Shown: positions 1 through 64,000 of the stretch, one piece after another
Numbering within the stretch: position 1 is the stretch's first letter
How the letters are laid out: every line of letters begins with the position of its first letter
From: Egicoccus sp. AB-alg6-2
GTDB lineage: Bacteria; Actinomycetota; Nitriliruptoria; Nitriliruptorales; Nitriliruptoraceae
Reading direction: 5' to 3'
NCBI RefSeq assembly: GCF_041821025.1
Contig: NZ_JBGUAY010000010.1
Coordinates: 1 to 64,000 of the forward strand
Length of the DNA: 64,000 nucleotides
Notes under the pieces: model-generated
The model's database searches: none
Seen by the model: only the letters and a program-made list of their open reading frames with translations
Told to the model about the DNA's origin: nothing
Made by a program: the position numbers and the translations under genes

Positions 1-50
1 CGAGTCATCCCGCCGGGACCCTCGAGACGCTAGGTCGCGGGCCTGCGTCC

Positions 51-356
51 CTACCCGGAGACAAACATGAGGGCGTTTTGTACGGGTCGTCGGGTTAACC
101 GGGGGTTCGTCTCGTAGGCGCTGCCACGGTGGCGGATGGCGACAACGCGCACGGTGAGGTCGTCACGGAGTTCGTAGATGATCCGGTAGACGCCGACGCG
201 GTAGGACCGAAGCCCCGTGAGCCGTCCCCGGAGCTCGCGACCGACGTACGGGTCACGTTCGAGTTCACCGAGCGCACCCAGGACAGCGTCTGCTCGCAGG
301 AGGTCGAGCGCGGCCAGGGCCTCCCGCGCCGTGCGGGTGAGGAAGACCCGCGCCAC
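51..356 (-). CDS. ParE/RelE-family toxin, apparently orphan
   Basis: This 101-residue protein starts at a GTG (356). Its core is a typical RelE/ParE fold: an N-terminal TRTAREAL helix, a central LRSYRVGVYRIIYEL strand pair, then VVAIRHRGSAY. Family members either cleave ribosome-bound mRNA or poison gyrase, and which applies here cannot be told. The start overlaps, by one base (TAGTG), the stop of a short upstream frame whose last residues look like the tail of an antitoxin, the usual antitoxin-toxin coupling. The upstream frame has no start and no room for a full antitoxin before the oxidase stop at 530. Longer in-frame starts exist but add only Arg-rich shadow sequence. Confidence 0.75.
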   Translation of the reverse strand: MARVFLTRTAREALAALDLLRADAVLGALGELERDPYVGRELRGRLTGLRSYRVGVYRIIYELRDDLTVRVVAIRHRGSAYETNPRLTRRPVQNALMFVSG

Positions 357-529
357 TACGAGCGGGTGCGGGCGGCGTGCTCGGCGCGGACCTCGTCGAA
401 CGGGACGAGCTCGCCGGCCGCCGGAGCGGGCCTTCCCGCAAGGTCCGCGCTCGGGTGAATCCCCCGCCAGCGAACCGGGCCACCACATCCGGCGTGAGTT
501 GTCCTGCGCGGTCGGACCCGCGAAAGCCC
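356..529 (-). pseudogene. Remnant of an antitoxin C-terminus
   Basis: The frame that ends in TAG at 356-358 encodes a tail GELVPFDEVRAEHAARTRS, similar in character to C-terminal toxin-wrapping segments of Phd/YefM-type antitoxins. Upstream the frame runs into the oxidase stop at 530 without an ATG, GTG or TTG, and no DNA-binding domain is visible. I infer a truncated antitoxin left from a toxin-antitoxin pair. Similarity is by eye only. Confidence 0.35.
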
Positions 530-1783
530 TCAACCGAGGAGGTCGTCCAGGAAGGGGTTGCGGAAGCGGTGGTCGGGGTCGAAGCGCTCAGCGAGTCCGG
601 TGAAGTCGTCGAGGCGGTCGTAGCGCGACGCATACACGTCGCGGTCGGCATGTGAGACCTTGCCCCAGTGAGGCACCGGGTCGAACGGAGCCAAGGCGTC
701 CTCGACCCGTTCGACAGCCCGGTCGACGACCGGCTGGTCCAGGGTCCAGGTGAAGTGCAGCCCGAGGACGTCACGTTCGTGCATCGGGCTGAGCCACAGG
801 TCGTCGGCGGCAATCGTGCGGATTTCGCTGACCTGCAACGCCTCGTCGAGGTCCGGGCCAGCTTCCCAGACCGCCTCGAGGGCATCGGCGGCGTCACGTC
901 GGTCGACGAACCACTCCGACTGGATCTCCTTGCCCGCGCTCGGTGTGTGACCCAGACGGAAATGCGGCAACCGCTCGTGCCACGGACCGGGGCAGCCGAG
1001 TTGCTGCGTGACGGACTCGGTCGACATGCCGAGGATCGGGTGACGCGGCCGGGTCGCGCGGGCGGCACCGAACAGCTCGGTCGGGTCGTCGGCAGGGTCA
1101 CGCATGTCCTTGTGCAGCACGGTCTCGATCACGTCGTCCTGCCAGCGGGTGAAACAGCTCACGCTGTCGGCACCGGCCAAGATCTCGGCGAGGTTGGCGG
1201 CAAGTGCGGACCGGGAGAGGTTCACGTAGGCGCGCTGATGTACCGGCTGTGCCGGCACCAGGTCCAGCGTGAGGGCCGTGACGACCCCGAGTGCACCGAG
1301 GTGCACGACACAACCCGGGAAGATGTCGGGATCGTTGGCCCGGCTGACGGTCACCAGCTCGCCGGTCCCGTCCACGAACTCCATCGCCGACACGGCAGCG
1401 GCAAGGTTGCGATGACGCACCCCGGACCCGTGGGTAGCCGTGGCACAGGCGCCAGCAACGCTGATGTGCGGCAACGAGGCCAAGTTCGGCAGGGCGAGCC
1501 CGTGGTCATGAAGCACGGGCGCGATGTGGCCATAGGTCGACCCCCCCGACACCCGGGCGGTCGCCGAAACGTCGTCAACCTCTACGAACTGCTCCATCGC
1601 TTCCAGCGTCACCTGGACCGCCGAGGTGTCCGCCAGGCCGTTGAAGCTGTGACGAGTCCCCAATGGACGCAGCCTCGGTGTGGTGGCGACCACCTCCTGC
1701 AACGCTTCGAGCCCGGTCGGCAACCGCACCTCCCGCACCCCATAGGTGAGATTGCCACCCCAGTTCGTCCCCCGCTGGCTCAC
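530..1783 (-). CDS. aldO: FAD-dependent alditol oxidase
   Basis: This 417-residue protein (GTG start) matches the Streptomyces alditol oxidase family in length and throughout its sequence. These enzymes oxidise the terminal hydroxyl of xylitol or sorbitol to an aldehyde with release of hydrogen peroxide. Visible features are the flavin-linking histidine in GTRHSFN (His45), ASLPHISVAG and THGSG of the FAD domain, and the substrate-site residues Glu320 and Arg322 in SEIRTIAAD and Lys375 in HWGK. These fall at the same numbers as the published AldO active-site residues. It could also be called a D-arabinono-1,4-lactone oxidase homologue. It stands alone between the toxin and the remnant region. 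The open frame continues upstream of the GTG, but that part has no family similarity. Confidence 0.88.
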   Translation of the reverse strand: MSQRGTNWGGNLTYGVREVRLPTGLEALQEVVATTPRLRPLGTRHSFNGLADTSAVQVTLEAMEQFVEVDDVSATARVSGGSTYGHIAPVLHDHGLALPNLASLPHISVAGACATATHGSGVRHRNLAAAVSAMEFVDGTGELVTVSRANDPDIFPGCVVHLGALGVVTALTLDLVPAQPVHQRAYVNLSRSALAANLAEILAGADSVSCFTRWQDDVIETVLHKDMRDPADDPTELFGAARATRPRHPILGMSTESVTQQLGCPGPWHERLPHFRLGHTPSAGKEIQSEWFVDRRDAADALEAVWEAGPDLDEALQVSEIRTIAADDLWLSPMHERDVLGLHFTWTLDQPVVDRAVERVEDALAPFDPVPHWGKVSHADRDVYASRYDRLDDFTGLAERFDPDHRFRNPFLDDLLG

Positions 1784-1880
1784 GCATCGACCCTTCAGGG
1801 CGGGAAATCGGCGTCCAACGCCAGACTGACGCGTCACCCTAGCTAGGCAGGTCCGCCGCGGCCGCCCGCAACGTCGTGTC

Positions 1881-2154
1881 GGCCACCGGCTGCTGCGCAA
1901 CCGGTGGGGAACCGCATGTCGCGCGACAACGTCGCCGCTGCGGTGGCGCGCCCCGCTCGCGAGGCAGGCATCACCTGGAGGATGATCCCACACACGCTGG
2001 CGCATGCCGCGATCACCGCCGCGTTGAACGCCGGCGCGCACTGTGACGTGCAGGACCTCGCACGCCATACCGACCCCAAGACGGCCGCAATCGCCACAGC
2101 CTCGACCGGCACGCCACGCACGCCATCGCCCAGTACATCGCCAGCCAGGAGTAG
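1881..2154 (+). pseudogene. Tyrosine recombinase C-terminal remnant, frameshifted
   Basis: One frame (from about 1904) reads MSRDNVAAAV, then HTLAHAAITAALNAG and DVQDLARHTDPKT, the C-terminal catalytic region of a phage-type integrase. The end of the domain (LDRHATHAIAQYIASQE, then TAG at 2152) lies in another frame, so at least one frameshift separates them. A third frame upstream (about 1881) reads GHRLLRNRWG, suggesting a second. The usual HxLRH arginine is Ala here and the nucleophilic tyrosine segment is missing, so the enzyme is dead. It marks an old mobile-element insertion. Confidence 0.75.
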
Positions 2155-2253
2155 AAAGGCCGGGCGTTGTCACCCGGTTGCTGCGTGGATCGCGTGTCGG
2201 CCTGGGATCGGGTCGGCGGTGGCTGCGGCTGGGTGGCGTTGACCTGCTCGCTG

Positions 2254-2597
2254 TGCGGCCGCCCCGGCGGTGATGACGAGCAGGATGCCGTCGAACCGGT
2301 CGCCGATGCGCTGGGTGAGCAGGATGTAGGCGGCCCAACCGACCGCGGCCACGGCGGCGTAGCCGACCCCGGCCGGGTCGATGCACCCTGCCAGGGCTGG
2401 GTGAGCAGCACGACGCCGATCAGAGCGAGCGCCGGCCAGCGAAGCGCTCGGATCTCGTGGCTGCGGAGAGCGGCGACGGTGAGGGGGCCGAGGAACTCGA
2501 CGGCCACGGCGGTGCCGAGCGGGATACGGACGATGGATGCGAGGAACGCGATGGTGACGATCCCGGTGCTGATGCCGAGGCCGATCAGGACGGGCAC
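2254..2597 (-). pseudogene. RhtA-type DMT exporter fragment, frameshifted
   Basis: From 2597 down to about 2385 the minus strand encodes transmembrane sequence with VRIPLGTAVAVEFLGPLTVA, the central segment of RhtA-like threonine/homoserine exporters of the EamA superfamily. After QPWQG the frame shifts, and the next helix (DPAGVGY, then AAVGWAAYILLTQRIGDRF) continues in a different frame to about 2254, where similarity stops abruptly next to the recombinase remnant. The N-terminal helices are missing as well. This is a gene scrap, not a functional transporter. Confidence 0.7.
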
Positions 2598-2631
2598 GTC
2601 AGCGCGTCGGACTGGCGCAGCGGCGGTCGGG

Positions 2632-2885
2632 CCGGGGTCGAGGGCGCCGGCGGCAGCGCGCGGGTCGACCTGCGCCCGAGCGACGCGCTCGAGCTCGCTC
2701 TCGCCGCCGGGTCACCGATTCGCGCGTCCGCCCGCGCTCGCGGAGGGCTGAATCAGAGCAGGCTCATGCCACCAGGCTCGAGGACTTCCCCGACGACGCT
2801 GCGTCCATCGCGGTGGACATCCGGCGACAGTGGGAAGTCCAGCTGGAGCACGCCGCGGAGCCCGAGGGTGGGGTGAGCGCAGACG
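2632..2885 (+). pseudogene. Bifunctional-nuclease (DUF151) domain remnant
   Basis: One frame reads VDLRPSDALELALAAGSPI followed by GLNQSRLMPPG, and a second continues with EDFPDDAASIAVDIRRQWEVQLEH. The RPSDALxLAL motif is characteristic of the DUF151/BFN family. The two halves are in different frames and no start is visible, so I call a degraded 3' part of such a gene. Apart from this remnant I see nothing else between 2598 and 2892. Confidence 0.5.
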
Positions 2886-2892
2886 AGTCACG

Positions 2893-3462
2893 TCAAGCCG
2901 GAACTCGCGAGGGCCGGTATCGCAGGGCGACCGCCCCCAACCGGAACTCACGGCGATCTACGAGCTCGAGCTGGATGCGCTCGCGCAGACCGGCGAGCAA
3001 CGTCGGCCCGTGTCCGGCAAGGACCGGCTGCACAAGGAACTCGTACTCGTCGATCAGTCCCAGATCTGCCAGCGCCAGGGGGAGCGTCACGCCACCCAGG
3101 AACAAGCGCTCACCTGGTTCGTGCTTGAGCCGCTGAACCGCTTGTTCCAAGTCGCCTCGCACCAGCTCGGCATTCCAATCGACCCCGCTCAGTGTGCTCG
3201 ACACGACGTACTTCTTCGCCCGGTCGATGGTCTCGGCGAACGGGACCTCCCACGCTTCCATCCAGTCAGGCCACGTGCCCGTGGCCGGCTGCCGCCACGC
3301 TGACTCCATCATCTCGTAGGTCACCCGGCCGAACAGCAGGGCATCGGCTCGTTCCATCTCCGCGGCCCAGTAGCGCATCGACTCCTCGTCCGGGGGGAGC
3401 CCTGCCTCGTGATGGCAGCAGCCGTCGAGCGTGACGTTGATCGAGTATCGAAGTGCTCTCAT
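2893..3462 (-). CDS. Dihydrofolate reductase-like RibD C-terminal domain protein
   Basis: This 189-residue protein belongs to the RibD_C superfamily of NADPH-dependent reductases. It shows the N-terminal strand MRALRYSINVTLDGC, DALLFGRVTYEMM, a KYVVSSTL strand, and the nucleotide-binding loop LFLGGVTLPLALADLGLIDE. Stand-alone members of this subfamily are common in actinobacteria and mostly have no assigned substrate. I chose the ATG at 3462 because GGAG lies about nine bases upstream. An ATG five codons earlier is possible. It is not next to riboflavin or folate genes, so the call stays at family level. Confidence 0.8.
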   Translation of the reverse strand: MRALRYSINVTLDGCCHHEAGLPPDEESMRYWAAEMERADALLFGRVTYEMMESAWRQPATGTWPDWMEAWEVPFAETIDRAKKYVVSSTLSGVDWNAELVRGDLEQAVQRLKHEPGERLFLGGVTLPLALADLGLIDEYEFLVQPVLAGHGPTLLAGLRERIQLELVDRREFRLGAVALRYRPSRVPA

Positions 3463-3614
3463 CCCGTTGCTCTCCATTGATGCGCGCGGCGCGTTCACCG
3501 GACCGGATACAGACGACTGCCGGCGCCGGGTTTCATCGGCGGCCGAGGGCACCTGCGCACACCGCCGCAGACCTGGCGATTCCAGCCGTTGTCTTCAGTC
3601 GCGACACCATCGCC

Positions 3615-4376
3615 TCAGTGCGGCTGCGGCTCGCTGAACAAGACGTCCGGCATCGGCTCATCCATCTGTTCGATGCACACGTCGTCCGCCCAGCCCGAGC
3701 GGTCGCCTCCGAGCTGCTCGAGGTACACGCACACGGCGCTCTCGAGGTCGAGCCGCACGAGGTGCGCGTCCGCGAACTCGAAGGAGGGCTCCTGCGCGCG
3801 AACCGCGGGTCCGCCCTCCTCGGCGAGTCGACGCTCGCTGACCTCAGACAGCAGCAGCGCACAGCACGAGCAGCGCGGCGCGTACGCCGAGGTGGGACGG
3901 ATGATTGCCTCCCACGCCTCCCGTCCGTGATGCTCGACGGACCGCAGGTGCTCGAGCGTCGCGCCCGGGCGGCCGCCGTCGCCGTCGGCGAGCTCGACCG
4001 GATCGAGCATCGCCACCCACGCGTAGTCCTGAAACATGGGATCGTCGTAGTCGAGGTCCCCGTCAGACGGACGCCGGCGAACCAGCCCGTCCGGCCGCAA
4101 AGCCGGTGCCACCGAGGATGCCGGACGCAGCGGCAGCTCGCGCCCTCCGTCGGGCGTGAAGAGCGCGACGGTCCGCGGTACAGACCCGATCTCGGTGTGC
4201 AGGAGGTGGCCCTCGAGGTCCTCGACCCGCAGCGCGTCGGGGCGGCGCAGCCACGCCCGCACGTCTGCGCCGAACTGGTCGCGCCCGTGCCGGCGCGTGC
4301 GCACGAACTGCAAGCTGGACCAGCGCCACGGTGAAGAGCGCGCCAGTGCCCGGAAGCGTTCCTCGGTGACCCCCAT
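3615..4376 (-). CDS. Hypothetical protein with a Cys-rich patch
   Basis: I do not recognise this 253-residue protein (ATG 4376; the frame stays open to 4460). It opens with MGVTEERFRAL and FVRTRRHGRDQF and has an aromatic, acidic middle (DGDLDYDDPMFQDYAWVAMLDPVEL). After residue 170 comes APRCSCCALLLSEVS, in which CSCC could bind metal or be redox-active. It ends in an acidic segment. No membrane segment or signal peptide is visible. Patterning and codon use look like a real gene. The neighbours are a RibD_C protein and a DUF6326 membrane protein, both on the same strand but separated by over 100 bases. Confidence 0.55.
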   Translation of the reverse strand: MGVTEERFRALARSSPWRWSSLQFVRTRRHGRDQFGADVRAWLRRPDALRVEDLEGHLLHTEIGSVPRTVALFTPDGGRELPLRPASSVAPALRPDGLVRRRPSDGDLDYDDPMFQDYAWVAMLDPVELADGDGGRPGATLEHLRSVEHHGREAWEAIIRPTSAYAPRCSCCALLLSEVSERRLAEEGGPAVRAQEPSFEFADAHLVRLDLESAVCVYLEQLGGDRSGWADDVCIEQMDEPMPDVLFSEPQPH

Positions 4377-4484
4377 CGACGACAACCGTAGCCATGGCCA
4401 TCCCGCCGAGCCGGCAGACTCAGCAACCTCGGGCCACCGGGCGTTCTGTAGCGCTCTCACTGATGCGGAGATCGGTTCCGGACG

Positions 4485-4970
4485 TCAGGCCTGACTCGGT
4501 GTGGCACGTCCGGCGGGCACGGCGTGGTCAGCTTGCGCGAGGGAGCTGCGGGGCCAGGTCCAGGCGGAGCGCAGGATGGCGGCCAGGAGCAGCACCTCGA
4601 GTCCGATGGAGAGCCCGTAGAAGAAGGTCCAGGACTCACCGACCGCGTTGAACATCGAGAAGGGGATGTATAGCGATGCCACGACGAGGTTGATCACCCG
4701 GTTCGCACGCGCAGGCAGGATCACGGAGAGGAAGATCATCAGGCTCGGGACCGCCACCGCCGCGAGAAAGGCGGTGAGAAGGGCCTGGCTGATCTCGAAC
4801 TCCCAGACGACACCGGCCAGGATGTCGTCGATGACCCCTGGCTTGTACAGGTGGAAGTAGTCCACGTAGATGTACAGGAACATGAAGCTGGTCCAAGCTG
4901 CCGCGAGCTGCGCCTGCACCGGCATCCGCGTGTCCTCGTAGGTGATCTCAGCGTTCACTCGCCTCGTCAT
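4485..4970 (-). CDS. DUF6326-like four-helix membrane protein
   Basis: This 161-residue integral membrane protein has four hydrophobic segments: AAWTSFMFLYIYVDYF near the start, ISQALLTAFLAAVAVPSL, VINLVVASLYIPFSMF, and FFYGLSIGLEVLLLAAIL. The pattern, with a YVDYFHLYKPG motif after helix 1, resembles the DUF6326 family, whose function is unknown. I chose the ATG at 4970. The frame further upstream runs through the operator region. It is transcribed divergently from a TetR regulator 173 bp away, with a strong palindrome between them, so it is probably the main target of that repressor. Confidence 0.65.
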   Translation of the reverse strand: MTRRVNAEITYEDTRMPVQAQLAAAWTSFMFLYIYVDYFHLYKPGVIDDILAGVVWEFEISQALLTAFLAAVAVPSLMIFLSVILPARANRVINLVVASLYIPFSMFNAVGESWTFFYGLSIGLEVLLLAAILRSAWTWPRSSLAQADHAVPAGRATPSQA

Positions 4971-5065
4971 GGTCTGCTCTTTCGTTCTCTGGCGGGCCCG
5001 GCCCACAGCCGATCTGACTGGGTGGGAGCGAGCCGGGTGGAGGGCGTTGCGCCGCCACGGCACTC

Positions 5066-5108
5066 GTACACCGTACGTCGTACGCTGTACTATACGCGTA
5101 CGCTGTAC
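5066..5108. promoter_or_regulatory. Palindromic operator between DUF6326 and tetR genes
   Basis: A 25-bp near-perfect palindrome occupies 5066-5090: arms GTACACCGTACG and CGTACGCTGTAC around a central T, with only one mismatched pair besides the centre. A direct copy of the right arm (CGTACGCTGTAC) follows at 5097-5108. TACTAT at 5088-5093 could be the -10 box of the TetR gene and is buried between the sites. This is the classic layout for an autoregulated TetR repressor controlling a divergent gene. Confidence 0.75.
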
Positions 5109-5143
5109 GGTTCGTCAGTGCCAAGCGCGAAGATGAGGAGCCC

Positions 5144-5827
5144 GTGGCCACGGACGAACCCGAACAGCGGCCTGCAGCTGCCGCTTCGTTGAGCAAGCAG
5201 CGGGTGGTGACCGAAGCCATCAGGCTCGCCGACACCGGAGGCGTCGGCCAGCTCAGCATGCGCCGCCTCGCTGGCGAGCTCGACGCAGGTGCGATGTCGC
5301 TCTACCACTACGTCGCCAACAAAGAAGAGCTGCTCGACGCCATGATCGACCTCGTGTTCGACGAGATCGACCTGCCCGCGGGCGATGGTGACTGGAAGGC
5401 CGAGATGCGGCAGCGAGCGGTCTCAGCCCGCCAGGTCCTCGGACGCCACCCGTGGGCGATCAGCCTCATGGAATCTCGAACCAACCCGGGGCCAGCCAAC
5501 CTGCGCCACCGTGAGGCCGTCACCGCCTGCCTGCGCAAGGCCGGGTTCTCCGTGGAGATGGCGATCCACGCCAACTGGGTGCTCGACAGCTACGTCTACG
5601 GGTTCGTCCTCCAGGAAGCCAGCCTGCCCTTCGAGACGGCCGAAGAGCTCGCAGACATGATCGAGGACACGTTCGTCCCACAACTCCCCCCCGACCAGTA
5701 CCCGTACCTGAACGAGGCAGCCGCGACCCTCGCCGCCGCGGGATACGACCCCGCCGACGAGTTCACGTTCGGACTCGACTTCATCCTCGACGGCTTCGCG
5801 CGCCTCGAAGGGCAGGCGCGAGACTGA
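5144..5827 (+). CDS. TetR-family transcriptional regulator
   Basis: This 227-residue regulator starts at a GTG (5144). Residues 17-63 are the TetR helix-turn-helix: KQRVVTEAIRLADTGG, LSMRRLAGELDAGAMSLYHYV, ANKEELLDAM. The C-terminal half (HPWAISLMESR, HANWVLDSYVYGFVLQE) resembles the TetR_C ligand-binding domain of drug-responsive repressors. It lies divergent to the DUF6326 membrane protein with a 25-bp palindrome between them. I infer repression of both genes, released by a small molecule that cannot be named from sequence. After the stop comes a tandem repeat array. Confidence 0.9.
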   Translation: MATDEPEQRPAAAASLSKQRVVTEAIRLADTGGVGQLSMRRLAGELDAGAMSLYHYVANKEELLDAMIDLVFDEIDLPAGDGDWKAEMRQRAVSARQVLGRHPWAISLMESRTNPGPANLRHREAVTACLRKAGFSVEMAIHANWVLDSYVYGFVLQEASLPFETAEELADMIEDTFVPQLPPDQYPYLNEAAATLAAAGYDPADEFTFGLDFILDGFARLEGQARD

Positions 5828-5854
5828 CGACGAGCCCGACGCCAGGTTCGAGCC

Positions 5855-6185
5855 CCCGCGCCCGTCCGCAGCGTCGTGATGCCTCGACGCGGTGGGGTTG
5901 CCAGGGCGGGGCCAGCCACGGGTCTGCGGCACCACCGCGCCGACACATCGCTGGTGGTCGACCTCAGAGCCGCCCGGGACCGTCCGCAACGAGGTGATGC
6001 CTCGACGCGGGGGTGTTGCCAGGGCGGGGCCCGCCACGGGTCTGCCGCACCACCGCGCCGACGCATCGCTGGTGGTCGATCTGCCAGCCGCCCGCGCGGG
6101 TCTGCGGCGTGGTGATGCCTCGACGCGGTGGTGCTGTCAAGGCGGGGCCTACCCCGGGACGGCCGCACCACCGCGCGGAGCAGGT
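5855..6185. repeat. 118-bp tandem repeat array, about 2.6 copies
   Basis: The phrase GATGCCTCGACGCGG begins at 5878, 5996 and 6114, exactly 118 bp apart. Within each unit GGGTTGCCAGGGCGGGGCC-like and GTCTGCGGCACCACCGCGCC-like segments recur, with a few substitutions and no indels between copies one and two. The third copy breaks off near 6185, inside the 3' end of the SARP gene. Units share no open frame, so this is not a coding repeat. Apart from this, 5828-6148 holds nothing I can recognise. Confidence 0.85.
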
Positions 6186-6985
6186 CCCATCGCCGCACCG
6201 CGGGTTCCGCCAACCGGGGGCGCAGACGTCGACGCCAGCACCTCGGTGAGTGCCCGCTGGGTGTCGACCGACGGCCGGGCACCCAGTTCCTCGTCCAGCA
6301 GGACCCGGAGCCGGTGGAAGACCCGCACGGCCTCGGCCAGGTCCCCGCGTGCCGCCTCCGCCCGGATCAGGTGCCGGTACCCCGTCTCGCGGAACGGCGC
6401 CAGGTCGATGAGGCTGCGCGCGGCCTCCGCGGCGAGGTGGTGATCGCCGCAGGCGAGGTTGACCTCGGCGAGGATGTCCAGCGCGCGCACGGCCCGGTGT
6501 TCGAGCACGTCGCGGAGGGTGGCGATCCAGGGCAGGTCCTCGCCCGCCAGCAACGGACGTCGCGTGATGGACGCCCCCACCGTGGCGTCGCCCCACGCGG
6601 CGGCGAGGTCGCCACGACGGCGGGCTCCCTCGGCACGGTCGACGGCGTTCGCGGACTCCTCGAGGTCCACCCATGCCGAGCCGAGCAGCGCCTGGTAGCA
6701 CCCACCGCTGCGGGTGAGGCGACCTGCGCCGGCGTACTCGAGGTTGGCGCGCAGCTTGCTGACGAGGGCACGCAACGAGGCCTGCCAGCTCGGCGGGAGG
6801 TCGTCACCCCACAGCGCCGCCGCCAACTCGTCGACCGACACCGGGCGATGGCGGTTGGCGACGAGGTAGACCAGCGCGAGGCGACCCTGGCGACCGGGTA
6901 GGTCCGCCTCGTCGAGACGTCGGCGCCCCTCGACCGTGACGCGCGCCGTCAGGTGGAAGCGCACGCTGGGGGACGCCAACTTCAC
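6149..6985 (-). CDS. SARP/BTAD-type transcriptional activator
   Basis: This 278-residue protein (GTG start) has a short OmpR-like DNA-binding domain (residues about 15-95: RLALVYLVANRHRPVSVDELAAALWG, LRALVSKLRANLEYAG) followed by a bacterial transcriptional activation domain with TPR-like helices (LDILAEVNLACGDHHLAAEAARSLIDLAPFRE, FHRLRVLLDEELG). This is the architecture of Streptomyces antibiotic regulatory proteins without the NTPase and long TPR extensions. No biosynthetic cluster is adjacent. Its 3' end runs into the 118-bp repeat array, so the last 12 or so residues are repeat-derived. It is divergent from a DUF1059 gene 62 bp away. Confidence 0.85.
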   Translation of the reverse strand: MKLASPSVRFHLTARVTVEGRRRLDEADLPGRQGRLALVYLVANRHRPVSVDELAAALWGDDLPPSWQASLRALVSKLRANLEYAGAGRLTRSGGCYQALLGSAWVDLEESANAVDRAEGARRRGDLAAAWGDATVGASITRRPLLAGEDLPWIATLRDVLEHRAVRALDILAEVNLACGDHHLAAEAARSLIDLAPFRETGYRHLIRAEAARGDLAEAVRVFHRLRVLLDEELGARPSVDTQRALTEVLASTSAPPVGGTRGAAMGPAPRGGAAVPG

Positions 6986-7047
6986 GCCAACACCACGCCA
7001 ACCTCGCTCGTGCAGGGTGCAAGGATTGTGACACGACGGAGGAATCG

Positions 7048-7209
7048 ATGAGCGAGACTGCGAAGGTCATTCAGTGCCCGTGCGGGGCGACGTTGCACGG
7101 CGCGGACGACGACGAGGTCGTCACCGCGGCACAGACCCACGCCCGGGACACCCACGACCAGGAACTGAGCCGGGACCAGGCCCTGTCGATGGCCCGCCCG
7201 GCCGACTGA
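7048..7209 (+). CDS. DUF1059 small zinc-ribbon-like protein
   Basis: This 53-residue protein starts MSETAKVIQCPCGATLHGADDDE and ends ALSMARPAD. The CPCG pair, the hydrophobic GATLHG strand, then DDEVVTAAQTHARDTHDQE match the DUF1059 family, short proteins of unknown role that carry a Cys pair and His residues able to bind a metal. ACGGAGGA sits six bases before the ATG, a near-ideal ribosome binding site, which supports a real gene despite its size. It is divergent from the SARP gene and convergent with the ABC permease. Confidence 0.8.
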   Translation: MSETAKVIQCPCGATLHGADDDEVVTAAQTHARDTHDQELSRDQALSMARPAD

Positions 7210-7260
7210 GCAACGTGGCGTCGGCTTCGGCCAGCTCGAGAAGGTCGGCGACCCCGACCG

Positions 7261-8073
7261 TCACGGCAGGCGGGTGCCGAGGCGGTCGCGCGAGAGTGCC
7301 CGCGCGGCCGCCCGGAGGAGTGCCGCGGCGATGGCCAGGGCGACCATCCCGGCGATGATCAGCAGCCACGCCGACAGCAGCAGGGCGCCGCTGGCCTGGC
7401 TGACGAGCATCAGCACCACCGGGATGACGACCACCCCGCCGATCTGGAACGCCTCCTGGGTCGTCTTGGACCGGGCCGAGACCAGCGACACGGCCGCCAT
7501 CGCAGCGGCCGCGAAGGTCGGTCCCACCCACAACGCCATCAGCGTGAACTCGGTGGTCGGCAGCACCAGGCGTCCGACCTGCGTGCCGACCGAGAGGTTC
7601 GCGACCGTCGCGTACAGCACGGCGCCGCCGATGCCCAGGATCGCGGCGGGGATCCAGGCCGCGAACAGCTTGGCCACGGCCAGGTCGCGGTCGCTCAGCG
7701 GGGTGAGCAGCAGCCCCTCGAGGGTGCCGCGCTCCTTCTCTCCGGCGATGCCGTCGGCGGCGATGACGGCGGCGAACATCACCGGCACCAGCAGCACGAG
7801 CGGCGCGAGGAGCCAGGTCACCACGACCTCGGCGACCATGAGCCCCGGATCGGACGAGAGCCCGGCCACGGCGCGGTCCGGAAGTGCGGCCAGCAGGGCG
7901 TCGAGGTCGCCGGCGCCGGCGAAGTCCACGAAGCGTGGGACGACGCCGGCCAGGGCGGGCAGCACGATCAGCAGCAGTGCCGGAACGACGATCGACGGGA
8001 TGACGACCGACTTGCTGCCCCACACCAGCCGGAGGTCCCGGCGGACCACGGCGGCGATGCCACGCCGGTTCAT
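7261..8073 (-). CDS. ABC-2 type transporter permease
   Basis: This 270-residue membrane protein has about six hydrophobic segments and the ABC-2 family signature GEKERGTLEGLLLTPLSDRDLAVAK between helices 2 and 3. A large periplasmic loop (residues about 47-85) follows helix 1, as in Nat-type and drug exporters. It starts with an ATG that overlaps the stop of the ATPase gene (ATGA, 8070-8073), so the two are translationally coupled and form one exporter. The substrate cannot be deduced. No regulator is adjacent on the same strand. Confidence 0.85.
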   Translation of the reverse strand: MNRRGIAAVVRRDLRLVWGSKSVVIPSIVVPALLLIVLPALAGVVPRFVDFAGAGDLDALLAALPDRAVAGLSSDPGLMVAEVVVTWLLAPLVLLVPVMFAAVIAADGIAGEKERGTLEGLLLTPLSDRDLAVAKLFAAWIPAAILGIGGAVLYATVANLSVGTQVGRLVLPTTEFTLMALWVGPTFAAAAMAAVSLVSARSKTTQEAFQIGGVVVIPVVLMLVSQASGALLLSAWLLIIAGMVALAIAAALLRAAARALSRDRLGTRLP

Positions 8074-9041
8074 GCGTGTCCTCCCGGGTCGGCGTCGCGT
8101 TCGTGCAGTGCGAGGTAGACCTCCTCGAGCGTGGGGTCGAGCCGCCGCACCTCGTAGACGGCCAGTTCGGCCGACGACAGCGCCCAGACGAGTCCGGGGA
8201 TCTCGTCGCGCGGCACCCCCCGCGCCCGGACCCGACCGGCGGCGTCCACCTCGACGTCGCGGACCGCGGCGAGGCGTGACAGGCGTCGGCGGACGGTCTC
8301 GACCTGGTCGGGGGCGACCTCGAGCAGTAACCCACCGGTGCCGTGCTCAGCGGCCAACTCCGCCGGGCTGCCGTCGACGACGATCCGCCCCTGCTCGAGG
8401 ACGACGACCCGGTCGCACAGCAACTCCGCCTCGGCGAGGTCGTGCGTGGCAACCACCACGGTGCGCCCGTCCTCGGCCGCCAGTGACGCCAGTTCGCGTC
8501 GGACCTGGCGCGCCGCGATCGGGTCGAGCGCGGAGGTCGGCTCGTCCAGCAGCAGCACGTCCGGATCGGGCAGCAGCACCCGGGCGAGCGACAGGCGTTG
8601 TCGCATGCCGGTGGAGAAGTCCTCGACCTTGTCGGCACCGCGACCGGACAGTCCGAACCGGGCGAGCGAGCTGTCGATGCGCTCGTCGAGGCCGTCGTGG
8701 CTGACACCGAACACCTCGGCGGCGAAGCGCAGGTTCTGGGTCGCCGTCATGCGTCGGTCCACCACCGGATCGGCGGGCAGCACCCCCAACCGCCGGCGCA
8801 CGGCGGGACCGTCGACGGTCGGGTCCAGGCCCCCGACGAGCACCCGGCCCTGGTCCGCGGACAGCAGCCCGGCGAGCAGACGTACCGTCGTGGTCTTGCC
8901 GGCCCCGTTGTGGCCGAGCAGACCGACGACCTCGCCCTTCCCGATGCTCAGGTGCAGCCCGTCGATGGCGGTGACCTCACCGAACCGACGCGTGACGCCA
9001 CGGAGCTCGAGCTCGAGCTCGGGGTCGCGGGTCACGGGCAT
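8070..9041 (-). CDS. ABC transporter ATP-binding protein
   Basis: This 323-residue protein contains one nucleotide-binding domain: Walker A GHNGAGKTT, signature FSTGMRQRLSLARVL, Walker B VLLLDEPTSALD, and the switch histidine in VVVATHDLAE. A C-terminal extension of about 100 residues after residue 225 resembles the regulatory tails of drug/Nat-type exporters (CcmA, NatA class). I chose the ATG at 9041 over the longer frame. It partners the overlapping permease. Divergent from deoC, 155 bp away. Confidence 0.9.
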   Translation of the reverse strand: MPVTRDPELELELRGVTRRFGEVTAIDGLHLSIGKGEVVGLLGHNGAGKTTTVRLLAGLLSADQGRVLVGGLDPTVDGPAVRRRLGVLPADPVVDRRMTATQNLRFAAEVFGVSHDGLDERIDSSLARFGLSGRGADKVEDFSTGMRQRLSLARVLLPDPDVLLLDEPTSALDPIAARQVRRELASLAAEDGRTVVVATHDLAEAELLCDRVVVLEQGRIVVDGSPAELAAEHGTGGLLLEVAPDQVETVRRRLSRLAAVRDVEVDAAGRVRARGVPRDEIPGLVWALSSAELAVYEVRRLDPTLEEVYLALHERDADPGGHA

Positions 9042-9196
9042 GGGGTGTCTGATCCGGTCGAGGGGCGAGCGGACTCTACCGGCGGGCGTTCCCGCGACAG
9101 CCCGCACGGCGCGCATGCCCCGCCGCCGCCCGGGTGCCGGTGGGGCGCCCCGGTAGGCTGCCTCGGATCGCCCATTGCCGTCGTTGCGAGCGCCCG

Positions 9197-10162
9197 ATGT
9201 CCTCCTCCCTCGTCCTTCCCGGCGACGACACCGACCTGCGCGAGGTCACGGCCTCCGAGTCGGCACTGCGCCGCTTCCTGCACGGGCTGCCGGGCGTCGA
9301 CCAGGTGGGCGTCGAGAAGCGGGTCGCACAGCTCGGGACGCGCTCGATCAAGAAGGACACCAAGACCTTCGCGCTGGACCTGGCCATCCGTGCCGTCGAC
9401 CTCACCACCCTCGAGGGTGCCGACACGCCCGGCAAGGTGCGTTCGCTGTGCGCCAAGGCCCGCCAGCCCGACCCCGCCGACCCCGACTGCCCCCCGGTCG
9501 CCGCGGTCTGCGTCTATCCCGACCTGGTCGGCACCGCCGTCGAGGCGCTGCGGGGCACCGGCATCCACGTCGCCTCGGTGGCGACGGCCTTCCCGTCGGG
9601 ACGCTCCAGCCTCGACATCAAGCTGCGGGACGTCGCCGACGCCGTCGAGGCCGGCGCCGACGAGATCGACATGGTCATCGACCGGGGCGCGTTCCTCGCT
9701 GGCAACTACGGCTTGGTGCTCGAGGAGATCGTCGCCGTCAAGGAGGCGTGCGGGGAGGCCCACCTCAAGGTGATCCTGGAGACCGGCGAGCTCGCCACCT
9801 ACGACAACGTGCGCCGCGCGTCGTGGCTCGCGCTCGCCGGCGGCGGCGACTTCATCAAGACCTCGACGGGCAAGGTCTCTCCCGCGTCGACGCTGCCCGT
9901 GACGCTGGTCATGCTGCAGGCGGTGCGCGACTTCCAGTCGATCAGCGGCGAGTACCGCGGCGTGAAGTCCGCCGGCGGCATCCGCACGGCGAAGGACGCG
10001 CTGAAGTACCTCGTGCTGGTCAACGAGACCGCCGGCCCGGAGTGGTTGCACCCCGACCGGTTCCGCTTCGGCGCGTCGAGCCTGCTCAACGACCTGCTCA
10101 TGCAGCGCAACAAGCAGCGCACCGGCAACTACTGGACCGCGGACCGCGTCACCATCGACTAA
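9197..10162 (+). CDS. deoC: Deoxyribose-phosphate aldolase
   Basis: This 321-residue enzyme splits 2-deoxyribose 5-phosphate into glyceraldehyde 3-phosphate and acetaldehyde. The Schiff-base lysine is Lys221 in GDFIKTSTGKV and the second catalytic lysine is Lys257 in GVKSAGGIRT. The acidic residues of EIDMVIDRG are present too. At 321 residues it is of the longer type, with an N-terminal helix extension. The ATG at 9197 begins MSSSLVLPGDD, 63 bases inside the open frame. Two aldehyde dehydrogenase homologues lie 2.5 kb downstream on the same strand. The second product, acetaldehyde, is a plausible substrate for them. Confidence 0.93.
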   Translation: MSSSLVLPGDDTDLREVTASESALRRFLHGLPGVDQVGVEKRVAQLGTRSIKKDTKTFALDLAIRAVDLTTLEGADTPGKVRSLCAKARQPDPADPDCPPVAAVCVYPDLVGTAVEALRGTGIHVASVATAFPSGRSSLDIKLRDVADAVEAGADEIDMVIDRGAFLAGNYGLVLEEIVAVKEACGEAHLKVILETGELATYDNVRRASWLALAGGGDFIKTSTGKVSPASTLPVTLVMLQAVRDFQSISGEYRGVKSAGGIRTAKDALKYLVLVNETAGPEWLHPDRFRFGASSLLNDLLMQRNKQRTGNYWTADRVTID

Positions 10163-10216
10163 GCGTCCGCGCGAGCGAGTCGGGTCGTGACGTCGGTCGT
10201 CCACGTGCGTCTCGGG

Positions 10217-11998
10217 TCACCCCCGCGCGTTCCAGGGGGCGGCCTTGGCGACACCGACGGTCTGGCAGCCGTCGCCCTGGAAGAACTCGGCGTAGGCATC
10301 GCAGGAGCCGTCGAGTCGGAGCTCCAGGCTCGTGACGTCCGCGAACTGGAACACCGTCCCGAACAGCATCCGGTGCCAGACCAGGCTGTTGTGGGCCGAG
10401 TTCAGGCCGTCGACCCCGTCGGCGAAGCTCACGTCGACCACCGCCCGTCCGGTATCGTCCACCGCTGCCGAACGCAATCGAACGCCGCGACCGTCCACCG
10501 GTGAGTGATACCCCCGCTCGGCCTGCTCCGGCGTCGGCGCCTCCTCGAGCAGGACCTCGAGTGCGGCCGTGAGGTCGTCGACGAGGTCGCCCGTCAGCGC
10601 GACCTGGGCGGACAGTCGATGCACGTCCTGTGGCTCGTCCCAGTCGGTGCACGGCAGGTAGACGAACGAGGTCTTCCACAAGGATTCACCGCCGGGCGCG
10701 GCGTTGACCAGCGACTGGTCCTCGGTGTAGCAGGCCGCGAATTCCTGACGGGCGTCGGCGCCTGCGGCCGGGGCGAGGAAGGCACGCCCGGTGACGAGGC
10801 CGCCGTCCCGGTGTTCGAGGAGCGACCACGTCCCGCTTCCCACGTCGAGCACCACCGGCGGCAGCCACGCCCCATCGGCCCGTCGGTTCACCAGCACGTG
10901 GTCACCCCGGACGGAGAGGTCCCCGGCCTGCGGAAGCAGCTCTTCCATCGCGCCGTCGGCCAGGCCGAGCGCGATCGGGACCTCCAGCTCGTCGACGACC
11001 TCGGCGACCGCCGGATCGATGATCAACAACCGGACCGATGGCGTCTCGCCGAAGACCGGACCGCGCTCGACGAGCGCCACGGCCTGACCGGTGGACTCGA
11101 CGAAGCCGACACCGCGGGGATACTCGCCGTTGAGTTCACCACCCTCGAACACCACGACGGGGGCTCCGTCCGGTGGATCGATGACGATGTTGTGCATCGC
11201 TTCGACGTACTGGGCGTAGATGGCCGTCTCCAGGACAGCCGCGTGCGAGACGCCCATCTCCCAGGCGCCGACGCCCTCGCGGACGACCTCCGCGTCACCA
11301 CCATCGAAAGGCACCGCCAGCAGGTCTGCGGTGGTGTCCTGGAACCCGCTGCCCGAGCGCTCGGTGACCAACGGCCGCACGAGGCCCAGATCCCAGCCGA
11401 CGAGTTGGATCTCACCAGGCCCCTCGGCGGCGGCCAAGGTCGTCGTCTCACCGCCGGCATCGCGGTGCAGGACCGGTGCCGCATCCATGCTCTCGGAGTC
11501 CGGCTGCCACGCAACGCCCCCATCGCCATCAGGCACCAGCCCGGCGGCGTTCGGCACGCCGGCTTCGAGTTCGAACTCCTCCAGGCTGCCGTCAGCGGCG
11601 AGTCGGGTGACGGCAGACGTGCCGCTGTCGGCCTCGATCACCAGCACGTCGGCCGCCATGCCGCTCGGCTCCACCCAACCCGACGCGTCGGCGGCCTCGG
11701 GCGGTTCGCCGCGCTCCCCCGGCGGCGGCTCGGCCGACTCCGTCGAATCCACCGATGGCGTGGGCGCGGGGTCCGGGCTCTCGGCCACCGGTGGTGGCGG
11801 GTCGATGATCAGGCCGCTCGGGCCATCGCCGGCGAGCACCATGCCCGCCACGACCGCAGCGACGGCGAGAGGTGCCCCGACGGTCGCGACCCGGGCCGCC
11901 GACCGACGACGACGTCCGCGCCGCACGATGGTGTCGATGGGCGCGGGCCCGTCGGCGCCGCACGCCGCCCGGTCGAGCAGGTCGGAGATGTCAGGCAT
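10217..11998 (-). CDS. Membrane-anchored GerMN-domain protein linked to an ECF sigma factor
   Basis: This 593-residue protein has a short cytoplasmic head (MPDISDLLDRAACG), an Arg-rich stop, one membrane helix near residues 38-57, a Pro/Glu-rich linker to about residue 110, a long beta-rich region of propeller-like repeats, and a C-terminal segment (about 485-580) resembling the GerMN domain (DDLTAALEVLLEEAPTPEQAERG, GRAVVDVSFADGV, LVWHRMLFGTVFQF). Its start lies inside the 3' end of the sigma factor gene, an 8-base overlap. By position it is the candidate membrane partner of the sigma factor, but no zinc anti-sigma motif is present, so that role is inferred only. Confidence 0.7.
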   Translation of the reverse strand: MPDISDLLDRAACGADGPAPIDTIVRRGRRRRSAARVATVGAPLAVAAVVAGMVLAGDGPSGLIIDPPPPVAESPDPAPTPSVDSTESAEPPPGERGEPPEAADASGWVEPSGMAADVLVIEADSGTSAVTRLAADGSLEEFELEAGVPNAAGLVPDGDGGVAWQPDSESMDAAPVLHRDAGGETTTLAAAEGPGEIQLVGWDLGLVRPLVTERSGSGFQDTTADLLAVPFDGGDAEVVREGVGAWEMGVSHAAVLETAIYAQYVEAMHNIVIDPPDGAPVVVFEGGELNGEYPRGVGFVESTGQAVALVERGPVFGETPSVRLLIIDPAVAEVVDELEVPIALGLADGAMEELLPQAGDLSVRGDHVLVNRRADGAWLPPVVLDVGSGTWSLLEHRDGGLVTGRAFLAPAAGADARQEFAACYTEDQSLVNAAPGGESLWKTSFVYLPCTDWDEPQDVHRLSAQVALTGDLVDDLTAALEVLLEEAPTPEQAERGYHSPVDGRGVRLRSAAVDDTGRAVVDVSFADGVDGLNSAHNSLVWHRMLFGTVFQFADVTSLELRLDGSCDAYAEFFQGDGCQTVGVAKAAPWNARG

Positions 11999-12506
11999 GG
12001 TGCGAGCCCTCCTCGATCGCCGTGACGTCGCCCAGTCGCCGGCGCAGGTTCTCGATCGCCTTGAACGTGGCCGACTTCACCGCGTTGTCGCTGATCCCGA
12101 CGGTGTCGGCGGTCTCCGCCACGGAGTCGCCGAGGAAGTAGCGGTGGATGAGCACCTGGCGCTGGCGGTCCGGGAGTTCGAGGACCGCGTCGCGGACGGC
12201 CATGGCCTCCGCCTGCTCCGCCGACTGCGTCGCTGTCGGCGCGGCGCCGTGCCGGGCATACGCGCGCCGTTCGGCCCCCTTGCGGCGGAAGCCGGAGCGC
12301 GCCAGGTTGAACGCGACGGTTCGCACCCAGGCGCCGGGACGCTGCATCTGCGACACCTTGTTCCAGCGCTGGTAGGCACGGGCGAAGGCGTCCTGCGCCA
12401 GTTCCTCGGCGACCTCGCGTCCCCCGCAGTACAGCGACAGCGCGCGTACGAGCGCCGCGTACTCGCGGTCGACGAAGTCGCGGAACTCGCCCTCGTCCGT
12501 TGCCAA
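11991..12506 (-). CDS. ECF sigma factor, SigE-like group
   Basis: This 171-residue sigma-70 family protein has region 2 (FRDFVDREYAALVRALSLYCG, AEELAQDAFARAYQRWN, RPGAWVRTVAFNLARSGFRR) and region 4 (LPDRQRQVLIHRYFLGDSVAETADTVGIS, AVKSATFKAIENLRRRL), which fits the SigE-like ECF group of actinobacteria. The start is a TTG (12506) preceded by GGGGCAGGG, a good ribosome binding site. A candidate ECF promoter lies 33-59 bases upstream, so it probably controls itself. It overlaps the GerMN protein gene by 8 bases. Confidence 0.9.
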   Translation of the reverse strand: MATDEGEFRDFVDREYAALVRALSLYCGGREVAEELAQDAFARAYQRWNKVSQMQRPGAWVRTVAFNLARSGFRRKGAERRAYARHGAAPTATQSAEQAEAMAVRDAVLELPDRQRQVLIHRYFLGDSVAETADTVGISDNAVKSATFKAIENLRRRLGDVTAIEEGSHHA

Positions 12507-12538
12507 CCCTGCCCCTTCCCGGTCTCGTCACCACCACC

Positions 12539-12565
12539 GACGCACGGGCCGCCCCAGGGGTTACC
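12539..12565 (-). promoter_or_regulatory. Candidate ECF-type autoregulatory promoter
   Basis: On the minus strand GGTAACC (12565-12559) is followed after 16 bases by CGTC (12542-12539), close to the GGAAC/GTAACC - N16-17 - CGTC form typical of ECF promoters. It lies just upstream of the ECF sigma gene, with a short predicted leader of roughly 25 bases. This is pattern recognition only. Confidence 0.5.
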
Positions 12566-12689
12566 CCGGCCCCGCAAGCGACGGTCGGCGCCCGCACCAC
12601 GAGCGGTTCGATTCCCACGGCGACACTATGCTTGACCGGCTCGCCTCCCGTGCGGGCGCGCCGCTGCAAACCCACCGAAGGACCGCGTC

Positions 12690-14159
12690 GTGGCCAGTGC
12701 CACCGTTCCCGACCTGATCACCCCGACCTGGGAGTACGCGCCCGCGCCCGAGGCGCGCGACCTCGCCACGATCCGGGCGTCCTACGGACTGTTCGTGGGT
12801 GGCGAGTTCGTCGATCCCGTCGACGGCGGCAGCTTCGCGACCATCTCGCCCGCCACCGAAGAGCACCTCGCCGAGGTCGCCCTGGCCACCTCGGCCGACG
12901 TCGACCGGGCCGTGGCCGCCGCCCGCAAGGCGTTCGGCACGTGGTCGAAACTGCCCGGCGCCGAGCGCGGGAAGTACCTGTTCCGCATCGCCCGGCTGCT
13001 GCAGGAACGCGCCCGCGAGTTCGCCGTGCTGGAGACGATCGACAACGGCAAGCCGATCCGCGAGACCCGCGACGTCGACGTCCCGACGGCAGCCGCCCAC
13101 TTCTTCTACCACGCCGGATGGGCCGACAAGCTCGACTGGGCCGGCCTCGGTTCCGACCCCGCCCCGGTCGGCGTCTGCGGCCAGGTCATCCCGTGGAACT
13201 TCCCGCTGCTGATGCTGGCCTGGAAGATCGCGCCGGCGCTCGCGTGCGGCAACACGGTCGTCCTCAAGCCGGCCGAGACGACCCCGCTGACGGCGTTGCT
13301 GTTCGCCGAGGTGTGCCAACAGGCCGACCTGCCGCCCGGCGTGGTCAACATCGTCACGGGTGCCGGCGAGACCGGCGCGGCGCTGGTGGCACACGAAGGC
13401 GTCGACAAGATCGCCTTCACCGGCTCGACGGGGGTCGGCAAGGCGATCCAGCGGCAGCTGGCCGGGACGGGAAAACGCCTCACCCTGGAACTCGGCGGCA
13501 AGGCAGCCAACATCGTCTTCGACGACGCCCCGATCGACCAGGCCGTCGAGGGCATCGTCGACGGCATCTTCTTCAACCAGGGGCACGTCTGCTGCGCCGG
13601 GTCGCGCCTGCTGGTGCAGGAATCGGTGCACGACCTGGTGATCGACAAGCTGCAACGCCGCCTTGGCACCCTGCGCCTGGGCGACCCGCTGGACAAGAAC
13701 ACCGACATCGGCGCGGTCAATTCGCGCGAGCAGCTCGAGCGCATCACCACGCTCGTCGACGCTGGCGAAGCCGAGGGCGGCCAGCGCTGGTCCCCCGCCT
13801 GCGAGCTGCCGGACCGCGGATTCTGGTTCGCACCAACGGTGTTCACCGAGGTGTCGCAGTCGTCGCGGATCGCGCAGGAGGAGATCTTCGGGCCGGTGCT
13901 GTCCGTCCTGACCTTCCGCACCGCCGAGGAGGCCGTCGCCAAGGCCAACAACACCCCCTACGGCCTGTCGGCGGGTGTGTGGAGCGAGAAGGGCTCGCGG
14001 ATCCTGTGGATGGCCGACCAGCTGCGCGCCGGCGTGGTGTGGGCCAACACGTTCAACCGCTTCGACCCGACGAGCCCGTTCGGTGGCTACAAGGAGTCGG
14101 GCTTCGGCCGCGAGGGCGGCATGCACGGACTGGCTGCCTACCTCGAGCACGAGCTGTGA
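12690..14159 (+). CDS. Aldehyde dehydrogenase
   Basis: This 489-residue NAD(P)-dependent aldehyde dehydrogenase has all catalytic elements: Asn170 in VIPWNFP, the general base Glu267 in LELGGK, the nucleotide loop FTGSTGVGK, the catalytic cysteine at 301/302 in GHVCCAGSRL, and EEIFGPV. It starts at GTG 12690 and is followed 52 bases later by a shorter homologue without a catalytic domain. Similar pairs sit beside deoC in many actinobacteria, which suggests acetaldehyde, released by deoxyribose-phosphate aldolase, as substrate. Here the pair is separated from deoC by the sigma factor genes. Confidence 0.9.
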   Translation: MASATVPDLITPTWEYAPAPEARDLATIRASYGLFVGGEFVDPVDGGSFATISPATEEHLAEVALATSADVDRAVAAARKAFGTWSKLPGAERGKYLFRIARLLQERAREFAVLETIDNGKPIRETRDVDVPTAAAHFFYHAGWADKLDWAGLGSDPAPVGVCGQVIPWNFPLLMLAWKIAPALACGNTVVLKPAETTPLTALLFAEVCQQADLPPGVVNIVTGAGETGAALVAHEGVDKIAFTGSTGVGKAIQRQLAGTGKRLTLELGGKAANIVFDDAPIDQAVEGIVDGIFFNQGHVCCAGSRLLVQESVHDLVIDKLQRRLGTLRLGDPLDKNTDIGAVNSREQLERITTLVDAGEAEGGQRWSPACELPDRGFWFAPTVFTEVSQSSRIAQEEIFGPVLSVLTFRTAEEAVAKANNTPYGLSAGVWSEKGSRILWMADQLRAGVVWANTFNRFDPTSPFGGYKESGFGREGGMHGLAAYLEHEL

Positions 14160-14211
14160 CCCGGCCAGACACCGCGACCGACTCCCGGCACGACGCACGA
14201 AAGCAGGCCCG

Positions 14212-15078
14212 ATGAGCCGCCTCGACGTCCGCAAGACCTACAAGCTCTACGTCGGTGGCGCGTTCCCGCGCTCGGAGTCGGGCCGCGTCTACGAGGTCAC
14301 CGACGCCAAGGGGCGCTTCCTGGCCAACGCCGCCCGGGCCTCGCGCAAGGACGTCCGCGACGCGGTCGTCGCCGCACGAAAGGCACAGCCGGGCTGGGCC
14401 GCCGCCACGGCCTACAACCGCGGCCAGGTGCTGTACCGCGTCGCCGAGATCCTCGAGGGGCGCCGCGACCAGTTCACCGCCGAGGTCGCCGACGCCGAGG
14501 GCATCAGCGAGCGAAAGGCCGCCGCACAGGTCGACGCAGCCATCGACCGCTGGGTCTGGTACGCCGGGTGGTCGGACAAGTTCCAGGCGGTGCACGGCAC
14601 GGCCAACCCGGTGGCCGGCCCCTACTTCGACATCTCCGTTCCCGAGCCGACCGGCGTCGTGGCCGCCATCGCGCCGCAACAGTCGTCGCTGCTGGGATTC
14701 GCCTCGGTCGTGGCGCCCATCGTCGTCAGCGGCAACACGGTCGTCGTCGTCGCCAGTGCGTCACGACCGCTGCCGGCCGTCACGCTGGCCGAGGTCCTGG
14801 CGACGTCAGACGTCCCCGGTGGCGTCATCAACATCCTGACCGGGCATCCCGACGAGCTGGCCCCGGTCCTGGCGGGTCACCTCGACGTCAACGCGCTCGA
14901 TCTCAGTGGCATGGCCGGCCGCGACACCGCAGAACTGCAGGCCGCGGCCGCCGAGAACGTCAAGCGGGTCCTGAAGGTGCCGACCACGGAACCCGACTGG
15001 ACCCGGACGCCGGCCGGTCCACGCCGCATCGTCGCGTTCTGCGAGACCAAGACCGTCTGGCACCCCAAGGGACGCTGA
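14212..15078 (+). CDS. Truncated aldehyde dehydrogenase homologue lacking the catalytic domain
   Basis: This 288-residue protein aligns with the N-terminal, coenzyme-binding half of aldehyde dehydrogenases: YKLYVGGAFPRSESG, VAARKAQPGWAA, YNRGQVLYRVAEILE, and VVAAIAPQQSSLLG in place of the usual PWNFP. After about residue 225 it leaves the family and ends with a short tail. There is no catalytic cysteine loop, no LELGG glutamate, and the Asn of the oxyanion hole is replaced in APQQS. It is the expected short partner of the upstream enzyme rather than a broken gene, since the frame is intact and codon use is normal. It may be structural or regulatory. Confidence 0.8.
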   Translation: MSRLDVRKTYKLYVGGAFPRSESGRVYEVTDAKGRFLANAARASRKDVRDAVVAARKAQPGWAAATAYNRGQVLYRVAEILEGRRDQFTAEVADAEGISERKAAAQVDAAIDRWVWYAGWSDKFQAVHGTANPVAGPYFDISVPEPTGVVAAIAPQQSSLLGFASVVAPIVVSGNTVVVVASASRPLPAVTLAEVLATSDVPGGVINILTGHPDELAPVLAGHLDVNALDLSGMAGRDTAELQAAAAENVKRVLKVPTTEPDWTRTPAGPRRIVAFCETKTVWHPKGR

Positions 15079-15133
15079 CGCCGAAAGCCCCTACGAGAAC
15101 ACCCGACGTCGACGTCCACACCGCAGGATCGGG

Positions 15134-15793
15134 TCAGGACGGCGAAGGTTCGGCGGTCGGTTCCCCGGTCCTGGCCCGTGCCCAGCGTCGGATGCGCTCA
15201 CCCAGGGCGTCGGACGGCAGCAGCAGCGCGGCATCGTGACGGTCGCGCGTCACGATGCGTGCGACGTCGGCGACCAGCAGCGTCGTGTCGGGCCGCTCGA
15301 GCACCTCGATCGTGTCGCCGGCCTGCATCGGTCCCTCGACGAGGACGCGCAGGTAGGCCCCCGGCCGTCCGGCGGCGAGAAAACGCGGCACCAGGTCCGG
15401 CACGTCCCAGAACGCCGCGAACGTGCGGCACGGGAGGCGAGGTCCGGTGACCTGCACGGTGCAGGCACCGACCCGCCACACCTCGCCGATCCGTGCGCGG
15501 GACACCTCGAGGCCGCTCGTGCGCAGGTTCTCGCCGAACGACCCGGCCGCGACGACCCGTCCGAGGTCGGCGCTCCAGGCGTCGGCGTCCTCCTGCGCAT
15601 ACACGTACAGGGCCTGGTCGGGACCGCCGTGGTGGCGCAGGTCGGCCTGCTCGTCGCCGGCGAGTCCGTCATCGCCGGCGACGACGGGACCCTCGACGGG
15701 ACGCTTGTCGATCGCGGTCCGACCGACGGCACGGTCGCCGAAGGGGCGGCTGCGTCCGACGCAGATCGCCAGGACGGAGGGCGGCGTGCTCAC
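15134..15793 (-). CDS. MOSC domain protein (YiiM-like)
   Basis: This 219-residue protein has the MOSC core: GLAGDEQADLRHHGGPDQALYVY, SFGENLRTSGL, VWRVGACTVQVTGPRLPCRTFAAF. The cysteine in LPCRTF is the conserved sulfur-carrying residue of the family. The C-terminal helices resemble YiiM, which reduces N-hydroxylated compounds or handles molybdenum cofactor. It overlaps the upstream transporter by 4 bases (ATGA) and is the last gene of a three-gene operon facing the MocR regulator. Confidence 0.85.
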   Translation of the reverse strand: MSTPPSVLAICVGRSRPFGDRAVGRTAIDKRPVEGPVVAGDDGLAGDEQADLRHHGGPDQALYVYAQEDADAWSADLGRVVAAGSFGENLRTSGLEVSRARIGEVWRVGACTVQVTGPRLPCRTFAAFWDVPDLVPRFLAAGRPGAYLRVLVEGPMQAGDTIEVLERPDTTLLVADVARIVTRDRHDAALLLPSDALGERIRRWARARTGEPTAEPSPS

Positions 15794-16962
15794 GCCGGTC
15801 CCCGGTCACGGCGGACGGGCCGCGGCCCCTGGGCGCCGGGGTCGCGGTACAGCCGTGCTGCGGACGGCAGGCCACCGAGCCGCTTGTGGGTGCGGTGCCA
15901 ACGCGGTTCGCCGGCGAACACGTCACCACCCGAGGTGGCCTGGGCGGGAACGGGCTCGCCGGGCCGGCCGGTGATCAGCAGCACGACGGACCCGAGGATG
16001 ACTGCCCCCGCGACCAGCGTGCGACCGCTCACGAGTTCGCCCGCGAACGCCCAGCCGAGGAGCACCGCGACCACCGGGTTGACGTAGGCGTAGGTGCCCA
16101 CCAGCGTCGTCGACGCATTGCGCAGCAGCCAGCTGTAGGCGGTGAACGCCACCAGGGAGCCCGCCGTGGTGAGATAGACCAGCGCCAGCACACCGCTGGT
16201 GTCGATCTGCGACCACACGATGCCGGCGACCTCACCGGAACCGACCGCGATCACGGTGAACAGCAGCGCGGCGCCGAGCATCTCCATCGAGGCGGCCACC
16301 AGGGGGCGTGCTGGCGCGTCCGCCAGGCGGCTGCGCATCGAACCGGCCGCCCACGCCAGCGTCGCGATCAGCACCAGCAGCATGGCGCCGAGCTGCCCGC
16401 CGCCGCGGGGATCGACGAGTGCGGCGACGCCGAGGAAGCCGACGAGCAGTCCGATCCACGCGCGCCGCGAGAGCTTCTCGCCGAGCATGCCGCGTCCAAG
16501 CAGGGCCATCCACAGCGGCACCGTGGCACACAGCAGGGCGGCGGTGCCCGAGGAGATACGCGTCTGTGCCAGCGACACCAGGCCCGTGCCACCGACCAGC
16601 AGCAGCGCACCGGACTGGATCGCGTGTCCCCACTGACGCAGGGTTACCCGGTCGCCACCACGATCGCCGCGACGCACGGCCCAGGCGAACAGCAGCGCCC
16701 CGGCGATCGCGAAACGGATCGCCATCATCGTGAACGGTGGAATGGTCTCGATCGCGACCTTGATCGCGAGGAAGGTCGAGCCCCAGATCACGTACACGCA
16801 CAGCAGCGCCAGGGCGACCATCACGCTTCGGGGCGCCGGAGCACGCCGCTCGGGCGGCGGCGGGGGTGTCGGTCGCGGGGTCGCCTCGACCGGGACGACG
16901 CTCGGCAGGGCCCCGGCCCGCCGCAGGCGCGCGGCGACGGCGCGGTTGACCGTGCGCGTCAT
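15790..16962 (-). CDS. DMT-superfamily (EamA) exporter
   Basis: This 390-residue protein has ten hydrophobic segments and two EamA repeats: the first begins VMVALALLCVYVIWGSTFLAIK (residue about 48), the second LVLIATLAWAAGSM. The motif LRNASTTLVGTYAYVNPVVAVLLGW in helix 8-9 is standard for drug/metabolite exporters. An N-terminal Pro/Arg-rich tail of 45 residues and a basic C-terminal tail after helix 10 are unusual in length. Both ends are coupled: its start overlaps the PPOX gene stop and its stop overlaps the MOSC start. The substrate is unknown. Confidence 0.85.
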   Translation of the reverse strand: MTRTVNRAVAARLRRAGALPSVVPVEATPRPTPPPPPERRAPAPRSVMVALALLCVYVIWGSTFLAIKVAIETIPPFTMMAIRFAIAGALLFAWAVRRGDRGGDRVTLRQWGHAIQSGALLLVGGTGLVSLAQTRISSGTAALLCATVPLWMALLGRGMLGEKLSRRAWIGLLVGFLGVAALVDPRGGGQLGAMLLVLIATLAWAAGSMRSRLADAPARPLVAASMEMLGAALLFTVIAVGSGEVAGIVWSQIDTSGVLALVYLTTAGSLVAFTAYSWLLRNASTTLVGTYAYVNPVVAVLLGWAFAGELVSGRTLVAGAVILGSVVLLITGRPGEPVPAQATSGGDVFAGEPRWHRTHKRLGGLPSAARLYRDPGAQGPRPVRRDRGPA

Positions 16963-17669
16963 GGCCGCCCCACGGCGGCGATGGACGCCGGGGCACCCGT
17001 CACGGCGGACGTCGGCGAGGCCGACACGCGCGACACCGAGACCGGCGGCGTGAGACCCTCGGCGAGGCCGGGTGCCTCGACCGGCTGGCCGTACTGCGTG
17101 GACACCGGCACGACGCCGGCCCAGACGGGCAGGTCGAGGTCGGCCTCGTCGTCGCCGACACCGCCCGCCCGCACCTTTGCGACGGCATGGTCGAGCGGGA
17201 GCCGCAACACGGTGGTCGCGCGAAGCTCCTGGGGCGTGGGCCAACGCACCTCGGCCCAGCGTCCGGGGGTGACGTGCTCGGTCAGCGTCCGCAGCGCGGC
17301 CACCTTGTCGTCGGGATGCTCGATCGCCTGTGCGTCGCCGTGCACCACGACCGAGCGGTAGTTCGCGGAGTGGTGGAACGCCGAGCGGGCGAGGACCAGC
17401 CCGTCGAGGAGCATCACGGTCGCGCACACGGGCAGCCCGCGGGCTCCCGCGCGCATCGCCCGCGAGGCCGCGGACCCGTGCAGGATCAACGCGTCGCCGT
17501 CGCGCCCGTAGAGCGTCGGGACGACGACGGGGCGGTCACCGTGGAGGTAGCCGAGGTGGCACACCACGCCGGCGTCGAGGATGGCGTGGACGACCTCTCG
17601 TGACGTCGTTCCGCGTTCGGGCAGACGCCGCACACGCACGAGGTCGTCGTCGGGAGCAGGGGCGGACAA
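16959..17669 (-). CDS. Pyridoxamine 5'-phosphate oxidase-fold protein
   Basis: This 236-residue protein has the split-barrel flavin-binding fold of the putative_PNPOx family: VVHAILDAGVVCHLGYLHGDRPVVVPTLY, DALILHGSAASRAM, LPVCATVMLLDGLVLARSAFHHSANYRSVVVHG. Related actinobacterial proteins bind FMN, F420 or heme, so the cofactor is uncertain. The start is a TTG at 17669 (LSAPAPDDD); no ATG is available, and in-frame GTG codons ten residues further in are alternatives. It is the first gene of the operon divergent from the MocR regulator and probably its direct target. Confidence 0.75.
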   Translation of the reverse strand: MSAPAPDDDLVRVRRLPERGTTSREVVHAILDAGVVCHLGYLHGDRPVVVPTLYGRDGDALILHGSAASRAMRAGARGLPVCATVMLLDGLVLARSAFHHSANYRSVVVHGDAQAIEHPDDKVAALRTLTEHVTPGRWAEVRWPTPQELRATTVLRLPLDHAVAKVRAGGVGDDEADLDLPVWAGVVPVSTQYGQPVEAPGLAEGLTPPVSVSRVSASPTSAVTGAPASIAAVGRP

Positions 17670-17725
17670 CGGGGTGCCTCGATTCGGCGGACGCGGGTGG
17701 TGGCCCCCGCGACCGCACGGAAGAT

Positions 17726-17739
17726 CTGTTACATTACAG
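17726..17739. promoter_or_regulatory. Inverted repeat at the MocR gene start
   Basis: CTGTTACATTACAG is a 14-base imperfect palindrome (CTGT-A----T-ACAG arms) that ends two bases before the MocR ATG. It is AT-richer than its surroundings. It can carry a -10 box for the divergent PPOX operon on the minus strand (TGTAAT). I infer an operator or overlapping promoters. The MocR message may be nearly leaderless. Confidence 0.45.
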
Positions 17740-17741
17740 TC

Positions 17742-19070
17742 ATGAACACTGAGCCGGTACAGTATGCCATCGCGGGGAACAGCGCGGCAAGCATCGTCCG
17801 CTCGGTCGAGCGCGGCGTGTCGGTCGGGGCGTTGACCCCCGGGGAAGCCGTGCCGTCGGTCCGCGCGCTCGCCCGCGATCTGGGGATCTCCCCGACCACG
17901 GTCGCCACCGCGTACCGCGACCTGCGGCAGCGGGGGATCCTGGTCTCGCACGATCGTTCCAGGACCGTGGTCGGCCATCGTCCGGCGCTCGCAAGCAGAC
18001 TCGCGCCCGAACTTCCCCTCGGCGTCCGTGACCTCGCGTCGGGCAACCCCGATCCCCAACTGCTCCCCGACCTCGGCCCGGCGTTGCAGGCGGTCGGCCC
18101 CGTCCACCGCCTCTACGGCGAGGAGCCGGGGGTCGAACAGCTCCTGTCGCTGGCGCGCGCAGCCTTCGCCGCGGACGGCGTGGCCGACGACCAGCTGGCG
18201 GTCGTGGGTGGCGGCCTCGACGGCATCGAGCGGGTCCTCGAGGTCCATCTGCGCATCGGCGACCGGATCGGGCTGGAGGATCCCGGGTACGCCGGCTCGC
18301 TGGACCTGGCACGGGCGCTCGGACTCGAACCGGTCGGCATCGAGGTCGACGACGAGGGTCCGCTGCCGGATGCCCTCGCCGAGGCGCTCGACCGCGGCAT
18401 CGCGGCGCTGCTGCTCGTTCCGCGGGCACAGAACCCGTACGGCGCCGCACTCAGCGCCAGCCGGGCGGCCGAGCTGCGACCGCTGCTCGACGACCACCCG
18501 GACGTGCTGCTCATCGAGGACGACCATGCCGGCCCCGTCGCCGGCGCGGCCCTGATCACGCTGAGCGCCGGGCGCGAGCGGTGGGCGGTGGTGCGCTCCG
18601 CCGCCAAATCGCTCGGGCCCGACCTGCGGGTGGCCGTGCTGGCCGGCGACGAGGAGACGGTCGGACGGGTGCTCGGGCGCCAGCGGCTGGGCACCGGATG
18701 GGTGAGCCACCTGCTGCAGCACCTCACCGCCGAGGTGTGGCAGCGCGCGGACGCCGAGGGCACCCTCGCGTCAGCCACGGCCATCTACGCGCAGCGGCGT
18801 CAGGCCCTGCGCGACGCGCTCGCTCCGCACGACCTCGTCTGTCACGGCGCCAGCGGCCTCAACGTCTGGATCCCGGTGTCGGAGGAGGTCCCGGTCGTGC
18901 AGGGGCTGCTGGCGCGTGGTTGGGCCGTGCAGGCCGGCGAGCCGTACCGGCTCGCGGCCGACCCGGCGATCCGGGTCACGGTCGCATCACTGCACCCCGA
19001 CGAGGCGGACCGGCTCGCCGGCGACCTCGCCGACGTCCTCGCCAACCGGCTCGGGACGCGTCGCGGGTGA
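17742..19070 (+). CDS. MocR-type regulator (GntR HTH fused to aminotransferase-like domain)
   Basis: This 442-residue protein has an N-terminal GntR winged helix (residues 15-72: VSVGALTPGEAVPSVRALARDLGISPTTVATAYRDLRQRG) and a C-terminal fold type I aminotransferase-like domain with the PLP-binding lysine Lys289 in SAAKSLGPDLR, NPYG at 231-234 and DDHAG at 260-264. MocR proteins sense PLP or a PLP adduct and control a neighbouring gene. Here the divergent operon begins with a PPOX-fold protein, so link to B6 or a related amine is plausible but unproven. I prefer the ATG at 17742 to the upstream GTG. Confidence 0.9.
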   Translation: MNTEPVQYAIAGNSAASIVRSVERGVSVGALTPGEAVPSVRALARDLGISPTTVATAYRDLRQRGILVSHDRSRTVVGHRPALASRLAPELPLGVRDLASGNPDPQLLPDLGPALQAVGPVHRLYGEEPGVEQLLSLARAAFAADGVADDQLAVVGGGLDGIERVLEVHLRIGDRIGLEDPGYAGSLDLARALGLEPVGIEVDDEGPLPDALAEALDRGIAALLLVPRAQNPYGAALSASRAAELRPLLDDHPDVLLIEDDHAGPVAGAALITLSAGRERWAVVRSAAKSLGPDLRVAVLAGDEETVGRVLGRQRLGTGWVSHLLQHLTAEVWQRADAEGTLASATAIYAQRRQALRDALAPHDLVCHGASGLNVWIPVSEEVPVVQGLLARGWAVQAGEPYRLAADPAIRVTVASLHPDEADRLAGDLADVLANRLGTRRG

Positions 19071-19098
19071 GCGGACGCGCCCGACTACCCTGGGTGCC

Positions 19099-19758
19099 GT
19101 GAGCCATCCCGCCCCGAACCCGTCTGCCGACGTGCCGCGTGCACGGGTCGTGCTGCTGTCGGGCCCGTCCGGCTCGGGCAAGTCGTCGCTGGCGGCGCGG
19201 GTCGGCCTGCCGACGGTCTGCCTCGACGACTTCTACCGCGACGGCGACGACCCCGCGTTGCCGGTGGGCGAACTCGGCATCGTCGACTGGGACGACCCGG
19301 CGTCGTGGGACGCCGAGCGCGCCGTGGCGACGTTGAGGGAGCTGGCCGCCACGGGACGGGCGGAGCTGCCGGTCTACGACATCCCCAGCAACCGTGCCGT
19401 CCGCAGCCACACCGTCGAACTGGGTGACGCGCACCTGGTCGTCGCCGAGGGCATCTTCGCCGCCGAACTGGTGGAGCGGTGCCGCGAAGCCGGCATCCTC
19501 GCCGACGCCCTGTGCCTGACCCACCGTCCCGTCGTGACGTTCTGGCGCCGGCTGGTGCGTGACCTGCGGGAGGGCCGCAAGCCACCCTCGACCCTGCTGC
19601 GCCGCGGCCTGTACCTACTTCGGCAGGAGCCGCGCATCGTCGCCCGCCAGATCGCCCGCGGCGCCGTGCCGGTCACGGCCCACGACGCGACCCTGCGCCT
19701 GCAGCGGCTGCTGACCGCGCCTGTCGGGCACCCCCGACTCGACGAGGACGCGGCATGA
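19099..19758 (+). CDS. Uridine kinase-like P-loop protein
   Basis: This 219-residue NTPase has Walker A LSGPSGSGKSSLA (residues about 20-30), then PTVCLDDFYRDGD, the substrate-binding DDFY motif of uridine/phosphoribulokinase-type kinases, and HLVVAEGIFAAE, the Walker B-like strand. A lid-type arginine cluster follows (RRLVRDLREGRKPP). It starts at GTG 19099 and its stop overlaps the next ATG. Family membership is clear, but the phosphorylated substrate may differ from uridine. Confidence 0.85.
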   Translation: MSHPAPNPSADVPRARVVLLSGPSGSGKSSLAARVGLPTVCLDDFYRDGDDPALPVGELGIVDWDDPASWDAERAVATLRELAATGRAELPVYDIPSNRAVRSHTVELGDAHLVVAEGIFAAELVERCREAGILADALCLTHRPVVTFWRRLVRDLREGRKPPSTLLRRGLYLLRQEPRIVARQIARGAVPVTAHDATLRLQRLLTAPVGHPRLDEDAA

Positions 19759-20534
19759 GCGGGGTGCACGAGACCGCGACCGGGTTCGACGGCGTGGCCG
19801 CCGAGTACGAGTCCGCCCGCCCCGGCTACGAGGCCTCGATCGTGGGCAGGATGGTGGACCTGCTCGGCCTCCGAGCCGGCCGCCGCGTCGCCGACGTCGG
19901 CGCCGGAACCGGCAAGCTGACCCGGTCGCTGCTGACGACGGGCGCCGAGGTGGTCGCCGTCGAGCCCATGGCGGGGATGCGCGAACAACTGCGGCGCAGC
20001 ATCCCGGCACCCGAACTCGACATCGTGGCCGGCACCGCCGAGGACCTGCCGTTCCCGGACGGCAGCCTCCACGCGGTCACGGCGGCGCAGGCGTTCCACT
20101 GGTTCGCCGGTCCCGAAGCGCTGGCCGAGTTCCATCGCGTGTTGCGACCCGACGGCCACCTGGGGGTCATCTTCAACCGCCGTGACCTGTCCACGCCGGT
20201 CCAGGGGGCGCTGGACGAACTGCTCCTGCCCCACCGTGGGGACACGCCGTCGTGGGCACGTCACGAATGGGTCGAGTGGCTCACCGAGAGTCCGCACTTC
20301 GCGGCGCCGGTCACCGACTCGGCACCGTGGGTGCAGCACCTCGACGCCGAAGGGCTCGTGGCGAGGATCGCTTCGGTGTCGTTCGTGGCCCGTCTCGACG
20401 ATCGGACCCGTGCACGCGTCCTGGCTGCCGTGCGCGACCTCTACGACGGCAGCCGCAAGGATCCCGACGGCCGGGTGCCACTGCACTACACGACCGAGCT
20501 GTGGGTCCTGGCCCGGCGCGACGCCGACTCGTGA
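19755..20534 (+). CDS. SAM-dependent methyltransferase, class I
   Basis: This 259-residue protein has the Rossmann motifs of methyltransferase family 11: VADVGAGTGKLTRSLL (motif I), VVAVEPMAGMRE (motif II), DIVAGTAEDLPFPDG (motif III region), and AVTAAQAFHWF, a motif typical of the subgroup that includes yeast Crg1-like enzymes. No substrate is evident. It is coupled to the kinase (ATGA, 19755-19758) and to the Nudix gene (GTGA, 20531-20534). Confidence 0.88.
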   Translation: MSGVHETATGFDGVAAEYESARPGYEASIVGRMVDLLGLRAGRRVADVGAGTGKLTRSLLTTGAEVVAVEPMAGMREQLRRSIPAPELDIVAGTAEDLPFPDGSLHAVTAAQAFHWFAGPEALAEFHRVLRPDGHLGVIFNRRDLSTPVQGALDELLLPHRGDTPSWARHEWVEWLTESPHFAAPVTDSAPWVQHLDAEGLVARIASVSFVARLDDRTRARVLAAVRDLYDGSRKDPDGRVPLHYTTELWVLARRDADS

Positions 20535-21148
20535 GCTTCGGTGCGGTTCCGGTCCCGGCGGACGACCTCCCCGACCTCGACCGCATCCGCGACGCGCTCG
20601 CCCGATACGTCCCGCGGGCCGCCGCCGAGCACGAAATCGTCGACACCTGGCAGGCGGCGACGGCACTGGTCGTGGCGCCGGGCGAGCACGGCCCGGAGCT
20701 GGTGCTGATCGAGCGGGTGCGACGTGGCGGGGACCCGTGGTCGGGCGACATGGCGTTGCCGGGCGGCAAGCGCGAGCCCGACGATCCCGATCTCGCGGCG
20801 ACGGCGGTGCGCGAGACCCGCGAGGAGGTCGGGATCGCCCTGGGTCACCCGGTCGGCCGCCTCGACGACCACGAGGGACGCCGTCACGCGGGTCGCGTCG
20901 CCACCTACGCGTTCGTCCTCGACGAGCGACCGGCGATGACGCCCCATCCCGACGAGGTCGCCGACGCGCTGTGGGTGCCGCTCGCGGCCCTGCTGGATCC
21001 GGCGGCGGCGGTGCCCCACCACCTCCCCGGCTACGACGAGGTCTTCCCGGCCATCGATCTGGGTGGGCGGGTGGTGTGGGGCCTCACCCACCGCACCCTC
21101 GCGACCTTCCTCGCCGCGCTCGGCCTGCGTCTGCCGCCGTTGCCATGA
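20531..21148 (+). CDS. Nudix hydrolase, CoA-pyrophosphatase type
   Basis: This 205-residue protein carries the Nudix box GGKREPDDPDLAATAVRETREEVGI (metal-binding Glu in REEVG). Upstream, LVLIERVRRGGDPWSGDMALPGG resembles the UPF0035 motif of CoA diphosphatases. It starts with GTG overlapping the methyltransferase stop and overlaps the next gene by four bases. A housecleaning pyrophosphatase is the likely role. Confidence 0.85.
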   Translation: MSFGAVPVPADDLPDLDRIRDALARYVPRAAAEHEIVDTWQAATALVVAPGEHGPELVLIERVRRGGDPWSGDMALPGGKREPDDPDLAATAVRETREEVGIALGHPVGRLDDHEGRRHAGRVATYAFVLDERPAMTPHPDEVADALWVPLAALLDPAAAVPHHLPGYDEVFPAIDLGGRVVWGLTHRTLATFLAALGLRLPPLP

Positions 21149-21981
21149 GCGGGGCGCTCCGCGTCGTGACCGTCGCGGCCACCAGCGTCGCGGCGCTCTG
21201 GCTCGTGCTCGCGGCGGCGGCCTTCGTCTTCCAGCGCCAGCTGATCTATCTCCCCGATCGGAACGCCCCACCCGCCCCGCCTGGCGTCGAGGAGGTGACC
21301 CTGACCACGCAGGACGGACTGGCGCTGACCGCATGGTTCGTCGCCTCGCCGGAGCCTGCCGTGTCGACCGTGCTGGTGACCCCCGGCAACGCCGGCAGCC
21401 GGTCGTTGCGCCTCCCCCTCGCGCACGGCCTCGCCGAACGGGGCCACGCCGTGCTGCTGCTCGACTACCGCGGATACGGCGGCAACCCGGGCCGCCCGGA
21501 CGCGCAGGGCCTGCTGGCGGACGCCGCGGCCGCCCGTCGACATCTCCAGGGCCGCCCGGACGTTGCGCCGGACCGCATCGTGCACCTCGGCGAGTCCATC
21601 GGCACCGGCGTCGCCGCCGCCCTCACGGCGCAGGAGCCGCCCGCCGCCCTGGTGCTGCGGTCACCGTTCCCCTCGCTGGCCGAGGTCGCCGCGCGGCACT
21701 ATCCCTTCCTGCCGGTACGGAGCCTGCTCCGCGAGCGCTTCCCGGTCACGGACGACCTGGCGGCGTGGGAGGGCCCGACGCTCGTCGTCGCGGGAACCGG
21801 TGACCGGATCGTCCCGCCAGGCCTCTCCGGTGCGGTCGCTGACGCGACCGGGGCCGAAGTGCTGTGGCTGGAGGGCGTCGACCACAACGACCGCGAGTTG
21901 CTGGACGGCGCGACCTACCTCGACGGGGTGGACGCCTTCATCCGCACCGCACTCGACGGCGCCCCGACGACCGCACCGTGA
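21145..21981 (+). CDS. Membrane-anchored alpha/beta hydrolase
   Basis: This 278-residue protein has one N-terminal membrane helix (residues 7-28, VVTVAATSVAALWLVLAAAAF) followed by FQRQLIYLPDR and an alpha/beta hydrolase domain. The nucleophile is the serine in HLGESIGTG (near residue 152), the acid is in GTGDRIVPP and the histidine in EGVDHND. It resembles the BEM46/YfhR family of membrane-attached hydrolases. The substrate is unknown. Last gene of the four-gene coupled run. Confidence 0.85.
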   Translation: MSGALRVVTVAATSVAALWLVLAAAAFVFQRQLIYLPDRNAPPAPPGVEEVTLTTQDGLALTAWFVASPEPAVSTVLVTPGNAGSRSLRLPLAHGLAERGHAVLLLDYRGYGGNPGRPDAQGLLADAAAARRHLQGRPDVAPDRIVHLGESIGTGVAAALTAQEPPAALVLRSPFPSLAEVAARHYPFLPVRSLLRERFPVTDDLAAWEGPTLVVAGTGDRIVPPGLSGAVADATGAEVLWLEGVDHNDRELLDGATYLDGVDAFIRTALDGAPTTAP

Positions 21982-22047
21982 TCCCGCTCCTCGTGCAGCA
22001 CGGCCGTTGACCGACAGCCGCGCCGCTACCCGCAGCGACGCGGCCCG

Positions 22048-22278
22048 TCAGTCCCACTTCTCCCACGTTCCCCAGTCCTCGTCGTCCTCACGGCGCCGAC
22101 GGTCCTGCTCGTCGAGGTCGAAGGGGCCCTCGTTGAGCCGGTCGGCGTGCGCCTGGGCGGCCGCACGGTCCGGGAAGCTGGCCACGGCCTTGCCGCCCCG
22201 CGTGTCCACGACCTCGTAGGTCTGCGCCCGCGGGTCGAAACGCTTGGGGTTGATCTGCTGGACCTCGAAGCGGGCCAC
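22048..22278 (-). CDS. Conserved small acidic protein of unknown function
   Basis: This 76-residue protein reads MARFEVQQINPKRFDPRAQ, then a compact YEVVDTRGGKAVASFPDRAAAQAHADRLN segment and an acidic/aromatic tail (DEDWGTWEKWD). The middle resembles short single-domain proteins that repeat the DxxxGxxVASFxxxxxAxxxAxxLN pattern in actinobacteria. I cannot assign a function. It is downstream of uppS on the same strand, 24 bases apart. Confidence 0.65.
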   Translation of the reverse strand: MARFEVQQINPKRFDPRAQTYEVVDTRGGKAVASFPDRAAAQAHADRLNEGPFDLDEQDRRRREDDEDWGTWEKWD

Positions 22279-22302
22279 GTCGTCCTCCTCGTCGCCCGAC
22301 CC

Positions 22303-23073
22303 TCACCCGGGGCCGGCGTCTGGCGCGGTCGGTGCGGTCGGACGGTCGATCGCCCCGCCGAAGCGTCGGTCCCGTCGTTGGTAGTCACGGACGGCCCGGC
22401 GCAACGCATACCGGTCGAAGTCGGGCCACAGCAGGTCGGTGAACACCAACTCGGCGTACGCGGCCTGCCACAGCAGGTAGTTGGACAGCCGCTGCTCCCC
22501 GGATGTGCGGATGAGCAGGTCGACGTCGGGCATCTCGGCGTCGTAGAGCCGCTCGGCGATCGCGCGCTCGTCGACCTTGCGGACCCGGCCGGCGCCGGCG
22601 TCGTCGACCAACCGCTGCGCCGCGTCGATCAACTCGGTCCGTCCGCCGTAGTTGAAGGCGATGCGCAGGGTCATACGACGATTGGCCGCCGTGAGCGACT
22701 CGGTGTCCTCGATGAGACGCACCAGCCGCTTCGGAACGGGACGGTTGCGTCTGCCGATGAAGCGAACCCGGACCCGACGGTCGTGCAGCTCGTCCGCCCG
22801 ACGGACCAGCAGCGACTCGTTGAATCCCATCAGGAACCGCACCTCGTCGGGCGGCCGCTTCCAGTTCTCGGTCGAGAACGCGTAGACGGTCAGGTCGCGC
22901 ACGCCCAGTTCGAGTGCGCCCTCGACGGTGTCGAACAGGGCCCGCTCCCCGGCCTCGTGCCCCTCGTTGCGCCGGCGTCCCTGCCGGTTCGCCCAACGTC
23001 CGTTGCCGTCCATGATGATGGCGACGTGACCGGGGATGCGGTCGGGCGCGAGGTCGAGCTCCTCGAGGTCCAC
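22303..23073 (-). CDS. uppS: Isoprenyl transferase (undecaprenyl diphosphate synthase type)
   Basis: This 256-residue cis-prenyltransferase condenses isopentenyl diphosphate units to make the polyprenyl carrier for cell wall synthesis. Family motifs: HVAIIMDGNGRWANRQ with catalytic Asp22, GHEAGERALFD, YAFSTENWKRP, LRIAFNYGGRTEL, and the C-terminal DVDLLIRTSGEQRLSNYLLWQAAYAEL. GTG start at 23073, with AGGAGA six bases before it. The order recO-uppS is common in actinobacteria. The last 15 residues are a Pro/Ala tail outside the family core. Confidence 0.95.
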   Translation of the reverse strand: MDLEELDLAPDRIPGHVAIIMDGNGRWANRQGRRRNEGHEAGERALFDTVEGALELGVRDLTVYAFSTENWKRPPDEVRFLMGFNESLLVRRADELHDRRVRVRFIGRRNRPVPKRLVRLIEDTESLTAANRRMTLRIAFNYGGRTELIDAAQRLVDDAGAGRVRKVDERAIAERLYDAEMPDVDLLIRTSGEQRLSNYLLWQAAYAELVFTDLLWPDFDRYALRRAVRDYQRRDRRFGGAIDRPTAPTAPDAGPG

Positions 23074-23108
23074 GCGTCTCCTGAGCTGTCGGGCGCGGAC
23101 CGGGCAGC

Positions 23109-23846
23109 CTACTGCCGGGGCACCAGCTCGTAGCTGCGCAGCCGCCGGTCGAGATGGTGTTCGACGAAGGCGCGGACATAGGAGGCCGCCGTGCGCTGGG
23201 CGTCGGGCCGGTCGCGTGCGAGCGCGGGCAGCGCGGCCCACTCCCCCGGCGCCCCCAGCAGTCGCACGGCCTCGATGACGTCCTGGTCGACCGCGCGGGT
23301 CCCCGTCGGCGCACACGCGGCGCACAGCGTGCCGCCGGCCTTCACGCTGAGGAAGGCGTGCCGACCCGGGGTGCGGCAGACCGCACACGCCTCGGTGAAC
23401 GCGTGGAATCCGACGATGGAGGCCAGCCGGAGCAGGAACGCGTCGACGAACACGGCCGGCTCGGGAGGCGCCGCGTCGAGCGCCTGTAGTCCGGCACGCA
23501 GCAGCAGGAACAGGGCATTGTCGCGCTCGCCCTCCTGCGCGACGAGGTCGGCGAGCTCGGTCATGGTCGAGGCGCAGGCCGAGAGGGCGAAGTCCTCGCG
23601 GACACGGGCATGGGGGGCGATGAGCTCGGCCTGGTTCACCACGTCGAGGTTGCGGCCTTCGTAGAGCTGCAGATCGACGTGGCTGAAGGCCTCGAGCCGG
23701 CCACCGAACCGCGACCCCGGCCGGCGCACGCCCTTGGCGACCGCACGGACCTTGCCGCGGCCCTGCGTGCACAGGTGCACGATGCGGTCGGTCTCGCCGA
23801 GCTTGTAGCTGCGCAGGACGATGCCCTGGTCGCGGTAGGTGGCCAC
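23109..23846 (-). CDS. recO: DNA repair protein RecO
   Basis: This 245-residue protein assists RecFOR loading of RecA at single-strand gaps. It begins VATYRDQGIVLRSYKLGE, the conserved RecO N-terminal OB-fold strand, and continues GRGKVRAVAKGVRRPGSRFGG. A four-cysteine zinc site is formed by CAVC and CAAC around residues 150-175. I chose the GTG at 23846, two bases after the GNAT gene stop. An ATG at 23897 would add 17 poorly conserved residues inside that gene. Confidence 0.93.
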   Translation of the reverse strand: MATYRDQGIVLRSYKLGETDRIVHLCTQGRGKVRAVAKGVRRPGSRFGGRLEAFSHVDLQLYEGRNLDVVNQAELIAPHARVREDFALSACASTMTELADLVAQEGERDNALFLLLRAGLQALDAAPPEPAVFVDAFLLRLASIVGFHAFTEACAVCRTPGRHAFLSVKAGGTLCAACAPTGTRAVDQDVIEAVRLLGAPGEWAALPALARDRPDAQRTAASYVRAFVEHHLDRRLRSYELVPRQ

Positions 23847-23847
23847 G

Positions 23848-24303
23848 TCAGCAACCGGGGTCGGCGGCGTCACACGGCCCGTCGGACGCCGCGCCATCGA
23901 GGTCGCGCGAGAACATCACGACGTCGGCGAACTCGCGGTAGCCGGCCCGCCGCCAGAACTGCCGTCCTGCGCCGTTGCCGTCGAAGACCAGCAGGCTGAC
24001 CCGCCGGCAACCACGGGCATGCAGCCGGTCCTCGACCTCCTTCACCAGCGCTTGGGCGACCCCACGACGGCGTGCCGAGGGATCCACCGCCAGCCGGCTG
24101 ATCGAACCGCGCCGGCCGTCCCAGGCGCCGATGACGACACCGAGGAGCCGGCCGTCGTCGTCGCGCGCGCCGACCACCAGCCCGGCGTCGTGGCGACGGA
24201 CCCGGTCCAGCTCGGCCGCGGGCACGGGGCCCAGGTGCTCGGTGCGGGCCCACAGCGCCAGGGCGTCGTCGACCTGGCCGTCGGTGAGGGTGTCGATCAG
24301 CAT
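23848..24303 (-). CDS. GNAT-family N-acetyltransferase
   Basis: This 151-residue protein has the GNAT acetyl-CoA site SRLAVDPSARRRGVAQALVKEVEDRL (Q/RxxGxG/A form) followed by VSLLVFDGNGAGRQFWRRAGYRE, in which NGAGRQFWRRAGY is the standard motif B tail. The substrate is unknown. It lies two bases upstream of recO and 50 bases downstream of the SCO1664-type gene on the same strand. Confidence 0.88.
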   Translation of the reverse strand: MLIDTLTDGQVDDALALWARTEHLGPVPAAELDRVRRHDAGLVVGARDDDGRLLGVVIGAWDGRRGSISRLAVDPSARRRGVAQALVKEVEDRLHARGCRRVSLLVFDGNGAGRQFWRRAGYREFADVVMFSRDLDGAASDGPCDAADPGC

Positions 24304-24353
24304 GCCGACCGTTGTACCCGACGACGGGGACCGGACGACGCTTCGGCCACGGG

Positions 24354-25208
24354 TCAGAGCAGTGGCCAGGGAAACGGACGCTCCCCGTGCGGTTGGGGGA
24401 ACGCCTCGAGGTCGCCCAGACGACGGAGGCGGTCGGCCAGCACCGCCACCTCCGGTGCGCTGAGCAGCCCGACCAGCCGCGGCAGCAGTCGCTCCTCGAG
24501 TTGCTCCGCCAACGCGGCCACCGCGGCGGTGAGGGCTGCGGGGACCGGCTCGCCGGCGAAGTGCCACCCGACGGTACGCAGCTTGAACTCGGTGGACAGC
24601 GAGACCCCGTGGTCGACCAGGCGGACCCTGGGTGCCACCGCGTCCGGCGGCGTGGGACTGGTTGGCTGCTCGAGCAGCACGTGTCCGCCCTTGCGGTCGG
24701 CGTTGTCGATGACGAGGTCGAACACGACCATCGTCATCAGCTGCCCGATCACGGCCGGTTCACCGTGCTCGAGCAACCAGAAGTAGTGCTGCTGCGGGTC
24801 GTGCGGGACGAACCGCTGGAGGCTGCCGATCCCGAACGGGCCGTCCTCGCGGCGGACGGTCGTCGGGACCAGGTCCCAGCCGAGCGCGTCGGAGATCTCG
24901 AAGGCGGCCACCTCGCGCGCATGGAGGGTCCCCGTCGGGAAGTCCCAGAGGGGCCGCTCGCCGCGTTGCGGCTTGTACACCGCCAGGTCGTCGGGGGCGA
25001 GGTCCTCGACGGCCGGCTCCCGCCCGAGGTCGGCGGCGATGGTCGCCAGATCGCGCGGGTCGCGGTCCCGCAGACGGACCAGGAGCGTGGCATTGGAGGC
25101 GTCGGCGAACTGCCCCACGGGCTCGAGCGGCGCCTCGAGCAGCCGGCGCCGCACCTCGTCGACAGGCGCGGGCGACTCGCACGCGGGGGCGTCGCCGTGG
25201 GGGTCCAC
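24354..25208 (-). CDS. SCO1664-type PI3/4-kinase-like protein
   Basis: This 284-residue protein belongs to a conserved actinobacterial family with a phosphatidylinositol 3/4-kinase-like fold. Kinase-like features are the lysine of LAVYKPQRGERPLWDFP, the conserved EVAAFEISDALGWDLVP, the catalytic-loop form DLVIDNADRKGGHVLL (Asp/Asn pair) and the DxG-like VDHGVSLS. GTG start at 25208, one base after the DUF3090 gene. It lies directly downstream of DUF3090 and a histidine phosphatase in one minus-strand operon, as in streptomycetes and mycobacteria, where mshC is usually next. Here a GNAT and recO follow instead. The substrate is not known. Confidence 0.85.
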   Translation of the reverse strand: MDPHGDAPACESPAPVDEVRRRLLEAPLEPVGQFADASNATLLVRLRDRDPRDLATIAADLGREPAVEDLAPDDLAVYKPQRGERPLWDFPTGTLHAREVAAFEISDALGWDLVPTTVRREDGPFGIGSLQRFVPHDPQQHYFWLLEHGEPAVIGQLMTMVVFDLVIDNADRKGGHVLLEQPTSPTPPDAVAPRVRLVDHGVSLSTEFKLRTVGWHFAGEPVPAALTAAVAALAEQLEERLLPRLVGLLSAPEVAVLADRLRRLGDLEAFPQPHGERPFPWPLL

Positions 25209-25209
25209 G

Positions 25210-25740
25210 TCAGCGGGCGAGGCGCCCGTGACCGTTGGTCGACGGGCAGACGTGGGTGCCGTCGGCGGCCATCGGTCGGCCACACAGCTGACAACGGGGC
25301 CGGCCCTGCCCGACCAGTTCGTCGGCGTGGGCGGCCAACCGGCGCGCCTGGTCCTGGTTGCACCAGATGCGGACCTCGCGCGGTTCGGGCAGGTCGGTGA
25401 GCTCGGACTCGTCCTCGACGACCAGCAGCTCGGTGAACTCGAGGACGAAGGCGCCACCCTCGTCGTCGACGCCGACCCCCAGCTCACCTGCACGCCAGCG
25501 CGGATCGATCGGCTCGCGCAACGCCATGGCCGCCCGGTCCCAGTCCGTCGCCGGGCGGTCGTCGACGCGGGCGAGCAGTTGGGCGAGCAGGTCGCCGATG
25601 CCCGCGACCTGCTGCTTCTCGAGCACCAACGTCACGAGTTCCCGCTCGTCCTGCGCCTGCACGAAGAAGGTGCGGTTACCCGGTTCGCCGATGGTGCCGA
25701 CGGTGACGTGATGCGGATCGGTGAGCTCGACGTCGATCAC
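25210..25740 (-). CDS. DUF3090 protein with a C-terminal zinc-ribbon-like motif
   Basis: This 176-residue protein (GTG start, overlapping the phosphatase stop as GTGA) matches the DUF3090 family: VIDVELTDPHHVTVGTIGEPGNRTFFVQA at the start, LVLEKQQVAGIGDLLAQLL, then FVLEFTELL, EVRIWCNQDQARRLAAHADELV. It ends with CQLCGRPMAADGTHVCPSTNGH, three cysteines and histidines that could bind zinc. Its function is unknown. The strict linkage to the kinase-like and phosphatase genes suggests one pathway. Confidence 0.9.
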   Translation of the reverse strand: MIDVELTDPHHVTVGTIGEPGNRTFFVQAQDERELVTLVLEKQQVAGIGDLLAQLLARVDDRPATDWDRAAMALREPIDPRWRAGELGVGVDDEGGAFVLEFTELLVVEDESELTDLPEPREVRIWCNQDQARRLAAHADELVGQGRPRCQLCGRPMAADGTHVCPSTNGHGRLAR

Positions 25741-26354
25741 GGCCGACCCCCCTGCAGCGGACCAGCGGTGAGGTTGCAGGCGGCGACCACCGGTGCGTGC
25801 CCGTCCGCGAGGTGCAGCACGCTGGCGGACGCGGGTGAGACGACCAGCCGCTGGAAGGCGTCCAGCGGCATGCCGAGGAAGTGCGCGAGCAGGGCCTTGA
25901 TCACGTCGGCGTGGCTGACGGCGACGACGGTCTCGTCGGCATGGTCGGCCGCCAGCGACTCGACGGCCTCGACGGCCCGCGCCTGCATCGCACGGATCGA
26001 CTCGCCACCCGGGAAGGTCACGCGGGACGGGGTGTGCTGGATGACCGGCCACAGCTTGCGACGGCGCAACTGCCCGAGCGGCTTGTCCGTCCAGTCGCCG
26101 TAGTCGACCTCGCCGAGGTCGCGACGGGTGCGCACCCGGAGCCCGTGGGGACGTGCCACGAGCTTGGCGGTCTCCTGCGTGCGTTCGAGCGGCGAGGCGT
26201 ACACGGCCGCGACGGGCAGCTCCGCGAGCAGCGCCGCCGTACGTTCCGCCTGGCCGACCCCGGCCGCGTCGAGGTGGACGCCGGGCGTCCAGCCGCCGAG
26301 GCGCTTCCCCGTCGCGGCGGTGGTGGCGTGCCGGACCAGGACGATCGTTGCCAC
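25737..26354 (-). CDS. Histidine phosphatase, MSMEG_4193-like
   Basis: This 205-residue protein is a branch 1 histidine phosphatase: the phosphohistidine is in LVRHATT (residue 9), followed by SPLERTQETAKLV, GEVDYGDWTDKPLGQLRRRKLW, and the second histidine in VVAVSHADVIKALLAHFLG. The WxPVxxHPSxVxFPGGES-like segment places it in the MSMEG_4193 family found with DUF3090. The substrate is unknown. It is the first gene of the three-gene operon. Confidence 0.9.
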   Translation of the reverse strand: MATIVLVRHATTAATGKRLGGWTPGVHLDAAGVGQAERTAALLAELPVAAVYASPLERTQETAKLVARPHGLRVRTRRDLGEVDYGDWTDKPLGQLRRRKLWPVIQHTPSRVTFPGGESIRAMQARAVEAVESLAADHADETVVAVSHADVIKALLAHFLGMPLDAFQRLVVSPASASVLHLADGHAPVVAACNLTAGPLQGGRP

Positions 26355-26495
26355 GTGGTCTCCTCGGTGGTCACGTGGCAGCCGACGCTACTCGACCGGC
26401 CGGCGACGTCGGTGGGCCGGCCCGGTCGGGCGTCCGGCGGCGGGGGAAATCGATCGGCTGCAGGATGCAGAACACGTTGCCGCCGACCGGGGCGG

Positions 26496-27191
26496 TCAGC
26501 CGCCGCGCGGGCGGCGCGGTTCGGTGGCCGCACCGACGTGCGACTCGAGCCAGTCCGCGATCGGTCGGGCCGCACGCCACAGTCCGGTGATCCGGTCGTA
26601 GGCCGCGGCGGTGTGCATCCACGGCTCGATCGGCCACGCCCGGAGTCCCGCGAGACGCGTGTGCCGCAGCAAGGCGATGTTGGGGTGGTCGGCCGGATAG
26701 CCGCGCGGCGCACGCTTGAGCGCGCTGCCGGTCACCTCGATGCCCGCCGCCGTGACGCGGTCGACGATCCGGGCGAGCTCGCCGCCCCGACGGGCATCGG
26801 CGACGGCCTGACGGAACCGGTCGAGCTGGTCGCGCGACAGCTCCCAGTACCCGCAGCCGGCCCGCAGGCCGGTCGCGTTGAGCTCGGCGTAACAGCTCGC
26901 GCGGCCGGTGCCGTCGCGGAACGAGATGACGGCACCGCAGTGGGTCTTGTACGGCCGCTTGTCGTTGGAGAAGCGGACGTCACGGTTGGGGCGGAAGACC
27001 TTGCCGCTCCCCCAGCCGTCGTCGTCCGCTCGCGCGAGCAGCGACTCCATGGGGATCCGCACGGCGCGCTCGTAGACGTCGCGGTTGTCGTCGAACCAGG
27101 AGCGGTCGTTGTGGTCGTCGTCGGACAGCGCGGCATAGAAGGCGAACGCCTCGGGCGGGAACCCGGCGAAGGGCGCCAGTGAGGTCGCCAT
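26496..27191 (-). CDS. DUF2461 family protein
   Basis: This 231-residue protein shows the DUF2461 pattern: FAFYAALSDDDHNDRSWFDDNRDVYER, then KVFRPNRDVRFSNDKRPYKTH, and GYWELSRDQLDRFRQAVADAR. The RPNRDVRFSNDKxPYKT block is the most conserved part of this widespread family, whose function is unknown. The ATG at 27191 lies three bases after the proS stop, so the two are likely cotranscribed. Confidence 0.88.
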   Translation of the reverse strand: MATSLAPFAGFPPEAFAFYAALSDDDHNDRSWFDDNRDVYERAVRIPMESLLARADDDGWGSGKVFRPNRDVRFSNDKRPYKTHCGAVISFRDGTGRASCYAELNATGLRAGCGYWELSRDQLDRFRQAVADARRGGELARIVDRVTAAGIEVTGSALKRAPRGYPADHPNIALLRHTRLAGLRAWPIEPWMHTAAAYDRITGLWRAARPIADWLESHVGAATEPRRPRGG

Positions 27192-27193
27192 CG

Positions 27194-28702
<1,509 letters not shown>

Positions 28703-28705
28703 CTA

Positions 28706-28747
28706 GCGCCGTGCCGGCGCGGACCCCGACGGCTGCCGGCACGGCGC
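28706..28747 (-). terminator. Perfect hairpin between lipoprotein gene and proS
   Basis: Perfect 13-base arms GCGCCGTGCCGGC (28706-28718) and GCCGGCACGGCGC (28735-28747) enclose a 16-base loop. It lies downstream of the lipoprotein gene and upstream of proS. There is no T tract, so it may be a terminator of the GC-rich actinobacterial kind or a leader structure for proS. Confidence 0.45.
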
Positions 28748-28763
28748 CGCGGGCGCGACGCCA

Positions 28764-28792
28764 GCGGGCGCGGCCGTCGTGGCCGCGCCCGC
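28764..28792 (-). terminator. Perfect hairpin after the lipoprotein gene
   Basis: Perfect 12-base arms GCGGGCGCGGCC (28764-28775) and GGCCGCGCCCGC (28781-28792) with a 5-base loop, 23 bases past the stop of the lipoprotein gene. Very stable and without a T tract. Probably terminates the lipoprotein message. Confidence 0.55.
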
Positions 28793-28814
28793 GCGTTCGC
28801 GTGTCACCCGGATG

Positions 28815-29498
28815 TCAGGCGTCCTCTTCGGCTTCGTCCTCGTCGGTGGCGACGTCGGCGTCACCGGGCTCGGACTGGGCGCCGCCCTCCTCGACGGGGC
28901 CGCCCTCGGGGGCCACGGCCCACCAGGTGCCGTTGAGGCCCTGACCGCGGACGTCCCCCTGGTCGGCGTCGGAGATGAAGTGGTACAGCGGGGCGCCGTC
29001 GTAGGTCACCTGGGTGCCGGTGCCGTCCCCACGGTCGGTGGTGCCGAGCAGCGACTCGTCGAGGTCACCGGAGACGGTCGGCTGGCCGTCGACGAGCAGC
29101 GGCTGCCACACCTGGGCGCAGTCGTTGAGGCAGTTGCTGGTGCCGTCCTCGTCGTTGGTCGACAGGTACAGCGTGCGGCCCTCGCCGTCGACGAGGTGGT
29201 CGCCGATGTCGGACGACGCGACGCCCAGTTCGACCGCACCGGCGCCGTCGGCGCCTTCGTCGGCCGTGGCGCCCTCGGCGCCCTCGTCGGTCGCGTCGTC
29301 GTCGGTCGCGTCGTCGTCTGCCGTGTCGGCGTCTGCCGTGTCGGCGTCGGCCTCGGTGTCGAGGTCGGTGTCGTCGGTGCCGGTCTCGGTCTCGGTGTCC
29401 TCGATGCCGGGATCCTGGGCGTCGTCGCCGGCGTCGCACGCCGCGAGGGCGAGGGCCGCGACCGCGGCAACGGGAAGGAAGCGGGAACGCAGCTTCAC
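28815..29498 (-). CDS. Acidic lipoprotein with Lipoprotein_15 repeats
   Basis: This 227-residue protein begins with a lipoprotein signal (RSRFLPVAAVAALALAAC, lipobox cysteine near residue 21). An Asp/Thr/Ala-rich acidic linker follows to about residue 87, and then a domain with LGVASSDIGDHLVDGEGRTLYLS and VTYDGAPLYHFISDAD, the two strand-rich repeats of the COG4315 secreted lipoprotein family (PF03640). Paired cysteines in NCLNDCAQVWQPL are conserved in the family. GTG start at 29498 with GGAG upstream. The function is unknown, presumably extracytoplasmic. The linker resembles the repeats of the FAS1 lipoprotein at 59395. Confidence 0.85.
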   Translation of the reverse strand: MKLRSRFLPVAAVAALALAACDAGDDAQDPGIEDTETETGTDDTDLDTEADADTADADTADDDATDDDATDEGAEGATADEGADGAGAVELGVASSDIGDHLVDGEGRTLYLSTNDEDGTSNCLNDCAQVWQPLLVDGQPTVSGDLDESLLGTTDRGDGTGTQVTYDGAPLYHFISDADQGDVRGQGLNGTWWAVAPEGGPVEEGGAQSEPGDADVATDEDEAEEDA

Positions 29499-29662
29499 GG
29501 GCTCTCCTGGAGGGAAGGGTTGCTGGGGGAACCGCCAGGGTCCCCGGCCTCGCGCACCGACCCGCACACACCCCCGTACGACAGGACGCCGTACGAATCC
29601 GCCGCACGTTCGATAGACGTCGTACGTGACGACGGGAAGCGCCCCCCCGCTGGGGACCGCCG

Positions 29663-29944
29663 TCAGCCCACCTGCACGCCGCCCCAGAAGGCGATGTGGT
29701 CCCGGATGTGGGACGCCTTGGGCTTGGGATCGCGATAGGTCCAGGCCGCGGTGGAATTGGTCTGCCCGTCGACGACGACGTCGTAGTAGGACGCCGTTCC
29801 CTTCCAGGGACAGAACGTGGTCCGATCCACGGGTCGCAGCAGGGAGAAGTCGACGCTGTCCGGCGGGAAGTAGTGATTGCCCTCGACCATCACCGTGTCG
29901 GCGCTGTGCGCCAGCACCACGCCGTTCCAGGTGGCGCTCGGCAT
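29663..29944 (-). CDS. DUF427 family protein
   Basis: This 93-residue protein has the single DUF427 domain: MPSATWNGVVLAHSADTVMVEGNHYFPP, TTFCPWKGTASYYDV, then AAWTYRDPKPKASHIRDHIAFW. The CPWKGxAxYYxV and AFWxG motifs are diagnostic. Members are small beta proteins of unknown function. Alone between the lipoprotein and an 87-residue gene. Confidence 0.92.
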   Translation of the reverse strand: MPSATWNGVVLAHSADTVMVEGNHYFPPDSVDFSLLRPVDRTTFCPWKGTASYYDVVVDGQTNSTAAWTYRDPKPKASHIRDHIAFWGGVQVG

Positions 29945-30034
29945 GCACCGCTCCTCTTCGCTCGTCGCCAGCGGCAGCGAGACTACGCCGGGCCCCCGTG
30001 GCGGACCCGCCCGATCAGCCGAGGCCCGCCCGGC

Positions 30035-30298
30035 TCAGCCGAGGCGCGCCCGGATCTCCTCGACGAACTCGGGGTAGCGACCGGCGGCCGCCGCCAGGAC
30101 GACCGGGCCGGCCTCGGGCAGGTCGTTGCGTTCGAGCAGGAAGCGCACCATCTCGGTGGCCACCTGCACGGGCGGTACGCCGTGCAGACCGAGCCCGCGC
30201 CGGCTGTGGTGCGCCAGGGTCGCCTCGATCCGGCGTCCTCCACCGAGCAGCACCTGGAACTGCTCGGGTCCGGTCTGCAGCACCACCGGCTCGTCCAC
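30035..30298 (-). CDS. Small conserved protein downstream of era
   Basis: This 87-residue protein (GTG 30298) has PVVLQTGPEQFQVLLGGGRRIEATL, then PPVQVATEMVRFLLERNDLPE and a C-terminal FVEEIRARL. It looks like a small alpha/beta protein; similar unnamed proteins occur near era in actinobacteria. I cannot assign a role. The start lies 17 bases after the era stop, so it is probably in the same transcript. Confidence 0.6.
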   Translation of the reverse strand: MDEPVVLQTGPEQFQVLLGGGRRIEATLAHHSRRGLGLHGVPPVQVATEMVRFLLERNDLPEAGPVVLAAAAGRYPEFVEEIRARLG

Positions 30299-30315
30299 CC
30301 CGTCCCCCGTCCTGC

Positions 30316-31278
30316 TCAGTAGCCCAGGCGACCGAGCTGTTTCGGATCGCGCTGCCACTCCTTGGCCACGGTGACGTGCGTGGTCAGGTAGACCTTGGCT
30401 CCGAGCAGGACCTCGAGTTCCCTGCGGGCCGCCGTCGCCGCGGCCTTGAGGTTGGCGCCGCGCTTGCCGATGACGATCCCCTTCTGGCTGTCCCGCTCGA
30501 CGTGGATCACCGCGTCGACCTCCAGCAGGTCCTCGCGCTCGTCGGAGGGACGGATCTCGTCGACGGTCACGGCGACCGAGTGCGGCAGCTCGTGCTTGAG
30601 GTCCGCGATCAGCTTCTCGCGCAGGATCTCGGCGGCCAGCTGGGCCTCGGGCTGGTCGGAGACGTAGCCGGCTCCGAACAGGCGGGGGCCCTCGTGCAGG
30701 TGGGACACGAGGACGTCGAGCAGCCGGTCGACGTTCTCGCCGGTCTCGGCCGACACGGGCACCATGTCGGCGAACTCGCGGTCCGGACCGAGCAGCCGCT
30801 GCAGGCGCTCGAGCTGCGGCAACAGGCTCGCCTTGTCCCGGACCAGGTCGACCTTGTTGGCCACCGCGACCACGGGTGTGCTGACGCCGGCCAGTTCACT
30901 GGCCAGGAACTCGTCGCCCTTGCCGATGCCGTCTGCGACGTCCACCAGGAAGCACACCGCGTCGACACCGGCCCAGGTGTCGCGGACCAGTTCGTTGAGA
31001 CGGCGGGTCAACAGGGTGTGCGGCTTGGCGAGGCCCGGCGTGTCGAGGAAGACGAGTTGGGCGTCGGCGCGGGTGACGACCCCACGGATCGCGTTGCGGG
31101 TGGTCCCGGGGACTTGGGTGACGATCGCGACCTTCTCCCCCACCATCTGGTTGAGCAGCGTCGACTTGCCGACGTTGGGACGCCCGACCAGCGCGAGCAG
31201 CCCGGAGCGGTGCCCCTCGGGCAACGGCTCGTCGGCACCGGCGAGGATGGCCTGCAGGTCGAGCTCGCGGCCGCTCAC
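30316..31278 (-). CDS. era: GTPase Era
   Basis: This 320-residue GTPase is needed for 16S rRNA and 30S maturation. G motifs: G1 GRPNVGKSTLLN, G2 TTRNAIRG, G3 DTPG, G4 NKVD, G5 VSAETGEN. A C-terminal KH RNA-binding domain follows, with VERDSQKGIVIGKRGANLK. GTG start at 31278 overlaps the cdd stop (GTGA). Part of a minus-strand run phoH-ybeY-CNNM-cdd-era. Confidence 0.97.
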   Translation of the reverse strand: MSGRELDLQAILAGADEPLPEGHRSGLLALVGRPNVGKSTLLNQMVGEKVAIVTQVPGTTRNAIRGVVTRADAQLVFLDTPGLAKPHTLLTRRLNELVRDTWAGVDAVCFLVDVADGIGKGDEFLASELAGVSTPVVAVANKVDLVRDKASLLPQLERLQRLLGPDREFADMVPVSAETGENVDRLLDVLVSHLHEGPRLFGAGYVSDQPEAQLAAEILREKLIADLKHELPHSVAVTVDEIRPSDEREDLLEVDAVIHVERDSQKGIVIGKRGANLKAAATAARRELEVLLGAKVYLTTHVTVAKEWQRDPKQLGRLGY

Positions 31279-31715
31279 GACTGGCCCTGGGACAGCCGCT
31301 GCGGCCCGAAGCCGTGTGGGAGCAGCTCGGTGATCAGTGTGACCAGCGGACGGCCGGCGTCGCCCGAGGAGTACACGGTCGCCTGGGGGCCGAACTCGAA
31401 GATGGTCTGGCGGCAGGCGCCGCAGGGCGTGCAGGGATCGTCGCCGTCGCCCACGACGGCGACCGCGACGATCGGGCGGCGCACGCCGGCGCTGAGCATC
31501 GTCGCGATGGCGCTCTGCTCGGCGCAGGTCGTCATGCGGTACGACGCGTTCTCGACGTTGACGCCCTCGAAGACCTGTCCGTCGTCGGTGACGATCACGG
31601 CCCCGACCCGGAAGTGCGAGTAAGGCGCGTAGGCCCGTGCGCGTACGGCCCGGGCGCGACGCAGCAGGTCGGCCTCGTCGTAGGTGGCGCCCCGGGGGCG
31701 GGGGTCGGACTTCAT
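31275..31715 (-). CDS. cdd: Cytidine deaminase
   Basis: This 146-residue enzyme deaminates cytidine and deoxycytidine. The zinc ligands and catalytic glutamate are in TTCAEQSAI and [10 protein letters not shown], the small tetrameric type. It begins [21 protein letters not shown] and contains [28 protein letters not shown], the substrate-binding strand and NVENAS. Coupled to era by a four-base overlap. Confidence 0.95.
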
Positions 31716-31776
31716 GCGAGCGCACTCCTGGCGTCGGCTCGGACACACCTGGGACGCGTCCGGGCGGGGTCCCAGA

Positions 31777-33069
31777 CTACGGCGTCAGGTCACCGGCGGA
31801 CTCGGCCGCTTCCTCGTCGGCACCGACGCGGCTCACCAGCACCTTGCCGACCCGCCGACCCTGGACCCGCTCCACCGTGATGCACAGGCCCTCGAGCTCG
31901 AGCCGCTCGCCCTCGACGGGGACGCGCCCGAGCGTGCCGAACACCAGGCCGCCCACGGTGTCCCACCCTTCCTCGGGCAGGTCCGCGTCGAGCAGCTCGT
32001 TGAGGTCGTCGACCCCCAGCCGTGCATCGATCCGCATGACGTCGTCGTCGAGCAGTTCGACCAGCGGCTCCTCGTGGTCGTGCTCGTCCACGATCTCGCC
32101 GACGATCTCCTCGAGGATGTCCTCGATGGTGACCAGTCCGACCGTCTCGCCGTACTCGTCGACGACGATGGCGAGGTGGACGGTCGCCTCCTGCAGTTCG
32201 CGCAGGAGTTCGTCGCAACGTTTCGTCTCGGGGACGAAGGTCGGTCGGCGTACCAGGTCGCCCCACCGCTCACGTCGTCGTTCGGTGGCGACCCGCCGCA
32301 ACAGGTCCTTCGCGTAGACGACCCCGACGATCGTGTCGGCGTCCTCGGGATCGTGGACCGGCACCCGTGAGTAGCCGCCCTCGAGCACGACCCGCACGAT
32401 CTCGGTGAGCGGGGCGTTCTCGGGCACGGTCACCATGTCCGGCCGCGGCACCATGATCTCGCGCACGATGGTGTCGGCAAGCTCGAAGATCGACCGGATC
32501 ATCGCCCGCTCCTCGGGCTCGAGCTCCTCGTCCTGCTCCTCCTCGTCGGCATCGAGTTGGCGCAACTCGTCGTCGGTGGCGTAGGGCCCCGACACCTCAT
32601 GACGTCGCGGTACCACCGCGCGGCCAAGCGAGACGGCGGCGCGGGCGACGGGATCCAGTACGCGCACGAGTGCCGAGGCCGGCCCGGACAGGCGCAGGCC
32701 CGTGGACTCGAGGTGGCGCAGGACGATGGTCCTGGGCGCGACCTCACCGAGCACGAGCACCACGACCACGGCCACGACCAGCGCCACCCCTGCACCCGTG
32801 CCGTTGGCGACCTGCCAGCCCGCGAGGACGGCGCAGGCGCCGAGGAGCATGCGGACCGCGACCCCCAGGACGAGCAGCACGTTGAGGCTCGTGACGCGGT
32901 GCTCGGTCAGCCACAGCAGCTTGCGCGCGCCGCGGCGGTCCTCTTCCGCCAGGCGCAGGGCGCGGACCACGTTGAGCCGGTCGATCACCGTCTCGAGCGC
33001 GGCGAGGAGCGCGGTCAACAGCAGGAGCACGGCGCCGGCGACCAGCAGCGGCGGCAGCGGAACGTTCAC
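31777..33069 (-). CDS. CNNM/CorC-type membrane protein (hemolysin family)
   Basis: This 430-residue protein has a DUF21 membrane domain with about four helices (residues 5-140), then two CBS domains ([75 protein letters not shown]) and a C-terminal CorC_HlyC domain. Relatives transport or sense Mg2+ and other divalent metals. GTG start at 33069 overlaps the ybeY stop. It occupies the usual place between ybeY and cdd/era. Confidence 0.9.
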
Positions 33070-33509
33070 CCCTCGGCCGCGTACGAGGCCAGCAGGTCGT
33101 CGGTGAGGCCGAACATGGCGCGTTCCTCGTCCGGGTCGGCGTGGTCCATGCCGAGCAGGTGCAGGATGCCGTGCACCGTCAGCAGCCGGATCTCCTCGGC
33201 GGGTGTGCGCCCGAGACCGGCGGCCTGGGCGTGCGCGACCGCTGGACACACGACGACGTCCCCGAGCACGGCCGGCGCGTCCGGCGGCGCCTCGCCGGGC
33301 GCGTCGATCGGGAACGCGAGCACGTCGGTGGTGCCGTCCTTGCCCATGTGCTGGGCGTTGAGGCCCGCGATGGTGGTCTCGTCCACCAGCAGCAGTGCCA
33401 GCTCCATGTCCTCGGGCACCCGCTGCGCCCGAAGCACGTGACGGGCCAACGCCACGAGGTCGTCGGCGTCGACGTCGAGGTCCTGCTCGTCGGCGAGGAA
33501 GACGGCCAC
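33066..33509 (-). CDS. ybeY: Endoribonuclease YbeY
   Basis: This 147-residue RNase acts in 16S rRNA 3' maturation and 70S quality control. The metal site is HGILHLLGMDH (His113, His117, His123). Upstream are HMGKDGTTDVLAFP and LGDVVVC, both standard. GTG start at 33509, two bases from the phoH stop; the longer open frame upstream is phoH shadow. Confidence 0.95.
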   Translation of the reverse strand: MAVFLADEQDLDVDADDLVALARHVLRAQRVPEDMELALLLVDETTIAGLNAQHMGKDGTTDVLAFPIDAPGEAPPDAPAVLGDVVVCPAVAHAQAAGLGRTPAEEIRLLTVHGILHLLGMDHADPDEERAMFGLTDDLLASYAAEG

Positions 33510-33510
33510 G

Positions 33511-35460
33511 TCAGTCCTCGCGCCGGTTGGCGTCGCGATCGCGCTTCCGGGCCTCCTCGGCCTCCTCCTGGGCCTGGTCCCACTCGGCGTACGCCTCGAC
33601 GATGCGCTGCACGATGTGATGGCGGACCACGTCACCCGCACGCAGGTGGGCGAACGAGACCCCTTCGATGCCGTCGAGGATCTCGCCGACGATGCGCAGA
33701 CCCGAACGCTTTCCCGACGGCAGGTCGACCTGGCTGACGTCGCCGGTGACCACGGCCTTGGAGTTGAACCCGATGCGGGTCAGGAACATCTTCATCTGTT
33801 CAGCGGTGGTGTTCTGGGCCTCGTCGAGCACGATGAAGGCGTCGTTGAGCGTGTTGTGGGTGAGGATGAGGTCCTCGGTCACGTACAACGAGTCGCTCGC
33901 GGCCACCCGGATGCAGACGGCGTCCTCGACGCCGTCCGGTTCGATCGCTTCGATGAAGCGTGCCGGTGCGACGCCACGGGCGGCCGTGTACGCGGCGCGC
34001 TTGCCGGCGTCGCGGAACGGCTCGACGCCTGCGGGCAGGCGGATCTCGAGGATCGTCGCCTCGCCGCCGGGCCGTGGGTGCGCGACGCCGCCCAGCGAAC
34101 CGACCAGGAACCGCACGTCGTCGGCCAACGGCGCCGTGTCGGCCGTGTACCGGATCCGGCACGAGCGCCCGCACCGCTCCACCCGGCCACCGTCGCCGTC
34201 GAGCAGACCCTGCAGCGTGGCGAGCCGCACGTCGGCGGCGTTGAAACGGTAGACCTCCGCCACGGACCCCGTGGCGACCGCGTGTCGCACCTCGTCGGGC
34301 AGCCGCGGAGCGCCCCCGCCGACCGCCGCCGGCTCCGGGGCCGACATCGCCGCCTGCCCGCCGACGAGGAGGCCGAACGCGTAGGGGTCCATCGGGACGT
34401 CCCGTCTCGCGAACTCGACGGGCGCACGCAGCAGCGGCAGTGCGTCACGGTGGCGACCGCGGCCGAGCCGGTCGACGAGTTCGCGGGTCTCGAGCACGCG
34501 GGGTGCCCGGTCACGCCACCGGTCGGTGCGCGTGGCGACCGCCCACAGGTGATCGGCCGTGCACCGGGTCGACGCGCCGTCGCGGGTGGTGAGCCGGAAG
34601 ATGTCCTGCTCACCCTGCGGGAAGGTCCCAAGCACCGTCGTCGGCCGCCCGTTCGAGCCGACCACTTCGTCACCGACGTCGAGGTCACCGATCGGACGCC
34701 ACCCACGCGGCGTCAGCACCCGTTCGCTGACCGGCTGGGCGCGACCACGCATGTAGGCCAGGGGGGCCACCTCGATGGTGCCGCGGTCGACGTGGTTGAT
34801 CAGTTCCTCGGCCTCCATCATGTCGTGGAGGGCATCCCACAGCGGCTTGAGGTAGGGGTCGATCTTCTCGTGGAGCGTGCCGGGCAGGAACCCGAGCCGC
34901 TCCCCCGCCTCGACCGCCGGACGGGTCAGGATGAGGCGGTTGACCTGCTTGGCGCGTAGCGCCTGGACCGCCGCGCCCATCGCGAGGTAGGTCTTGCCCG
35001 TCCCCGCGGGCCCGATGCCGAAGGTGACCGTGCTGGCCTTGATGGCATCGAGGTAGCGCTTCTGGCCCAGCGTCTTGGGGCGGATCGTGCGACCGCGATG
35101 GGTGATCAGGGCCTCGGACAGCACGTCGGAGGGGCGCTCGCCCTCGTCCGCGCGGATCATCCGGATGGTCTGACGGACCAGCGCCTTGTCGAGCAGCTGG
35201 CCGCGACCGAGCAGCAGCACGAGTTCCTCGAACATGCGCGAGACCCGGGCCGTCTCCGTGGGGTCGCTGGCGTGGATCGTGATCTCGTTGCCGCGGACAT
35301 GGATCTCGGCACTGAACGCGTTCTCGATCAGCTTGAGCAGTTCGTCGTTGGTCCCGAGCAGCGAGACCATGGCGTGCTCACCGGGGACGAGCACCTTGAC
35401 GCTGTCCGCTGGCACGGCGGCCGTGCGGTGGTCGCCGAGCGGCGACGGTGTGCTGCTCAC
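33511..35460 (-). CDS. phoH: PhoH-family ATPase precursor interrupted by an intein
   Basis: This 649-residue precursor consists of a 353-residue PhoH host protein plus a 296-residue intein (residues 241-536). The host has an N-terminal KH-like region and an ATPase with Walker A GIGPAGTGKTYLA (residues 148-160), RPAVEAGERLGFLPG and, right after the intein, the Walker B strand AFIVLDEAQN. The intein sits between MRGR and TLNDAF, just before Walker B, so unspliced protein should be inactive. Both exteins are in one frame with intact motifs. The gene lies in the usual phoH-ybeY-CNNM-cdd-era order. PhoH2-type toxin domains are absent. Function is likely RNA/ribosome-related, like its neighbours. 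Confidence 0.95.
   Translation of the reverse strand: MSSTPSPLGDHRTAAVPADSVKVLVPGEHAMVSLLGTNDELLKLIENAFSAEIHVRGNEITIHASDPTETARVSRMFEELVLLLGRGQLLDKALVRQTIRMIRADEGERPSDVLSEALITHRGRTIRPKTLGQKRYLDAIKASTVTFGIGPAGTGKTYLAMGAAVQALRAKQVNRLILTRPAVEAGERLGFLPGTLHEKIDPYLKPLWDALHDMMEAEELINHVDRGTIEVAPLAYMRGRAQPVSERVLTPRGWRPIGDLDVGDEVVGSNGRPTTVLGTFPQGEQDIFRLTTRDGASTRCTADHLWAVATRTDRWRDRAPRVLETRELVDRLGRGRHRDALPLLRAPVEFARRDVPMDPYAFGLLVGGQAAMSAPEPAAVGGGAPRLPDEVRHAVATGSVAEVYRFNAADVRLATLQGLLDGDGGRVERCGRSCRIRYTADTAPLADDVRFLVGSLGGVAHPRPGGEATILEIRLPAGVEPFRDAGKRAAYTAARGVAPARFIEAIEPDGVEDAVCIRVAASDSLYVTEDLILTHNTLNDAFIVLDEAQNTTAEQMKMFLTRIGFNSKAVVTGDVSQVDLPSGKRSGLRIVGEILDGIEGVSFAHLRAGDVVRHHIVQRIVEAYAEWDQAQEEAEEARKRDRDANRRED
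33853..34740 (-). mobile_element. Class 3 intein in PhoH, decayed LAGLIDADG nuclease
   Basis: The intein is 296 residues, from AQPVSERVLTPRGW to LILTHN, followed by Thr as the +1 extein residue. It starts with Ala, not Cys or Ser. The three class 3 marker residues are at their expected places: Trp two after the block B histidine (TADHLW, precursor Trp306), Cys at block F (DAVCIRV, Cys516) and Thr before the penultimate His (LTHN, Thr534). The middle holds a LAGLIDADG-type nuclease. Motif 2 is readable (LQGLLDGDGGRV), but motif 1 is GLLVGGQ, without its acidic residue, so cleavage is probably lost. Splicing by branched intermediates through Cys516 is expected. Confidence 0.9.
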
Positions 35461-35526
35461 GAAGGGTCTTTGGCTCCTGGATCGACGTCGCCGGACATGC
35501 GGGTGGCGGTCGGCGCAGCCTACCCC

Positions 35527-36036
35527 TCAGCGCACGAGCCCGGCGGCGGCCAGCCGGGCCCGCAGGGCCACTGCGGTGGTGTCCATCACGGCCGCGAGGG
35601 TCTCGATGTCGGCGGCACGGACGCTGAGGACCTGGCCGTTGTAGTCACCGCGGCGCGCCTTGATGGCGTCGGCGTAGCGGACCAGGAGCTCCTCGGCCTC
35701 GCGCTGGTGCTCGAGGGCGACCAGATCGAGCATCACGGCGTCCGCGTCGAAGTCGGCGGCGTTCGCCAGACGCCGCTCGGCGGCCCGCGGCTCCGGGAGC
35801 AGCTCGGCCACGGGAACCCGGAAGAACTGCGCCATCGCGTGCAGGCGGGTGATCGACACCGCCCGCTCGCCCCGCTCGTAGGCGCCGAGGACGCTCGCCT
35901 TGAGATCGCCGCCGCTGCGGGCCTCGACGTCGTGCAGGGACAGGTCCTGCTGCTGCCGGACGCTACGCAGTCGCTCGCCCAACGCCACCGCGTAGGGCTC
36001 GTCGAGCGTCACCGCACCCTCGACTGCGCCGGACAT
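35527..36036 (-). CDS. bldD: BldD-type developmental repressor
   Basis: This 169-residue regulator has an N-terminal Xre-type helix-turn-helix (GERLRSVRQQQDLSLHDVEARSGGDLKASVLGAYERGERAVSITRL) and a C-terminal domain with the exact cyclic-di-GMP signature RxD-X8-RxxD: Arg129-Gly-Asp131 and Arg140-Ala-Ala-Asp143 in the stretch RRGDYNGQVLSVRAAD. In Streptomyces, BldD dimerises on tetrameric cyclic-di-GMP to hold development genes off. The position between phoH and rsmE is its own promoter unit, behind a terminator. Start taken at ATG 36036; two ATGs upstream are alternatives. Confidence 0.92.
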   Translation of the reverse strand: MSGAVEGAVTLDEPYAVALGERLRSVRQQQDLSLHDVEARSGGDLKASVLGAYERGERAVSITRLHAMAQFFRVPVAELLPEPRAAERRLANAADFDADAVMLDLVALEHQREAEELLVRYADAIKARRGDYNGQVLSVRAADIETLAAVMDTTAVALRARLAAAGLVR

Positions 36037-36089
36037 CGTCATCCATCCCACCGTCACCACGTCACCACGGAACGCTAGCAAGCACGACG

Positions 36090-36114
36090 ACCGAAAAACG
36101 GGGCATATGCCCCC
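36090..36114 (-). terminator. Rho-independent terminator after rsmE
   Basis: The perfect palindrome GGGGCATATGCCCC (36100-36113), followed on the minus strand by GTTTTTC, forms a stem with a T tract. It is 25-50 bases past the rsmE stop and before bldD. This is the clearest intrinsic terminator in the window. Confidence 0.85.
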
Positions 36115-36138
36115 TATTCCGGCGGGGACGCGTTGGAA

Positions 36139-36873
36139 CTAGGTCGCGGCGTCCCAACGGCCGGTGAGGGCGTTGAGCAGCGCCAGGCCGGCGGCAGCGG
36201 CGTGTTCGGTCCGCAGCACCGCGGGGCCGAGACCGACCGGCTGTGCTCCGCCGGCGACCAGCTCGTCGACCTCCTCGTCGGTCCAGCCTCCCTCGGGCCC
36301 GATCGCCAGGACGATCTCGGCGACATCGGCGAGCCGGACGGCGGTGCGGTGCAGCGGCGCCCCGCCCGGATGCGCCACCAGGATCTCCGCCCGCCGCGCC
36401 ACGATCGCCGACGTGCCGACCACCGGTTCCACCCGGGGCCGGTAGGGACGACGCGACTGTTCGGCGGCGGAACGCGCGACCGCCTGCCAGCGCGCGAGCA
36501 CCTTGTCGGCCTTGCCCTCGAGCTTGGCGACGCTGCGCGCTGCGCCGACCGGAACGACGGCGTCGCAGCCGAGCTCGGTGGTCATGCGCACCACCTCGTC
36601 GAACTTGCGCCCTCGCGCCAGCGCCTGCGCGACGACCAGCCGCGGACGCGGCGGCGGCTCGGTGACGGCCGCACCGACCAGCCGTGCCCCCGATTCCTCG
36701 AGCCGGGCCGGTGCATGCGACCCGGCACCGTCCGCGAGATGGCACCGCGCACCGGGGCCGAGACGCAGCACGGTGCGAAGATGTCGGTGCGCCTCGACGT
36801 CGAGCGCGACCTCGTCGCCCTCGCCACGACCGGCGAGCACGACGTCGACGTGGACGTAGGGCACCAGGCTCAT
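36139..36873 (-). CDS. rsmE: 16S rRNA (uracil-1498-N3) methyltransferase
   Basis: This 244-residue SPOUT methyltransferase modifies U1498 of 16S rRNA. Motifs: KFDEVVRMTTELGCDAVVPV, RWQAVARSAAEQSRRPYRPRVEP, and the SAM knot EIVLAIGPEGGWTDEEVDEL with GLGPAVLRTEHAA at the end. ATG 36873 chosen, 13 bases past dnaJ. The gene order hrcA-dnaJ-rsmE is standard. A clear terminator follows. Confidence 0.95.
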   Translation of the reverse strand: MSLVPYVHVDVVLAGRGEGDEVALDVEAHRHLRTVLRLGPGARCHLADGAGSHAPARLEESGARLVGAAVTEPPPRPRLVVAQALARGRKFDEVVRMTTELGCDAVVPVGAARSVAKLEGKADKVLARWQAVARSAAEQSRRPYRPRVEPVVGTSAIVARRAEILVAHPGGAPLHRTAVRLADVAEIVLAIGPEGGWTDEEVDELVAGGAQPVGLGPAVLRTEHAAAAGLALLNALTGRWDAAT

Positions 36874-36886
36874 CGGCGTCGCGTTC

Positions 36887-38014
36887 TCAGCGGAACGCCT
36901 CGCGCAGACGCGTGAAGAGGCCACGGCCGTCCGCGGCCAACGGCTCGCCGCGCAGCTCGGCGAGCCGCGCCAGCAGCTCGCGCTGTTCGCCGTCGAGGTC
37001 GGTCGGCACCTCGACGCGTACGACGAGGCGCAGGTCGCCACGCCGGCCACTGGCGGAGCTCGGCAAGCCCGCTCGGCGGACGAAGAGTTCCTGACCCGTC
37101 TGCGTGCCGGCGGGGACGGTGACCTCGGCCACGCTGCCGTCGACGGTCGGCACGGTCACGGTGCCACCGAGCGCCGCCTGGGTGACGGGAACGTTGATCT
37201 CGGCCACGAGGTCACGACCGTCACGCTCGAACCACTCGTGCCGCCGCAGCCGCACCTCGACGTAGAGGTCACCGGGGGGCGCGCCCTGCCGTCCGGCCTC
37301 GCCGGCCCCGCTGACGCGCAACCGGTCCCCCTCCTCGACACCGGCCGGGACGTCGACGCCGAGGGTCCGTCGCTGGGTGCGCCGTCCCTCGCCCCCACAG
37401 CCGGTGCAGGGGTCGCCCACCTGGCGTCCGCTGCCCTCGCAGGCCGAGCACGGTGCCGCGGTGGCCAGCTGCCCGAACGCGGTGCGAACGACACGCTGGA
37501 CCTGACCGGCGCCGCCGCAGGTCCCGCACGCCGACGGCGGACGTCCCGACGCCGAACCCGATCCTCCGCACTGGTCGCAGGCGGAGGCCACCTCCACCTC
37601 GACCTCACGGCGGACGCCGGTGACGACGTCCTCGAGGGTCAGCTCGACGCCCACCAGCACGTCGCGTCCCGGCGTGGTGCGCTGGCGCCCGCCGCCCGAG
37701 GGCTGGCCCCCGAACGCGGAGCCGAAGAACGCGTCGATGACGTCGCCGATCCCGCCGAAGCCGCCCTGTCCGAAGCCGAATGGGTCCTGGCCCGCGCCGC
37801 GCCCCTGCGGGGTGCCGTCGTCACCGAACCGGTCGTAACGGGCGCGCTTCTGGGGTTCGGAGAGCACCTGGTAGGCGTGGGTGATCTGCTTGAAGGTCTC
37901 TTCGTCGCCGCCGGCGTCCGGGTGGTGCTGACGTGCCTGGCGGCGGTAGGCGCGTTTGATGTCCTCGGGCGACGCATCACGCGGCACCCCGAGCAGTTCG
38001 TAGAGGTCGGGCAC
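36887..38014 (-). CDS. dnaJ: Chaperone DnaJ
   Basis: This 375-residue DnaJ has a J domain with HPD (YRRQARQHHPDAGG), a Gly/Phe linker (FGFGQGGFGG), four CxxCxGxG zinc repeats (CDQCGGSG, CGTCGGAG, CSACEGSG, CTGCGGEG) and the C-terminal substrate-binding domain. The start is GTG at 38014. Partner of DnaK elsewhere. Shares the operon with hrcA upstream and rsmE downstream. Confidence 0.96.
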   Translation of the reverse strand: MPDLYELLGVPRDASPEDIKRAYRRQARQHHPDAGGDEETFKQITHAYQVLSEPQKRARYDRFGDDGTPQGRGAGQDPFGFGQGGFGGIGDVIDAFFGSAFGGQPSGGGRQRTTPGRDVLVGVELTLEDVVTGVRREVEVEVASACDQCGGSGSASGRPPSACGTCGGAGQVQRVVRTAFGQLATAAPCSACEGSGRQVGDPCTGCGGEGRRTQRRTLGVDVPAGVEEGDRLRVSGAGEAGRQGAPPGDLYVEVRLRRHEWFERDGRDLVAEINVPVTQAALGGTVTVPTVDGSVAEVTVPAGTQTGQELFVRRAGLPSSASGRRGDLRLVVRVEVPTDLDGEQRELLARLAELRGEPLAADGRGLFTRLREAFR

Positions 38015-38084
38015 GGCTCTGTCGACTCGTCTCGGAGAAGAAGCGGAAAAAGGGTGGCTGCGGCGCCCGAGGGCACCGCGGGCG

Positions 38085-39191
38085 TCACTGCGACAGGTCG
38101 GTCAGGGACGCCTGGAGCTGGTCCGCGACGGCGCGGACGGTGGCCAGCACGCTCGCATAGTCCATACGCGTCGGGCCGAGCACGCCCAGGGATCCAGCCG
38201 TCACGAGGCGGTAGCGCTGCGCCACCAGCGACGTCGAACGCAGGTCCTCGACCTCGTTCTCGCCGCCGATCCGGACGGTCGGCTGGTCGTTCTCGGTGCT
38301 CTGGTGCAACAACCGTGCCAGCGTGGCACGTTCCTCGAGCAGTTGGAGGACCCGCGACAGCTGGTCGCGTTCGAACGCCTCCTCGCCGGCGAGCGAGGCC
38401 TGGCCGCCGACGAAGACGTGGTGCACGGTGTCGTCGGCGAGATCGTCCGCGGTGGCATCGGCGAGCGCCCGCATGACCTCGCGCAGGTCGGGAGGCGCGT
38501 CCTCGCTGATGGCGGCGAGCACGGCGTGTACGTCAGCGAGGCGGCGGCCGCGGACCTGCTCGCCCAGCACGGCGCGGACACGGTCGAGGTCGGCCTCGGT
38601 CGTCCCGGGCGGCACCTCGACCGAGCGCTTCTCGACCCGGCCGGTGTCCCCGACCAGCAGCAACAGGGCCGAGCTCGGACCGAGGCCGACCAGCTCGACC
38701 AACTTGAGACGCGACGCGTCGAGGGCGGGTGCGATCACGAGCGACACCAGCCGGGTGAGCTGCGAGAGCACCGACGTGGTGCGCGCGAGCAGCTCCTCGA
38801 CGTCACGCGCCGAGCCGAGCAGTTCACCGATCAGCTCACGTCGCTGGTCGTCGAGGTCCGAACGGTCCGCGAGGTCGTCGACGAACCGGCGGTACCCGCG
38901 GTCGGTGGGCACGCGGCCCGCCGAGGTGTGGGGTTGGCGGATGTAGCCGAGCTCCTCGAGCGCGGCCATCTCGTTGCGCACCGTCGCAGCGGACACCGAC
39001 AGGTGCGCCGCCTCGACGACCCGCTTGGAGCCGACGGGCTCCCCGCTGGAGACGTACTCGGTGACGATGGCGCGCAGGATCGCGAGCTTGCGCTCGTCCA
39101 GGGGCGGTGCCGTGTCCGGCGCCGCGTCGGCCTCGGCGCGTCCGGGCACCTGGACCTGGATCCGCAGCGGTTCGACGTGTTGATCACGCAT
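38085..39191 (-). CDS. hrcA: Heat-inducible repressor HrcA
   Basis: This 368-residue repressor has an N-terminal winged helix (ERKLAILRAIVTEYVSSGEPVGSKRVVEAAHLSVSAATVRNEMAALEELGYIRQPHTSAGRVPTDRGYR compressed; residues about 31-96) and the HrcA ligand/dimer domain ending in GVLGPTRMDYASVLATVRAVADQL. ATG at 39191 is preceded by GAGGAGGTGG, a very strong ribosome binding site. The N-terminal 25 residues are family-extraneous. I found no CIRCE element upstream, so its operator is elsewhere or diverged. Confidence 0.95.
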   Translation of the reverse strand: MRDQHVEPLRIQVQVPGRAEADAAPDTAPPLDERKLAILRAIVTEYVSSGEPVGSKRVVEAAHLSVSAATVRNEMAALEELGYIRQPHTSAGRVPTDRGYRRFVDDLADRSDLDDQRRELIGELLGSARDVEELLARTTSVLSQLTRLVSLVIAPALDASRLKLVELVGLGPSSALLLLVGDTGRVEKRSVEVPPGTTEADLDRVRAVLGEQVRGRRLADVHAVLAAISEDAPPDLREVMRALADATADDLADDTVHHVFVGGQASLAGEEAFERDQLSRVLQLLEERATLARLLHQSTENDQPTVRIGGENEVEDLRSTSLVAQRYRLVTAGSLGVLGPTRMDYASVLATVRAVADQLQASLTDLSQ

Positions 39192-39398
39192 CGGTCCACC
39201 TCCTCGGGTCCGTCGGCCGCGTCAGACCTCGAGGGTAGCCCGCTGGCAGTCGCCGACCGAGGGTGCCAGACCCGGGATCGCGGTCGACCGCTCCCCCGCT
39301 CGGGCCACCACGCCCACCGGACGAGCGTTGGGGGTCGATCCGCGTGCGAGCGGCGGGCGTGACCTAGGGTTCGAGGAGAACGCACGAGGAGATCCAGC

Positions 39399-39839
39399 GT
39401 GTCCCACGACTACGCCGCCAGCGGCAACCCCCCGCCGGCGATCCCGCCGCAGGAGCGCGATCCTCGGCCGACGGGTGAGGTCGTCAAGTCCCTGACGGCG
39501 AACGCGCAGGAACTGCTGCGCAAGGAGATCGAGCTCGCCAAGCTCGAGATCTCCGAGATCCTCGTGGCTCGGGTCACCGCGGTCGCGATGTTCGCCGGCG
39601 CCGGCGTGGTGGGGCTGTTCATCCTCGGCTTCGTCGGCGTGACGGGGGCGAAGGCGCTCGATCTGGTCCTGCCCGAGTGGGCCGCCTGGCTGATCGTCAC
39701 CGCCGTCTACATCCTGATCGCGGCGATCCTGGCCATGATCGGCAAGCGCAAGTTGACGAAGCCGTCGAGTTCGCCGGATCGCACCAAGGCGTCCGTGGAG
39801 GAAACCGTGGCGTGGGCGAAGAAGCGGGTGCAGCCATGA
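39399..39839 (+). CDS. Phage holin superfamily III-like (DUF1469) membrane protein
   Basis: This 146-residue protein (GTG 39399) has a Pro-rich start, an amphipathic helix LTANAQELLRKEIELAKLEISEILVARVTA typical of the Phage_holin_3_6/DUF1469 group, and two membrane helices (VAMFAGAGVVGLFILGFVGVTG, WAAWLIVTAVYILIAAILAMI). Despite the name, such proteins are common chromosomal genes of actinobacteria and there is no phage context here. Its stop overlaps the next gene by four bases. Confidence 0.85.
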   Translation: MSHDYAASGNPPPAIPPQERDPRPTGEVVKSLTANAQELLRKEIELAKLEISEILVARVTAVAMFAGAGVVGLFILGFVGVTGAKALDLVLPEWAAWLIVTAVYILIAAILAMIGKRKLTKPSSSPDRTKASVEETVAWAKKRVQP

Positions 39840-40528
39840 GTGCCGGAGACGCCGCACAGCGCGTGAAGCAGCAGGTGAAGGAGGGCGTCGCCAAGGCCCA
39901 GCACGAGTTCGAGGCCGCCAAGTCCGAGGCGAAGCGCGTGAACGAGCGGGCCAAGCTGCCGCCGGCCGAGGACGCCGACCAGGCCGCACAGCAGGTCCGC
40001 GACCTGCGCGCCCGCATGGACCGCGACATCGCCACGCTCGAGGCCCGGATCCCGCCACGCGACACGGTGCTCGGCCAGGCGCGGGCCGTCGGCGGCGCCG
40101 TGGTCGGTGGGCTGGCGCTGCTCGGCACCGTGGCCACCCTGCGGCAGCAGCGCAAGGAGAAGAAGGCGTTCGAGGAGGAGGCCGACAAGGTCGCCCGCGC
40201 CATCGCCCGGCACCTGCCCGCCGCGGTCGCCGAGGTGTCCCCACCGATTCGGCCGCGGGTGATCGAGGTCGACGACGGGGGCGGCCACACCGGACGCACA
40301 CTCGCCATCCTCGCGTTGCTCGCCTCGGCCGCGTTCGCCATCTGGACGCAGGTGCGCGACCGCGACGGGGAAGCCGACATCTGGGGCCCGCCGCCCGCGC
40401 CGACGGCTCCGGTCGAACCTCCCGCGCCCGGGGTGCCGCCGTCGCCCGAGGTGACCTCGCCGATGCCGTCGACGGCACCGACCTCGAACACCGACGACCT
40501 CTTCGGCAACCGGCCACCCGCACCGTGA
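39836..40528 (+). CDS. DUF3618-like membrane-associated protein
   Basis: This 230-residue protein has a coiled, charged N-terminal half (AQRVKQQVKEGVAKAQHEFEAAKSEAKR) containing an apolipophorin-like helix, then RARMDRDIATLEARIPPRDTVLGQARAVGG, as in DUF3618 proteins, with one weak hydrophobic stretch after it. A second hydrophobic segment (TLAILALLASAAFAIWTQV, residues about 152-170) precedes a Pro-rich C-terminus. Paired with the upstream DUF1469 protein by overlap, as in other actinobacteria. Role unknown. Confidence 0.75.
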   Translation: MSAGDAAQRVKQQVKEGVAKAQHEFEAAKSEAKRVNERAKLPPAEDADQAAQQVRDLRARMDRDIATLEARIPPRDTVLGQARAVGGAVVGGLALLGTVATLRQQRKEKKAFEEEADKVARAIARHLPAAVAEVSPPIRPRVIEVDDGGGHTGRTLAILALLASAAFAIWTQVRDRDGEADIWGPPPAPTAPVEPPAPGVPPSPEVTSPMPSTAPTSNTDDLFGNRPPAP

Positions 40529-41568
40529 CCCCGGAGGGACCCGTCCCGGTCGTCGCCGACGACCGTCACCGGCGTCACGACCCGCCGTTCGAGCTCAATG
40601 CCGGCCAGCCTGTCGCACCGGTCTGGGAGCGGCCCGCACGGCTGGATGCGATCCGGACCGCGCTCGCCGAAGCCGGCCACCCCGTCGTCGCACCGCGCGC
40701 CTTCGACGACGCCCCGCTGCTCGAGGTCCACGACCCGGACCTGGTCGCGTTCCTGCACAAGGGGTACGCCGCGTGGCGGGAGGCCGGTGGTCCCGAGGTG
40801 ATGATCGCCGACACCTTCCGCCACCCCCGCATGGGCGGTGGCGGACGTCGATCCGCCTCGCCGTACGCGCAGCTCGGATGGTGGTGCTTCGACACCGCAA
40901 CACCGCTGGTCGCCGGCTCCTACGACGCCGCCCGCGCAGCCGTGGACATCGCCCTCAGCGCGGCGGCGATGGTCGCCGAGGGCGCGCCGGCGGTGTACGG
41001 GCTGACCCGCCCGCCGGGGCACCATGCCGGCGCCGACTACTTCGGCGGGTTCTGCGTGTTCAACCACGCGGCCGTCGCGGCCAGGTGGCTGACCCGGGGC
41101 GGCCGGGTCACCGTTCTCGATCTCGACGTCCACCACGGCAACGGCACGCAGGACATCTTCTGGCGCGACCCGTCGGTCCAGTACGTGTCACTGCACGGCG
41201 ATCCCGACCACCTGTATCCGTTCTTCACCGGCTTCGCCGAGGAGGTCGGCGAGGGGTCGGGACGGGGAACCACACACAACCTCCCGCTGGGCGAGGGCAC
41301 CGGTGACGACGCCTACCTCGACGCGCTCGACGTCGCGCTCGAGGCGATCACCGCGTTCGAACCGACGACGCTGGTGGTCTCGCTCGGACTCGACACCACG
41401 GCCGAGGACCCGATCGGGTCCCTGGCGCTGACCGCCGCGGCCTATCCCCGCATCGGCGCGGCGCTGGCGGCGCTCGGCCTGCCCACCGTCGTGCTGCAGG
41501 AGGGCGGCTACGCCATCGACCGGCTCGGCCCCAGCGCCGCTGCACTGCTGGCGCCACTCGGCGGCTGA
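40525..41568 (+). CDS. HDAC-fold deacetylase (acetylpolyamine amidohydrolase type)
   Basis: This 347-residue zinc hydrolase has the histone deacetylase/acetylpolyamine amidohydrolase motifs: LTRPPGHHAGADYFGGFCVFNHAAVAAR (active-site HH), VLDLDVHHGNGTQDIFW (zinc ligands Asp and His), and LVVSLGLDTTAEDPIG. It ends QEGGYAIDRLG, as in the family. Bacterial members deacetylate small amines rather than histones. GTG start, overlapping the previous stop by 4 bases. Confidence 0.9.
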   Translation: MTPEGPVPVVADDRHRRHDPPFELNAGQPVAPVWERPARLDAIRTALAEAGHPVVAPRAFDDAPLLEVHDPDLVAFLHKGYAAWREAGGPEVMIADTFRHPRMGGGGRRSASPYAQLGWWCFDTATPLVAGSYDAARAAVDIALSAAAMVAEGAPAVYGLTRPPGHHAGADYFGGFCVFNHAAVAARWLTRGGRVTVLDLDVHHGNGTQDIFWRDPSVQYVSLHGDPDHLYPFFTGFAEEVGEGSGRGTTHNLPLGEGTGDDAYLDALDVALEAITAFEPTTLVVSLGLDTTAEDPIGSLALTAAAYPRIGAALAALGLPTVVLQEGGYAIDRLGPSAAALLAPLGG

Positions 41569-41571
41569 GCC

Positions 41572-42279
41572 GTGCGACGGTGCTGGCTGCTGGTGCACAG
41601 CCCCATCGTGGGGCCCGACACCTGGGAGCCGGTCGCGGCGCTGCTGCGCGCCGCAGGTGACGAGGTCGTGGTCCCGGCCCTGCGCATGGGCGACCAGCCG
41701 CCGTTCGCGGTTCGGCACGTCGAGGACGCGACGTCGTGCCCGCTGCCCGCCCGCTGCCGACCGGTCGTGGTCGCGCACAGCGGCGCGGGCGGGCTGGTCG
41801 CCGCCATCGGCCGGAGGCTGCGTGCGCAGGACGCCCCGGCGGCCGCCTACGTCCTGGCCGACGCCGGCGTCCCTGCCGTGGCGCCGACGAGCCGGTTGCA
41901 GCAACTGCGCGAGGAGGTACCGGCGTTGGCCGCGCAGCTCGAGCAGATCTTCGCCTCCGGCGGCCGGTTTCCGGACTGGGCCGACGCGCAGCTGGCGCCG
42001 CTGGTGCCCGACCCCGGGCGGCGGGCGCGGCTGATCCAGGGTCTGCAACCGGCACCGGCCGGGTACTGGACGGAGCCCCTGCCGCTCACGCCCGACTGGC
42101 CCGACGCGCCGGGTGCAGTCGTCCTCTTCAGTGGCAGCTACGAACCGACCGCCCGGTTCGCAGAGGACCGCGGCTGGCCGTTGCGTCGCCTGGCCGACGA
42201 CAACCACTTCCTGCCGCTCGTCGACCCCGCGGTCGTCGCCGCGACGCTGACGGAGTTGGCGGACCACCTCCTCGCCTGA
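41572..42279 (+). CDS. Alpha/beta hydrolase-like protein
   Basis: This 235-residue protein begins WLLVHSPIVGPDTWEPVAALLRAAGDEVVVPAL and has VVVAHSGAGGLVAAIGRRL, a nucleophile-elbow-like HSGAG near residue 67, AYVLADAG, and an end-strand AVVLFSGSYEPT with LADDNHFLPL holding the candidate catalytic histidine. The second Gly of GxSxG is Ala in AHSGAG (variation tolerated in the family). Start at GTG 41572, four bases after the HDAC gene. Substrate unknown. Confidence 0.75.
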   Translation: MRRCWLLVHSPIVGPDTWEPVAALLRAAGDEVVVPALRMGDQPPFAVRHVEDATSCPLPARCRPVVVAHSGAGGLVAAIGRRLRAQDAPAAAYVLADAGVPAVAPTSRLQQLREEVPALAAQLEQIFASGGRFPDWADAQLAPLVPDPGRRARLIQGLQPAPAGYWTEPLPLTPDWPDAPGAVVLFSGSYEPTARFAEDRGWPLRRLADDNHFLPLVDPAVVAATLTELADHLLA

Positions 42280-42319
42280 CCACGTGCCGTCGAACGACAC
42301 CACACGAGCGGGGAACGGT

Positions 42320-43204
42320 TCAGCGGACGACACGCCTGGTCACGACGCCGGGCAGCATCCCGCTGTCGAGCAGGCGGTCGACCAGCGGCGCGAGCGCCGC
42401 CTCCAACGGGGCCGTCATCGCGGCGCCCAACGCCAGCCACGGCGGCGTGGCCAGCGCGTCCGTGCGCCGCTCGATCTGAGCGTGCAGGTCGCGGCCGTGT
42501 TCGGTGGGCCGGCCATCCCCGTCGAGCAGGCCACGGTCGGCCAACCGTCGCACCGCGGCGTCCCACTCCGGATCGGTCCAGCCGCGTCGCGGTGAGAGGA
42601 TGTGTCGCAACTTCTCGCCGTCCCCCCGGGGCAGCAGGTGCGACTCGATGCCGTCGATGGCGGCGGTGACCAGGCATGCGACGTGGCCGTCGCCGCGTGA
42701 CTCGCGGACCCGGGTCGCGGCCTCCCACAGCACAAGATGCGGCTCGTCGGGCCAGGGCACGGTGGCGCGCGCGGCCGCCATGGGCCGACCGGCCGTCGGA
42801 TGCAGTTCGGCGACCTGGCGCGCCAGCTCGGCAGCCCGACGGACCTCGGTCTCCAGGCCGTCGCAGAACGGCGCGAGCGTCCGCCCGACGGCGTCGCGCG
42901 TGGCGTGCACGACCTCGTCCGGCCGCGCCCAGTCCCATGCGGCCGGCAGCACCTCAGCGAGCGCCCGGGGCGAGAAACCGTAGAAGGCGGCCGCGGCCAA
43001 CTCGGGTCCGACGGCGCCCGAGGGCCCGATCCGCGCCGCGGCGTACGACATCAGCCCGGGTTCGAGACCGACCCGCGCCTGGGCGTCGGCGACGATCGGC
43101 GAGAAGTACACGACGGCGTGCACGACCTCGAGTCGTGCCCAGGCGCGGTGGGCGGCGGCCGCCTGGTCGTCGGTGATTCCCAGAGCCGTCGTCACGTCGT
43201 CCAT
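42320..43204 (-). CDS. SCO6745-like helical protein
   Basis: This 294-residue protein matches the all-helical SCO6745 family of actinobacteria: LEVVHAVVYFSPIVADAQARVGLEPGLMSYAAARIGPSGAV, ALPAAWDWA-like and AELHPTAGRPMAAA motifs, then RESRGDGHVACLVTA. The C-terminal third (WDAAVRRLADRGLLDGDGRPTEHGRDL) reads like a winged-helix MarR-type segment. No function is known. Divergent from the J-domain gene 75 bp away. Confidence 0.75.
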   Translation of the reverse strand: MDDVTTALGITDDQAAAAHRAWARLEVVHAVVYFSPIVADAQARVGLEPGLMSYAAARIGPSGAVGPELAAAAFYGFSPRALAEVLPAAWDWARPDEVVHATRDAVGRTLAPFCDGLETEVRRAAELARQVAELHPTAGRPMAAARATVPWPDEPHLVLWEAATRVRESRGDGHVACLVTAAIDGIESHLLPRGDGEKLRHILSPRRGWTDPEWDAAVRRLADRGLLDGDGRPTEHGRDLHAQIERRTDALATPPWLALGAAMTAPLEAALAPLVDRLLDSGMLPGVVTRRVVR

Positions 43205-43279
43205 CTCCCACTCCCGGATCGAACCTGGCCGGCACGCTAGCCGTACCCTCCGCCCGTCCCCCGGCCAGCCAGGACCCCC

Positions 43280-43999
43280 GTGAGCCGTCCCACCCGCACC
43301 GAGGCGTTGCGGCTGTTGCAGCTGCAGGCGACGGCCGACGGTGACGCCATCAAGCGGGCGTACCGCCGGCTCGCCAGGGAGCACCACCCCGACCGTGGTG
43401 GCGACACCGCGACCTTCCACCGGTTGCAGCAGGCCTACGAGCGCCTGGTCGACGACGGCGACGACATCCCGGCCATCGTTCCCGGCCGCCCGTCCCGTCC
43501 GCACGCCGGCTACCGCGACCCGACCCGAGCGGACCTGGGCAGCATCGACTGGCGGGCCGAGCCCGGCACGGGCGAGCGGCGCCTCGACCGGAACGAGGTC
43601 GCCGTCTGGCTCGTCGGCGACCACACCGGGCCGGTCCGGCCCCTGCACGCGACCAGCCGGGCTCCGGGGTCGCGGGCCAACGGCCTGGCACGGATGCTCG
43701 CCAGCGATCTCACGGCGCATCTGCGTATCGCCGGCGGCCTGGACGACCGGGGACGCGAGGTCGTGGTCGTCGAGGTCCGCGGTTCCACCCGCAAGGCACG
43801 CAAGGCGTTGGACGGCGCCCGGCTGGCCGGCGTGTGGCAGCGGACGCGCACCTCGAGTTCCACGGGGCTGCGCAGCGAGCTCGAACCCAGCGAGGATCGG
43901 CGAGCGACGGCGGTGCGGTCGGTGGAGCGCCTCGAAGCGCTGCTGGACGCGCTCGCGTGGCCGCTGGAGGCGTGGACGCGGACGGCGGGCGGCGCCTGA
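43280..43999 (+). CDS. J-domain-containing protein
   Basis: This 239-residue protein starts with a J domain (residues 8-58: ALRLLQLQATADGDAIKRAYRRLAREHHPDRGGDTATFHRLQQAYERL) with an intact HPD motif, so it can stimulate a DnaK partner. The rest has no zinc repeats. It contains a mixed alpha/beta domain (VAVWLVGDHTGPVRPLHATSRAPG, REVVVVEVRGSTRKARKAL) that I do not recognise. Start at GTG 43280. Confidence 0.8.
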   Translation: MSRPTRTEALRLLQLQATADGDAIKRAYRRLAREHHPDRGGDTATFHRLQQAYERLVDDGDDIPAIVPGRPSRPHAGYRDPTRADLGSIDWRAEPGTGERRLDRNEVAVWLVGDHTGPVRPLHATSRAPGSRANGLARMLASDLTAHLRIAGGLDDRGREVVVVEVRGSTRKARKALDGARLAGVWQRTRTSSSTGLRSELEPSEDRRATAVRSVERLEALLDALAWPLEAWTRTAGGA

Positions 44000-44015
44000 C
44001 GCGCCGGCGCGGCTC

Positions 44016-44390
44016 TCAGGCGAGCAGTCGGCCGACGTCGAAGGCCATCACGACCGCGAGCAGGACGAGCACGATCACGGCGAACACGGTGTAGCCCCAC
44101 CGGCCGCTCCAGTCGGCCTGCCACACCCGGCGGAGGCTCACGATCGCCATCACGCCGGCGACAGCGGACAGCAGCAACGACAGCGGTGTCGCCAGGATGC
44201 CGATGCCGCTGATGATGGGCGCCATGGCGGGGATGACGGCGTAGGTGATCACACACCGGACGGCCGAGATGACCAGCGAGCCCTTCATCGGCATGAGCGC
44301 CCGCGGTTCGGCGTTGTCCACCCGCAGCACGGCACGCGCGACCCGCTCGGCCGTCGACCGACGCTGGGGGGATTCGACCTGGGTGGTCAC
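44016..44390 (-). CDS. Small three-helix membrane protein
   Basis: This 124-residue protein has a basic N-terminus and three hydrophobic segments: LVISAVRCVITYAVIPAMAPII, LLLSAVAGVMAIVSL and GYTVFAVIVLVLLAVVMAF. Unrecognised; similar small proteins occur in actinobacteria. Its ATG overlaps the ROK kinase stop (ATGA), so it is the last gene of the sugar operon, though it may have nothing to do with sugars. Confidence 0.7.
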   Translation of the reverse strand: MTTQVESPQRRSTAERVARAVLRVDNAEPRALMPMKGSLVISAVRCVITYAVIPAMAPIISGIGILATPLSLLLSAVAGVMAIVSLRRVWQADWSGRWGYTVFAVIVLVLLAVVMAFDVGRLLA

Positions 44391-45316
44391 GCGGGCTCCT
44401 GTCGGACCGTCACCTCGCCGACGGCCGGCGCCGAGGATATGGCCTGGGCGGCCGCGCCGAGGACACCAGCCCAGTCACCGAGAGCGGCGGTGACGATGCG
44501 CGGCGCCCGCGAGGTCAAGCCGTCCAGTGCCCGTGTCACGGCGTCGAGCACCTCCAGCCGCGAGCCGATGCCACCGCCGAGCACCAGCAGTGCAGGATCG
44601 AGCACGGCGACCAGAGCCATCGCGCCGATGGCGACGTCGGCGGCCCATCGGTCGAGCGTCTCCGACGCGAGCGGGTCGCCGTCACGGACGGCGTCGCACA
44701 ACACTTCGGCCCCGTCCCACGCCCCCACGGTCGCGGCCCGTGCACGCAGCCCTGCGGTGCCGACGGCCGCCTCGAACCAGGCACCGTCACGGCCGGCCGC
44801 GGGACCCGGCAGGGGCAGATCGGCGATCTCACCGGCCGCCCCCGAGACGCCACGGAGCAGCCGGCCTCCGCTGACGATTCCCGCGCCCGCTCCGGTGCCC
44901 AGCGACAACAGCACGACGTCGTCGACGCCGCGCGCGGCGCCCTGCCACCGCTCGCCCACGAGGGCGAGCGCGACGTCGTTGTCCACGACGACCGGCCGGC
45001 CCAGCGCTTGCGCGAGCTCCGCCGCGACGTCGCGACCGGCCAGCCCCGGGATGTTGGGTGCCAGGGCGGCACGTCCCGACGTGGGCGTCACCGCCGCCGG
45101 GATGCCGACCCCGATCCCGGCGATGCCCGGCCATCGGTCACCGGCGACCGCCTCGACCAGTTGGGCGATCTGCGCCAGGGCGGCGTCCGCACTCGTGGCG
45201 TCGGTCGCGGCCTTCGTGCGGGCGAGCAGCCTGCCGTCGTGGGCGACCAGGCCGACGCGCACGCTGGTGCCGCCGAGGTCGACCCCGACGACGGCGACCT
45301 CAGCGTGACGGGACAC
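44387..45316 (-). CDS. ROK-family sugar kinase
   Basis: This 309-residue protein has the ROK ATP and sugar sites: VGVDLGGTSVRVGLV (residues 9-23), VVDNDVALALVGE with the catalytic Asp, LLSLGTGAGAGIV, and VLGGGIGSR. The Cys-rich zinc motif of most ROK proteins (CxCGxxGCxE) is absent; GEIADLPLPGPAAG stands in its place. This is unlike the ROK repressor at the other end of the cluster, which keeps it. Starts with an overlap of 17 bases on the oxidoreductase gene. Probably phosphorylates the imported sugar or its product. Confidence 0.85.
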   Translation of the reverse strand: MSRHAEVAVVGVDLGGTSVRVGLVAHDGRLLARTKAATDATSADAALAQIAQLVEAVAGDRWPGIAGIGVGIPAAVTPTSGRAALAPNIPGLAGRDVAAELAQALGRPVVVDNDVALALVGERWQGAARGVDDVVLLSLGTGAGAGIVSGGRLLRGVSGAAGEIADLPLPGPAAGRDGAWFEAAVGTAGLRARAATVGAWDGAEVLCDAVRDGDPLASETLDRWAADVAIGAMALVAVLDPALLVLGGGIGSRLEVLDAVTRALDGLTSRAPRIVTAALGDWAGVLGAAAQAISSAPAVGEVTVRQEPA

Positions 45317-46556
45317 TGCGCGGGTCCCAGGTCCCCTGCGCCACGCGGGGCACGAAGTCGGTCACGTCCGCCTTCGTGAGGTCCACGGTCTCGCCCAGCT
45401 CGGCCGACAGGTACGACGCCATCAGGAGTTCGGTCACCACGAGGCCGTCCCTGACGCTCTCGCGGGGCAGCTCGCCCCGCCTGAACGCCTGCACCATGTG
45501 CCGGTTCTCGTCGGTGTAGCCGTACGTGAGCGCCTCGTCCTCGATCAACGGCATCAGGCCCTGTTCGGCGTTCTGCTTCTCGACGAGATCCTCCCCCTCT
45601 TCGCCCTGCAGGGCGCGCGAGAGGAAGATCTTCGCCGGGGTGTCGAGGGTGTTGAGCGCCATCGAGTACTCCGGGCCGAGCATCTCGAACGACAGCCGCA
45701 GACCGGCGCCCACGAAGCTCCACGAGGTGCTCGCCTCGGCGATCACCAGGTCCCCGTCGCCGTTCTCGAAGGTGACCGTCGCGCGGGCGTAGTCCTCAGC
45801 CGGGTGGCGGCGGTAGTCGACCTCGCCGGGATAGCGCTGCGCCAACTCGTCGGCATAACGCGGGCGGCTCCACTTGAGCCCGGCGATGCTGGCGCTGACG
45901 GCGATCGGCTTGAGCCAGTCCGCCTTCGGCGTCCCCGGCGGGCTCAGCAGGTGGCGACCCGCCTCGATCGAGTGGCACATCATGTCGGACAGCACCCCGC
46001 CGCCCTGGTGCCGGCCGTCCCAGAACCAGCCGCGGTGCGGGCCGGAGTGCTCCTCGGCGCTGCGGGCCAGGTAGGGCGCACCGGCGACCGAGGCGCCGCG
46101 GGCCCAGACGATCTCCTGGGCCCGGGTGAGACCGGGCGCGAACACCTGGTTCTCGAGGTAGCCGCCGAGGATGCCTGCCCCCTCGAGGGCGTCGACCACC
46201 CGCTTGGCCTCGGCGTAGGTGCGCGCGAGCGGCTTCTCGATCGCCATGCCGATCAACTCGGCCCGGCCGGCCGCGACCTCCTCGCAGATCGCCTCGACCA
46301 TCTCGACACGCACGTGGTTGGGTGCGGTCATCCAGATCGCCTGCACGCGCGGGTCGCGGACGAGTTCCCGCACGTCGTCGGTCGTGGTGGGATCACCGAC
46401 GTCGAGTGCACGGCAGCGGTCCGCCAGTGCCCGTGCCGTGTCGGCGTTGCGGCTCTGGATCGCGACGATGTCCGCGCCGCGGACCCCGACCCAGCTCTGG
46501 ACGTGGAAGTTGCCGATGAATCCGCTGCCGACGATGCCGACACCCAAGTTCGTCAC
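45300..46556 (-). CDS. Gfo/Idh/MocA-family oxidoreductase
   Basis: This 418-residue NAD(P)-dependent enzyme begins VGIVGSGFIGNFHVQSW (Rossmann GxGxxG) and has the catalytic EKPLA motif (MAIEKPLARTYAEAKRVVDA). The second half carries MCHSIEAGRHLL, with a conserved His. Relatives oxidise sugars, inositols or their acids. GTG start at 46556. The gene sits between sugar permease genes and a ROK kinase, so it probably oxidises the transported sugar. The substrate is not evident. Confidence 0.9.
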   Translation of the reverse strand: MTNLGVGIVGSGFIGNFHVQSWVGVRGADIVAIQSRNADTARALADRCRALDVGDPTTTDDVRELVRDPRVQAIWMTAPNHVRVEMVEAICEEVAAGRAELIGMAIEKPLARTYAEAKRVVDALEGAGILGGYLENQVFAPGLTRAQEIVWARGASVAGAPYLARSAEEHSGPHRGWFWDGRHQGGGVLSDMMCHSIEAGRHLLSPPGTPKADWLKPIAVSASIAGLKWSRPRYADELAQRYPGEVDYRRHPAEDYARATVTFENGDGDLVIAEASTSWSFVGAGLRLSFEMLGPEYSMALNTLDTPAKIFLSRALQGEEGEDLVEKQNAEQGLMPLIEDEALTYGYTDENRHMVQAFRRGELPRESVRDGLVVTELLMASYLSAELGETVDLTKADVTDFVPRVAQGTWDPRSVPSR

Positions 46557-46605
46557 GATGGACCTCCGAGGAGACGTTGGCGGCGCAGGGGCTCGCCGGA
46601 TGCTG

Positions 46606-47619
46606 TCACGAGCGCAGCCGGCGTTGCCGGCCGTAGAGCGAGAGCAGGACGATCAGAATGACGCCGTTGACGACCTGTCGACCCGCGGGCTCCATGCGCA
46701 GGGCGGTCAGCAGGCTGTTGAGCGTCTGCAGGACGACCGCGCCGATCGCGGTGCCCGCGTAGCCGCCGACACCGCCGGCCAGGGTGGTGCCGCCGATCAC
46801 CACGGCCGCGATGCTCGGGAGCATGTAGCCGTCGGCGAGGCTGATGGACACCGTGCCGCTGTAGCCCAGCAGCATGATGCCGCCCACGGCGGCGAACAGG
46901 CTCGACGTCGTGTAGACGGCGACGAGGTTGGGACGCACGTTCACCGCGGAGAAGTACGCGGCGTCGCGGTTGGCGCCCAGGGCGTAGATCCGCCGCCCGA
47001 AGGTCGTGCGCCGCAGGAGCACGACGACCAGCACGCCGACGGCGAGCCACAGCCACACCGAGCCACGGATCCCACCGAACGTGCGCGCGTTGACGATCCC
47101 CGCCAGTCCGGGTGCCGCGCGACCCTCCGGTTGTCCCCCCGAGTACAGCCGGATGACGCCTTCGACGACGCCGATCATGCCGAGGGTCATCACCAGCGGC
47201 GGGATCCGCAGGTAGGCGACGCCGATGCCGTTGAGCATGCCGATCACGGCGCACGCCACCAGCGCGGCCACGATGCCGAACCACAACCGCTCGTCGCTGC
47301 CGCCGGTGACCTGGGCGACCACGATCGCAGCGAGGGTGGCCACCTTGCCGACCGACAGGTCGATGCCCTCCCCGCCGGCGAGGATCACGATGGTCTGGCC
47401 AGCCGCGATGACGCCGAGGAACGCCGCGACGCGCAGGGTGTTCATCACCGACCCGTACGAGGCGAAGCCGGGGGCGACGAGTTGGCCGACGACGAACAAC
47501 AGCACGGCGACGCCGGCGGCGAGCACGACCGGTTGGCGCAGGATGCGCAGCAGTGGCTGCCCACGCTGGGCGCCGCCGTCACGGTCGCTGGTGTCTGGCG
47601 GGCGCAGGTCGGTGCTCAT
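46606..47619 (-). CDS. Sugar ABC transporter permease (RbsC-like)
   Basis: This 337-residue permease has about ten hydrophobic segments and the RbsC/BPD_transp_2 motifs: GQTIVILAGGEGIDLSVGKVATLAAIV, LNGIGVAYLRIPPLVMTLGM, YALGANRDAAYFSAVNV, and VIGGTTLAGGVGGYAGTAIGAVVLQTLNSLL. The AGGEGIDLSVG segment is a slight variant of the usual GGIDLSVG. ATG 47619 overlaps the partner permease stop. Together they form the channel of the uptake system. Confidence 0.92.
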   Translation of the reverse strand: MSTDLRPPDTSDRDGGAQRGQPLLRILRQPVVLAAGVAVLLFVVGQLVAPGFASYGSVMNTLRVAAFLGVIAAGQTIVILAGGEGIDLSVGKVATLAAIVVAQVTGGSDERLWFGIVAALVACAVIGMLNGIGVAYLRIPPLVMTLGMIGVVEGVIRLYSGGQPEGRAAPGLAGIVNARTFGGIRGSVWLWLAVGVLVVVLLRRTTFGRRIYALGANRDAAYFSAVNVRPNLVAVYTTSSLFAAVGGIMLLGYSGTVSISLADGYMLPSIAAVVIGGTTLAGGVGGYAGTAIGAVVLQTLNSLLTALRMEPAGRQVVNGVILIVLLSLYGRQRRLRS

Positions 47620-48641
47620 CGGCCCCTCCTCCGCTCGGACCACAACCCGGCCAGCGCGAGTGCACCGATCACGAGCAGACCGTCGATCAACTGGCGCGCG
47701 TTCGTCGGCGGGCGCAGGGAGACGACGATGGTGTTGAGCAACTGCAGGACGAGGACCCCGACCAGCGAGCCGCCCGCCCCGCCCGCTCCCCCGGAGAGCC
47801 GCGTGCCACCGATGACCAGCGCCGCGACCGAGGCGAGGGTGAGGCCCCCACCGGCCAGCGCGTCACCCGAGCCGCTGTTGGCCAGGGTCGCGAACGCCGC
47901 CAGGCCGGCGAAGAGCCCACCGAGGACGTACGTCGCGACCTGCGTGCGCACCACCTCGACCCCGCTGGCGTAGGCGGCCTGCTCGTCGCCGCCGACGGCG
48001 TAGATGTGGCGCATCAGCCGGGTGCGCTTGAGCACGATCCAGAGGAGCGCGAGCGCGAGGATCAACAGGGCGGCGTTGGGAACGCCGAGCACGTCGCCGC
48101 GATAGCCGCGCACGACGCCTTCGGGCATCCGCGGAGCCGCGACGCCGGACGCCGCGGACGGCGGGAGGACATACAGGGCCAGGCCCGCCCAGACGAAGCT
48201 GGTGGCGAAGGTGGCGATGATGGGTTGGAGCCGCACCACCGCCACCAGGATCCCGTTGACGAGCCCGCACGCGGCGCCGACGGCGAGACCGGCGAGCAGG
48301 GCGCCGGGGAGCCCGATCGGCTCGACGAGCGAGACCGTGACGACGCTGGACAGCCCGACGACCGTGCCGATGGACAGGTCGATGCCACGACCGAGGACGA
48401 TGATGGTCTGTCCGACGGCGACCGCAGCCAACGGCACGGCGCTCGCGAACACCGACCGCAGGTTGAACGCGGTGAGGAAGTTGGGGCTGACCACGAGGTT
48501 CACGCCCAGCGTGATCGCCAGCAGCACGAACGCGGTCGCCGTGGGCAGGCGGCCCTGCAGCAACCACTCGACGCCTCGCGCCGGAAGCGCTCGGTGCGGC
48601 GGCTCGCTGCGGGTCGTCGGGGTCGCGGACGGCTCGCTCAT
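47616..48641 (-). CDS. Sugar ABC transporter permease (RbsC-like), second
   Basis: This 341-residue permease is homologous to its neighbour: GQTIIVLGRGIDLSIGTVVGLSSVVTV, LVNGILVAVVRLQPIIATFATSFVWAGL, YAVGGDEQAAYASGVEV, and VIGGTRLSGGAGGAGGSLVGVLVLQLLNTIVV. Two different permeases in one operon suggest a heterodimer channel, as in the YphD/YtfT-type carbohydrate importers. Both ends overlap neighbours by four bases. Confidence 0.92.
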   Translation of the reverse strand: MSEPSATPTTRSEPPHRALPARGVEWLLQGRLPTATAFVLLAITLGVNLVVSPNFLTAFNLRSVFASAVPLAAVAVGQTIIVLGRGIDLSIGTVVGLSSVVTVSLVEPIGLPGALLAGLAVGAACGLVNGILVAVVRLQPIIATFATSFVWAGLALYVLPPSAASGVAAPRMPEGVVRGYRGDVLGVPNAALLILALALLWIVLKRTRLMRHIYAVGGDEQAAYASGVEVVRTQVATYVLGGLFAGLAAFATLANSGSGDALAGGGLTLASVAALVIGGTRLSGGAGGAGGSLVGVLVLQLLNTIVVSLRPPTNARQLIDGLLVIGALALAGLWSERRRGR

Positions 48642-50203
48642 CGGCGCTCCTGCCCGTCCGAGGTCATCGCTGCCGGAGCCACGTGCAGCGAGGCCGTCAC
48701 CAGGCGGTCCCGGGTGAGCTCCTCTCGCGGCAGCTCGGCGACCACCCGGCCCTCGAACAGCACCAGCACCCGGTCACTGAGCCCGAGCAGTTCCTCGTCG
48801 TCGCTCGAGTTGAGCAGCACGCTGACCCCCTGCGTCGTCAGGGTCGCGATGACTTCGTAGAGCTCCTGCTTCGCGCCGACGTCGATGCCCTTGGTCGGGT
48901 CGTCGAGCAGCACGACCCTCGGCTGATCGACGAGCCACTTGCCGACGACGACCTTCTGCTGGTTCCCGCCCGAGAGGGTCGCGACGGGATCGTCGAGGGA
49001 TCCGATCTTGATACGCAGGCGTTCGACCGCGCCCGCGGCCGCCGCGCGCTCGCGTCGCGGCGAGAGCAGACCACGACCCAGCGCTCGGGTGCGGGCGGTC
49101 GGCAGGGTGAGGTTCTCCGCGATCGACCGCACGCTGAACAGGCCCTCGCGGCCGCGGTTGCCCGGGACGAATGCGATGCCGGCTCGGACGGCTTGCGCCG
49201 GTCGATGGAGACGCAGCGGGTCGCCGTCGAGGCGGATGTGCCCGCCGCGGTGGCGGACGGCGCCGAAGAGAGCGGCGAGGAGCTCCGACTGTCCCTGGCC
49301 CTGCAGGCCCCCCAGGCCGAGCACCTCGCCGGCGTGCAGTTCGAGGGAGACGCCGTGCAGTCCGGCCGTCTGCAGCTCGTCGACGGCCAGCACGACCGGT
49401 CGCGCGCCGACCTCACGGGTCGTCGGACCGTCGGTCCCCGCGCGGTCCCTGACCTGCTCGACCGCGCCCTGGGCGCTGCCCACCATGAGCTCGACCAGCT
49501 GCGCGTCGGTGGTCGTGGCCAGCTCGACGCTGCCGGCGGTCACGCCGTTGCGCAGCACCGTGGCACGGTCGCAGATCTCGAAGATCTCGCCCATGCGGTG
49601 CGAGGTGAACACGACCAGGACCCCGTCGTCGCGCAGTTCCCGCACCACCTCGAACAGGACGTCGACCTGGGCCCGGTACAGCGACGCCGTCGCCTCGTCG
49701 AGGATGAGCACGCGCGGCCCTCGGGCCAGTGCCTTGGCGATCTCGACGATCTGCTGCTCGCCGGGCGAGAGCACCCGGACGGGACGGTCCAGCGGCAGGC
49801 GTCCGTCGACGAACGCGTCGCGAAAGCGGTCGAGCACCCCCAGCGCCCGCTGACGCACCGCCCGCGGGCGCAGGAAACCGGCCCGGGTCGCTTCGGCGCC
49901 GAGCGCGACGTTGGCCGCGACGGTGAGATCGGGGACCAGGCTCAGCTCCTGGTAGACCGCCACGATGCCGTGGGCGTACGCCTCCTGGGGGCCGGCGATC
50001 CGCAGCGGTTCGCCGTCGAGGGAGATGGTGGCGCGGTCGGGGGCCACGACACCGGTGAGGACCTTGTTGAGCGTGCTCTTCCCGGAACCGTTCGCGCCCA
50101 GCAGCGCATGCACCTCGCCGCGGTCGGCGGCGAGCTCGGCACCACGCAGCGCGAGCACACCGCCGTAGCGTTTGTGCACGTCGCGCAGTTCGAGGAAGGA
50201 CAC
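48638..50203 (-). CDS. Sugar ABC transporter ATP-binding protein, double domain
   Basis: This 521-residue ATPase has two nucleotide-binding domains as in RbsA/XylG. The first has Walker A GANGSGKSTL, signature LSPGEQQIVEIAKAL, Walker B VLILDEATASL. The second has a degenerate Walker A (GLQGQGQSELL) but a good signature LSGGNQQKVVVGKWL and Walker B VVLLDDPTKGIDVG. GTG start at 50203. A strong hairpin separates it from the binding-protein gene upstream. Confidence 0.93.
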   Translation of the reverse strand: MSFLELRDVHKRYGGVLALRGAELAADRGEVHALLGANGSGKSTLNKVLTGVVAPDRATISLDGEPLRIAGPQEAYAHGIVAVYQELSLVPDLTVAANVALGAEATRAGFLRPRAVRQRALGVLDRFRDAFVDGRLPLDRPVRVLSPGEQQIVEIAKALARGPRVLILDEATASLYRAQVDVLFEVVRELRDDGVLVVFTSHRMGEIFEICDRATVLRNGVTAGSVELATTTDAQLVELMVGSAQGAVEQVRDRAGTDGPTTREVGARPVVLAVDELQTAGLHGVSLELHAGEVLGLGGLQGQGQSELLAALFGAVRHRGGHIRLDGDPLRLHRPAQAVRAGIAFVPGNRGREGLFSVRSIAENLTLPTARTRALGRGLLSPRRERAAAAGAVERLRIKIGSLDDPVATLSGGNQQKVVVGKWLVDQPRVVLLDDPTKGIDVGAKQELYEVIATLTTQGVSVLLNSSDDEELLGLSDRVLVLFEGRVVAELPREELTRDRLVTASLHVAPAAMTSDGQERR

Positions 50204-50226
50204 CGGGCCACCTGCTCGTGGTGGTC

Positions 50227-50260
50227 CGTGGGGGCCGCGTTGGACACCGCGGCCCCCACG
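50227..50260 (-). terminator. Strong intercistronic stem-loop, attenuator or mRNA stabiliser
   Basis: Perfect 13-base arms CGTGGGGGCCGCG (50227-50239) and CGCGGCCCCCACG (50248-50260) with an 8-base loop lie between the binding-protein gene and the ATPase gene. No T tract follows. In ABC operons such hairpins raise the amount of binding protein relative to the membrane parts. Confidence 0.7.
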
Positions 50261-50298
50261 GGGGGTTGGGACGGGATGGCGGATGGACGCCGCCGGGC

Positions 50299-51420
50299 CT
50301 ACTGGAAGTAGGTCGCGACCTCGTCGTCGGACAGCATGACGTCGACGGAGTAGCCGTCCGGCTGGTCCTCGACCTCGGCGAGCCACTCCTCGAGTTCGGC
50401 GTTGGTGACGCTGTCGGGCATCGGCAGCAGGATGGTGTTGCCGTCGGTCAGCTGGCTCTCGTCGAGCTGGCCGCCCTGCAGCTCCCGCATGGCGATGCGC
50501 AACGCGGTCACGCCGACGCCGGGCGGGTTCACGACGCCGATGGTGTCGACGTCGTGTTCCTGCCAGAGGCGCATGTAGCCGGCACGCGCCTCACCGGTGG
50601 TGACCAGGTCGAGGCGGTCCGCGTCGACGAGCGCCCGCAGGACACCCTCGGCCACACCGTCCTGCGCCCAGACGCCGTCGATGTCGTCGCCGTACTGCGC
50701 GAGCAGGTCGGCCATCACGGTCGCCCCTTCGCTCTGGCTCCAGTTCGCGTTGGCCTGGGTCACGATCTCGACCCCGGCCTCCTCGAGCACCTCGGTCGCA
50801 CCGCTCCAGCGCGCCTCGTTGGCCGGGTGGCCGGCGATGCCGTTGACCCCGACGACCCGACCGCCCTCGCCGACCTGCTCCGCGAGCCAGCGCGCCGAGA
50901 TCTTGGCCCACTCGTTCTGGTCGATGACGACGTTGGTGACACTCTCGGCCGTGACGGCCTGGTCGATCGCGTAGATCCTGACCCCGGCCTCGGCCGCCTC
51001 GTCGAAGGCGGCATTGAGGGCATCCGGCGAGTTCGGGTTGATGATGATGGCGTCGACGCCCGCGTTGACCAGGTTGCGGATCTGCTGGATCTGCCCGTCG
51101 ACGTCCACGTCGGCGGACTCGATGATCAACTCGTCGACGAGGCCCTGCTCCTCGTACTCCTCGAACGCGGCCTCGATGTTGGCCAGCATCTGGGTCCGCC
51201 ACTCCGATCCGGTGAATCCGTTGGAGACGCCGATCGTGAACGGGCCGGCGTCGCCGCCTTCACCGGCGTCGCCGTCCGTCGTCCCCGGATCCTCGGTGTC
51301 GTCTCCGGCGGTCGGTTCGCCGTCCGTCTGGTCGCCACCGCCCCCGCAGCCCGTCAGCACGAGCGCGAACAGGGCCGCGAGCGCGACCACTCCCTTCCTC
51401 TTCGAACGCGTGAAGCGCAT
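50299..51420 (-). CDS. Sugar ABC transporter substrate-binding lipoprotein
   Basis: This 373-residue protein has a lipoprotein signal (ALAALFALVLTGC), an acidic Asp/Thr/Gly linker to about residue 58, and a periplasmic binding protein type 1 domain: FTIGVSNGFTGSEWRTQMLANIEAAFEEY, QIRNLVNAGVDAIIINPNSPDAL, YAIDQAV, VVGVNGIAGHPANEARW. The HPANxxR portion faces sugar in related proteins. The ligand is probably a pentose, hexose or polyol. GGGAGGGAACGG precedes the ATG. Highest-expressed gene of the operon, judged by the hairpin after it. Confidence 0.92.
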   Translation of the reverse strand: MRFTRSKRKGVVALAALFALVLTGCGGGGDQTDGEPTAGDDTEDPGTTDGDAGEGGDAGPFTIGVSNGFTGSEWRTQMLANIEAAFEEYEEQGLVDELIIESADVDVDGQIQQIRNLVNAGVDAIIINPNSPDALNAAFDEAAEAGVRIYAIDQAVTAESVTNVVIDQNEWAKISARWLAEQVGEGGRVVGVNGIAGHPANEARWSGATEVLEEAGVEIVTQANANWSQSEGATVMADLLAQYGDDIDGVWAQDGVAEGVLRALVDADRLDLVTTGEARAGYMRLWQEHDVDTIGVVNPPGVGVTALRIAMRELQGGQLDESQLTDGNTILLPMPDSVTNAELEEWLAEVEDQPDGYSVDVMLSDDEVATYFQ

Positions 51421-51508
51421 CCGTTCCCTCCCTGTGATGTCCCGCCGCCCGGGGGCGGCCTGCCGGGCGGATGCCCGAACGCTTGGTCGGCGGCCGCAGC
51501 CGCACGGG

Positions 51509-52729
51509 TCAGTTCGCGGCGCGGTCCGCCGCGGCCGTGGTCACGAGTTCGTCCACCGTGGCGGGCGCGAGCAGGTGTTCGACCACCATCGCGCTGGCGC
51601 CACGGATGCCGGCGCCGTCGCCGAGCTGCGAGTGCACGACCCGCAGGTGGCGCGTGGCCAGGGGCAGCGAGCGCTGGTAGACGACCTCGCGGATGCCGGC
51701 GAGCAGCGGCTCGTGGGCGTTCGCGACGTCGCCACCGATGACGATGACCGCCGGGTTGAAGAAGTTCACCGCGGCCGCCAGCACGTGGCCCAAGGTCCGG
51801 CCCGCGTCGCGGACCATCCGGATGGCGTCGCGGTCGCCGGCGGCGACCAGCTCGACGACGGCGCGTGCGTTTCGCGTGTCGTGGCCGGCGGCGCGCAATC
51901 GGTCGGCCAATGCCTGCCCACCCGCGATCGCCTCGACGCAGGCGACGTTGCCGCAACGGCAGACCGCGTCCTCGTAGCCCGGTACCTGCACGTGCCCGAG
52001 GTCGCCGGCGGCTCCCTGCGCACCGCGGTGGATGCGCCCCGACGCGACGATCCCGCAGCCGATACCCGTCCCGACCTTGATGAACAGCAGGTCGTCGACC
52101 GAGCGGCGGAACGAGGTCCAGTACTCACCGAGGGCCATGATGTTGACGTCGTTGTCCACCAGCACCGGCGCACCGGGGAACCGCTCCGCGAAGTGCTCGG
52201 GGATGGGATAGGCGTCCCAGCCCGGCATGATCGGCGGCGAGACCGGACGTCCGGAGTCGTGTTCCACCGGCCCGGGCACGCCGATCCCCACACCGCGGAC
52301 CTCGTCGGCGGAGCGTCCGATCGAGGACAACAGGTCGGCGAAGTGCGCGCCGAGCCAGTCGAGCACCGCGCCCGGGCCGGCGGCGATGTCGACGTCCTCG
52401 GCCACCTCAGCCAGGACGGCGCCGGCGAGGTCGGTGACCCCGACCCGCGCGTGGGTCGCCCCGAGGTCTCCCACCAGGACCAGCCCTGCGTCGGGCCGGA
52501 AGCGCAGGCGGGTGGCGGGCCGCCCACCCGTCGAAGCCGTGGCCCCGTCCTCGATGACCAGGCCGGTGGCGAGCAGCGCATCGACGCGCTGGGCGACCGT
52601 GCTGCGCGCCAGACCGGTAATGGCTGCGAGCTGGGGACGTGTCGAGGCTGAACCGGCGCGCAACAGCGTCAGCAGGTGGCCCGGCGAACCCGCCTGCACC
52701 CCGTCCGGCAACGCGACCACTTCTCCCAT
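51509..52729 (-). CDS. ROK-family transcriptional regulator
   Basis: This 406-residue protein has an N-terminal winged helix (HLLTLLRAGSASTRPQLAAITGLARSTVAQRVDALLATGLV, residues 17-58) and a ROK sugar-binding domain with VGDLGATHARVGVTDL, VDNDVNIMALGE, FIKVGTGIGCGIV, and an intact zinc motif CRCGNVACVEAIAGG. Similar to NagC/XylR repressors. It is first in the minus-strand sugar cluster with 88 bases before the binding-protein gene. It is likely to repress the operon until a sugar binds. Confidence 0.9.
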   Translation of the reverse strand: MGEVVALPDGVQAGSPGHLLTLLRAGSASTRPQLAAITGLARSTVAQRVDALLATGLVIEDGATASTGGRPATRLRFRPDAGLVLVGDLGATHARVGVTDLAGAVLAEVAEDVDIAAGPGAVLDWLGAHFADLLSSIGRSADEVRGVGIGVPGPVEHDSGRPVSPPIMPGWDAYPIPEHFAERFPGAPVLVDNDVNIMALGEYWTSFRRSVDDLLFIKVGTGIGCGIVASGRIHRGAQGAAGDLGHVQVPGYEDAVCRCGNVACVEAIAGGQALADRLRAAGHDTRNARAVVELVAAGDRDAIRMVRDAGRTLGHVLAAAVNFFNPAVIVIGGDVANAHEPLLAGIREVVYQRSLPLATRHLRVVHSQLGDGAGIRGASAMVVEHLLAPATVDELVTTAAADRAAN

Positions 52730-52757
52730 GCGCACAGACAATCACGTCGATCTTGTG

Positions 52758-52784
52758 CCTGTCAACAAAACAAAGTTCGACAGG
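52758..52784. promoter_or_regulatory. Inverted repeat upstream of the ROK regulator
   Basis: CCTGTCAAC and GTTCGACAGG form an imperfect inverted repeat around an AT-rich centre (AAAACAAA), unusual in this GC-rich region. On the minus strand TTGACA (52766-52761) lies inside it and could be the -35 box of the regulator gene. This fits autoregulation by the ROK protein. Confidence 0.5.
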
Positions 52785-52907
52785 CCGACGGACGATGTTC
52801 GTGCCGGACCGGCCTCCGTCCGTCCCGGCGCGGCCGTCCGCTGATCGCCTGCGGCGTCTACCGTGGTGGCGAACGAGGACGACCCTCCCCGCCGAGAAGG
52901 AGCGCCC

Positions 52908-53366
52908 GTGGGACTCAACATCCAGGACCTCGCCATCTCGAGCCCCGAGTTCGACCACCTGGGCCGACTCGCGGACCGACACGCCAACGACGGGGGCAAC
53001 GAACAGCCGGCGTTGCGCATCGACGGTGTGCCCGAGGGCACGGTCGAGCTCGCCGTGATCTGCCACGACCCCGACGCGCCGCTGCCCGACGGCTTCACGC
53101 ACTGGGTGCTGTACGGCATCCCCGCCGACACCGGCGAGCTGGCGCCGGGAGCCGACGACCGGTTCCGGCCCGGGACCAACGACTTCGGCGCCCCGGGGTA
53201 CGGCGGCCCGCAGCCCCCGGCGGGCCACGGGCCGCACCACTACTACTTCTGGGTGTACGCGCTCTCGCGCCGCGTCGATGGTGCGCCGAGCCGTCGTGAA
53301 TTCCTCGACGCCTACGGCGATGCGATCATCGAACAGAACCGGGTCGTCGGCGTCTACGAGAACTAG
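52908..53366 (+). CDS. YbhB/YbcL-type PEBP-fold protein
   Basis: This 152-residue protein belongs to the phosphatidylethanolamine-binding/Raf kinase inhibitor-like family. Motifs: PALRIDGVPEGTVELAVICHDPDAP (ligand-site DPDAP), THWVLYGIPADTGEL, and GGPQPPAGHGPHHYYFWVYAL (the GxHxYxF element). GTG start at 52908 with GAAGGAG upstream. The function of bacterial members is unclear. It begins a plus-strand run with Mut7-C and RNB proteins. Confidence 0.93.
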   Translation: MGLNIQDLAISSPEFDHLGRLADRHANDGGNEQPALRIDGVPEGTVELAVICHDPDAPLPDGFTHWVLYGIPADTGELAPGADDRFRPGTNDFGAPGYGGPQPPAGHGPHHYYFWVYALSRRVDGAPSRREFLDAYGDAIIEQNRVVGVYEN

Positions 53367-53381
53367 CGCAGTGAGGCTGCC

Positions 53382-54149
53382 GTGCACGTCGGCCGGGTGG
53401 TGGTCCGCTGCTATGCCACCCTGCTCGCACTGGCCGGCGAGCCCGAACAACAGGTCCCGATCGGCTCGACGCGCTCCGTCAAGGACGTCGTCGAGTCGAT
53501 CGGCGTCCCCCACGTCGAGGTGGGACTGCTCGTCGTGGACGGCGTCGCCGTCGGCTTCGACCACCTGCTCCACGGTGGCGAACGAGTTGCCGTCTATCCC
53601 CCGTTCACCGCGTTGCCGCCCGCGGGTGGCCTCGACCTGTTCCCCGAACCGCCGGATCCACGCCGCTTCGTCCTCGACGTCCATCTCGGCACGCTCGCCC
53701 GCCGGCTGCGCTGGCTCGGCTTCGACACCTGGTGGTCCAACGACGCCGACGACGACGAGCTCGCCGTCGTTGCCGTGACGCAACGACGCATCCTCCTCAG
53801 CCGCGACCGCGGCCTGCTCATGCGCCGTGCCGTCGTCCACGGGTACTGCCCCCGGTCGGACGACCCGGAGCTGCAGTTGCTGGAGGTCGCCGAGCGTTAC
53901 CGCCTCGCACCCCGGCTGGCTCCGGGCACGCGCTGCATCCGGTGCAACGGCGCCCTGGTCGAGGTGACCAAGGGCGCCGTCGCCGACCGACTCCCGCCAC
54001 GCGTACGCGAGGGCCAGGACGAGTTCCGCCGTTGCGAGGACTGCGACCAGGTGTACTGGCCCGGCACCCACCACGACCCGCTGCAGCGCGTGACCTGCCG
54101 CGCCCAGGGCCGTCGGCCCACGGACGGGTTCCCACCCGCCCCCCGATAG
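53382..54149 (+). CDS. Mut7-C RNase domain protein with ubiquitin-like N-terminus
   Basis: This 255-residue protein has an N-terminal MoaD/ThiS-like ubiquitin domain (Mut7-C ubiquitin; VVVRCYATLLALAG to GERVAVYPPF) and a C-terminal Mut7-C RNase domain of PIN type: RRFVLDVHLGTLARRLRWLGFDTWW with the first Asp, ILLSRDRGLLMRR, then a zinc ribbon (CIRCNG, CEDCDQVYW). Such proteins are predicted RNases. The GTG at 53382 lies 15 bases after ybhB. The next gene encodes an exoribonuclease, suggesting joint RNA turnover. Confidence 0.9.
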   Translation: MHVGRVVVRCYATLLALAGEPEQQVPIGSTRSVKDVVESIGVPHVEVGLLVVDGVAVGFDHLLHGGERVAVYPPFTALPPAGGLDLFPEPPDPRRFVLDVHLGTLARRLRWLGFDTWWSNDADDDELAVVAVTQRRILLSRDRGLLMRRAVVHGYCPRSDDPELQLLEVAERYRLAPRLAPGTRCIRCNGALVEVTKGAVADRLPPRVREGQDEFRRCEDCDQVYWPGTHHDPLQRVTCRAQGRRPTDGFPPAPR

Positions 54150-54201
54150 CTGCCACACTGCGCCCCACCGAACTTCGCCCCGATCGAAGGCGCCCCCAGC
54201 C

Positions 54202-56295
54202 GTGCAGGTCCGTGCCCGCTTCCGTCCCCATCCGCGAGGCTTCGGCTTCCTGACCCTCGTCGCCGGCGATGGCGCGACGCCGATCGAGGTCACCGGCAAC
54301 CAGGCCGACGGCACGCCGCGCACGGTGGACTCGGCGTTCGTCCCGCCTCCGGTCGCCTCGGCGTTCCTGGCCGACGACCTCGTCGATGCCACGATCACCT
54401 TCGACGAGAAGGGCGCGGGCGTCGAGACCATGACGCTCGTCGAGCGCGTGCGCCGGATGCTGGTCGGCCGGGTGCAGCAGGGACCCGGCCGGCTCGTGCT
54501 CGAGCCCGACCCGGCGATCGGCAGCGGCTGGGTCCGGCTCGACCCGGCCCTCGCCCAGCGGCTGCAGACCCAGGTCGGCCGCCAGGTCGTGCTCCTCGCC
54601 GTGGACGGCGAGGACGGCGCGCCACTCGGCAAGGCACTCGTCGCCGGCCCCCACGTCACCGGCTCACCGCAGGCCGTACGCGCCGCGGCGGTGGTCGTGG
54701 CGCTCGGACGCGCGGCACCGTCGTTGGTCCCCGGCGGGCCCGCCGCCGCGGGGCTGGACCCCGTGCAGGCCGCCGCCACCCACACCCGGGTCGTCGGACT
54801 GCTCGCCGGCGGCGGTCGCGGCGGCGCCGAAGGCCTCGCCGTCGACGGGCCGATCCCCGGAGCCGACCTGCCGGCGACCGACCGCACCGACGAGGCGTGC
54901 ATCACCATCGACGACGCGGGCGCACGCGATCTCGACGATGCGATCTCGGCCACCTGGGCGGGCGGTGAGGCGCCGGTGGCCATCGCCGTCCACATCGCGG
55001 ATGCGGCCGGCACGGTCGGTATCGATTCCCCCGCGGACCGGTACGCCCGCACGGTGGCGTCCAGCGCCTATCTCGCGTCGGGCGCCAACGCCCCGATGCT
55101 GGACCCGGCGTTGTCCGAGGAAGCGCTCTCGCTGCTTCCTGACGTCGACCGCCGCGTCGTCTCCATCCGATTCGAGGTGAACCCCGACGGCCGCCTCGGA
55201 CAACCGTCGCTCGAGCTGGCGGTCATCCGCTCACGCGCGAAGTTGACCTACGCCGCCGCCGAGGCGTGGCTGCAGGGCGACCGCGAACCGGTCCACCAGA
55301 TCGCCGGCGACCAGGCCGACGTTGTCGGGCCGGTGCTCACCGCGGTGATCGAGGCCGCACGCCGCCTCGGGGTCGAACGCGACACCCGCGCCACCTTCGA
55401 GGACCTGTTCGCACCCGCCGAGGTCACCCCGGCCGTCGTCGACGGCAAGCTCACCACGGTCGAGGCCGAACCCCACGCGGACGCCTACCGGCTCGTCGAA
55501 CGGCTCATGGTCGCGGCCAACGAGGGCGTCGCCGGCTGGCTGGTGGACGGCGGAGTACCGGCGCTGTACCGGGCCCACGTCGGTGTCGACCCCGAACGGC
55601 GTGAACGCCTGCGCGCGGCCGCGGAGCTCGCCGGCGCCTCGGTCCCGGCGCTCGAGGACGGCACCGAGGACGCCGACGCGGTGGTCGCCCAGGTCCTGGC
55701 CGAGGTGGATCGCCTGGCAGCCGAGGGCCGCGAGGAGGAGCGCGACCTGCTGGTCGCGGCGGCCACCGGCGCGACGGCGCGCGCGACCTACGAGCCCGAT
55801 CCCTCGTCGCACGTCGGTCTCGCCTCGGCCGCCTACTGCCACTTCACCTCCCCGATCCGTCGCTATGCCGACCTGACCGTCCACCGGCAGGTCCGCGCGC
55901 GACTGGCCGGCGAGACGCCCCCGCTCACCGTCGAGGACCTGCGGGGGCTGGCCGGCTGGCTCGACGCGCGTGCCGGGGCGATCAACTTCCTGCAGGCCCG
56001 CGAGCGCGGTGACCTGTGGTCGCGACTGCTCGACCGTGGCTTCCTCGACCGTCCCGAGACCGCCGTCGTCACCGGTGTGACCACCAACGGGCTCAGGATC
56101 CGCCTGCCGCGCCTGGGACTCGGAGGGTTCGTGACCGCCGAGCGGGCCCTGGACCTGCCCGCCCGCGAACGGGGCCACCTCGAGGTGGACGAGCACGGAC
56201 TGGCCACCACGTCGGGGCCGTGGCGGATGGGGACCCGCATCCAGGTCCGCTTCGTCGGACTCGACGACACCGGCCGCGCCAACTGGAGGCTGTGA
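54202..56295 (+). CDS. RNB-domain exoribonuclease (RNase II/R family)
   Basis: This 697-residue 3'-5' exoribonuclease has a short N-terminal cold-shock-like OB domain (MQVRARFRPHPRGFGFL) and the catalytic RNB domain with the Asp cluster in ITIDDAGARDLDDAIS (Asp237, 238, 243, 245, 246), DSPADRYARTVASSAYL and YCHFTSPIRRYADLTVHRQV. The C-terminal S1-like region (VVTGVTTNGLRIRLPRLGLGGFV) is short. It is smaller than RNase R (about 800) and lacks the long basic tail. Start at GTG 54202, downstream of the Mut7-C gene. Confidence 0.93.
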   Translation: MQVRARFRPHPRGFGFLTLVAGDGATPIEVTGNQADGTPRTVDSAFVPPPVASAFLADDLVDATITFDEKGAGVETMTLVERVRRMLVGRVQQGPGRLVLEPDPAIGSGWVRLDPALAQRLQTQVGRQVVLLAVDGEDGAPLGKALVAGPHVTGSPQAVRAAAVVVALGRAAPSLVPGGPAAAGLDPVQAAATHTRVVGLLAGGGRGGAEGLAVDGPIPGADLPATDRTDEACITIDDAGARDLDDAISATWAGGEAPVAIAVHIADAAGTVGIDSPADRYARTVASSAYLASGANAPMLDPALSEEALSLLPDVDRRVVSIRFEVNPDGRLGQPSLELAVIRSRAKLTYAAAEAWLQGDREPVHQIAGDQADVVGPVLTAVIEAARRLGVERDTRATFEDLFAPAEVTPAVVDGKLTTVEAEPHADAYRLVERLMVAANEGVAGWLVDGGVPALYRAHVGVDPERRERLRAAAELAGASVPALEDGTEDADAVVAQVLAEVDRLAAEGREEERDLLVAAATGATARATYEPDPSSHVGLASAAYCHFTSPIRRYADLTVHRQVRARLAGETPPLTVEDLRGLAGWLDARAGAINFLQARERGDLWSRLLDRGFLDRPETAVVTGVTTNGLRIRLPRLGLGGFVTAERALDLPARERGHLEVDEHGLATTSGPWRMGTRIQVRFVGLDDTGRANWRL

Positions 56296-56297
56296 TC

Positions 56298-56834
56298 ATG
56301 GGTGAGCTGCTCGAGGTCAACGACCACACTCCCGACGTCGCCCCCGACGCGTTCGTGGCCGACTCGGCCACGGTCGCGGGCAACGTCCGGGTCGGCCCGC
56401 GCGCCTCGATCTGGTTCGGCAGCGTCGTCCGCTCCGAGTTCGCGCCGGTCACGATCGGCGCCGAGAGCAACCTGCAGGATCTGACCGTCGTGCACGCCGA
56501 TCCGAACTTCCCGGTCACGATCGGCGACCGGGTCACGGTCGGTCACCGCGTGATCCTGCACGGGTGCACCATCGGCGACGACGTCCTCGTCGGCATGGGC
56601 GCCGTGGTCATGAACGGCGCGGTCGTCGGCGAGGGCGCGGTCGTCGCCGCGGGCGCCGTCGTGACGGAGGGGACCCAGGTTCCGCCCCGGACCATCGCGA
56701 TGGGGGTCCCCGCCAAGATCGTCGAACGCCCGGTCCCCGAGGTCCCGCGTCCGAACGTCGCGGGGTACGTCCACCTCGCCCAGCTGTACCGCGACGCGAC
56801 GCCGCACGCGTCCGATCCCACCCCGGCCGGCTGA
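56298..56834 (+). CDS. Gamma-class carbonic anhydrase-like protein
   Basis: This 178-residue left-handed beta-helix protein has hexapeptide repeats from residue 20 to 140 and the three zinc histidines His66 (VVHAD), His83 and His88 (VGHRVILHG) with correct spacing. The acidic loop of archaeal Cam is missing, as in the YrdA/CaiE-like group, so activity is uncertain. ATG at 56298, three bases after the exonuclease stop. Confidence 0.92.
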   Translation: MGELLEVNDHTPDVAPDAFVADSATVAGNVRVGPRASIWFGSVVRSEFAPVTIGAESNLQDLTVVHADPNFPVTIGDRVTVGHRVILHGCTIGDDVLVGMGAVVMNGAVVGEGAVVAAGAVVTEGTQVPPRTIAMGVPAKIVERPVPEVPRPNVAGYVHLAQLYRDATPHASDPTPAG

Positions 56835-56856
56835 GCCGACGACGAGGAGCACCCCC

Positions 56857-57993
56857 GTGCGTATCGGGATCCTGACCGGCGGCGGTGACGTGCCCGGCGT
56901 GAACCGCTGCCTGAAGGCCTTCGTCGAGCGCGTGGCCCTTGACGGCCACGAGGTGATCGGCATCCGGCGGGGGTGGGCCGGGCTGGTCGACTACGACCTC
57001 GACGACCCCGAGGGCTCCGCCGAACGCTCGCTGTACGCGCTCGACGTCGAGCGGGTGCGAACGATCGACCGCTCCGGCGGCACGGTGCTGCACACCTCCC
57101 GCGTCGACCCCTCCCGGGTCGAGCCGTTCGAGTTGCCCCACTTCCTCGCCCATCGCCAACTCGGGGACGGACCCTACGACGTCACGGCGCACATCCTCAC
57201 GGTGGTCGACGGGCTGCAACTGGACGCCATCGTGGCCATCGGCGGGCACGACACGCTGGTCTACGCGCTGCGACTGCACCACGAGGGGGTGCCCGTCATC
57301 GGGATCCCGAAGACCATGGACAACGACGTCCACGGCACCGACTACTGCCTCGGGTTCTCCACGGCCGTCACCCGAAGCGTCGAGTTCATCCACCAGCTGC
57401 GGACGTCGACGGGGTCGCACGAACGCATCGCCGTCGTCGAGTTGTTCGGACGCCACTCCGGCGAGACCTCGTTGGTGGCCGCTTATCTCGCCAGCGCGGA
57501 CCGGGCGCTGATCTGCGAGGTGCCCTTCGATCCCGAACGGCTCGCCGCCCTGCTGGTCGAGGACCGTCGCCGCAACCCCAGCCGCTACTCCATGGTGACC
57601 ATCTCCGAGGGAGCCCGCATGATGGGCGAGGAGCCCCCGGTCGTCGATCCCCTCGCCCCGTCCAGCGGCATCGGTGCCGCGACCGGCGCCTTCATCACCC
57701 ACCTCACCGGGCAGGACGTGATCGCCCAGAGCCTGGGGCACCTGATGCGGTCGGGACGACCGGACTCACTGGATCTGATGGCGGCGACCAACTTCGCGGT
57801 CATGGCGGCCGACCTCACCGTCGACGACGAGCGCGGCCGCCTGGTCGGGTTGCAGTCGGGCACCTACGGCGACATGGACCTCGAGGTGATCGACCAGGGC
57901 GTCAAGCGGGTCGACGTCGCCGCGCTCTACGACGCCGACGCCTACCGACCCAAGGTGCGGACGGTCGACGGCAAGCCGATGTTCCTCTACTGA
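56857..57993 (+). CDS. 6-phosphofructokinase, pyrophosphate-type residues
   Basis: This 378-residue phosphofructokinase begins RIGILTGGGDVPGVNR. Two positions that distinguish donors point to pyrophosphate: GGHD (residues 129-132) with Asp where ATP enzymes have Gly, and PKTMDND (151-157) with Lys where ATP enzymes usually have Gly. GGEDT is the form in actinobacterial PPi-PFKs; His131 here in place of Glu or Asp is unusual. The substrate site is in MDNDVHGTDYCLGFSTA and the C-terminal SEGARMMG is typical. GTG start at 56857. It could act reversibly in glycolysis and gluconeogenesis. Confidence 0.88.
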   Translation: MRIGILTGGGDVPGVNRCLKAFVERVALDGHEVIGIRRGWAGLVDYDLDDPEGSAERSLYALDVERVRTIDRSGGTVLHTSRVDPSRVEPFELPHFLAHRQLGDGPYDVTAHILTVVDGLQLDAIVAIGGHDTLVYALRLHHEGVPVIGIPKTMDNDVHGTDYCLGFSTAVTRSVEFIHQLRTSTGSHERIAVVELFGRHSGETSLVAAYLASADRALICEVPFDPERLAALLVEDRRRNPSRYSMVTISEGARMMGEEPPVVDPLAPSSGIGAATGAFITHLTGQDVIAQSLGHLMRSGRPDSLDLMAATNFAVMAADLTVDDERGRLVGLQSGTYGDMDLEVIDQGVKRVDVAALYDADAYRPKVRTVDGKPMFLY

Positions 57994-58026
57994 CCTCGTC
58001 GGGGCACGCAGCGACGAGGTCGGTCC

Positions 58027-58044
58027 CGGGCGCTCCTGCGCCCG
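58027..58044. terminator. Bidirectional terminator hairpin
   Basis: CGGGCGC (58027-58033) and GCGCCCG (58038-58044) around TCCT form a 7-bp stem between two convergent genes, the phosphofructokinase and a minus-strand hypothetical gene whose stop is seven bases away. It can serve both directions. Confidence 0.6.
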
Positions 58045-58050
58045 CGAGGT

Positions 58051-58545
58051 CTACTGCCGGAGCCCGGCGCGCTCCAGGTAGGCGAGTTGGGCGCTGAGGA
58101 TCTCCGTGGCCTCCTGTTCGGGGACCCCGGTGCGCATGGCCACGTCCCGCGCGACGCGGTCGGGGTCGGCGATCGGCGTGCCGTCGGAACTGCGCCGGGC
58201 CACCGGGGGGTTGTAGGGGTCGTAGATCCGGTAGCGGTGGGTCGGTGGCAGCTGCGCCCGTCCGATGACGGCGAGGTACTCCTGCCAGGCGTTGACCACC
58301 TCGTCGATCGCGGTCCGGGTCGCCCCGGTGCGCTCGGCGATGAAGCCCGCCTGCTCGTCGGCGTCGATGCCGGGAAACGCCGTGTCCGGCAGGTCGGCGT
58401 CGGGGTCGACCCCCGGCGGCGTCCACGACGGCCCGAGCGGGACCGGCGCCAACGCCGCGTCACGGCGTCGTTGACTGGCGACGAGCAGTCCGGCGACGGT
58501 CACGACGGCGACCACGCCGACCACCAGCAACAGCACGGGATCCAC
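58051..58545 (-). CDS. Hypothetical single-pass membrane protein
   Basis: This 164-residue protein has one N-terminal membrane helix (residues 4-22, VLLLVVGVVAVVTVAGLLV), then a short linker and a soluble domain: PDTAFPGIDADEQAGFIAERTGATRTAIDEVVNAWQEYLAVIG, which resembles small helical HTH-like segments, THRYRIYDPYNPPVARR, and VARDVAMRTGVPEQEATEILSAQLAYLERAGL. Unrecognised. GTG start at 58545; codon patterning supports a real gene. Confidence 0.6.
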   Translation of the reverse strand: MDPVLLLVVGVVAVVTVAGLLVASQRRRDAALAPVPLGPSWTPPGVDPDADLPDTAFPGIDADEQAGFIAERTGATRTAIDEVVNAWQEYLAVIGRAQLPPTHRYRIYDPYNPPVARRSSDGTPIADPDRVARDVAMRTGVPEQEATEILSAQLAYLERAGLRQ

Positions 58546-58679
58546 GACACTCCTTCGGGCGCGGCTCGACGACGCGACATGGCAGGGTCGCCCACCCTCC
58601 CGGGACCCCGGTCCCAGGAGGTGGCCGTCCGTCGGTGGCCACAGCGGGAACCGAAAGCGTTCCTCCGCCGCCGACCGCG

Positions 58680-59438
58680 TCAGCCCGTCCCTGCGGCCGC
58701 CACCAGCCCGGCCCCATTGGTCGCCCAGTGCGCCAGCACCGGTGCCACCAGGTGCCCACCCCGCAGGCGCAACCACGTGAAGCCCACACCGGCGACGGCG
58801 GTGACGAGGACGGCGCCCGCGATGGCCGAGAGTCCGACGGTCGTGGAAGCCGCGACCTGGTTGATCCGCAGGGCGACGATCGTCGGGGCCACGTGCCACA
58901 GCCCGAACACCGCCGCTGCCCACACGGTGGCCGTCGCCGGCGGCAGCCGGCGCAGGAGCACGGCGAGCAGCACCCCCCGGAAGGCGACCTCCTCGAAGAC
59001 GGCCGTGCCCAGGGGGATGCGGACGAGGACGTGGTACGCCGTCTGCGCAGACGTCAGCTCGGCCCGGTCGTCGTCGAGGAGCGCGCCCGCGAGCGGGATG
59101 ACCTCGCGAAGCGCCGCCGCACTCCCCACGACGACGATGACGACGGCCATGGCGACCACGCCGTGCATCACGCCGCGCCGGACACGCGCACGTCGCAGCC
59201 CGAGCTCCTCCCCCGTGAGACCGAGCCGATGCGCTGCTCCCAGCAGGACCGCGGTCAGCACCAGGTTGCGTGCGAGGTAGGCGGTCTCCCCCAGCACCAG
59301 GTTGGCGAACGAACTCCAGGCGAGCAACGCTGCGGACAGCGCGATCGGGACGAGGAGCCGTGGCTCCTCGTCCCGAACGCGTGGTGGCAGGCGATCAACC
59401 AGTGGCGTCGCCGTCCGTGTCGTCGTCGGTGTCGTCAC
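58680..59438 (-). CDS. CPBP-family intramembrane metalloprotease
   Basis: This roughly 252-residue membrane protein has about seven hydrophobic segments and the CPBP (Abi/CAAX protease-like) motifs: EEVAFRG (the EExxxR site), FGLWH and HWATN, which provide Glu and His residues of the active site. The start is uncertain: GTG at 59438 overlaps the FAS1 gene by 44 bases and reads through a Thr/Pro stretch before the first helix. The open frame goes up to 59582. Overlap suggests translational coupling with the lipoprotein. Substrate unknown. Confidence 0.8.
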   Translation of the reverse strand: MTTPTTTRTATPLVDRLPPRVRDEEPRLLVPIALSAALLAWSSFANLVLGETAYLARNLVLTAVLLGAAHRLGLTGEELGLRRARVRRGVMHGVVAMAVVIVVVGSAAALREVIPLAGALLDDDRAELTSAQTAYHVLVRIPLGTAVFEEVAFRGVLLAVLLRRLPPATATVWAAAVFGLWHVAPTIVALRINQVAASTTVGLSAIAGAVLVTAVAGVGFTWLRLRGGHLVAPVLAHWATNGAGLVAAAGTG

Positions 59439-60894
59439 CGAGGTCGTCGGAGGTGTCGGCCGAGGTGTCGGCGTCCGAGGTCGTGCCGGCATCGTCGCCG
59501 TCCTCGGTGCCGGTGTCGGCGTCCGTGCCCTCGTTCCCCTCGGTCGTGGTGCCGGTCTGCGTGTCGGCGCCGTCCTGCTCATGCAGGGTCGTGTCGATCA
59601 CGTGGATGATGCCGTCGGCGGTCTCGATGTTGGCGCACACGATGGTCGCGTCACCGTGGTCGCCCTGGAGCGTGACCGTGGTGTCGCTCACGGAGACCGT
59701 CAACTCCTGGCCATCGCCGGTCGCTTCGGTACCGCCGGTCGCGTCCGTGTCGTCCGTCGCGTCGGTGTCCTCGGTCGCGTCCGTGTCGTCCGTCGCATCC
59801 GAGCCGCCGGTCGCGTCGGTGTCCTCGGTCGCGTCCGTGTCGTCCGTCGCATCCGAGCCGCCGGTCGCGTCGGTGTCCTCGGTCGCGTCGGTGCCACCGG
59901 TCGCATCCGTTCCACCGCCACCCATGGCGCTGGTTCCGGCCGTCGTGACGGTCTCCTGGTCGACGAGGTCCTGCGCCGTCAGCGCGCCCTGGTCGTGCAG
60001 GTACCACCCGAGGGCGTCCTGGCCGCCCGTGGCGCCGGTGGTCCCGGTCGTGCCGGTGTCGTCCGCGTCGTCGCCCGACGCCGTGTCACCGGTGTCCCCG
60101 GTCGCCCCCTGGAAGGCGTCGTCGATGGGCGCGAAGAGCGTGACCTGGCCGTTCTCCATCTGCGTCTGCAGTTCACCCGGGCGCAGCATGGAAGCCACCT
60201 GGGACAGTGCCGGAAGGGCCTGCACGGCCTCCGCCAGGGTCAGGTCACGAAGCTCGGTCCCGTCGGTCTGGGTGCCGCCGGTGGAGGTGTCACCGGTGTC
60301 CGCGTCGGTGTCCGTGTCGGTGTCGCCGCCGGTCGTACCGGCGTCGCGGTCGCCCCCGGTCGTACCCGCGTCATCACCGGCGTCGTCGTCGCCGGCGTCG
60401 GTGCCGGTCGTGCCCGCGTCGGTGTCGGTGTCGCTGCCGGTCGTGCCGGCGTCGGTGTCGCTGTCGGTCGTACCGGCGTCGGTGTCCGTGCCCGCATCGG
60501 CGTCCGTGCCCGCGTCGGTGCCGTTGGTACCTGCGTCGGTGTCCCCGTCGCGGTCGGACGCGTCGTCCTCCGTGCCGGCCGTGTCGCCACCGGTCGTGTC
60601 GCCACCGGACGTGTCGCCACCGGTCGTGTCGCCGCCCGTCGCGCCCTGGCCCATCGTGGCGCCCTGCAGATCGGCAGCGGCGAGAATCTCCTGGCACTGT
60701 TCGCCGAAGACACCATCGGGCAGGGCGACCTGTTGCGCGTCGGGCTGCGCGTCGGTTTCGGTCTCGGTCTGTTCGGGTTCGGGGTCCTGGGCCGTGTCCT
60801 GCTCGTCGCCGCCCCGGTCACAGGCAGCGAGGGTCAGGGCGACGGCCGCGGACACGGCCAGGGCGCGATGGCCCCGTCGATGGAATGCGCTCAC
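59395..60894 (-). CDS. FAS1 (fasciclin) lipoprotein with acidic repeat insertions
   Basis: This 499-residue protein has a lipoprotein signal (LAVSAAVALTLAAC), an acidic linker of Asp/Thr/Gly repeats (about residues 75-215), and one fasciclin domain in pieces: LRDLTLAEAVQALPALSQVASML, VTLFAPIDDAF, then an insertion of about 27 residues, ALGWYLHDQGALTAQDLVDQETV, then a second insertion of about 80, and LTVSVSDTTVTLQG with ADGIIHVIDTTL. The C-terminus is another acidic tail. A tandem repeat of 54 bp lies in the second insertion. GTG start at 60894. Probably a surface adhesin-like or redox-protecting lipoprotein. Confidence 0.85.
   Translation of the reverse strand: MSAFHRRGHRALAVSAAVALTLAACDRGGDEQDTAQDPEPEQTETETDAQPDAQQVALPDGVFGEQCQEILAAADLQGATMGQGATGGDTTGGDTSGGDTTGGDTAGTEDDASDRDGDTDAGTNGTDAGTDADAGTDTDAGTTDSDTDAGTTGSDTDTDAGTTGTDAGDDDAGDDAGTTGGDRDAGTTGGDTDTDTDADTGDTSTGGTQTDGTELRDLTLAEAVQALPALSQVASMLRPGELQTQMENGQVTLFAPIDDAFQGATGDTGDTASGDDADDTGTTGTTGATGGQDALGWYLHDQGALTAQDLVDQETVTTAGTSAMGGGGTDATGGTDATEDTDATGGSDATDDTDATEDTDATGGSDATDDTDATEDTDATDDTDATGGTEATGDGQELTVSVSDTTVTLQGDHGDATIVCANIETADGIIHVIDTTLHEQDGADTQTGTTTEGNEGTDADTGTEDGDDAGTTSDADTSADTSDDLGDDTDDDTDGDATG
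59756..59890. repeat. 54-bp coding tandem repeat
   Basis: Two identical 54-bp units (59756-59809 and 59810-59863) and part of a third starting at 59864 encode the 18-residue repeat DATEDTDATGGSDATDDT (register arbitrary) in the FAS1 lipoprotein. Exact identity of the units implies recent expansion or strong homogenisation. Confidence 0.9.
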
Positions 60895-61163
60895 GTGTTC
60901 GTTCCTCCGGTCGTCGGCTCCGGTCGGGTGCCGGTGCCGCAGAAACCCACCGTGGGCGACACGTCGCGCCACACGGCCACGCGCCACGGTCGCCCGGACG
61001 GCGGCCGCCGAGCGGCACGGCCGGTCTACCGTGGGCACCGCCATCGTGCGGGCGCTGTCCGGGCGACCGAACGACCCCGTCGCCGAGCTCGACCGGAAAG
61101 CCCTTCGACCGCCGTCGTCGCGGCATGGAACACTGTGCGCCTGCCCACACCCCAGGAGCATCC

Positions 61164-61703
61164 ATGGAGACGTCGGACGTCACCGAGACCCATCCGTCCT
61201 GGCTGGACGTGGACGCGCTCGACGAGGTCCGGCGCCAGGTCCCCATGGTGTACGTGGAGGCGGTCCCCGTACGCGTCGACCACCTCGGGCGCGTCCTCAA
61301 GGTCGGTCTGCTGTTGCGTGCCCAGCCCGACGGCAGCATCTCGCGTGCCGTCGTCTCCGGACGCGTGATGTTCGGCGAGACCCTGCGCGACGCCCTGTGG
61401 CGCCATCTCACCAAGGACCTCGGCACCGAATCGGCCCCCCAACTGCCGCCGGGCATCGCCCCGTTCACCGTCGCCGAGTACTTCCCCGAGGAAGGTCGCG
61501 GCTTCCACGATCCCCGCCAGCACGCCGTGGCGCTGGGCTACGTCGTCCCCTGCGACGGCACCTGCTCTCCGGCGCAGGACGCGCTCGACCTGGCGTGGTT
61601 GTCACCGGCGGAGGCAGCCAGCCCGCTCATCAGCGAGGAGATGTCCGAGGGCCACGGACGCCTCGTACGGCGCGCCCTGGCCTGGTGCGGACAACTGCCC
61701 TAA
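61164..61703 (+). CDS. DUF4916 Nudix-like protein
   Basis: This 179-residue protein matches the DUF4916 group of Nudix-fold proteins: PSWLDVDALDEVRRQVPMVYVEAVPVRVDHLGRVLKVGLLLR, then SRAVVSGRVMFGETLRDALWRHLTKDLG, a degenerate Nudix box without the REEVG glutamates, and HDPRQHAVALGYVVPCDG. So pyrophosphatase activity is doubtful. ATG at 61164 with AGGAGCA upstream. Its stop overlaps by four bases the stop of the aldehyde dehydrogenase gene on the other strand. Confidence 0.85.
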   Translation: METSDVTETHPSWLDVDALDEVRRQVPMVYVEAVPVRVDHLGRVLKVGLLLRAQPDGSISRAVVSGRVMFGETLRDALWRHLTKDLGTESAPQLPPGIAPFTVAEYFPEEGRGFHDPRQHAVALGYVVPCDGTCSPAQDALDLAWLSPAEAASPLISEEMSEGHGRLVRRALAWCGQLP

Positions 61704-63127
61704 CCCAGGACCACCGATCGCGTCTCGGTCATCTCGAGCACGCTGTAGCGCGGACCCTCGCGGGTGTTGCCCGAGTCACGCAGACCGCCGTACGGCATCT
61801 GGTCCGCGCGCCAGGTCGGCACGTCGTTGACGATCACGCCACCGAAGTCGAGTTGCTCGATCGCACGCTTCGCGATCGTCACGTCCCGGGTGAAGATCCC
61901 GGCGTGCAGGCCGTACCTGCTCGTGTTCGCCGCTCGCAGGGCCGCATCGACGTCGGCGTAGGTCGCCACGGCGACGACCGGACCGAAGACCTCCTGGGCG
62001 CAGACCTTCATGTCTGCGCGGACACCGGTGAGCACCGTCGGCCGCAGGACGCCGTGGTCGTCGATCTTGCCGCCGGCAGCCAGGTCCGCGCCGCCGGCCA
62101 CCGCCTCGTCGATCCAGCTGGTCACGCGGTCGCGGGCGGCTTCGTCGATGAGCGCCGACACCTGCGTCGCCTCGTCCAGCGGGTCACCGACCACGAGGGC
62201 GTCGACGGCCTCGACGAGCGCACGGATGAACTCCTCGGCGACGTCCTCGTGCACGAACACCCGCTGGACCGAGATGCACGACTGCCCCGCGTGCCCGTTG
62301 CCGGCGACGGCGATCTTGACCGCTGCGGTCCGCCAGTCGGCGTCGGCCTCCACGATCACCGGCGAGTTGTTGCCCAGTTCGAGTGAGACCTTCTTGCGCG
62401 GCGCCGCGGCGCGGATGCCCCATCCGACGGCCGGCGAACCCGTGAACGTGATCATCGCCACGTCGTCGTGCGCGACGAGAGCGCCGCCGACCGTCGCGCC
62501 GTCCCCGGTCACCACGTGCAGCCACGTCGCCGGAAGTCCGCAGCGATCGATGAGCAACTCGGCCAGCTTGATCCCCGTCAGCGGCGTCTGGTGGGCGGGC
62601 TTGAGCACCACCGGGCAGCCGGCAGCGATGGCCGGCGCCAGCTTGTGGGCCACGAGGTTGAGCGGGAAGTTGAACGGCGTGATGGCACCGACCACACCGA
62701 TCGGCACCCGCATCGTGAAGCCGAGCCGTCCCTCGCCGGCCTGAGAGGCGTCCAGGGGCAGCATCTCGCCGACGAGCGTGCGACAGGTCGCGGCCGCGAA
62801 GCGGAACGTCGACACGGCACGTTCCACCTCGCCGCGGGCGATGGTGATCGGCTTGGCCGCCTCCAGCGCGATGGTCTGCGCGAGATCGGCGCCGACGTCG
62901 GGCTCGGACAGCACCTCGGCGGCCCGGTCCAGGATCTCGGCCCGACGCCACGCGGGCAGCGACTCCTCACGGTGTGCGCGGACGGCGGCGGCGACGGCGA
63001 GGTCGACATGCGCGGCGTCGCACGCGGGGACCTCGGCCAGCAGCCGACCGTCGTAGGGCGCGTGGATGGGCATGCCCGTCGCGGTCGTGACGGCCCGACC
63101 ATCGATGCGGACCGGGACCTGGCTCAT
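61700..63127 (-). CDS. Aldehyde dehydrogenase (semialdehyde type)
   Basis: This 475-residue enzyme resembles lactaldehyde/succinate-semialdehyde dehydrogenases. It has Asn153 in TPFNFPLNL, Glu250 in SLELGNNSP, and catalytic Cys284 in GHAGQSCISVQRVFV. The GQSCxxxQR motif and the FNFPLNLVAHK segment are typical of the group active on phosphonate, lactaldehyde or amino-derived semialdehydes. It overlaps the class III aminotransferase gene by four bases (ATGA). A transaminase-dehydrogenase pair, amine to aldehyde to acid, is therefore likely. Confidence 0.9.
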   Translation of the reverse strand: MSQVPVRIDGRAVTTATGMPIHAPYDGRLLAEVPACDAAHVDLAVAAAVRAHREESLPAWRRAEILDRAAEVLSEPDVGADLAQTIALEAAKPITIARGEVERAVSTFRFAAATCRTLVGEMLPLDASQAGEGRLGFTMRVPIGVVGAITPFNFPLNLVAHKLAPAIAAGCPVVLKPAHQTPLTGIKLAELLIDRCGLPATWLHVVTGDGATVGGALVAHDDVAMITFTGSPAVGWGIRAAAPRKKVSLELGNNSPVIVEADADWRTAAVKIAVAGNGHAGQSCISVQRVFVHEDVAEEFIRALVEAVDALVVGDPLDEATQVSALIDEAARDRVTSWIDEAVAGGADLAAGGKIDDHGVLRPTVLTGVRADMKVCAQEVFGPVVAVATYADVDAALRAANTSRYGLHAGIFTRDVTIAKRAIEQLDFGGVIVNDVPTWRADQMPYGGLRDSGNTREGPRYSVLEMTETRSVVLG

Positions 63128-64000
63128 GCGACGCCCCCCGCGGCGGAGGTCGCATCCAGCGCGCGGTCGAAGGCGGCCAGGGCGTGCTCCACCTGCCCGT
63201 CGGTCACCACCAGCGGCGGGATCCACCGGACGGTGGCGCCGAACGGCCCGCAACTCATGACCACGACCCGTTCCTCGCGCAGCAGGTGCGAGAGGATGGC
63301 CGCGGTGCGGGTGGGGGCGGGCGCCCCGTTCGCGTCCACGATCTCCGTGGCGAGCATCAGGCCGACGCCGCGGTTCTCGGCGATCGCGTCGTGGCTGGCG
63401 CGCAGGCGTTCGAGCCCCTCGAGGAACTGCGTCCCGCGGGCACGGACCTCGTCGAGGAAGCCCGGCGCGGTCAGGACGTCGATGGTGGCCAGGGCCGCCG
63501 CGCACCCCATCGGGTTGCCGCCGTAGGTACCGCCGTGCGAGCCAACCGGCCAGCGCGCCATCAACTCCGCCGACGCGCCGATGGCAGACATCGGGAAGCC
63601 CGAAGCGATGCCCTTGGCCATGACGAGGATGTCGGGTGTGACGTCGGTGTGCTCGATGGCGAACATGCGTCCGGTGCGCCCGAAGCCGGTCTGGACCTCG
63701 TCGGCCACGAACAGCAGTCCGTGCTCGCGGCACCGCTGCGCGAGCCCTTCGACGAACGCCCGTGGGGCGGGCACGTAGCCGCCCTCACCGAGCACCGGCT
63801 CGAGCACGACGGCGGCGACCTCGCTCGGCGCGGTCTGGGTGGTCAGCAGCAGGTCGAACTCCCGCAGACAGCGCGCCACCGATGCCGCCTCGTCCTCGCC
63901 GGTGACGAAGGTGTACGGGAAGGGCGCGACCAGCACCCCCGACGGCAGCGGCGCATGTCCGGCGCGGTAGACGGCCTTCGACGTGGTCATCGCCATGGTC
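63124..64000 (-). CDS. Class III aminotransferase, partial at the window edge
   Basis: The visible 290 or so residues are the C-terminal two thirds of a PLP-dependent class III (ornithine/GABA-type) aminotransferase. Motifs: VAAVVLEPVLGEGGYVPAP, LLFVADEVQTGFGRTGRMFA with the PLP-contacting Asp, the Schiff-base lysine in ILVMAKGIASGFPMSAIG, and GTYGGNPMGCAAALA. The N-terminus lies beyond the window; the sequence runs open to the edge, so the ATG near 63996 is internal, not the start. Together with the adjacent dehydrogenase it should convert an omega-amino acid or diamine. Confidence 0.92.
   Translation of the reverse strand, partial: TMAMTTSKAVYRAGHAPLPSGVLVAPFPYTFVTGEDEAASVARCLREFDLLLTTQTAPSEVAAVVLEPVLGEGGYVPAPRAFVEGLAQRCREHGLLFVADEVQTGFGRTGRMFAIEHTDVTPDILVMAKGIASGFPMSAIGASAELMARWPVGSHGGTYGGNPMGCAAALATIDVLTAPGFLDEVRARGTQFLEGLERLRASHDAIAENRGVGLMLATEIVDANGAPAPTRTAAILSHLLREERVVVMSCGPFGATVRWIPPLVVTDGQVEHALAAFDRALDATSAAGGVA

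Follow-up and report, generated by a model that had tools for sequence, protein, structure and literature searches.

A coupled phosphatase–DUF3090–kinase gene trio of Egicoccus sp. AB-alg6-2, a candidate phosphorylation switch found with and without mshC

Introduction

Each of the three protein families considered here already has a named NCBIfam model, namely TIGR03848 (a histidine phosphatase), TIGR03847 (the DUF3090 protein) and TIGR03843 (the kinase-like SCO1664 protein), and the authors of these models reportedly describe them as a three-gene system. The counterpart in Mycobacterium tuberculosis is presumably, from gene position, Rv2133c-Rv2135c. In 2014 Chandra and Chater described the close linkage of SCO1664 to mshC as invariable and suggested a possible involvement with mycothiol, which is apparently confined to actinobacteria (PMC4255298). 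Rv2135c encodes a tetrameric acid phosphatase that carries an RHA motif and lacks phosphoglycerate mutase activity; its natural substrate is not known, and its gene adjoins Rv2136c, a uppP homologue (PMC3866925). Since uppP also lies upstream of the phosphatase gene in mycobacteria-like loci, Rv2135c is taken here as the M. tuberculosis orthologue of the TIGR03848 phosphatase. MSMEG_4192 and BCG Rv2134c are presumably DUF3090 genes, judging by gene order. The former is listed in a ClpC1 interactome (PMC10433963) and the latter in a transposon table of rifampicin sensitivity (PMC11329110).

An earlier note on the DNA studied here held that the role of the trio has not been described. The trio is indeed unexplained, but the families are catalogued, the linkage to mshC is published (PMC4255298) and Rv2135c has been assayed (PMC3866925). 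The Egicoccus trio is a new example of a known, functionally unexplained gene set. What is new here is its decoupling from mshC, its distribution in Chloroflexota, the co-occurrence of unlinked members, a phosphatase–DUF3090 fusion and a kinase metal site with His in place of Asn.

Results

Organization of the locus

The window (the whole stretch of DNA analysed) comprises 64,000 nt of Egicoccus sp. AB-alg6-2, positions 1-64,000 of contig NZ_JBGUAY010000010.1 (GCF_041821025.1). The trio fills positions 24354-26354 exactly, with all three genes head-to-tail on the minus strand and each starting with GTG. They encode a 205-aa histidine phosphatase of the TIGR03848 (MSMEG_4193/Rv2135c) family (25737..26354), a 176-aa DUF3090/TIGR03847 protein with a C-terminal zinc ribbon (25210..25740) and a 284-aa kinase-like protein of the SCO1664 family, TIGR03843 (24354..25208). 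The stop codon of the phosphatase gene and the start codon of the DUF3090 gene share a 4-nt overlap, GTGA (25737..25740, minus strand), and the DUF3090 stop is separated by a 1-nt gap from the kinase start (TGA-C-GTG, 25206..25212, minus strand). The three genes therefore overlap or nearly touch, as the earlier note had claimed, and their products pass the NCBIfam cut-offs.

The same minus-strand run includes proS and a DUF2461 gene upstream of the trio; downstream it continues with a GNAT gene, recO and uppS. A scan for promoters and terminators at the trio found no pattern. In 80 independent loci all three genes have identical order and strand, most of them touching or overlapping, with exact 4-nt overlaps at the two junctions in 30/80 and 23/80 loci. 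Given 80 loci of the same order and strand, this arrangement is far beyond chance.

The histidine phosphatase

The phosphatase scores 221.7 bits against TIGR03848 (curated cut-off 203.85) and 166.6 bits against PF00300. Its catalytic residues R8, H9, E82 and H148 are present, and the aligned positions are kept in 80-81 of the 81 loci compared. The catalytic motif at residues 8-10 (26325..26333, minus strand) is RHA, the form found in 30 of these loci, with RHG in 50.

At one Chloroflexota locus (L199:2814-3551, minus strand) a different histidine phosphatase, scoring 73 bits against the family model, is encoded directly downstream of the kinase gene, and the usual one upstream is absent. This is a possible case of non-orthologous replacement.

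The DUF3090 protein

The second protein reaches 134.8 bits against TIGR03847 (curated cut-off 117.25) and 133.6 bits against PF11290. In its zinc-ribbon motif, C150-x2-C153-x9-H163-x-C165 (25246..25293, minus strand), the three cysteines are conserved in 80/81 loci and H163 in 76/81. The ribbon is missing from DUF3090 of the Anaerolineae loci L124, L138, L148, L153, L164, L168, L178 and L188, in which the flanking GR...NG stretch is retained. As this set keeps the rest of the protein, the ribbon is neither core nor essential in DUF3090.

The AF2 model (pLDDT 91.6) has two beta-rich halves, with a helix closing each, plus the ribbon. Its top fold match in Foldseek is to PUR-alpha repeats, with a probability of up to 0.98 but E values of only 5e-3 to 3e-2 and TM scores of 0.29-0.47. 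A profile search of the PDB returned no PUR chain and no solved relative by sequence, and a fold search among viral models gave no significant match. An internal repeat is weakly supported (P 0.0013, probability 18%).

The residues G18, G21, R23, F25, E41 and K42 are invariant and resemble a binding surface. Among the Ser, Thr and Tyr residues none is kept in 85% of sequences, so that DUF3090 is unlikely to be a phospho-acceptor; we infer that it may be an adaptor.

The kinase-like protein

The match of the third protein to TIGR03843 (217.9 bits) is well above the curated cut-off of 172.4. Against PF00454 (PI3/4-kinase) it scores 23.5 bits, under the gathering score of 27.1, and it is therefore not filed as a PI3/4 kinase. 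The residues N39, K79, D89, E99, D164, D171, R172, K173, H176, D199, R211 and W215 are invariant in 163/163 kinases of both phyla; about half of these sequences were found by patterns including DRKxxH or GExPLWDF, so that their invariance is partly ascertained there, and the 80 loci taken by HMM are unaffected. The kinase-like Lys and Asp, whose loss in most orthologues the earlier note had raised as an objection, are thus kept in every sequence. K79 (24972..24974, minus strand), in a YKP motif, is the predicted ATP-binding lysine, and D199 (24612..24614, minus strand) lies in a DFG-like DHG motif, which aligns with DNG of PI4K II.

The AF2 model of this protein (pLDDT 94.0) finds its best PDB fold match in PI4K IIalpha (E 9e-8) and also matches PI4K IIbeta; FAM20 and CtkA follow (E 5e-6 to 1e-3). 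A sequence profile searched against the PDB likewise retrieves PI4K II at E 5e-6. In the profile alignment, the predicted catalytic loop D171-R-K-G-G-H176 (24681..24698, minus strand) faces DRGNDN of PI4K II, and H176 takes the place of the metal-binding Asn of the latter. The Asn expected of PI3/4 kinases here is replaced by His in 163/163 sequences. Judged by alignment and model, the SCO1664 protein would resemble a PI3/4 kinase in its predicted working.

Distribution in Actinomycetota and relation to mshC

We counted genomes by their kinase, DUF3090 and MshC matches in a sample of 276 Actinomycetota. DUF3090 and the kinase share one set of 117 genomes, which disposes of a lack of co-occurrence, another objection foreseen in the earlier note. 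The lone genome with DUF3090 only (G162) has a contig that ends five bases past the match, and the single kinase-only candidate (G174) was rejected as a spurious match (E 9e-4). The genomes of Kocuria and Citricoccus encode the phosphatase and the kinase and lack DUF3090, the kinase of C. glutamicum is likewise unaccompanied by a DUF3090 match, and in Arthrobacter Leaf141 DUF3090 is located elsewhere in the genome.

All 20 genomes in which a true mshC was detected also have the trio, and by coordinates mshC adjoins it in 18 of them. An intermediate MshC-like gene is present in 38 more trio genomes and lies near the trio, by contig position, in none. The remaining 59 trio genomes, that of the window among them, lack an MshC match of either grade, and in four genomes an intermediate match occurs without a kinase match. 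The claim that the trio usually stands next to mshC thus holds for genomes with true mshC and fails for actinobacteria generally: a survey of neighbourhoods with and without mshC, as proposed in the earlier note, places the gene beside the trio in 18/20 true-mshC genomes and, by contig position, nowhere else among the trio genomes.

In the Egicoccus genome the sole MshC/CysS homologue is a cysteinyl-tRNA synthetase (CysRS; 431 bits for cysS versus 273 for MshC), so that mshC neither adjoins the trio, as had been noted, nor occurs elsewhere in the genome. The trio of the window does stand without mshC, but this is no peculiarity, as it is the rule outside true-mshC genomes and in Chloroflexota. 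The presence of the trio in 59 genomes without an MshC match, and in the window's genome with CysRS only, shows that it does not depend on mshC.

Mycothiol-type homologues were seen at four loci of the window's genome (L204, G000 C1:405834; L211, G000 C2:103623; L214, G000 C1:392028; L213, G000 C1:486600). MshB scores 245.9 bits, above its cut-off, MshA-like and MshD-like proteins score 413.6 (cut-off 462.5) and 128 (cut-off 163), and for MshC there is the CysRS only. The best MshC matches in the whole of family f1, to which this genome belongs, are no better (1e-73 to 1e-86). This may mean either a mycothiol pathway that lacks MshC or the use of a different ligase.

Distribution in Chloroflexota

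A scan of named genomes revealed the kinase throughout Chloroflexota; DUF3090 accompanies it as a rule and the phosphatase in many cases. Among 151 Chloroflexota genomes, DUF3090 is present in 99 and the kinase in 84; 79 have both, 5 the kinase only, 20 DUF3090 only and 47 neither (Fisher p 2e-17 for the association, with kinship ignored). Of the 79 genomes with both, 24 have them far apart or on separate contigs, contig breaks accounting for some of these cases, and in three Dehalococcoidia genomes DUF3090 is away from the kinase locus. The order is swapped, with the kinase before DUF3090, in G302, G312, G321, G330 and G348. Many Anaerolineae have DUF3090 and the kinase without a TIGR03848-family phosphatase alongside.

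The kinase tree splits Actinomycetota and Chloroflexota almost cleanly (three changes, versus 33 in shuffles), although two rows labelled as Chloroflexota, L195 (from a Rokubacteriota genome) and L198, fall inside Actinomycetota. Such a near-clean split fits old vertical inheritance, with one ancient transfer as the alternative that the sequences might also allow. Two metagenome-assembled genomes (MAGs), L186 and L163, labelled Bifidobacterium breve and Rokubacteriota, carry kinases of the actinobacterial type, which are probably misbinned contigs.

In one MAG of Anaerolineae (L153:4155-5273, plus strand) the phosphatase is fused in frame to a ribbon-less DUF3090 domain, followed by a second DUF3090 gene and the kinase gene. 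This fusion, seen in that one genome only, is a single case, but one that testifies directly to joint action of phosphatase and DUF3090. Five further candidates were rejected: Pfam finds DUF3090 only in the long frames of G431, G358 and G307, and in G427 and G344 DUF3090, phosphatase and kinase occupy separate frames, so that none of them is counted as a fusion.

Neighbouring genes

Neighbours were surveyed in 81 loci of up to 16 kb each and in 80 loci from named genomes. No neighbour family common across clades was found in these 81 + 80 loci; the neighbours are clade-specific, namely mshC, uppP, ETF, acetyl-CoA synthetase, citrate synthase, threonine ammonia-lyase and proS/recO. The flanks of the relocated DUF3090 genes have nothing in common.

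Two local associations were also observed. In 11 Anaerolineae loci (L130:2998-4056, L122, L119, L133, L151, L159, L172, L174, L181, L190 and L155) a homoserine dehydrogenase gene lies directly behind the kinase gene, often overlapping it or a few bases away. In Acidimicrobiia-like genomes an electron-transfer flavoprotein pair and an FrhB/FdhB-type protein (families f26/f42/f65/f66) occur near the trio.

Ino1 is found in 112/117 Actinomycetota genomes with the trio versus 78/159 without it, and in 75/84 Chloroflexota genomes with the kinase versus 64/67 without it, i.e. with no association in the latter phylum (p 0.23). A link to inositol was rejected, as the Actinomycetota signal is confounded by clade and Chloroflexota show no association.

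Discussion

Although 117 of 276 sampled Actinomycetota have the trio and over half of the Chloroflexota in the sample have the kinase, no role has been assigned to these genes. Retention in two phyla, also in species without mshC, suggests that the trio is probably an old, general phosphorylation switch. Our main reading, to which we give a probability of about one half, is that the trio is a reversible phosphorylation switch with DUF3090 as its adaptor, whose target is neither mycothiol-specific nor clearly inositol-linked. The trio would form one translationally coupled module, in which the SCO1664 protein would be an active ATP-dependent kinase with a compact fold of the PI4K-II / FAM20 / CtkA type. 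Its target would lie in the cytosol, and its dedicated counterpart, the histidine phosphatase, would remove the phosphate from this same substrate. DUF3090, small and without catalysis of its own, would bind one or both of the enzymes and keep them in place or regulate them. What is phosphorylated would be general to Actinomycetota and Chloroflexota; we prefer a protein to a metabolite.

Several observations count for the switch: the gene layout, the co-occurrence of DUF3090 and kinase, also where the two are unlinked or swapped in order, the invariant kinase residues, the confidently predicted fold with its PI4K II, FAM20 and CtkA matches, the conserved phosphatase residues, the phosphatase activity of Rv2135c, the fusion and the lack of a cross-clade neighbour. 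Counting against it, the three genes are separable, as in Kocuria, Citricoccus, C. glutamicum and Anaerolineae, and the fusion occurs in one MAG. The earlier note had proposed a phospho-switch or a metabolite cycle of a kinase, a phosphatase and a zinc-ribbon protein. This is still the best class of explanation, except that the ribbon does not belong to the core of DUF3090, as the ribbon-less Anaerolineae show.

The metabolite variant of that proposal is the most serious rival, possible although we find it rather unlikely: the kinase would phosphorylate a small molecule (a sugar, amino acid, alcohol or cofactor precursor), the phosphatase would reverse this, and DUF3090 would be a regulator or metallochaperone-like. 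Kinases of PI4K-II-like fold include metabolite and lipid kinases, the close histidine phosphatases include alpha-ribazole and phosphoserine phosphatases, and homoserine dehydrogenase follows the kinase in the 11 Anaerolineae loci; against these points stands the lack of any neighbour pathway common across clades. Rv2135c does weakly dephosphorylate small phospho-esters, but its Km of 7.75-14 mM is no pointer to a natural substrate (PMC3866925). The same enzyme, a phosphatase without phosphoglycerate mutase activity (PMC3866925), makes it least probable of all that the kinase feeds a phosphomutase, the reading of the trio's phosphatase that the TIGR03848 name 'putative phosphomutase' and membership of the dPGM superfamily would favour; the best PDB relatives by sequence are also phosphatases.

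Hardly more probable is a place of the trio in mycothiol or inositol-phosphate metabolism, with the phosphatase supplying, for example, the missing MshA2 step. The published linkage (PMC4255298), the 18 of 20 true-mshC genomes with mshC beside the trio, all 20 carrying it, and the PI4K-like fold of the kinase speak for this, but not the 59 trio genomes, the window's included, without a true or intermediate MshC match, nor the four intermediate-MshC genomes without a kinase match. Moreover, the system is common in Chloroflexota, where Ino1 does not track the kinase (75/84 vs 64/67, p 0.23), and mycothiol is apparently actinobacterial only (PMC4255298). The invariant His that stands where PI4K II has its metal-binding Asn would suit a kinase-like protein with other chemistry, such as AMPylation, glutamylation or nucleotide-dependent scaffolding. 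Other kinase-fold families do carry out non-kinase chemistry; nevertheless invariance extends to the Lys, the Glu, the catalytic Asp and the DFG-type Asp, and the usual neighbouring gene encodes a phosphatase, which makes this improbable, if somewhat less so than the mycothiol or inositol role.

Returning to the switch, its fullest version is tentative, with the odds against it: an ancient device of Actinomycetota and Chloroflexota, with an uncharacterised class of kinase marked by the invariant His for Asn, a PUR-like and often zinc-bound DUF3090 adaptor and a general, non-mycothiol target. Independence from mshC removes the main functional guess so far, that of mycothiol, and the trio points to a general regulatory or metabolic phosphorylation, which mycothiol-free organisms would allow to be tested. 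Two concrete features are likewise accessible to experiment, namely the His kept throughout at the metal site of the kinase and the adaptor role proposed for DUF3090.

Comparison with known systems

The trio of the window is like the TIGR03843/03847/03848 set in families, gene order and coupling, and all three curated cut-offs are passed. It differs in that it has no adjoining mshC or uppP, lies between DUF2461/proS and GNAT/recO/uppS, and belongs to a genome without mshC. Its phosphatase and Rv2135c are both histidine phosphatases with the unusual RHA motif (PMC3866925), whereas most other loci carry RHG; phosphatase activity has been demonstrated for Rv2135c, and the window protein is known from its sequence. 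PUR-alpha, with its Whirly-like nucleic-acid-binding repeats, may resemble the predicted model of DUF3090 with its beta-rich halves each closed by a helix, a putative likeness that serves as a lead only. PI4K IIalpha and IIbeta are the best fold and profile match of the kinase, the DR-loop and the D-x-G motif being aligned; unlike them, the SCO1664 protein has a core of about 240 residues and a His for the metal-binding Asn. The secreted FAM20 kinases and Helicobacter CtkA are alike in fold at 11-16% identity, and FAM20, too, has a residue other than Asn at the metal site.
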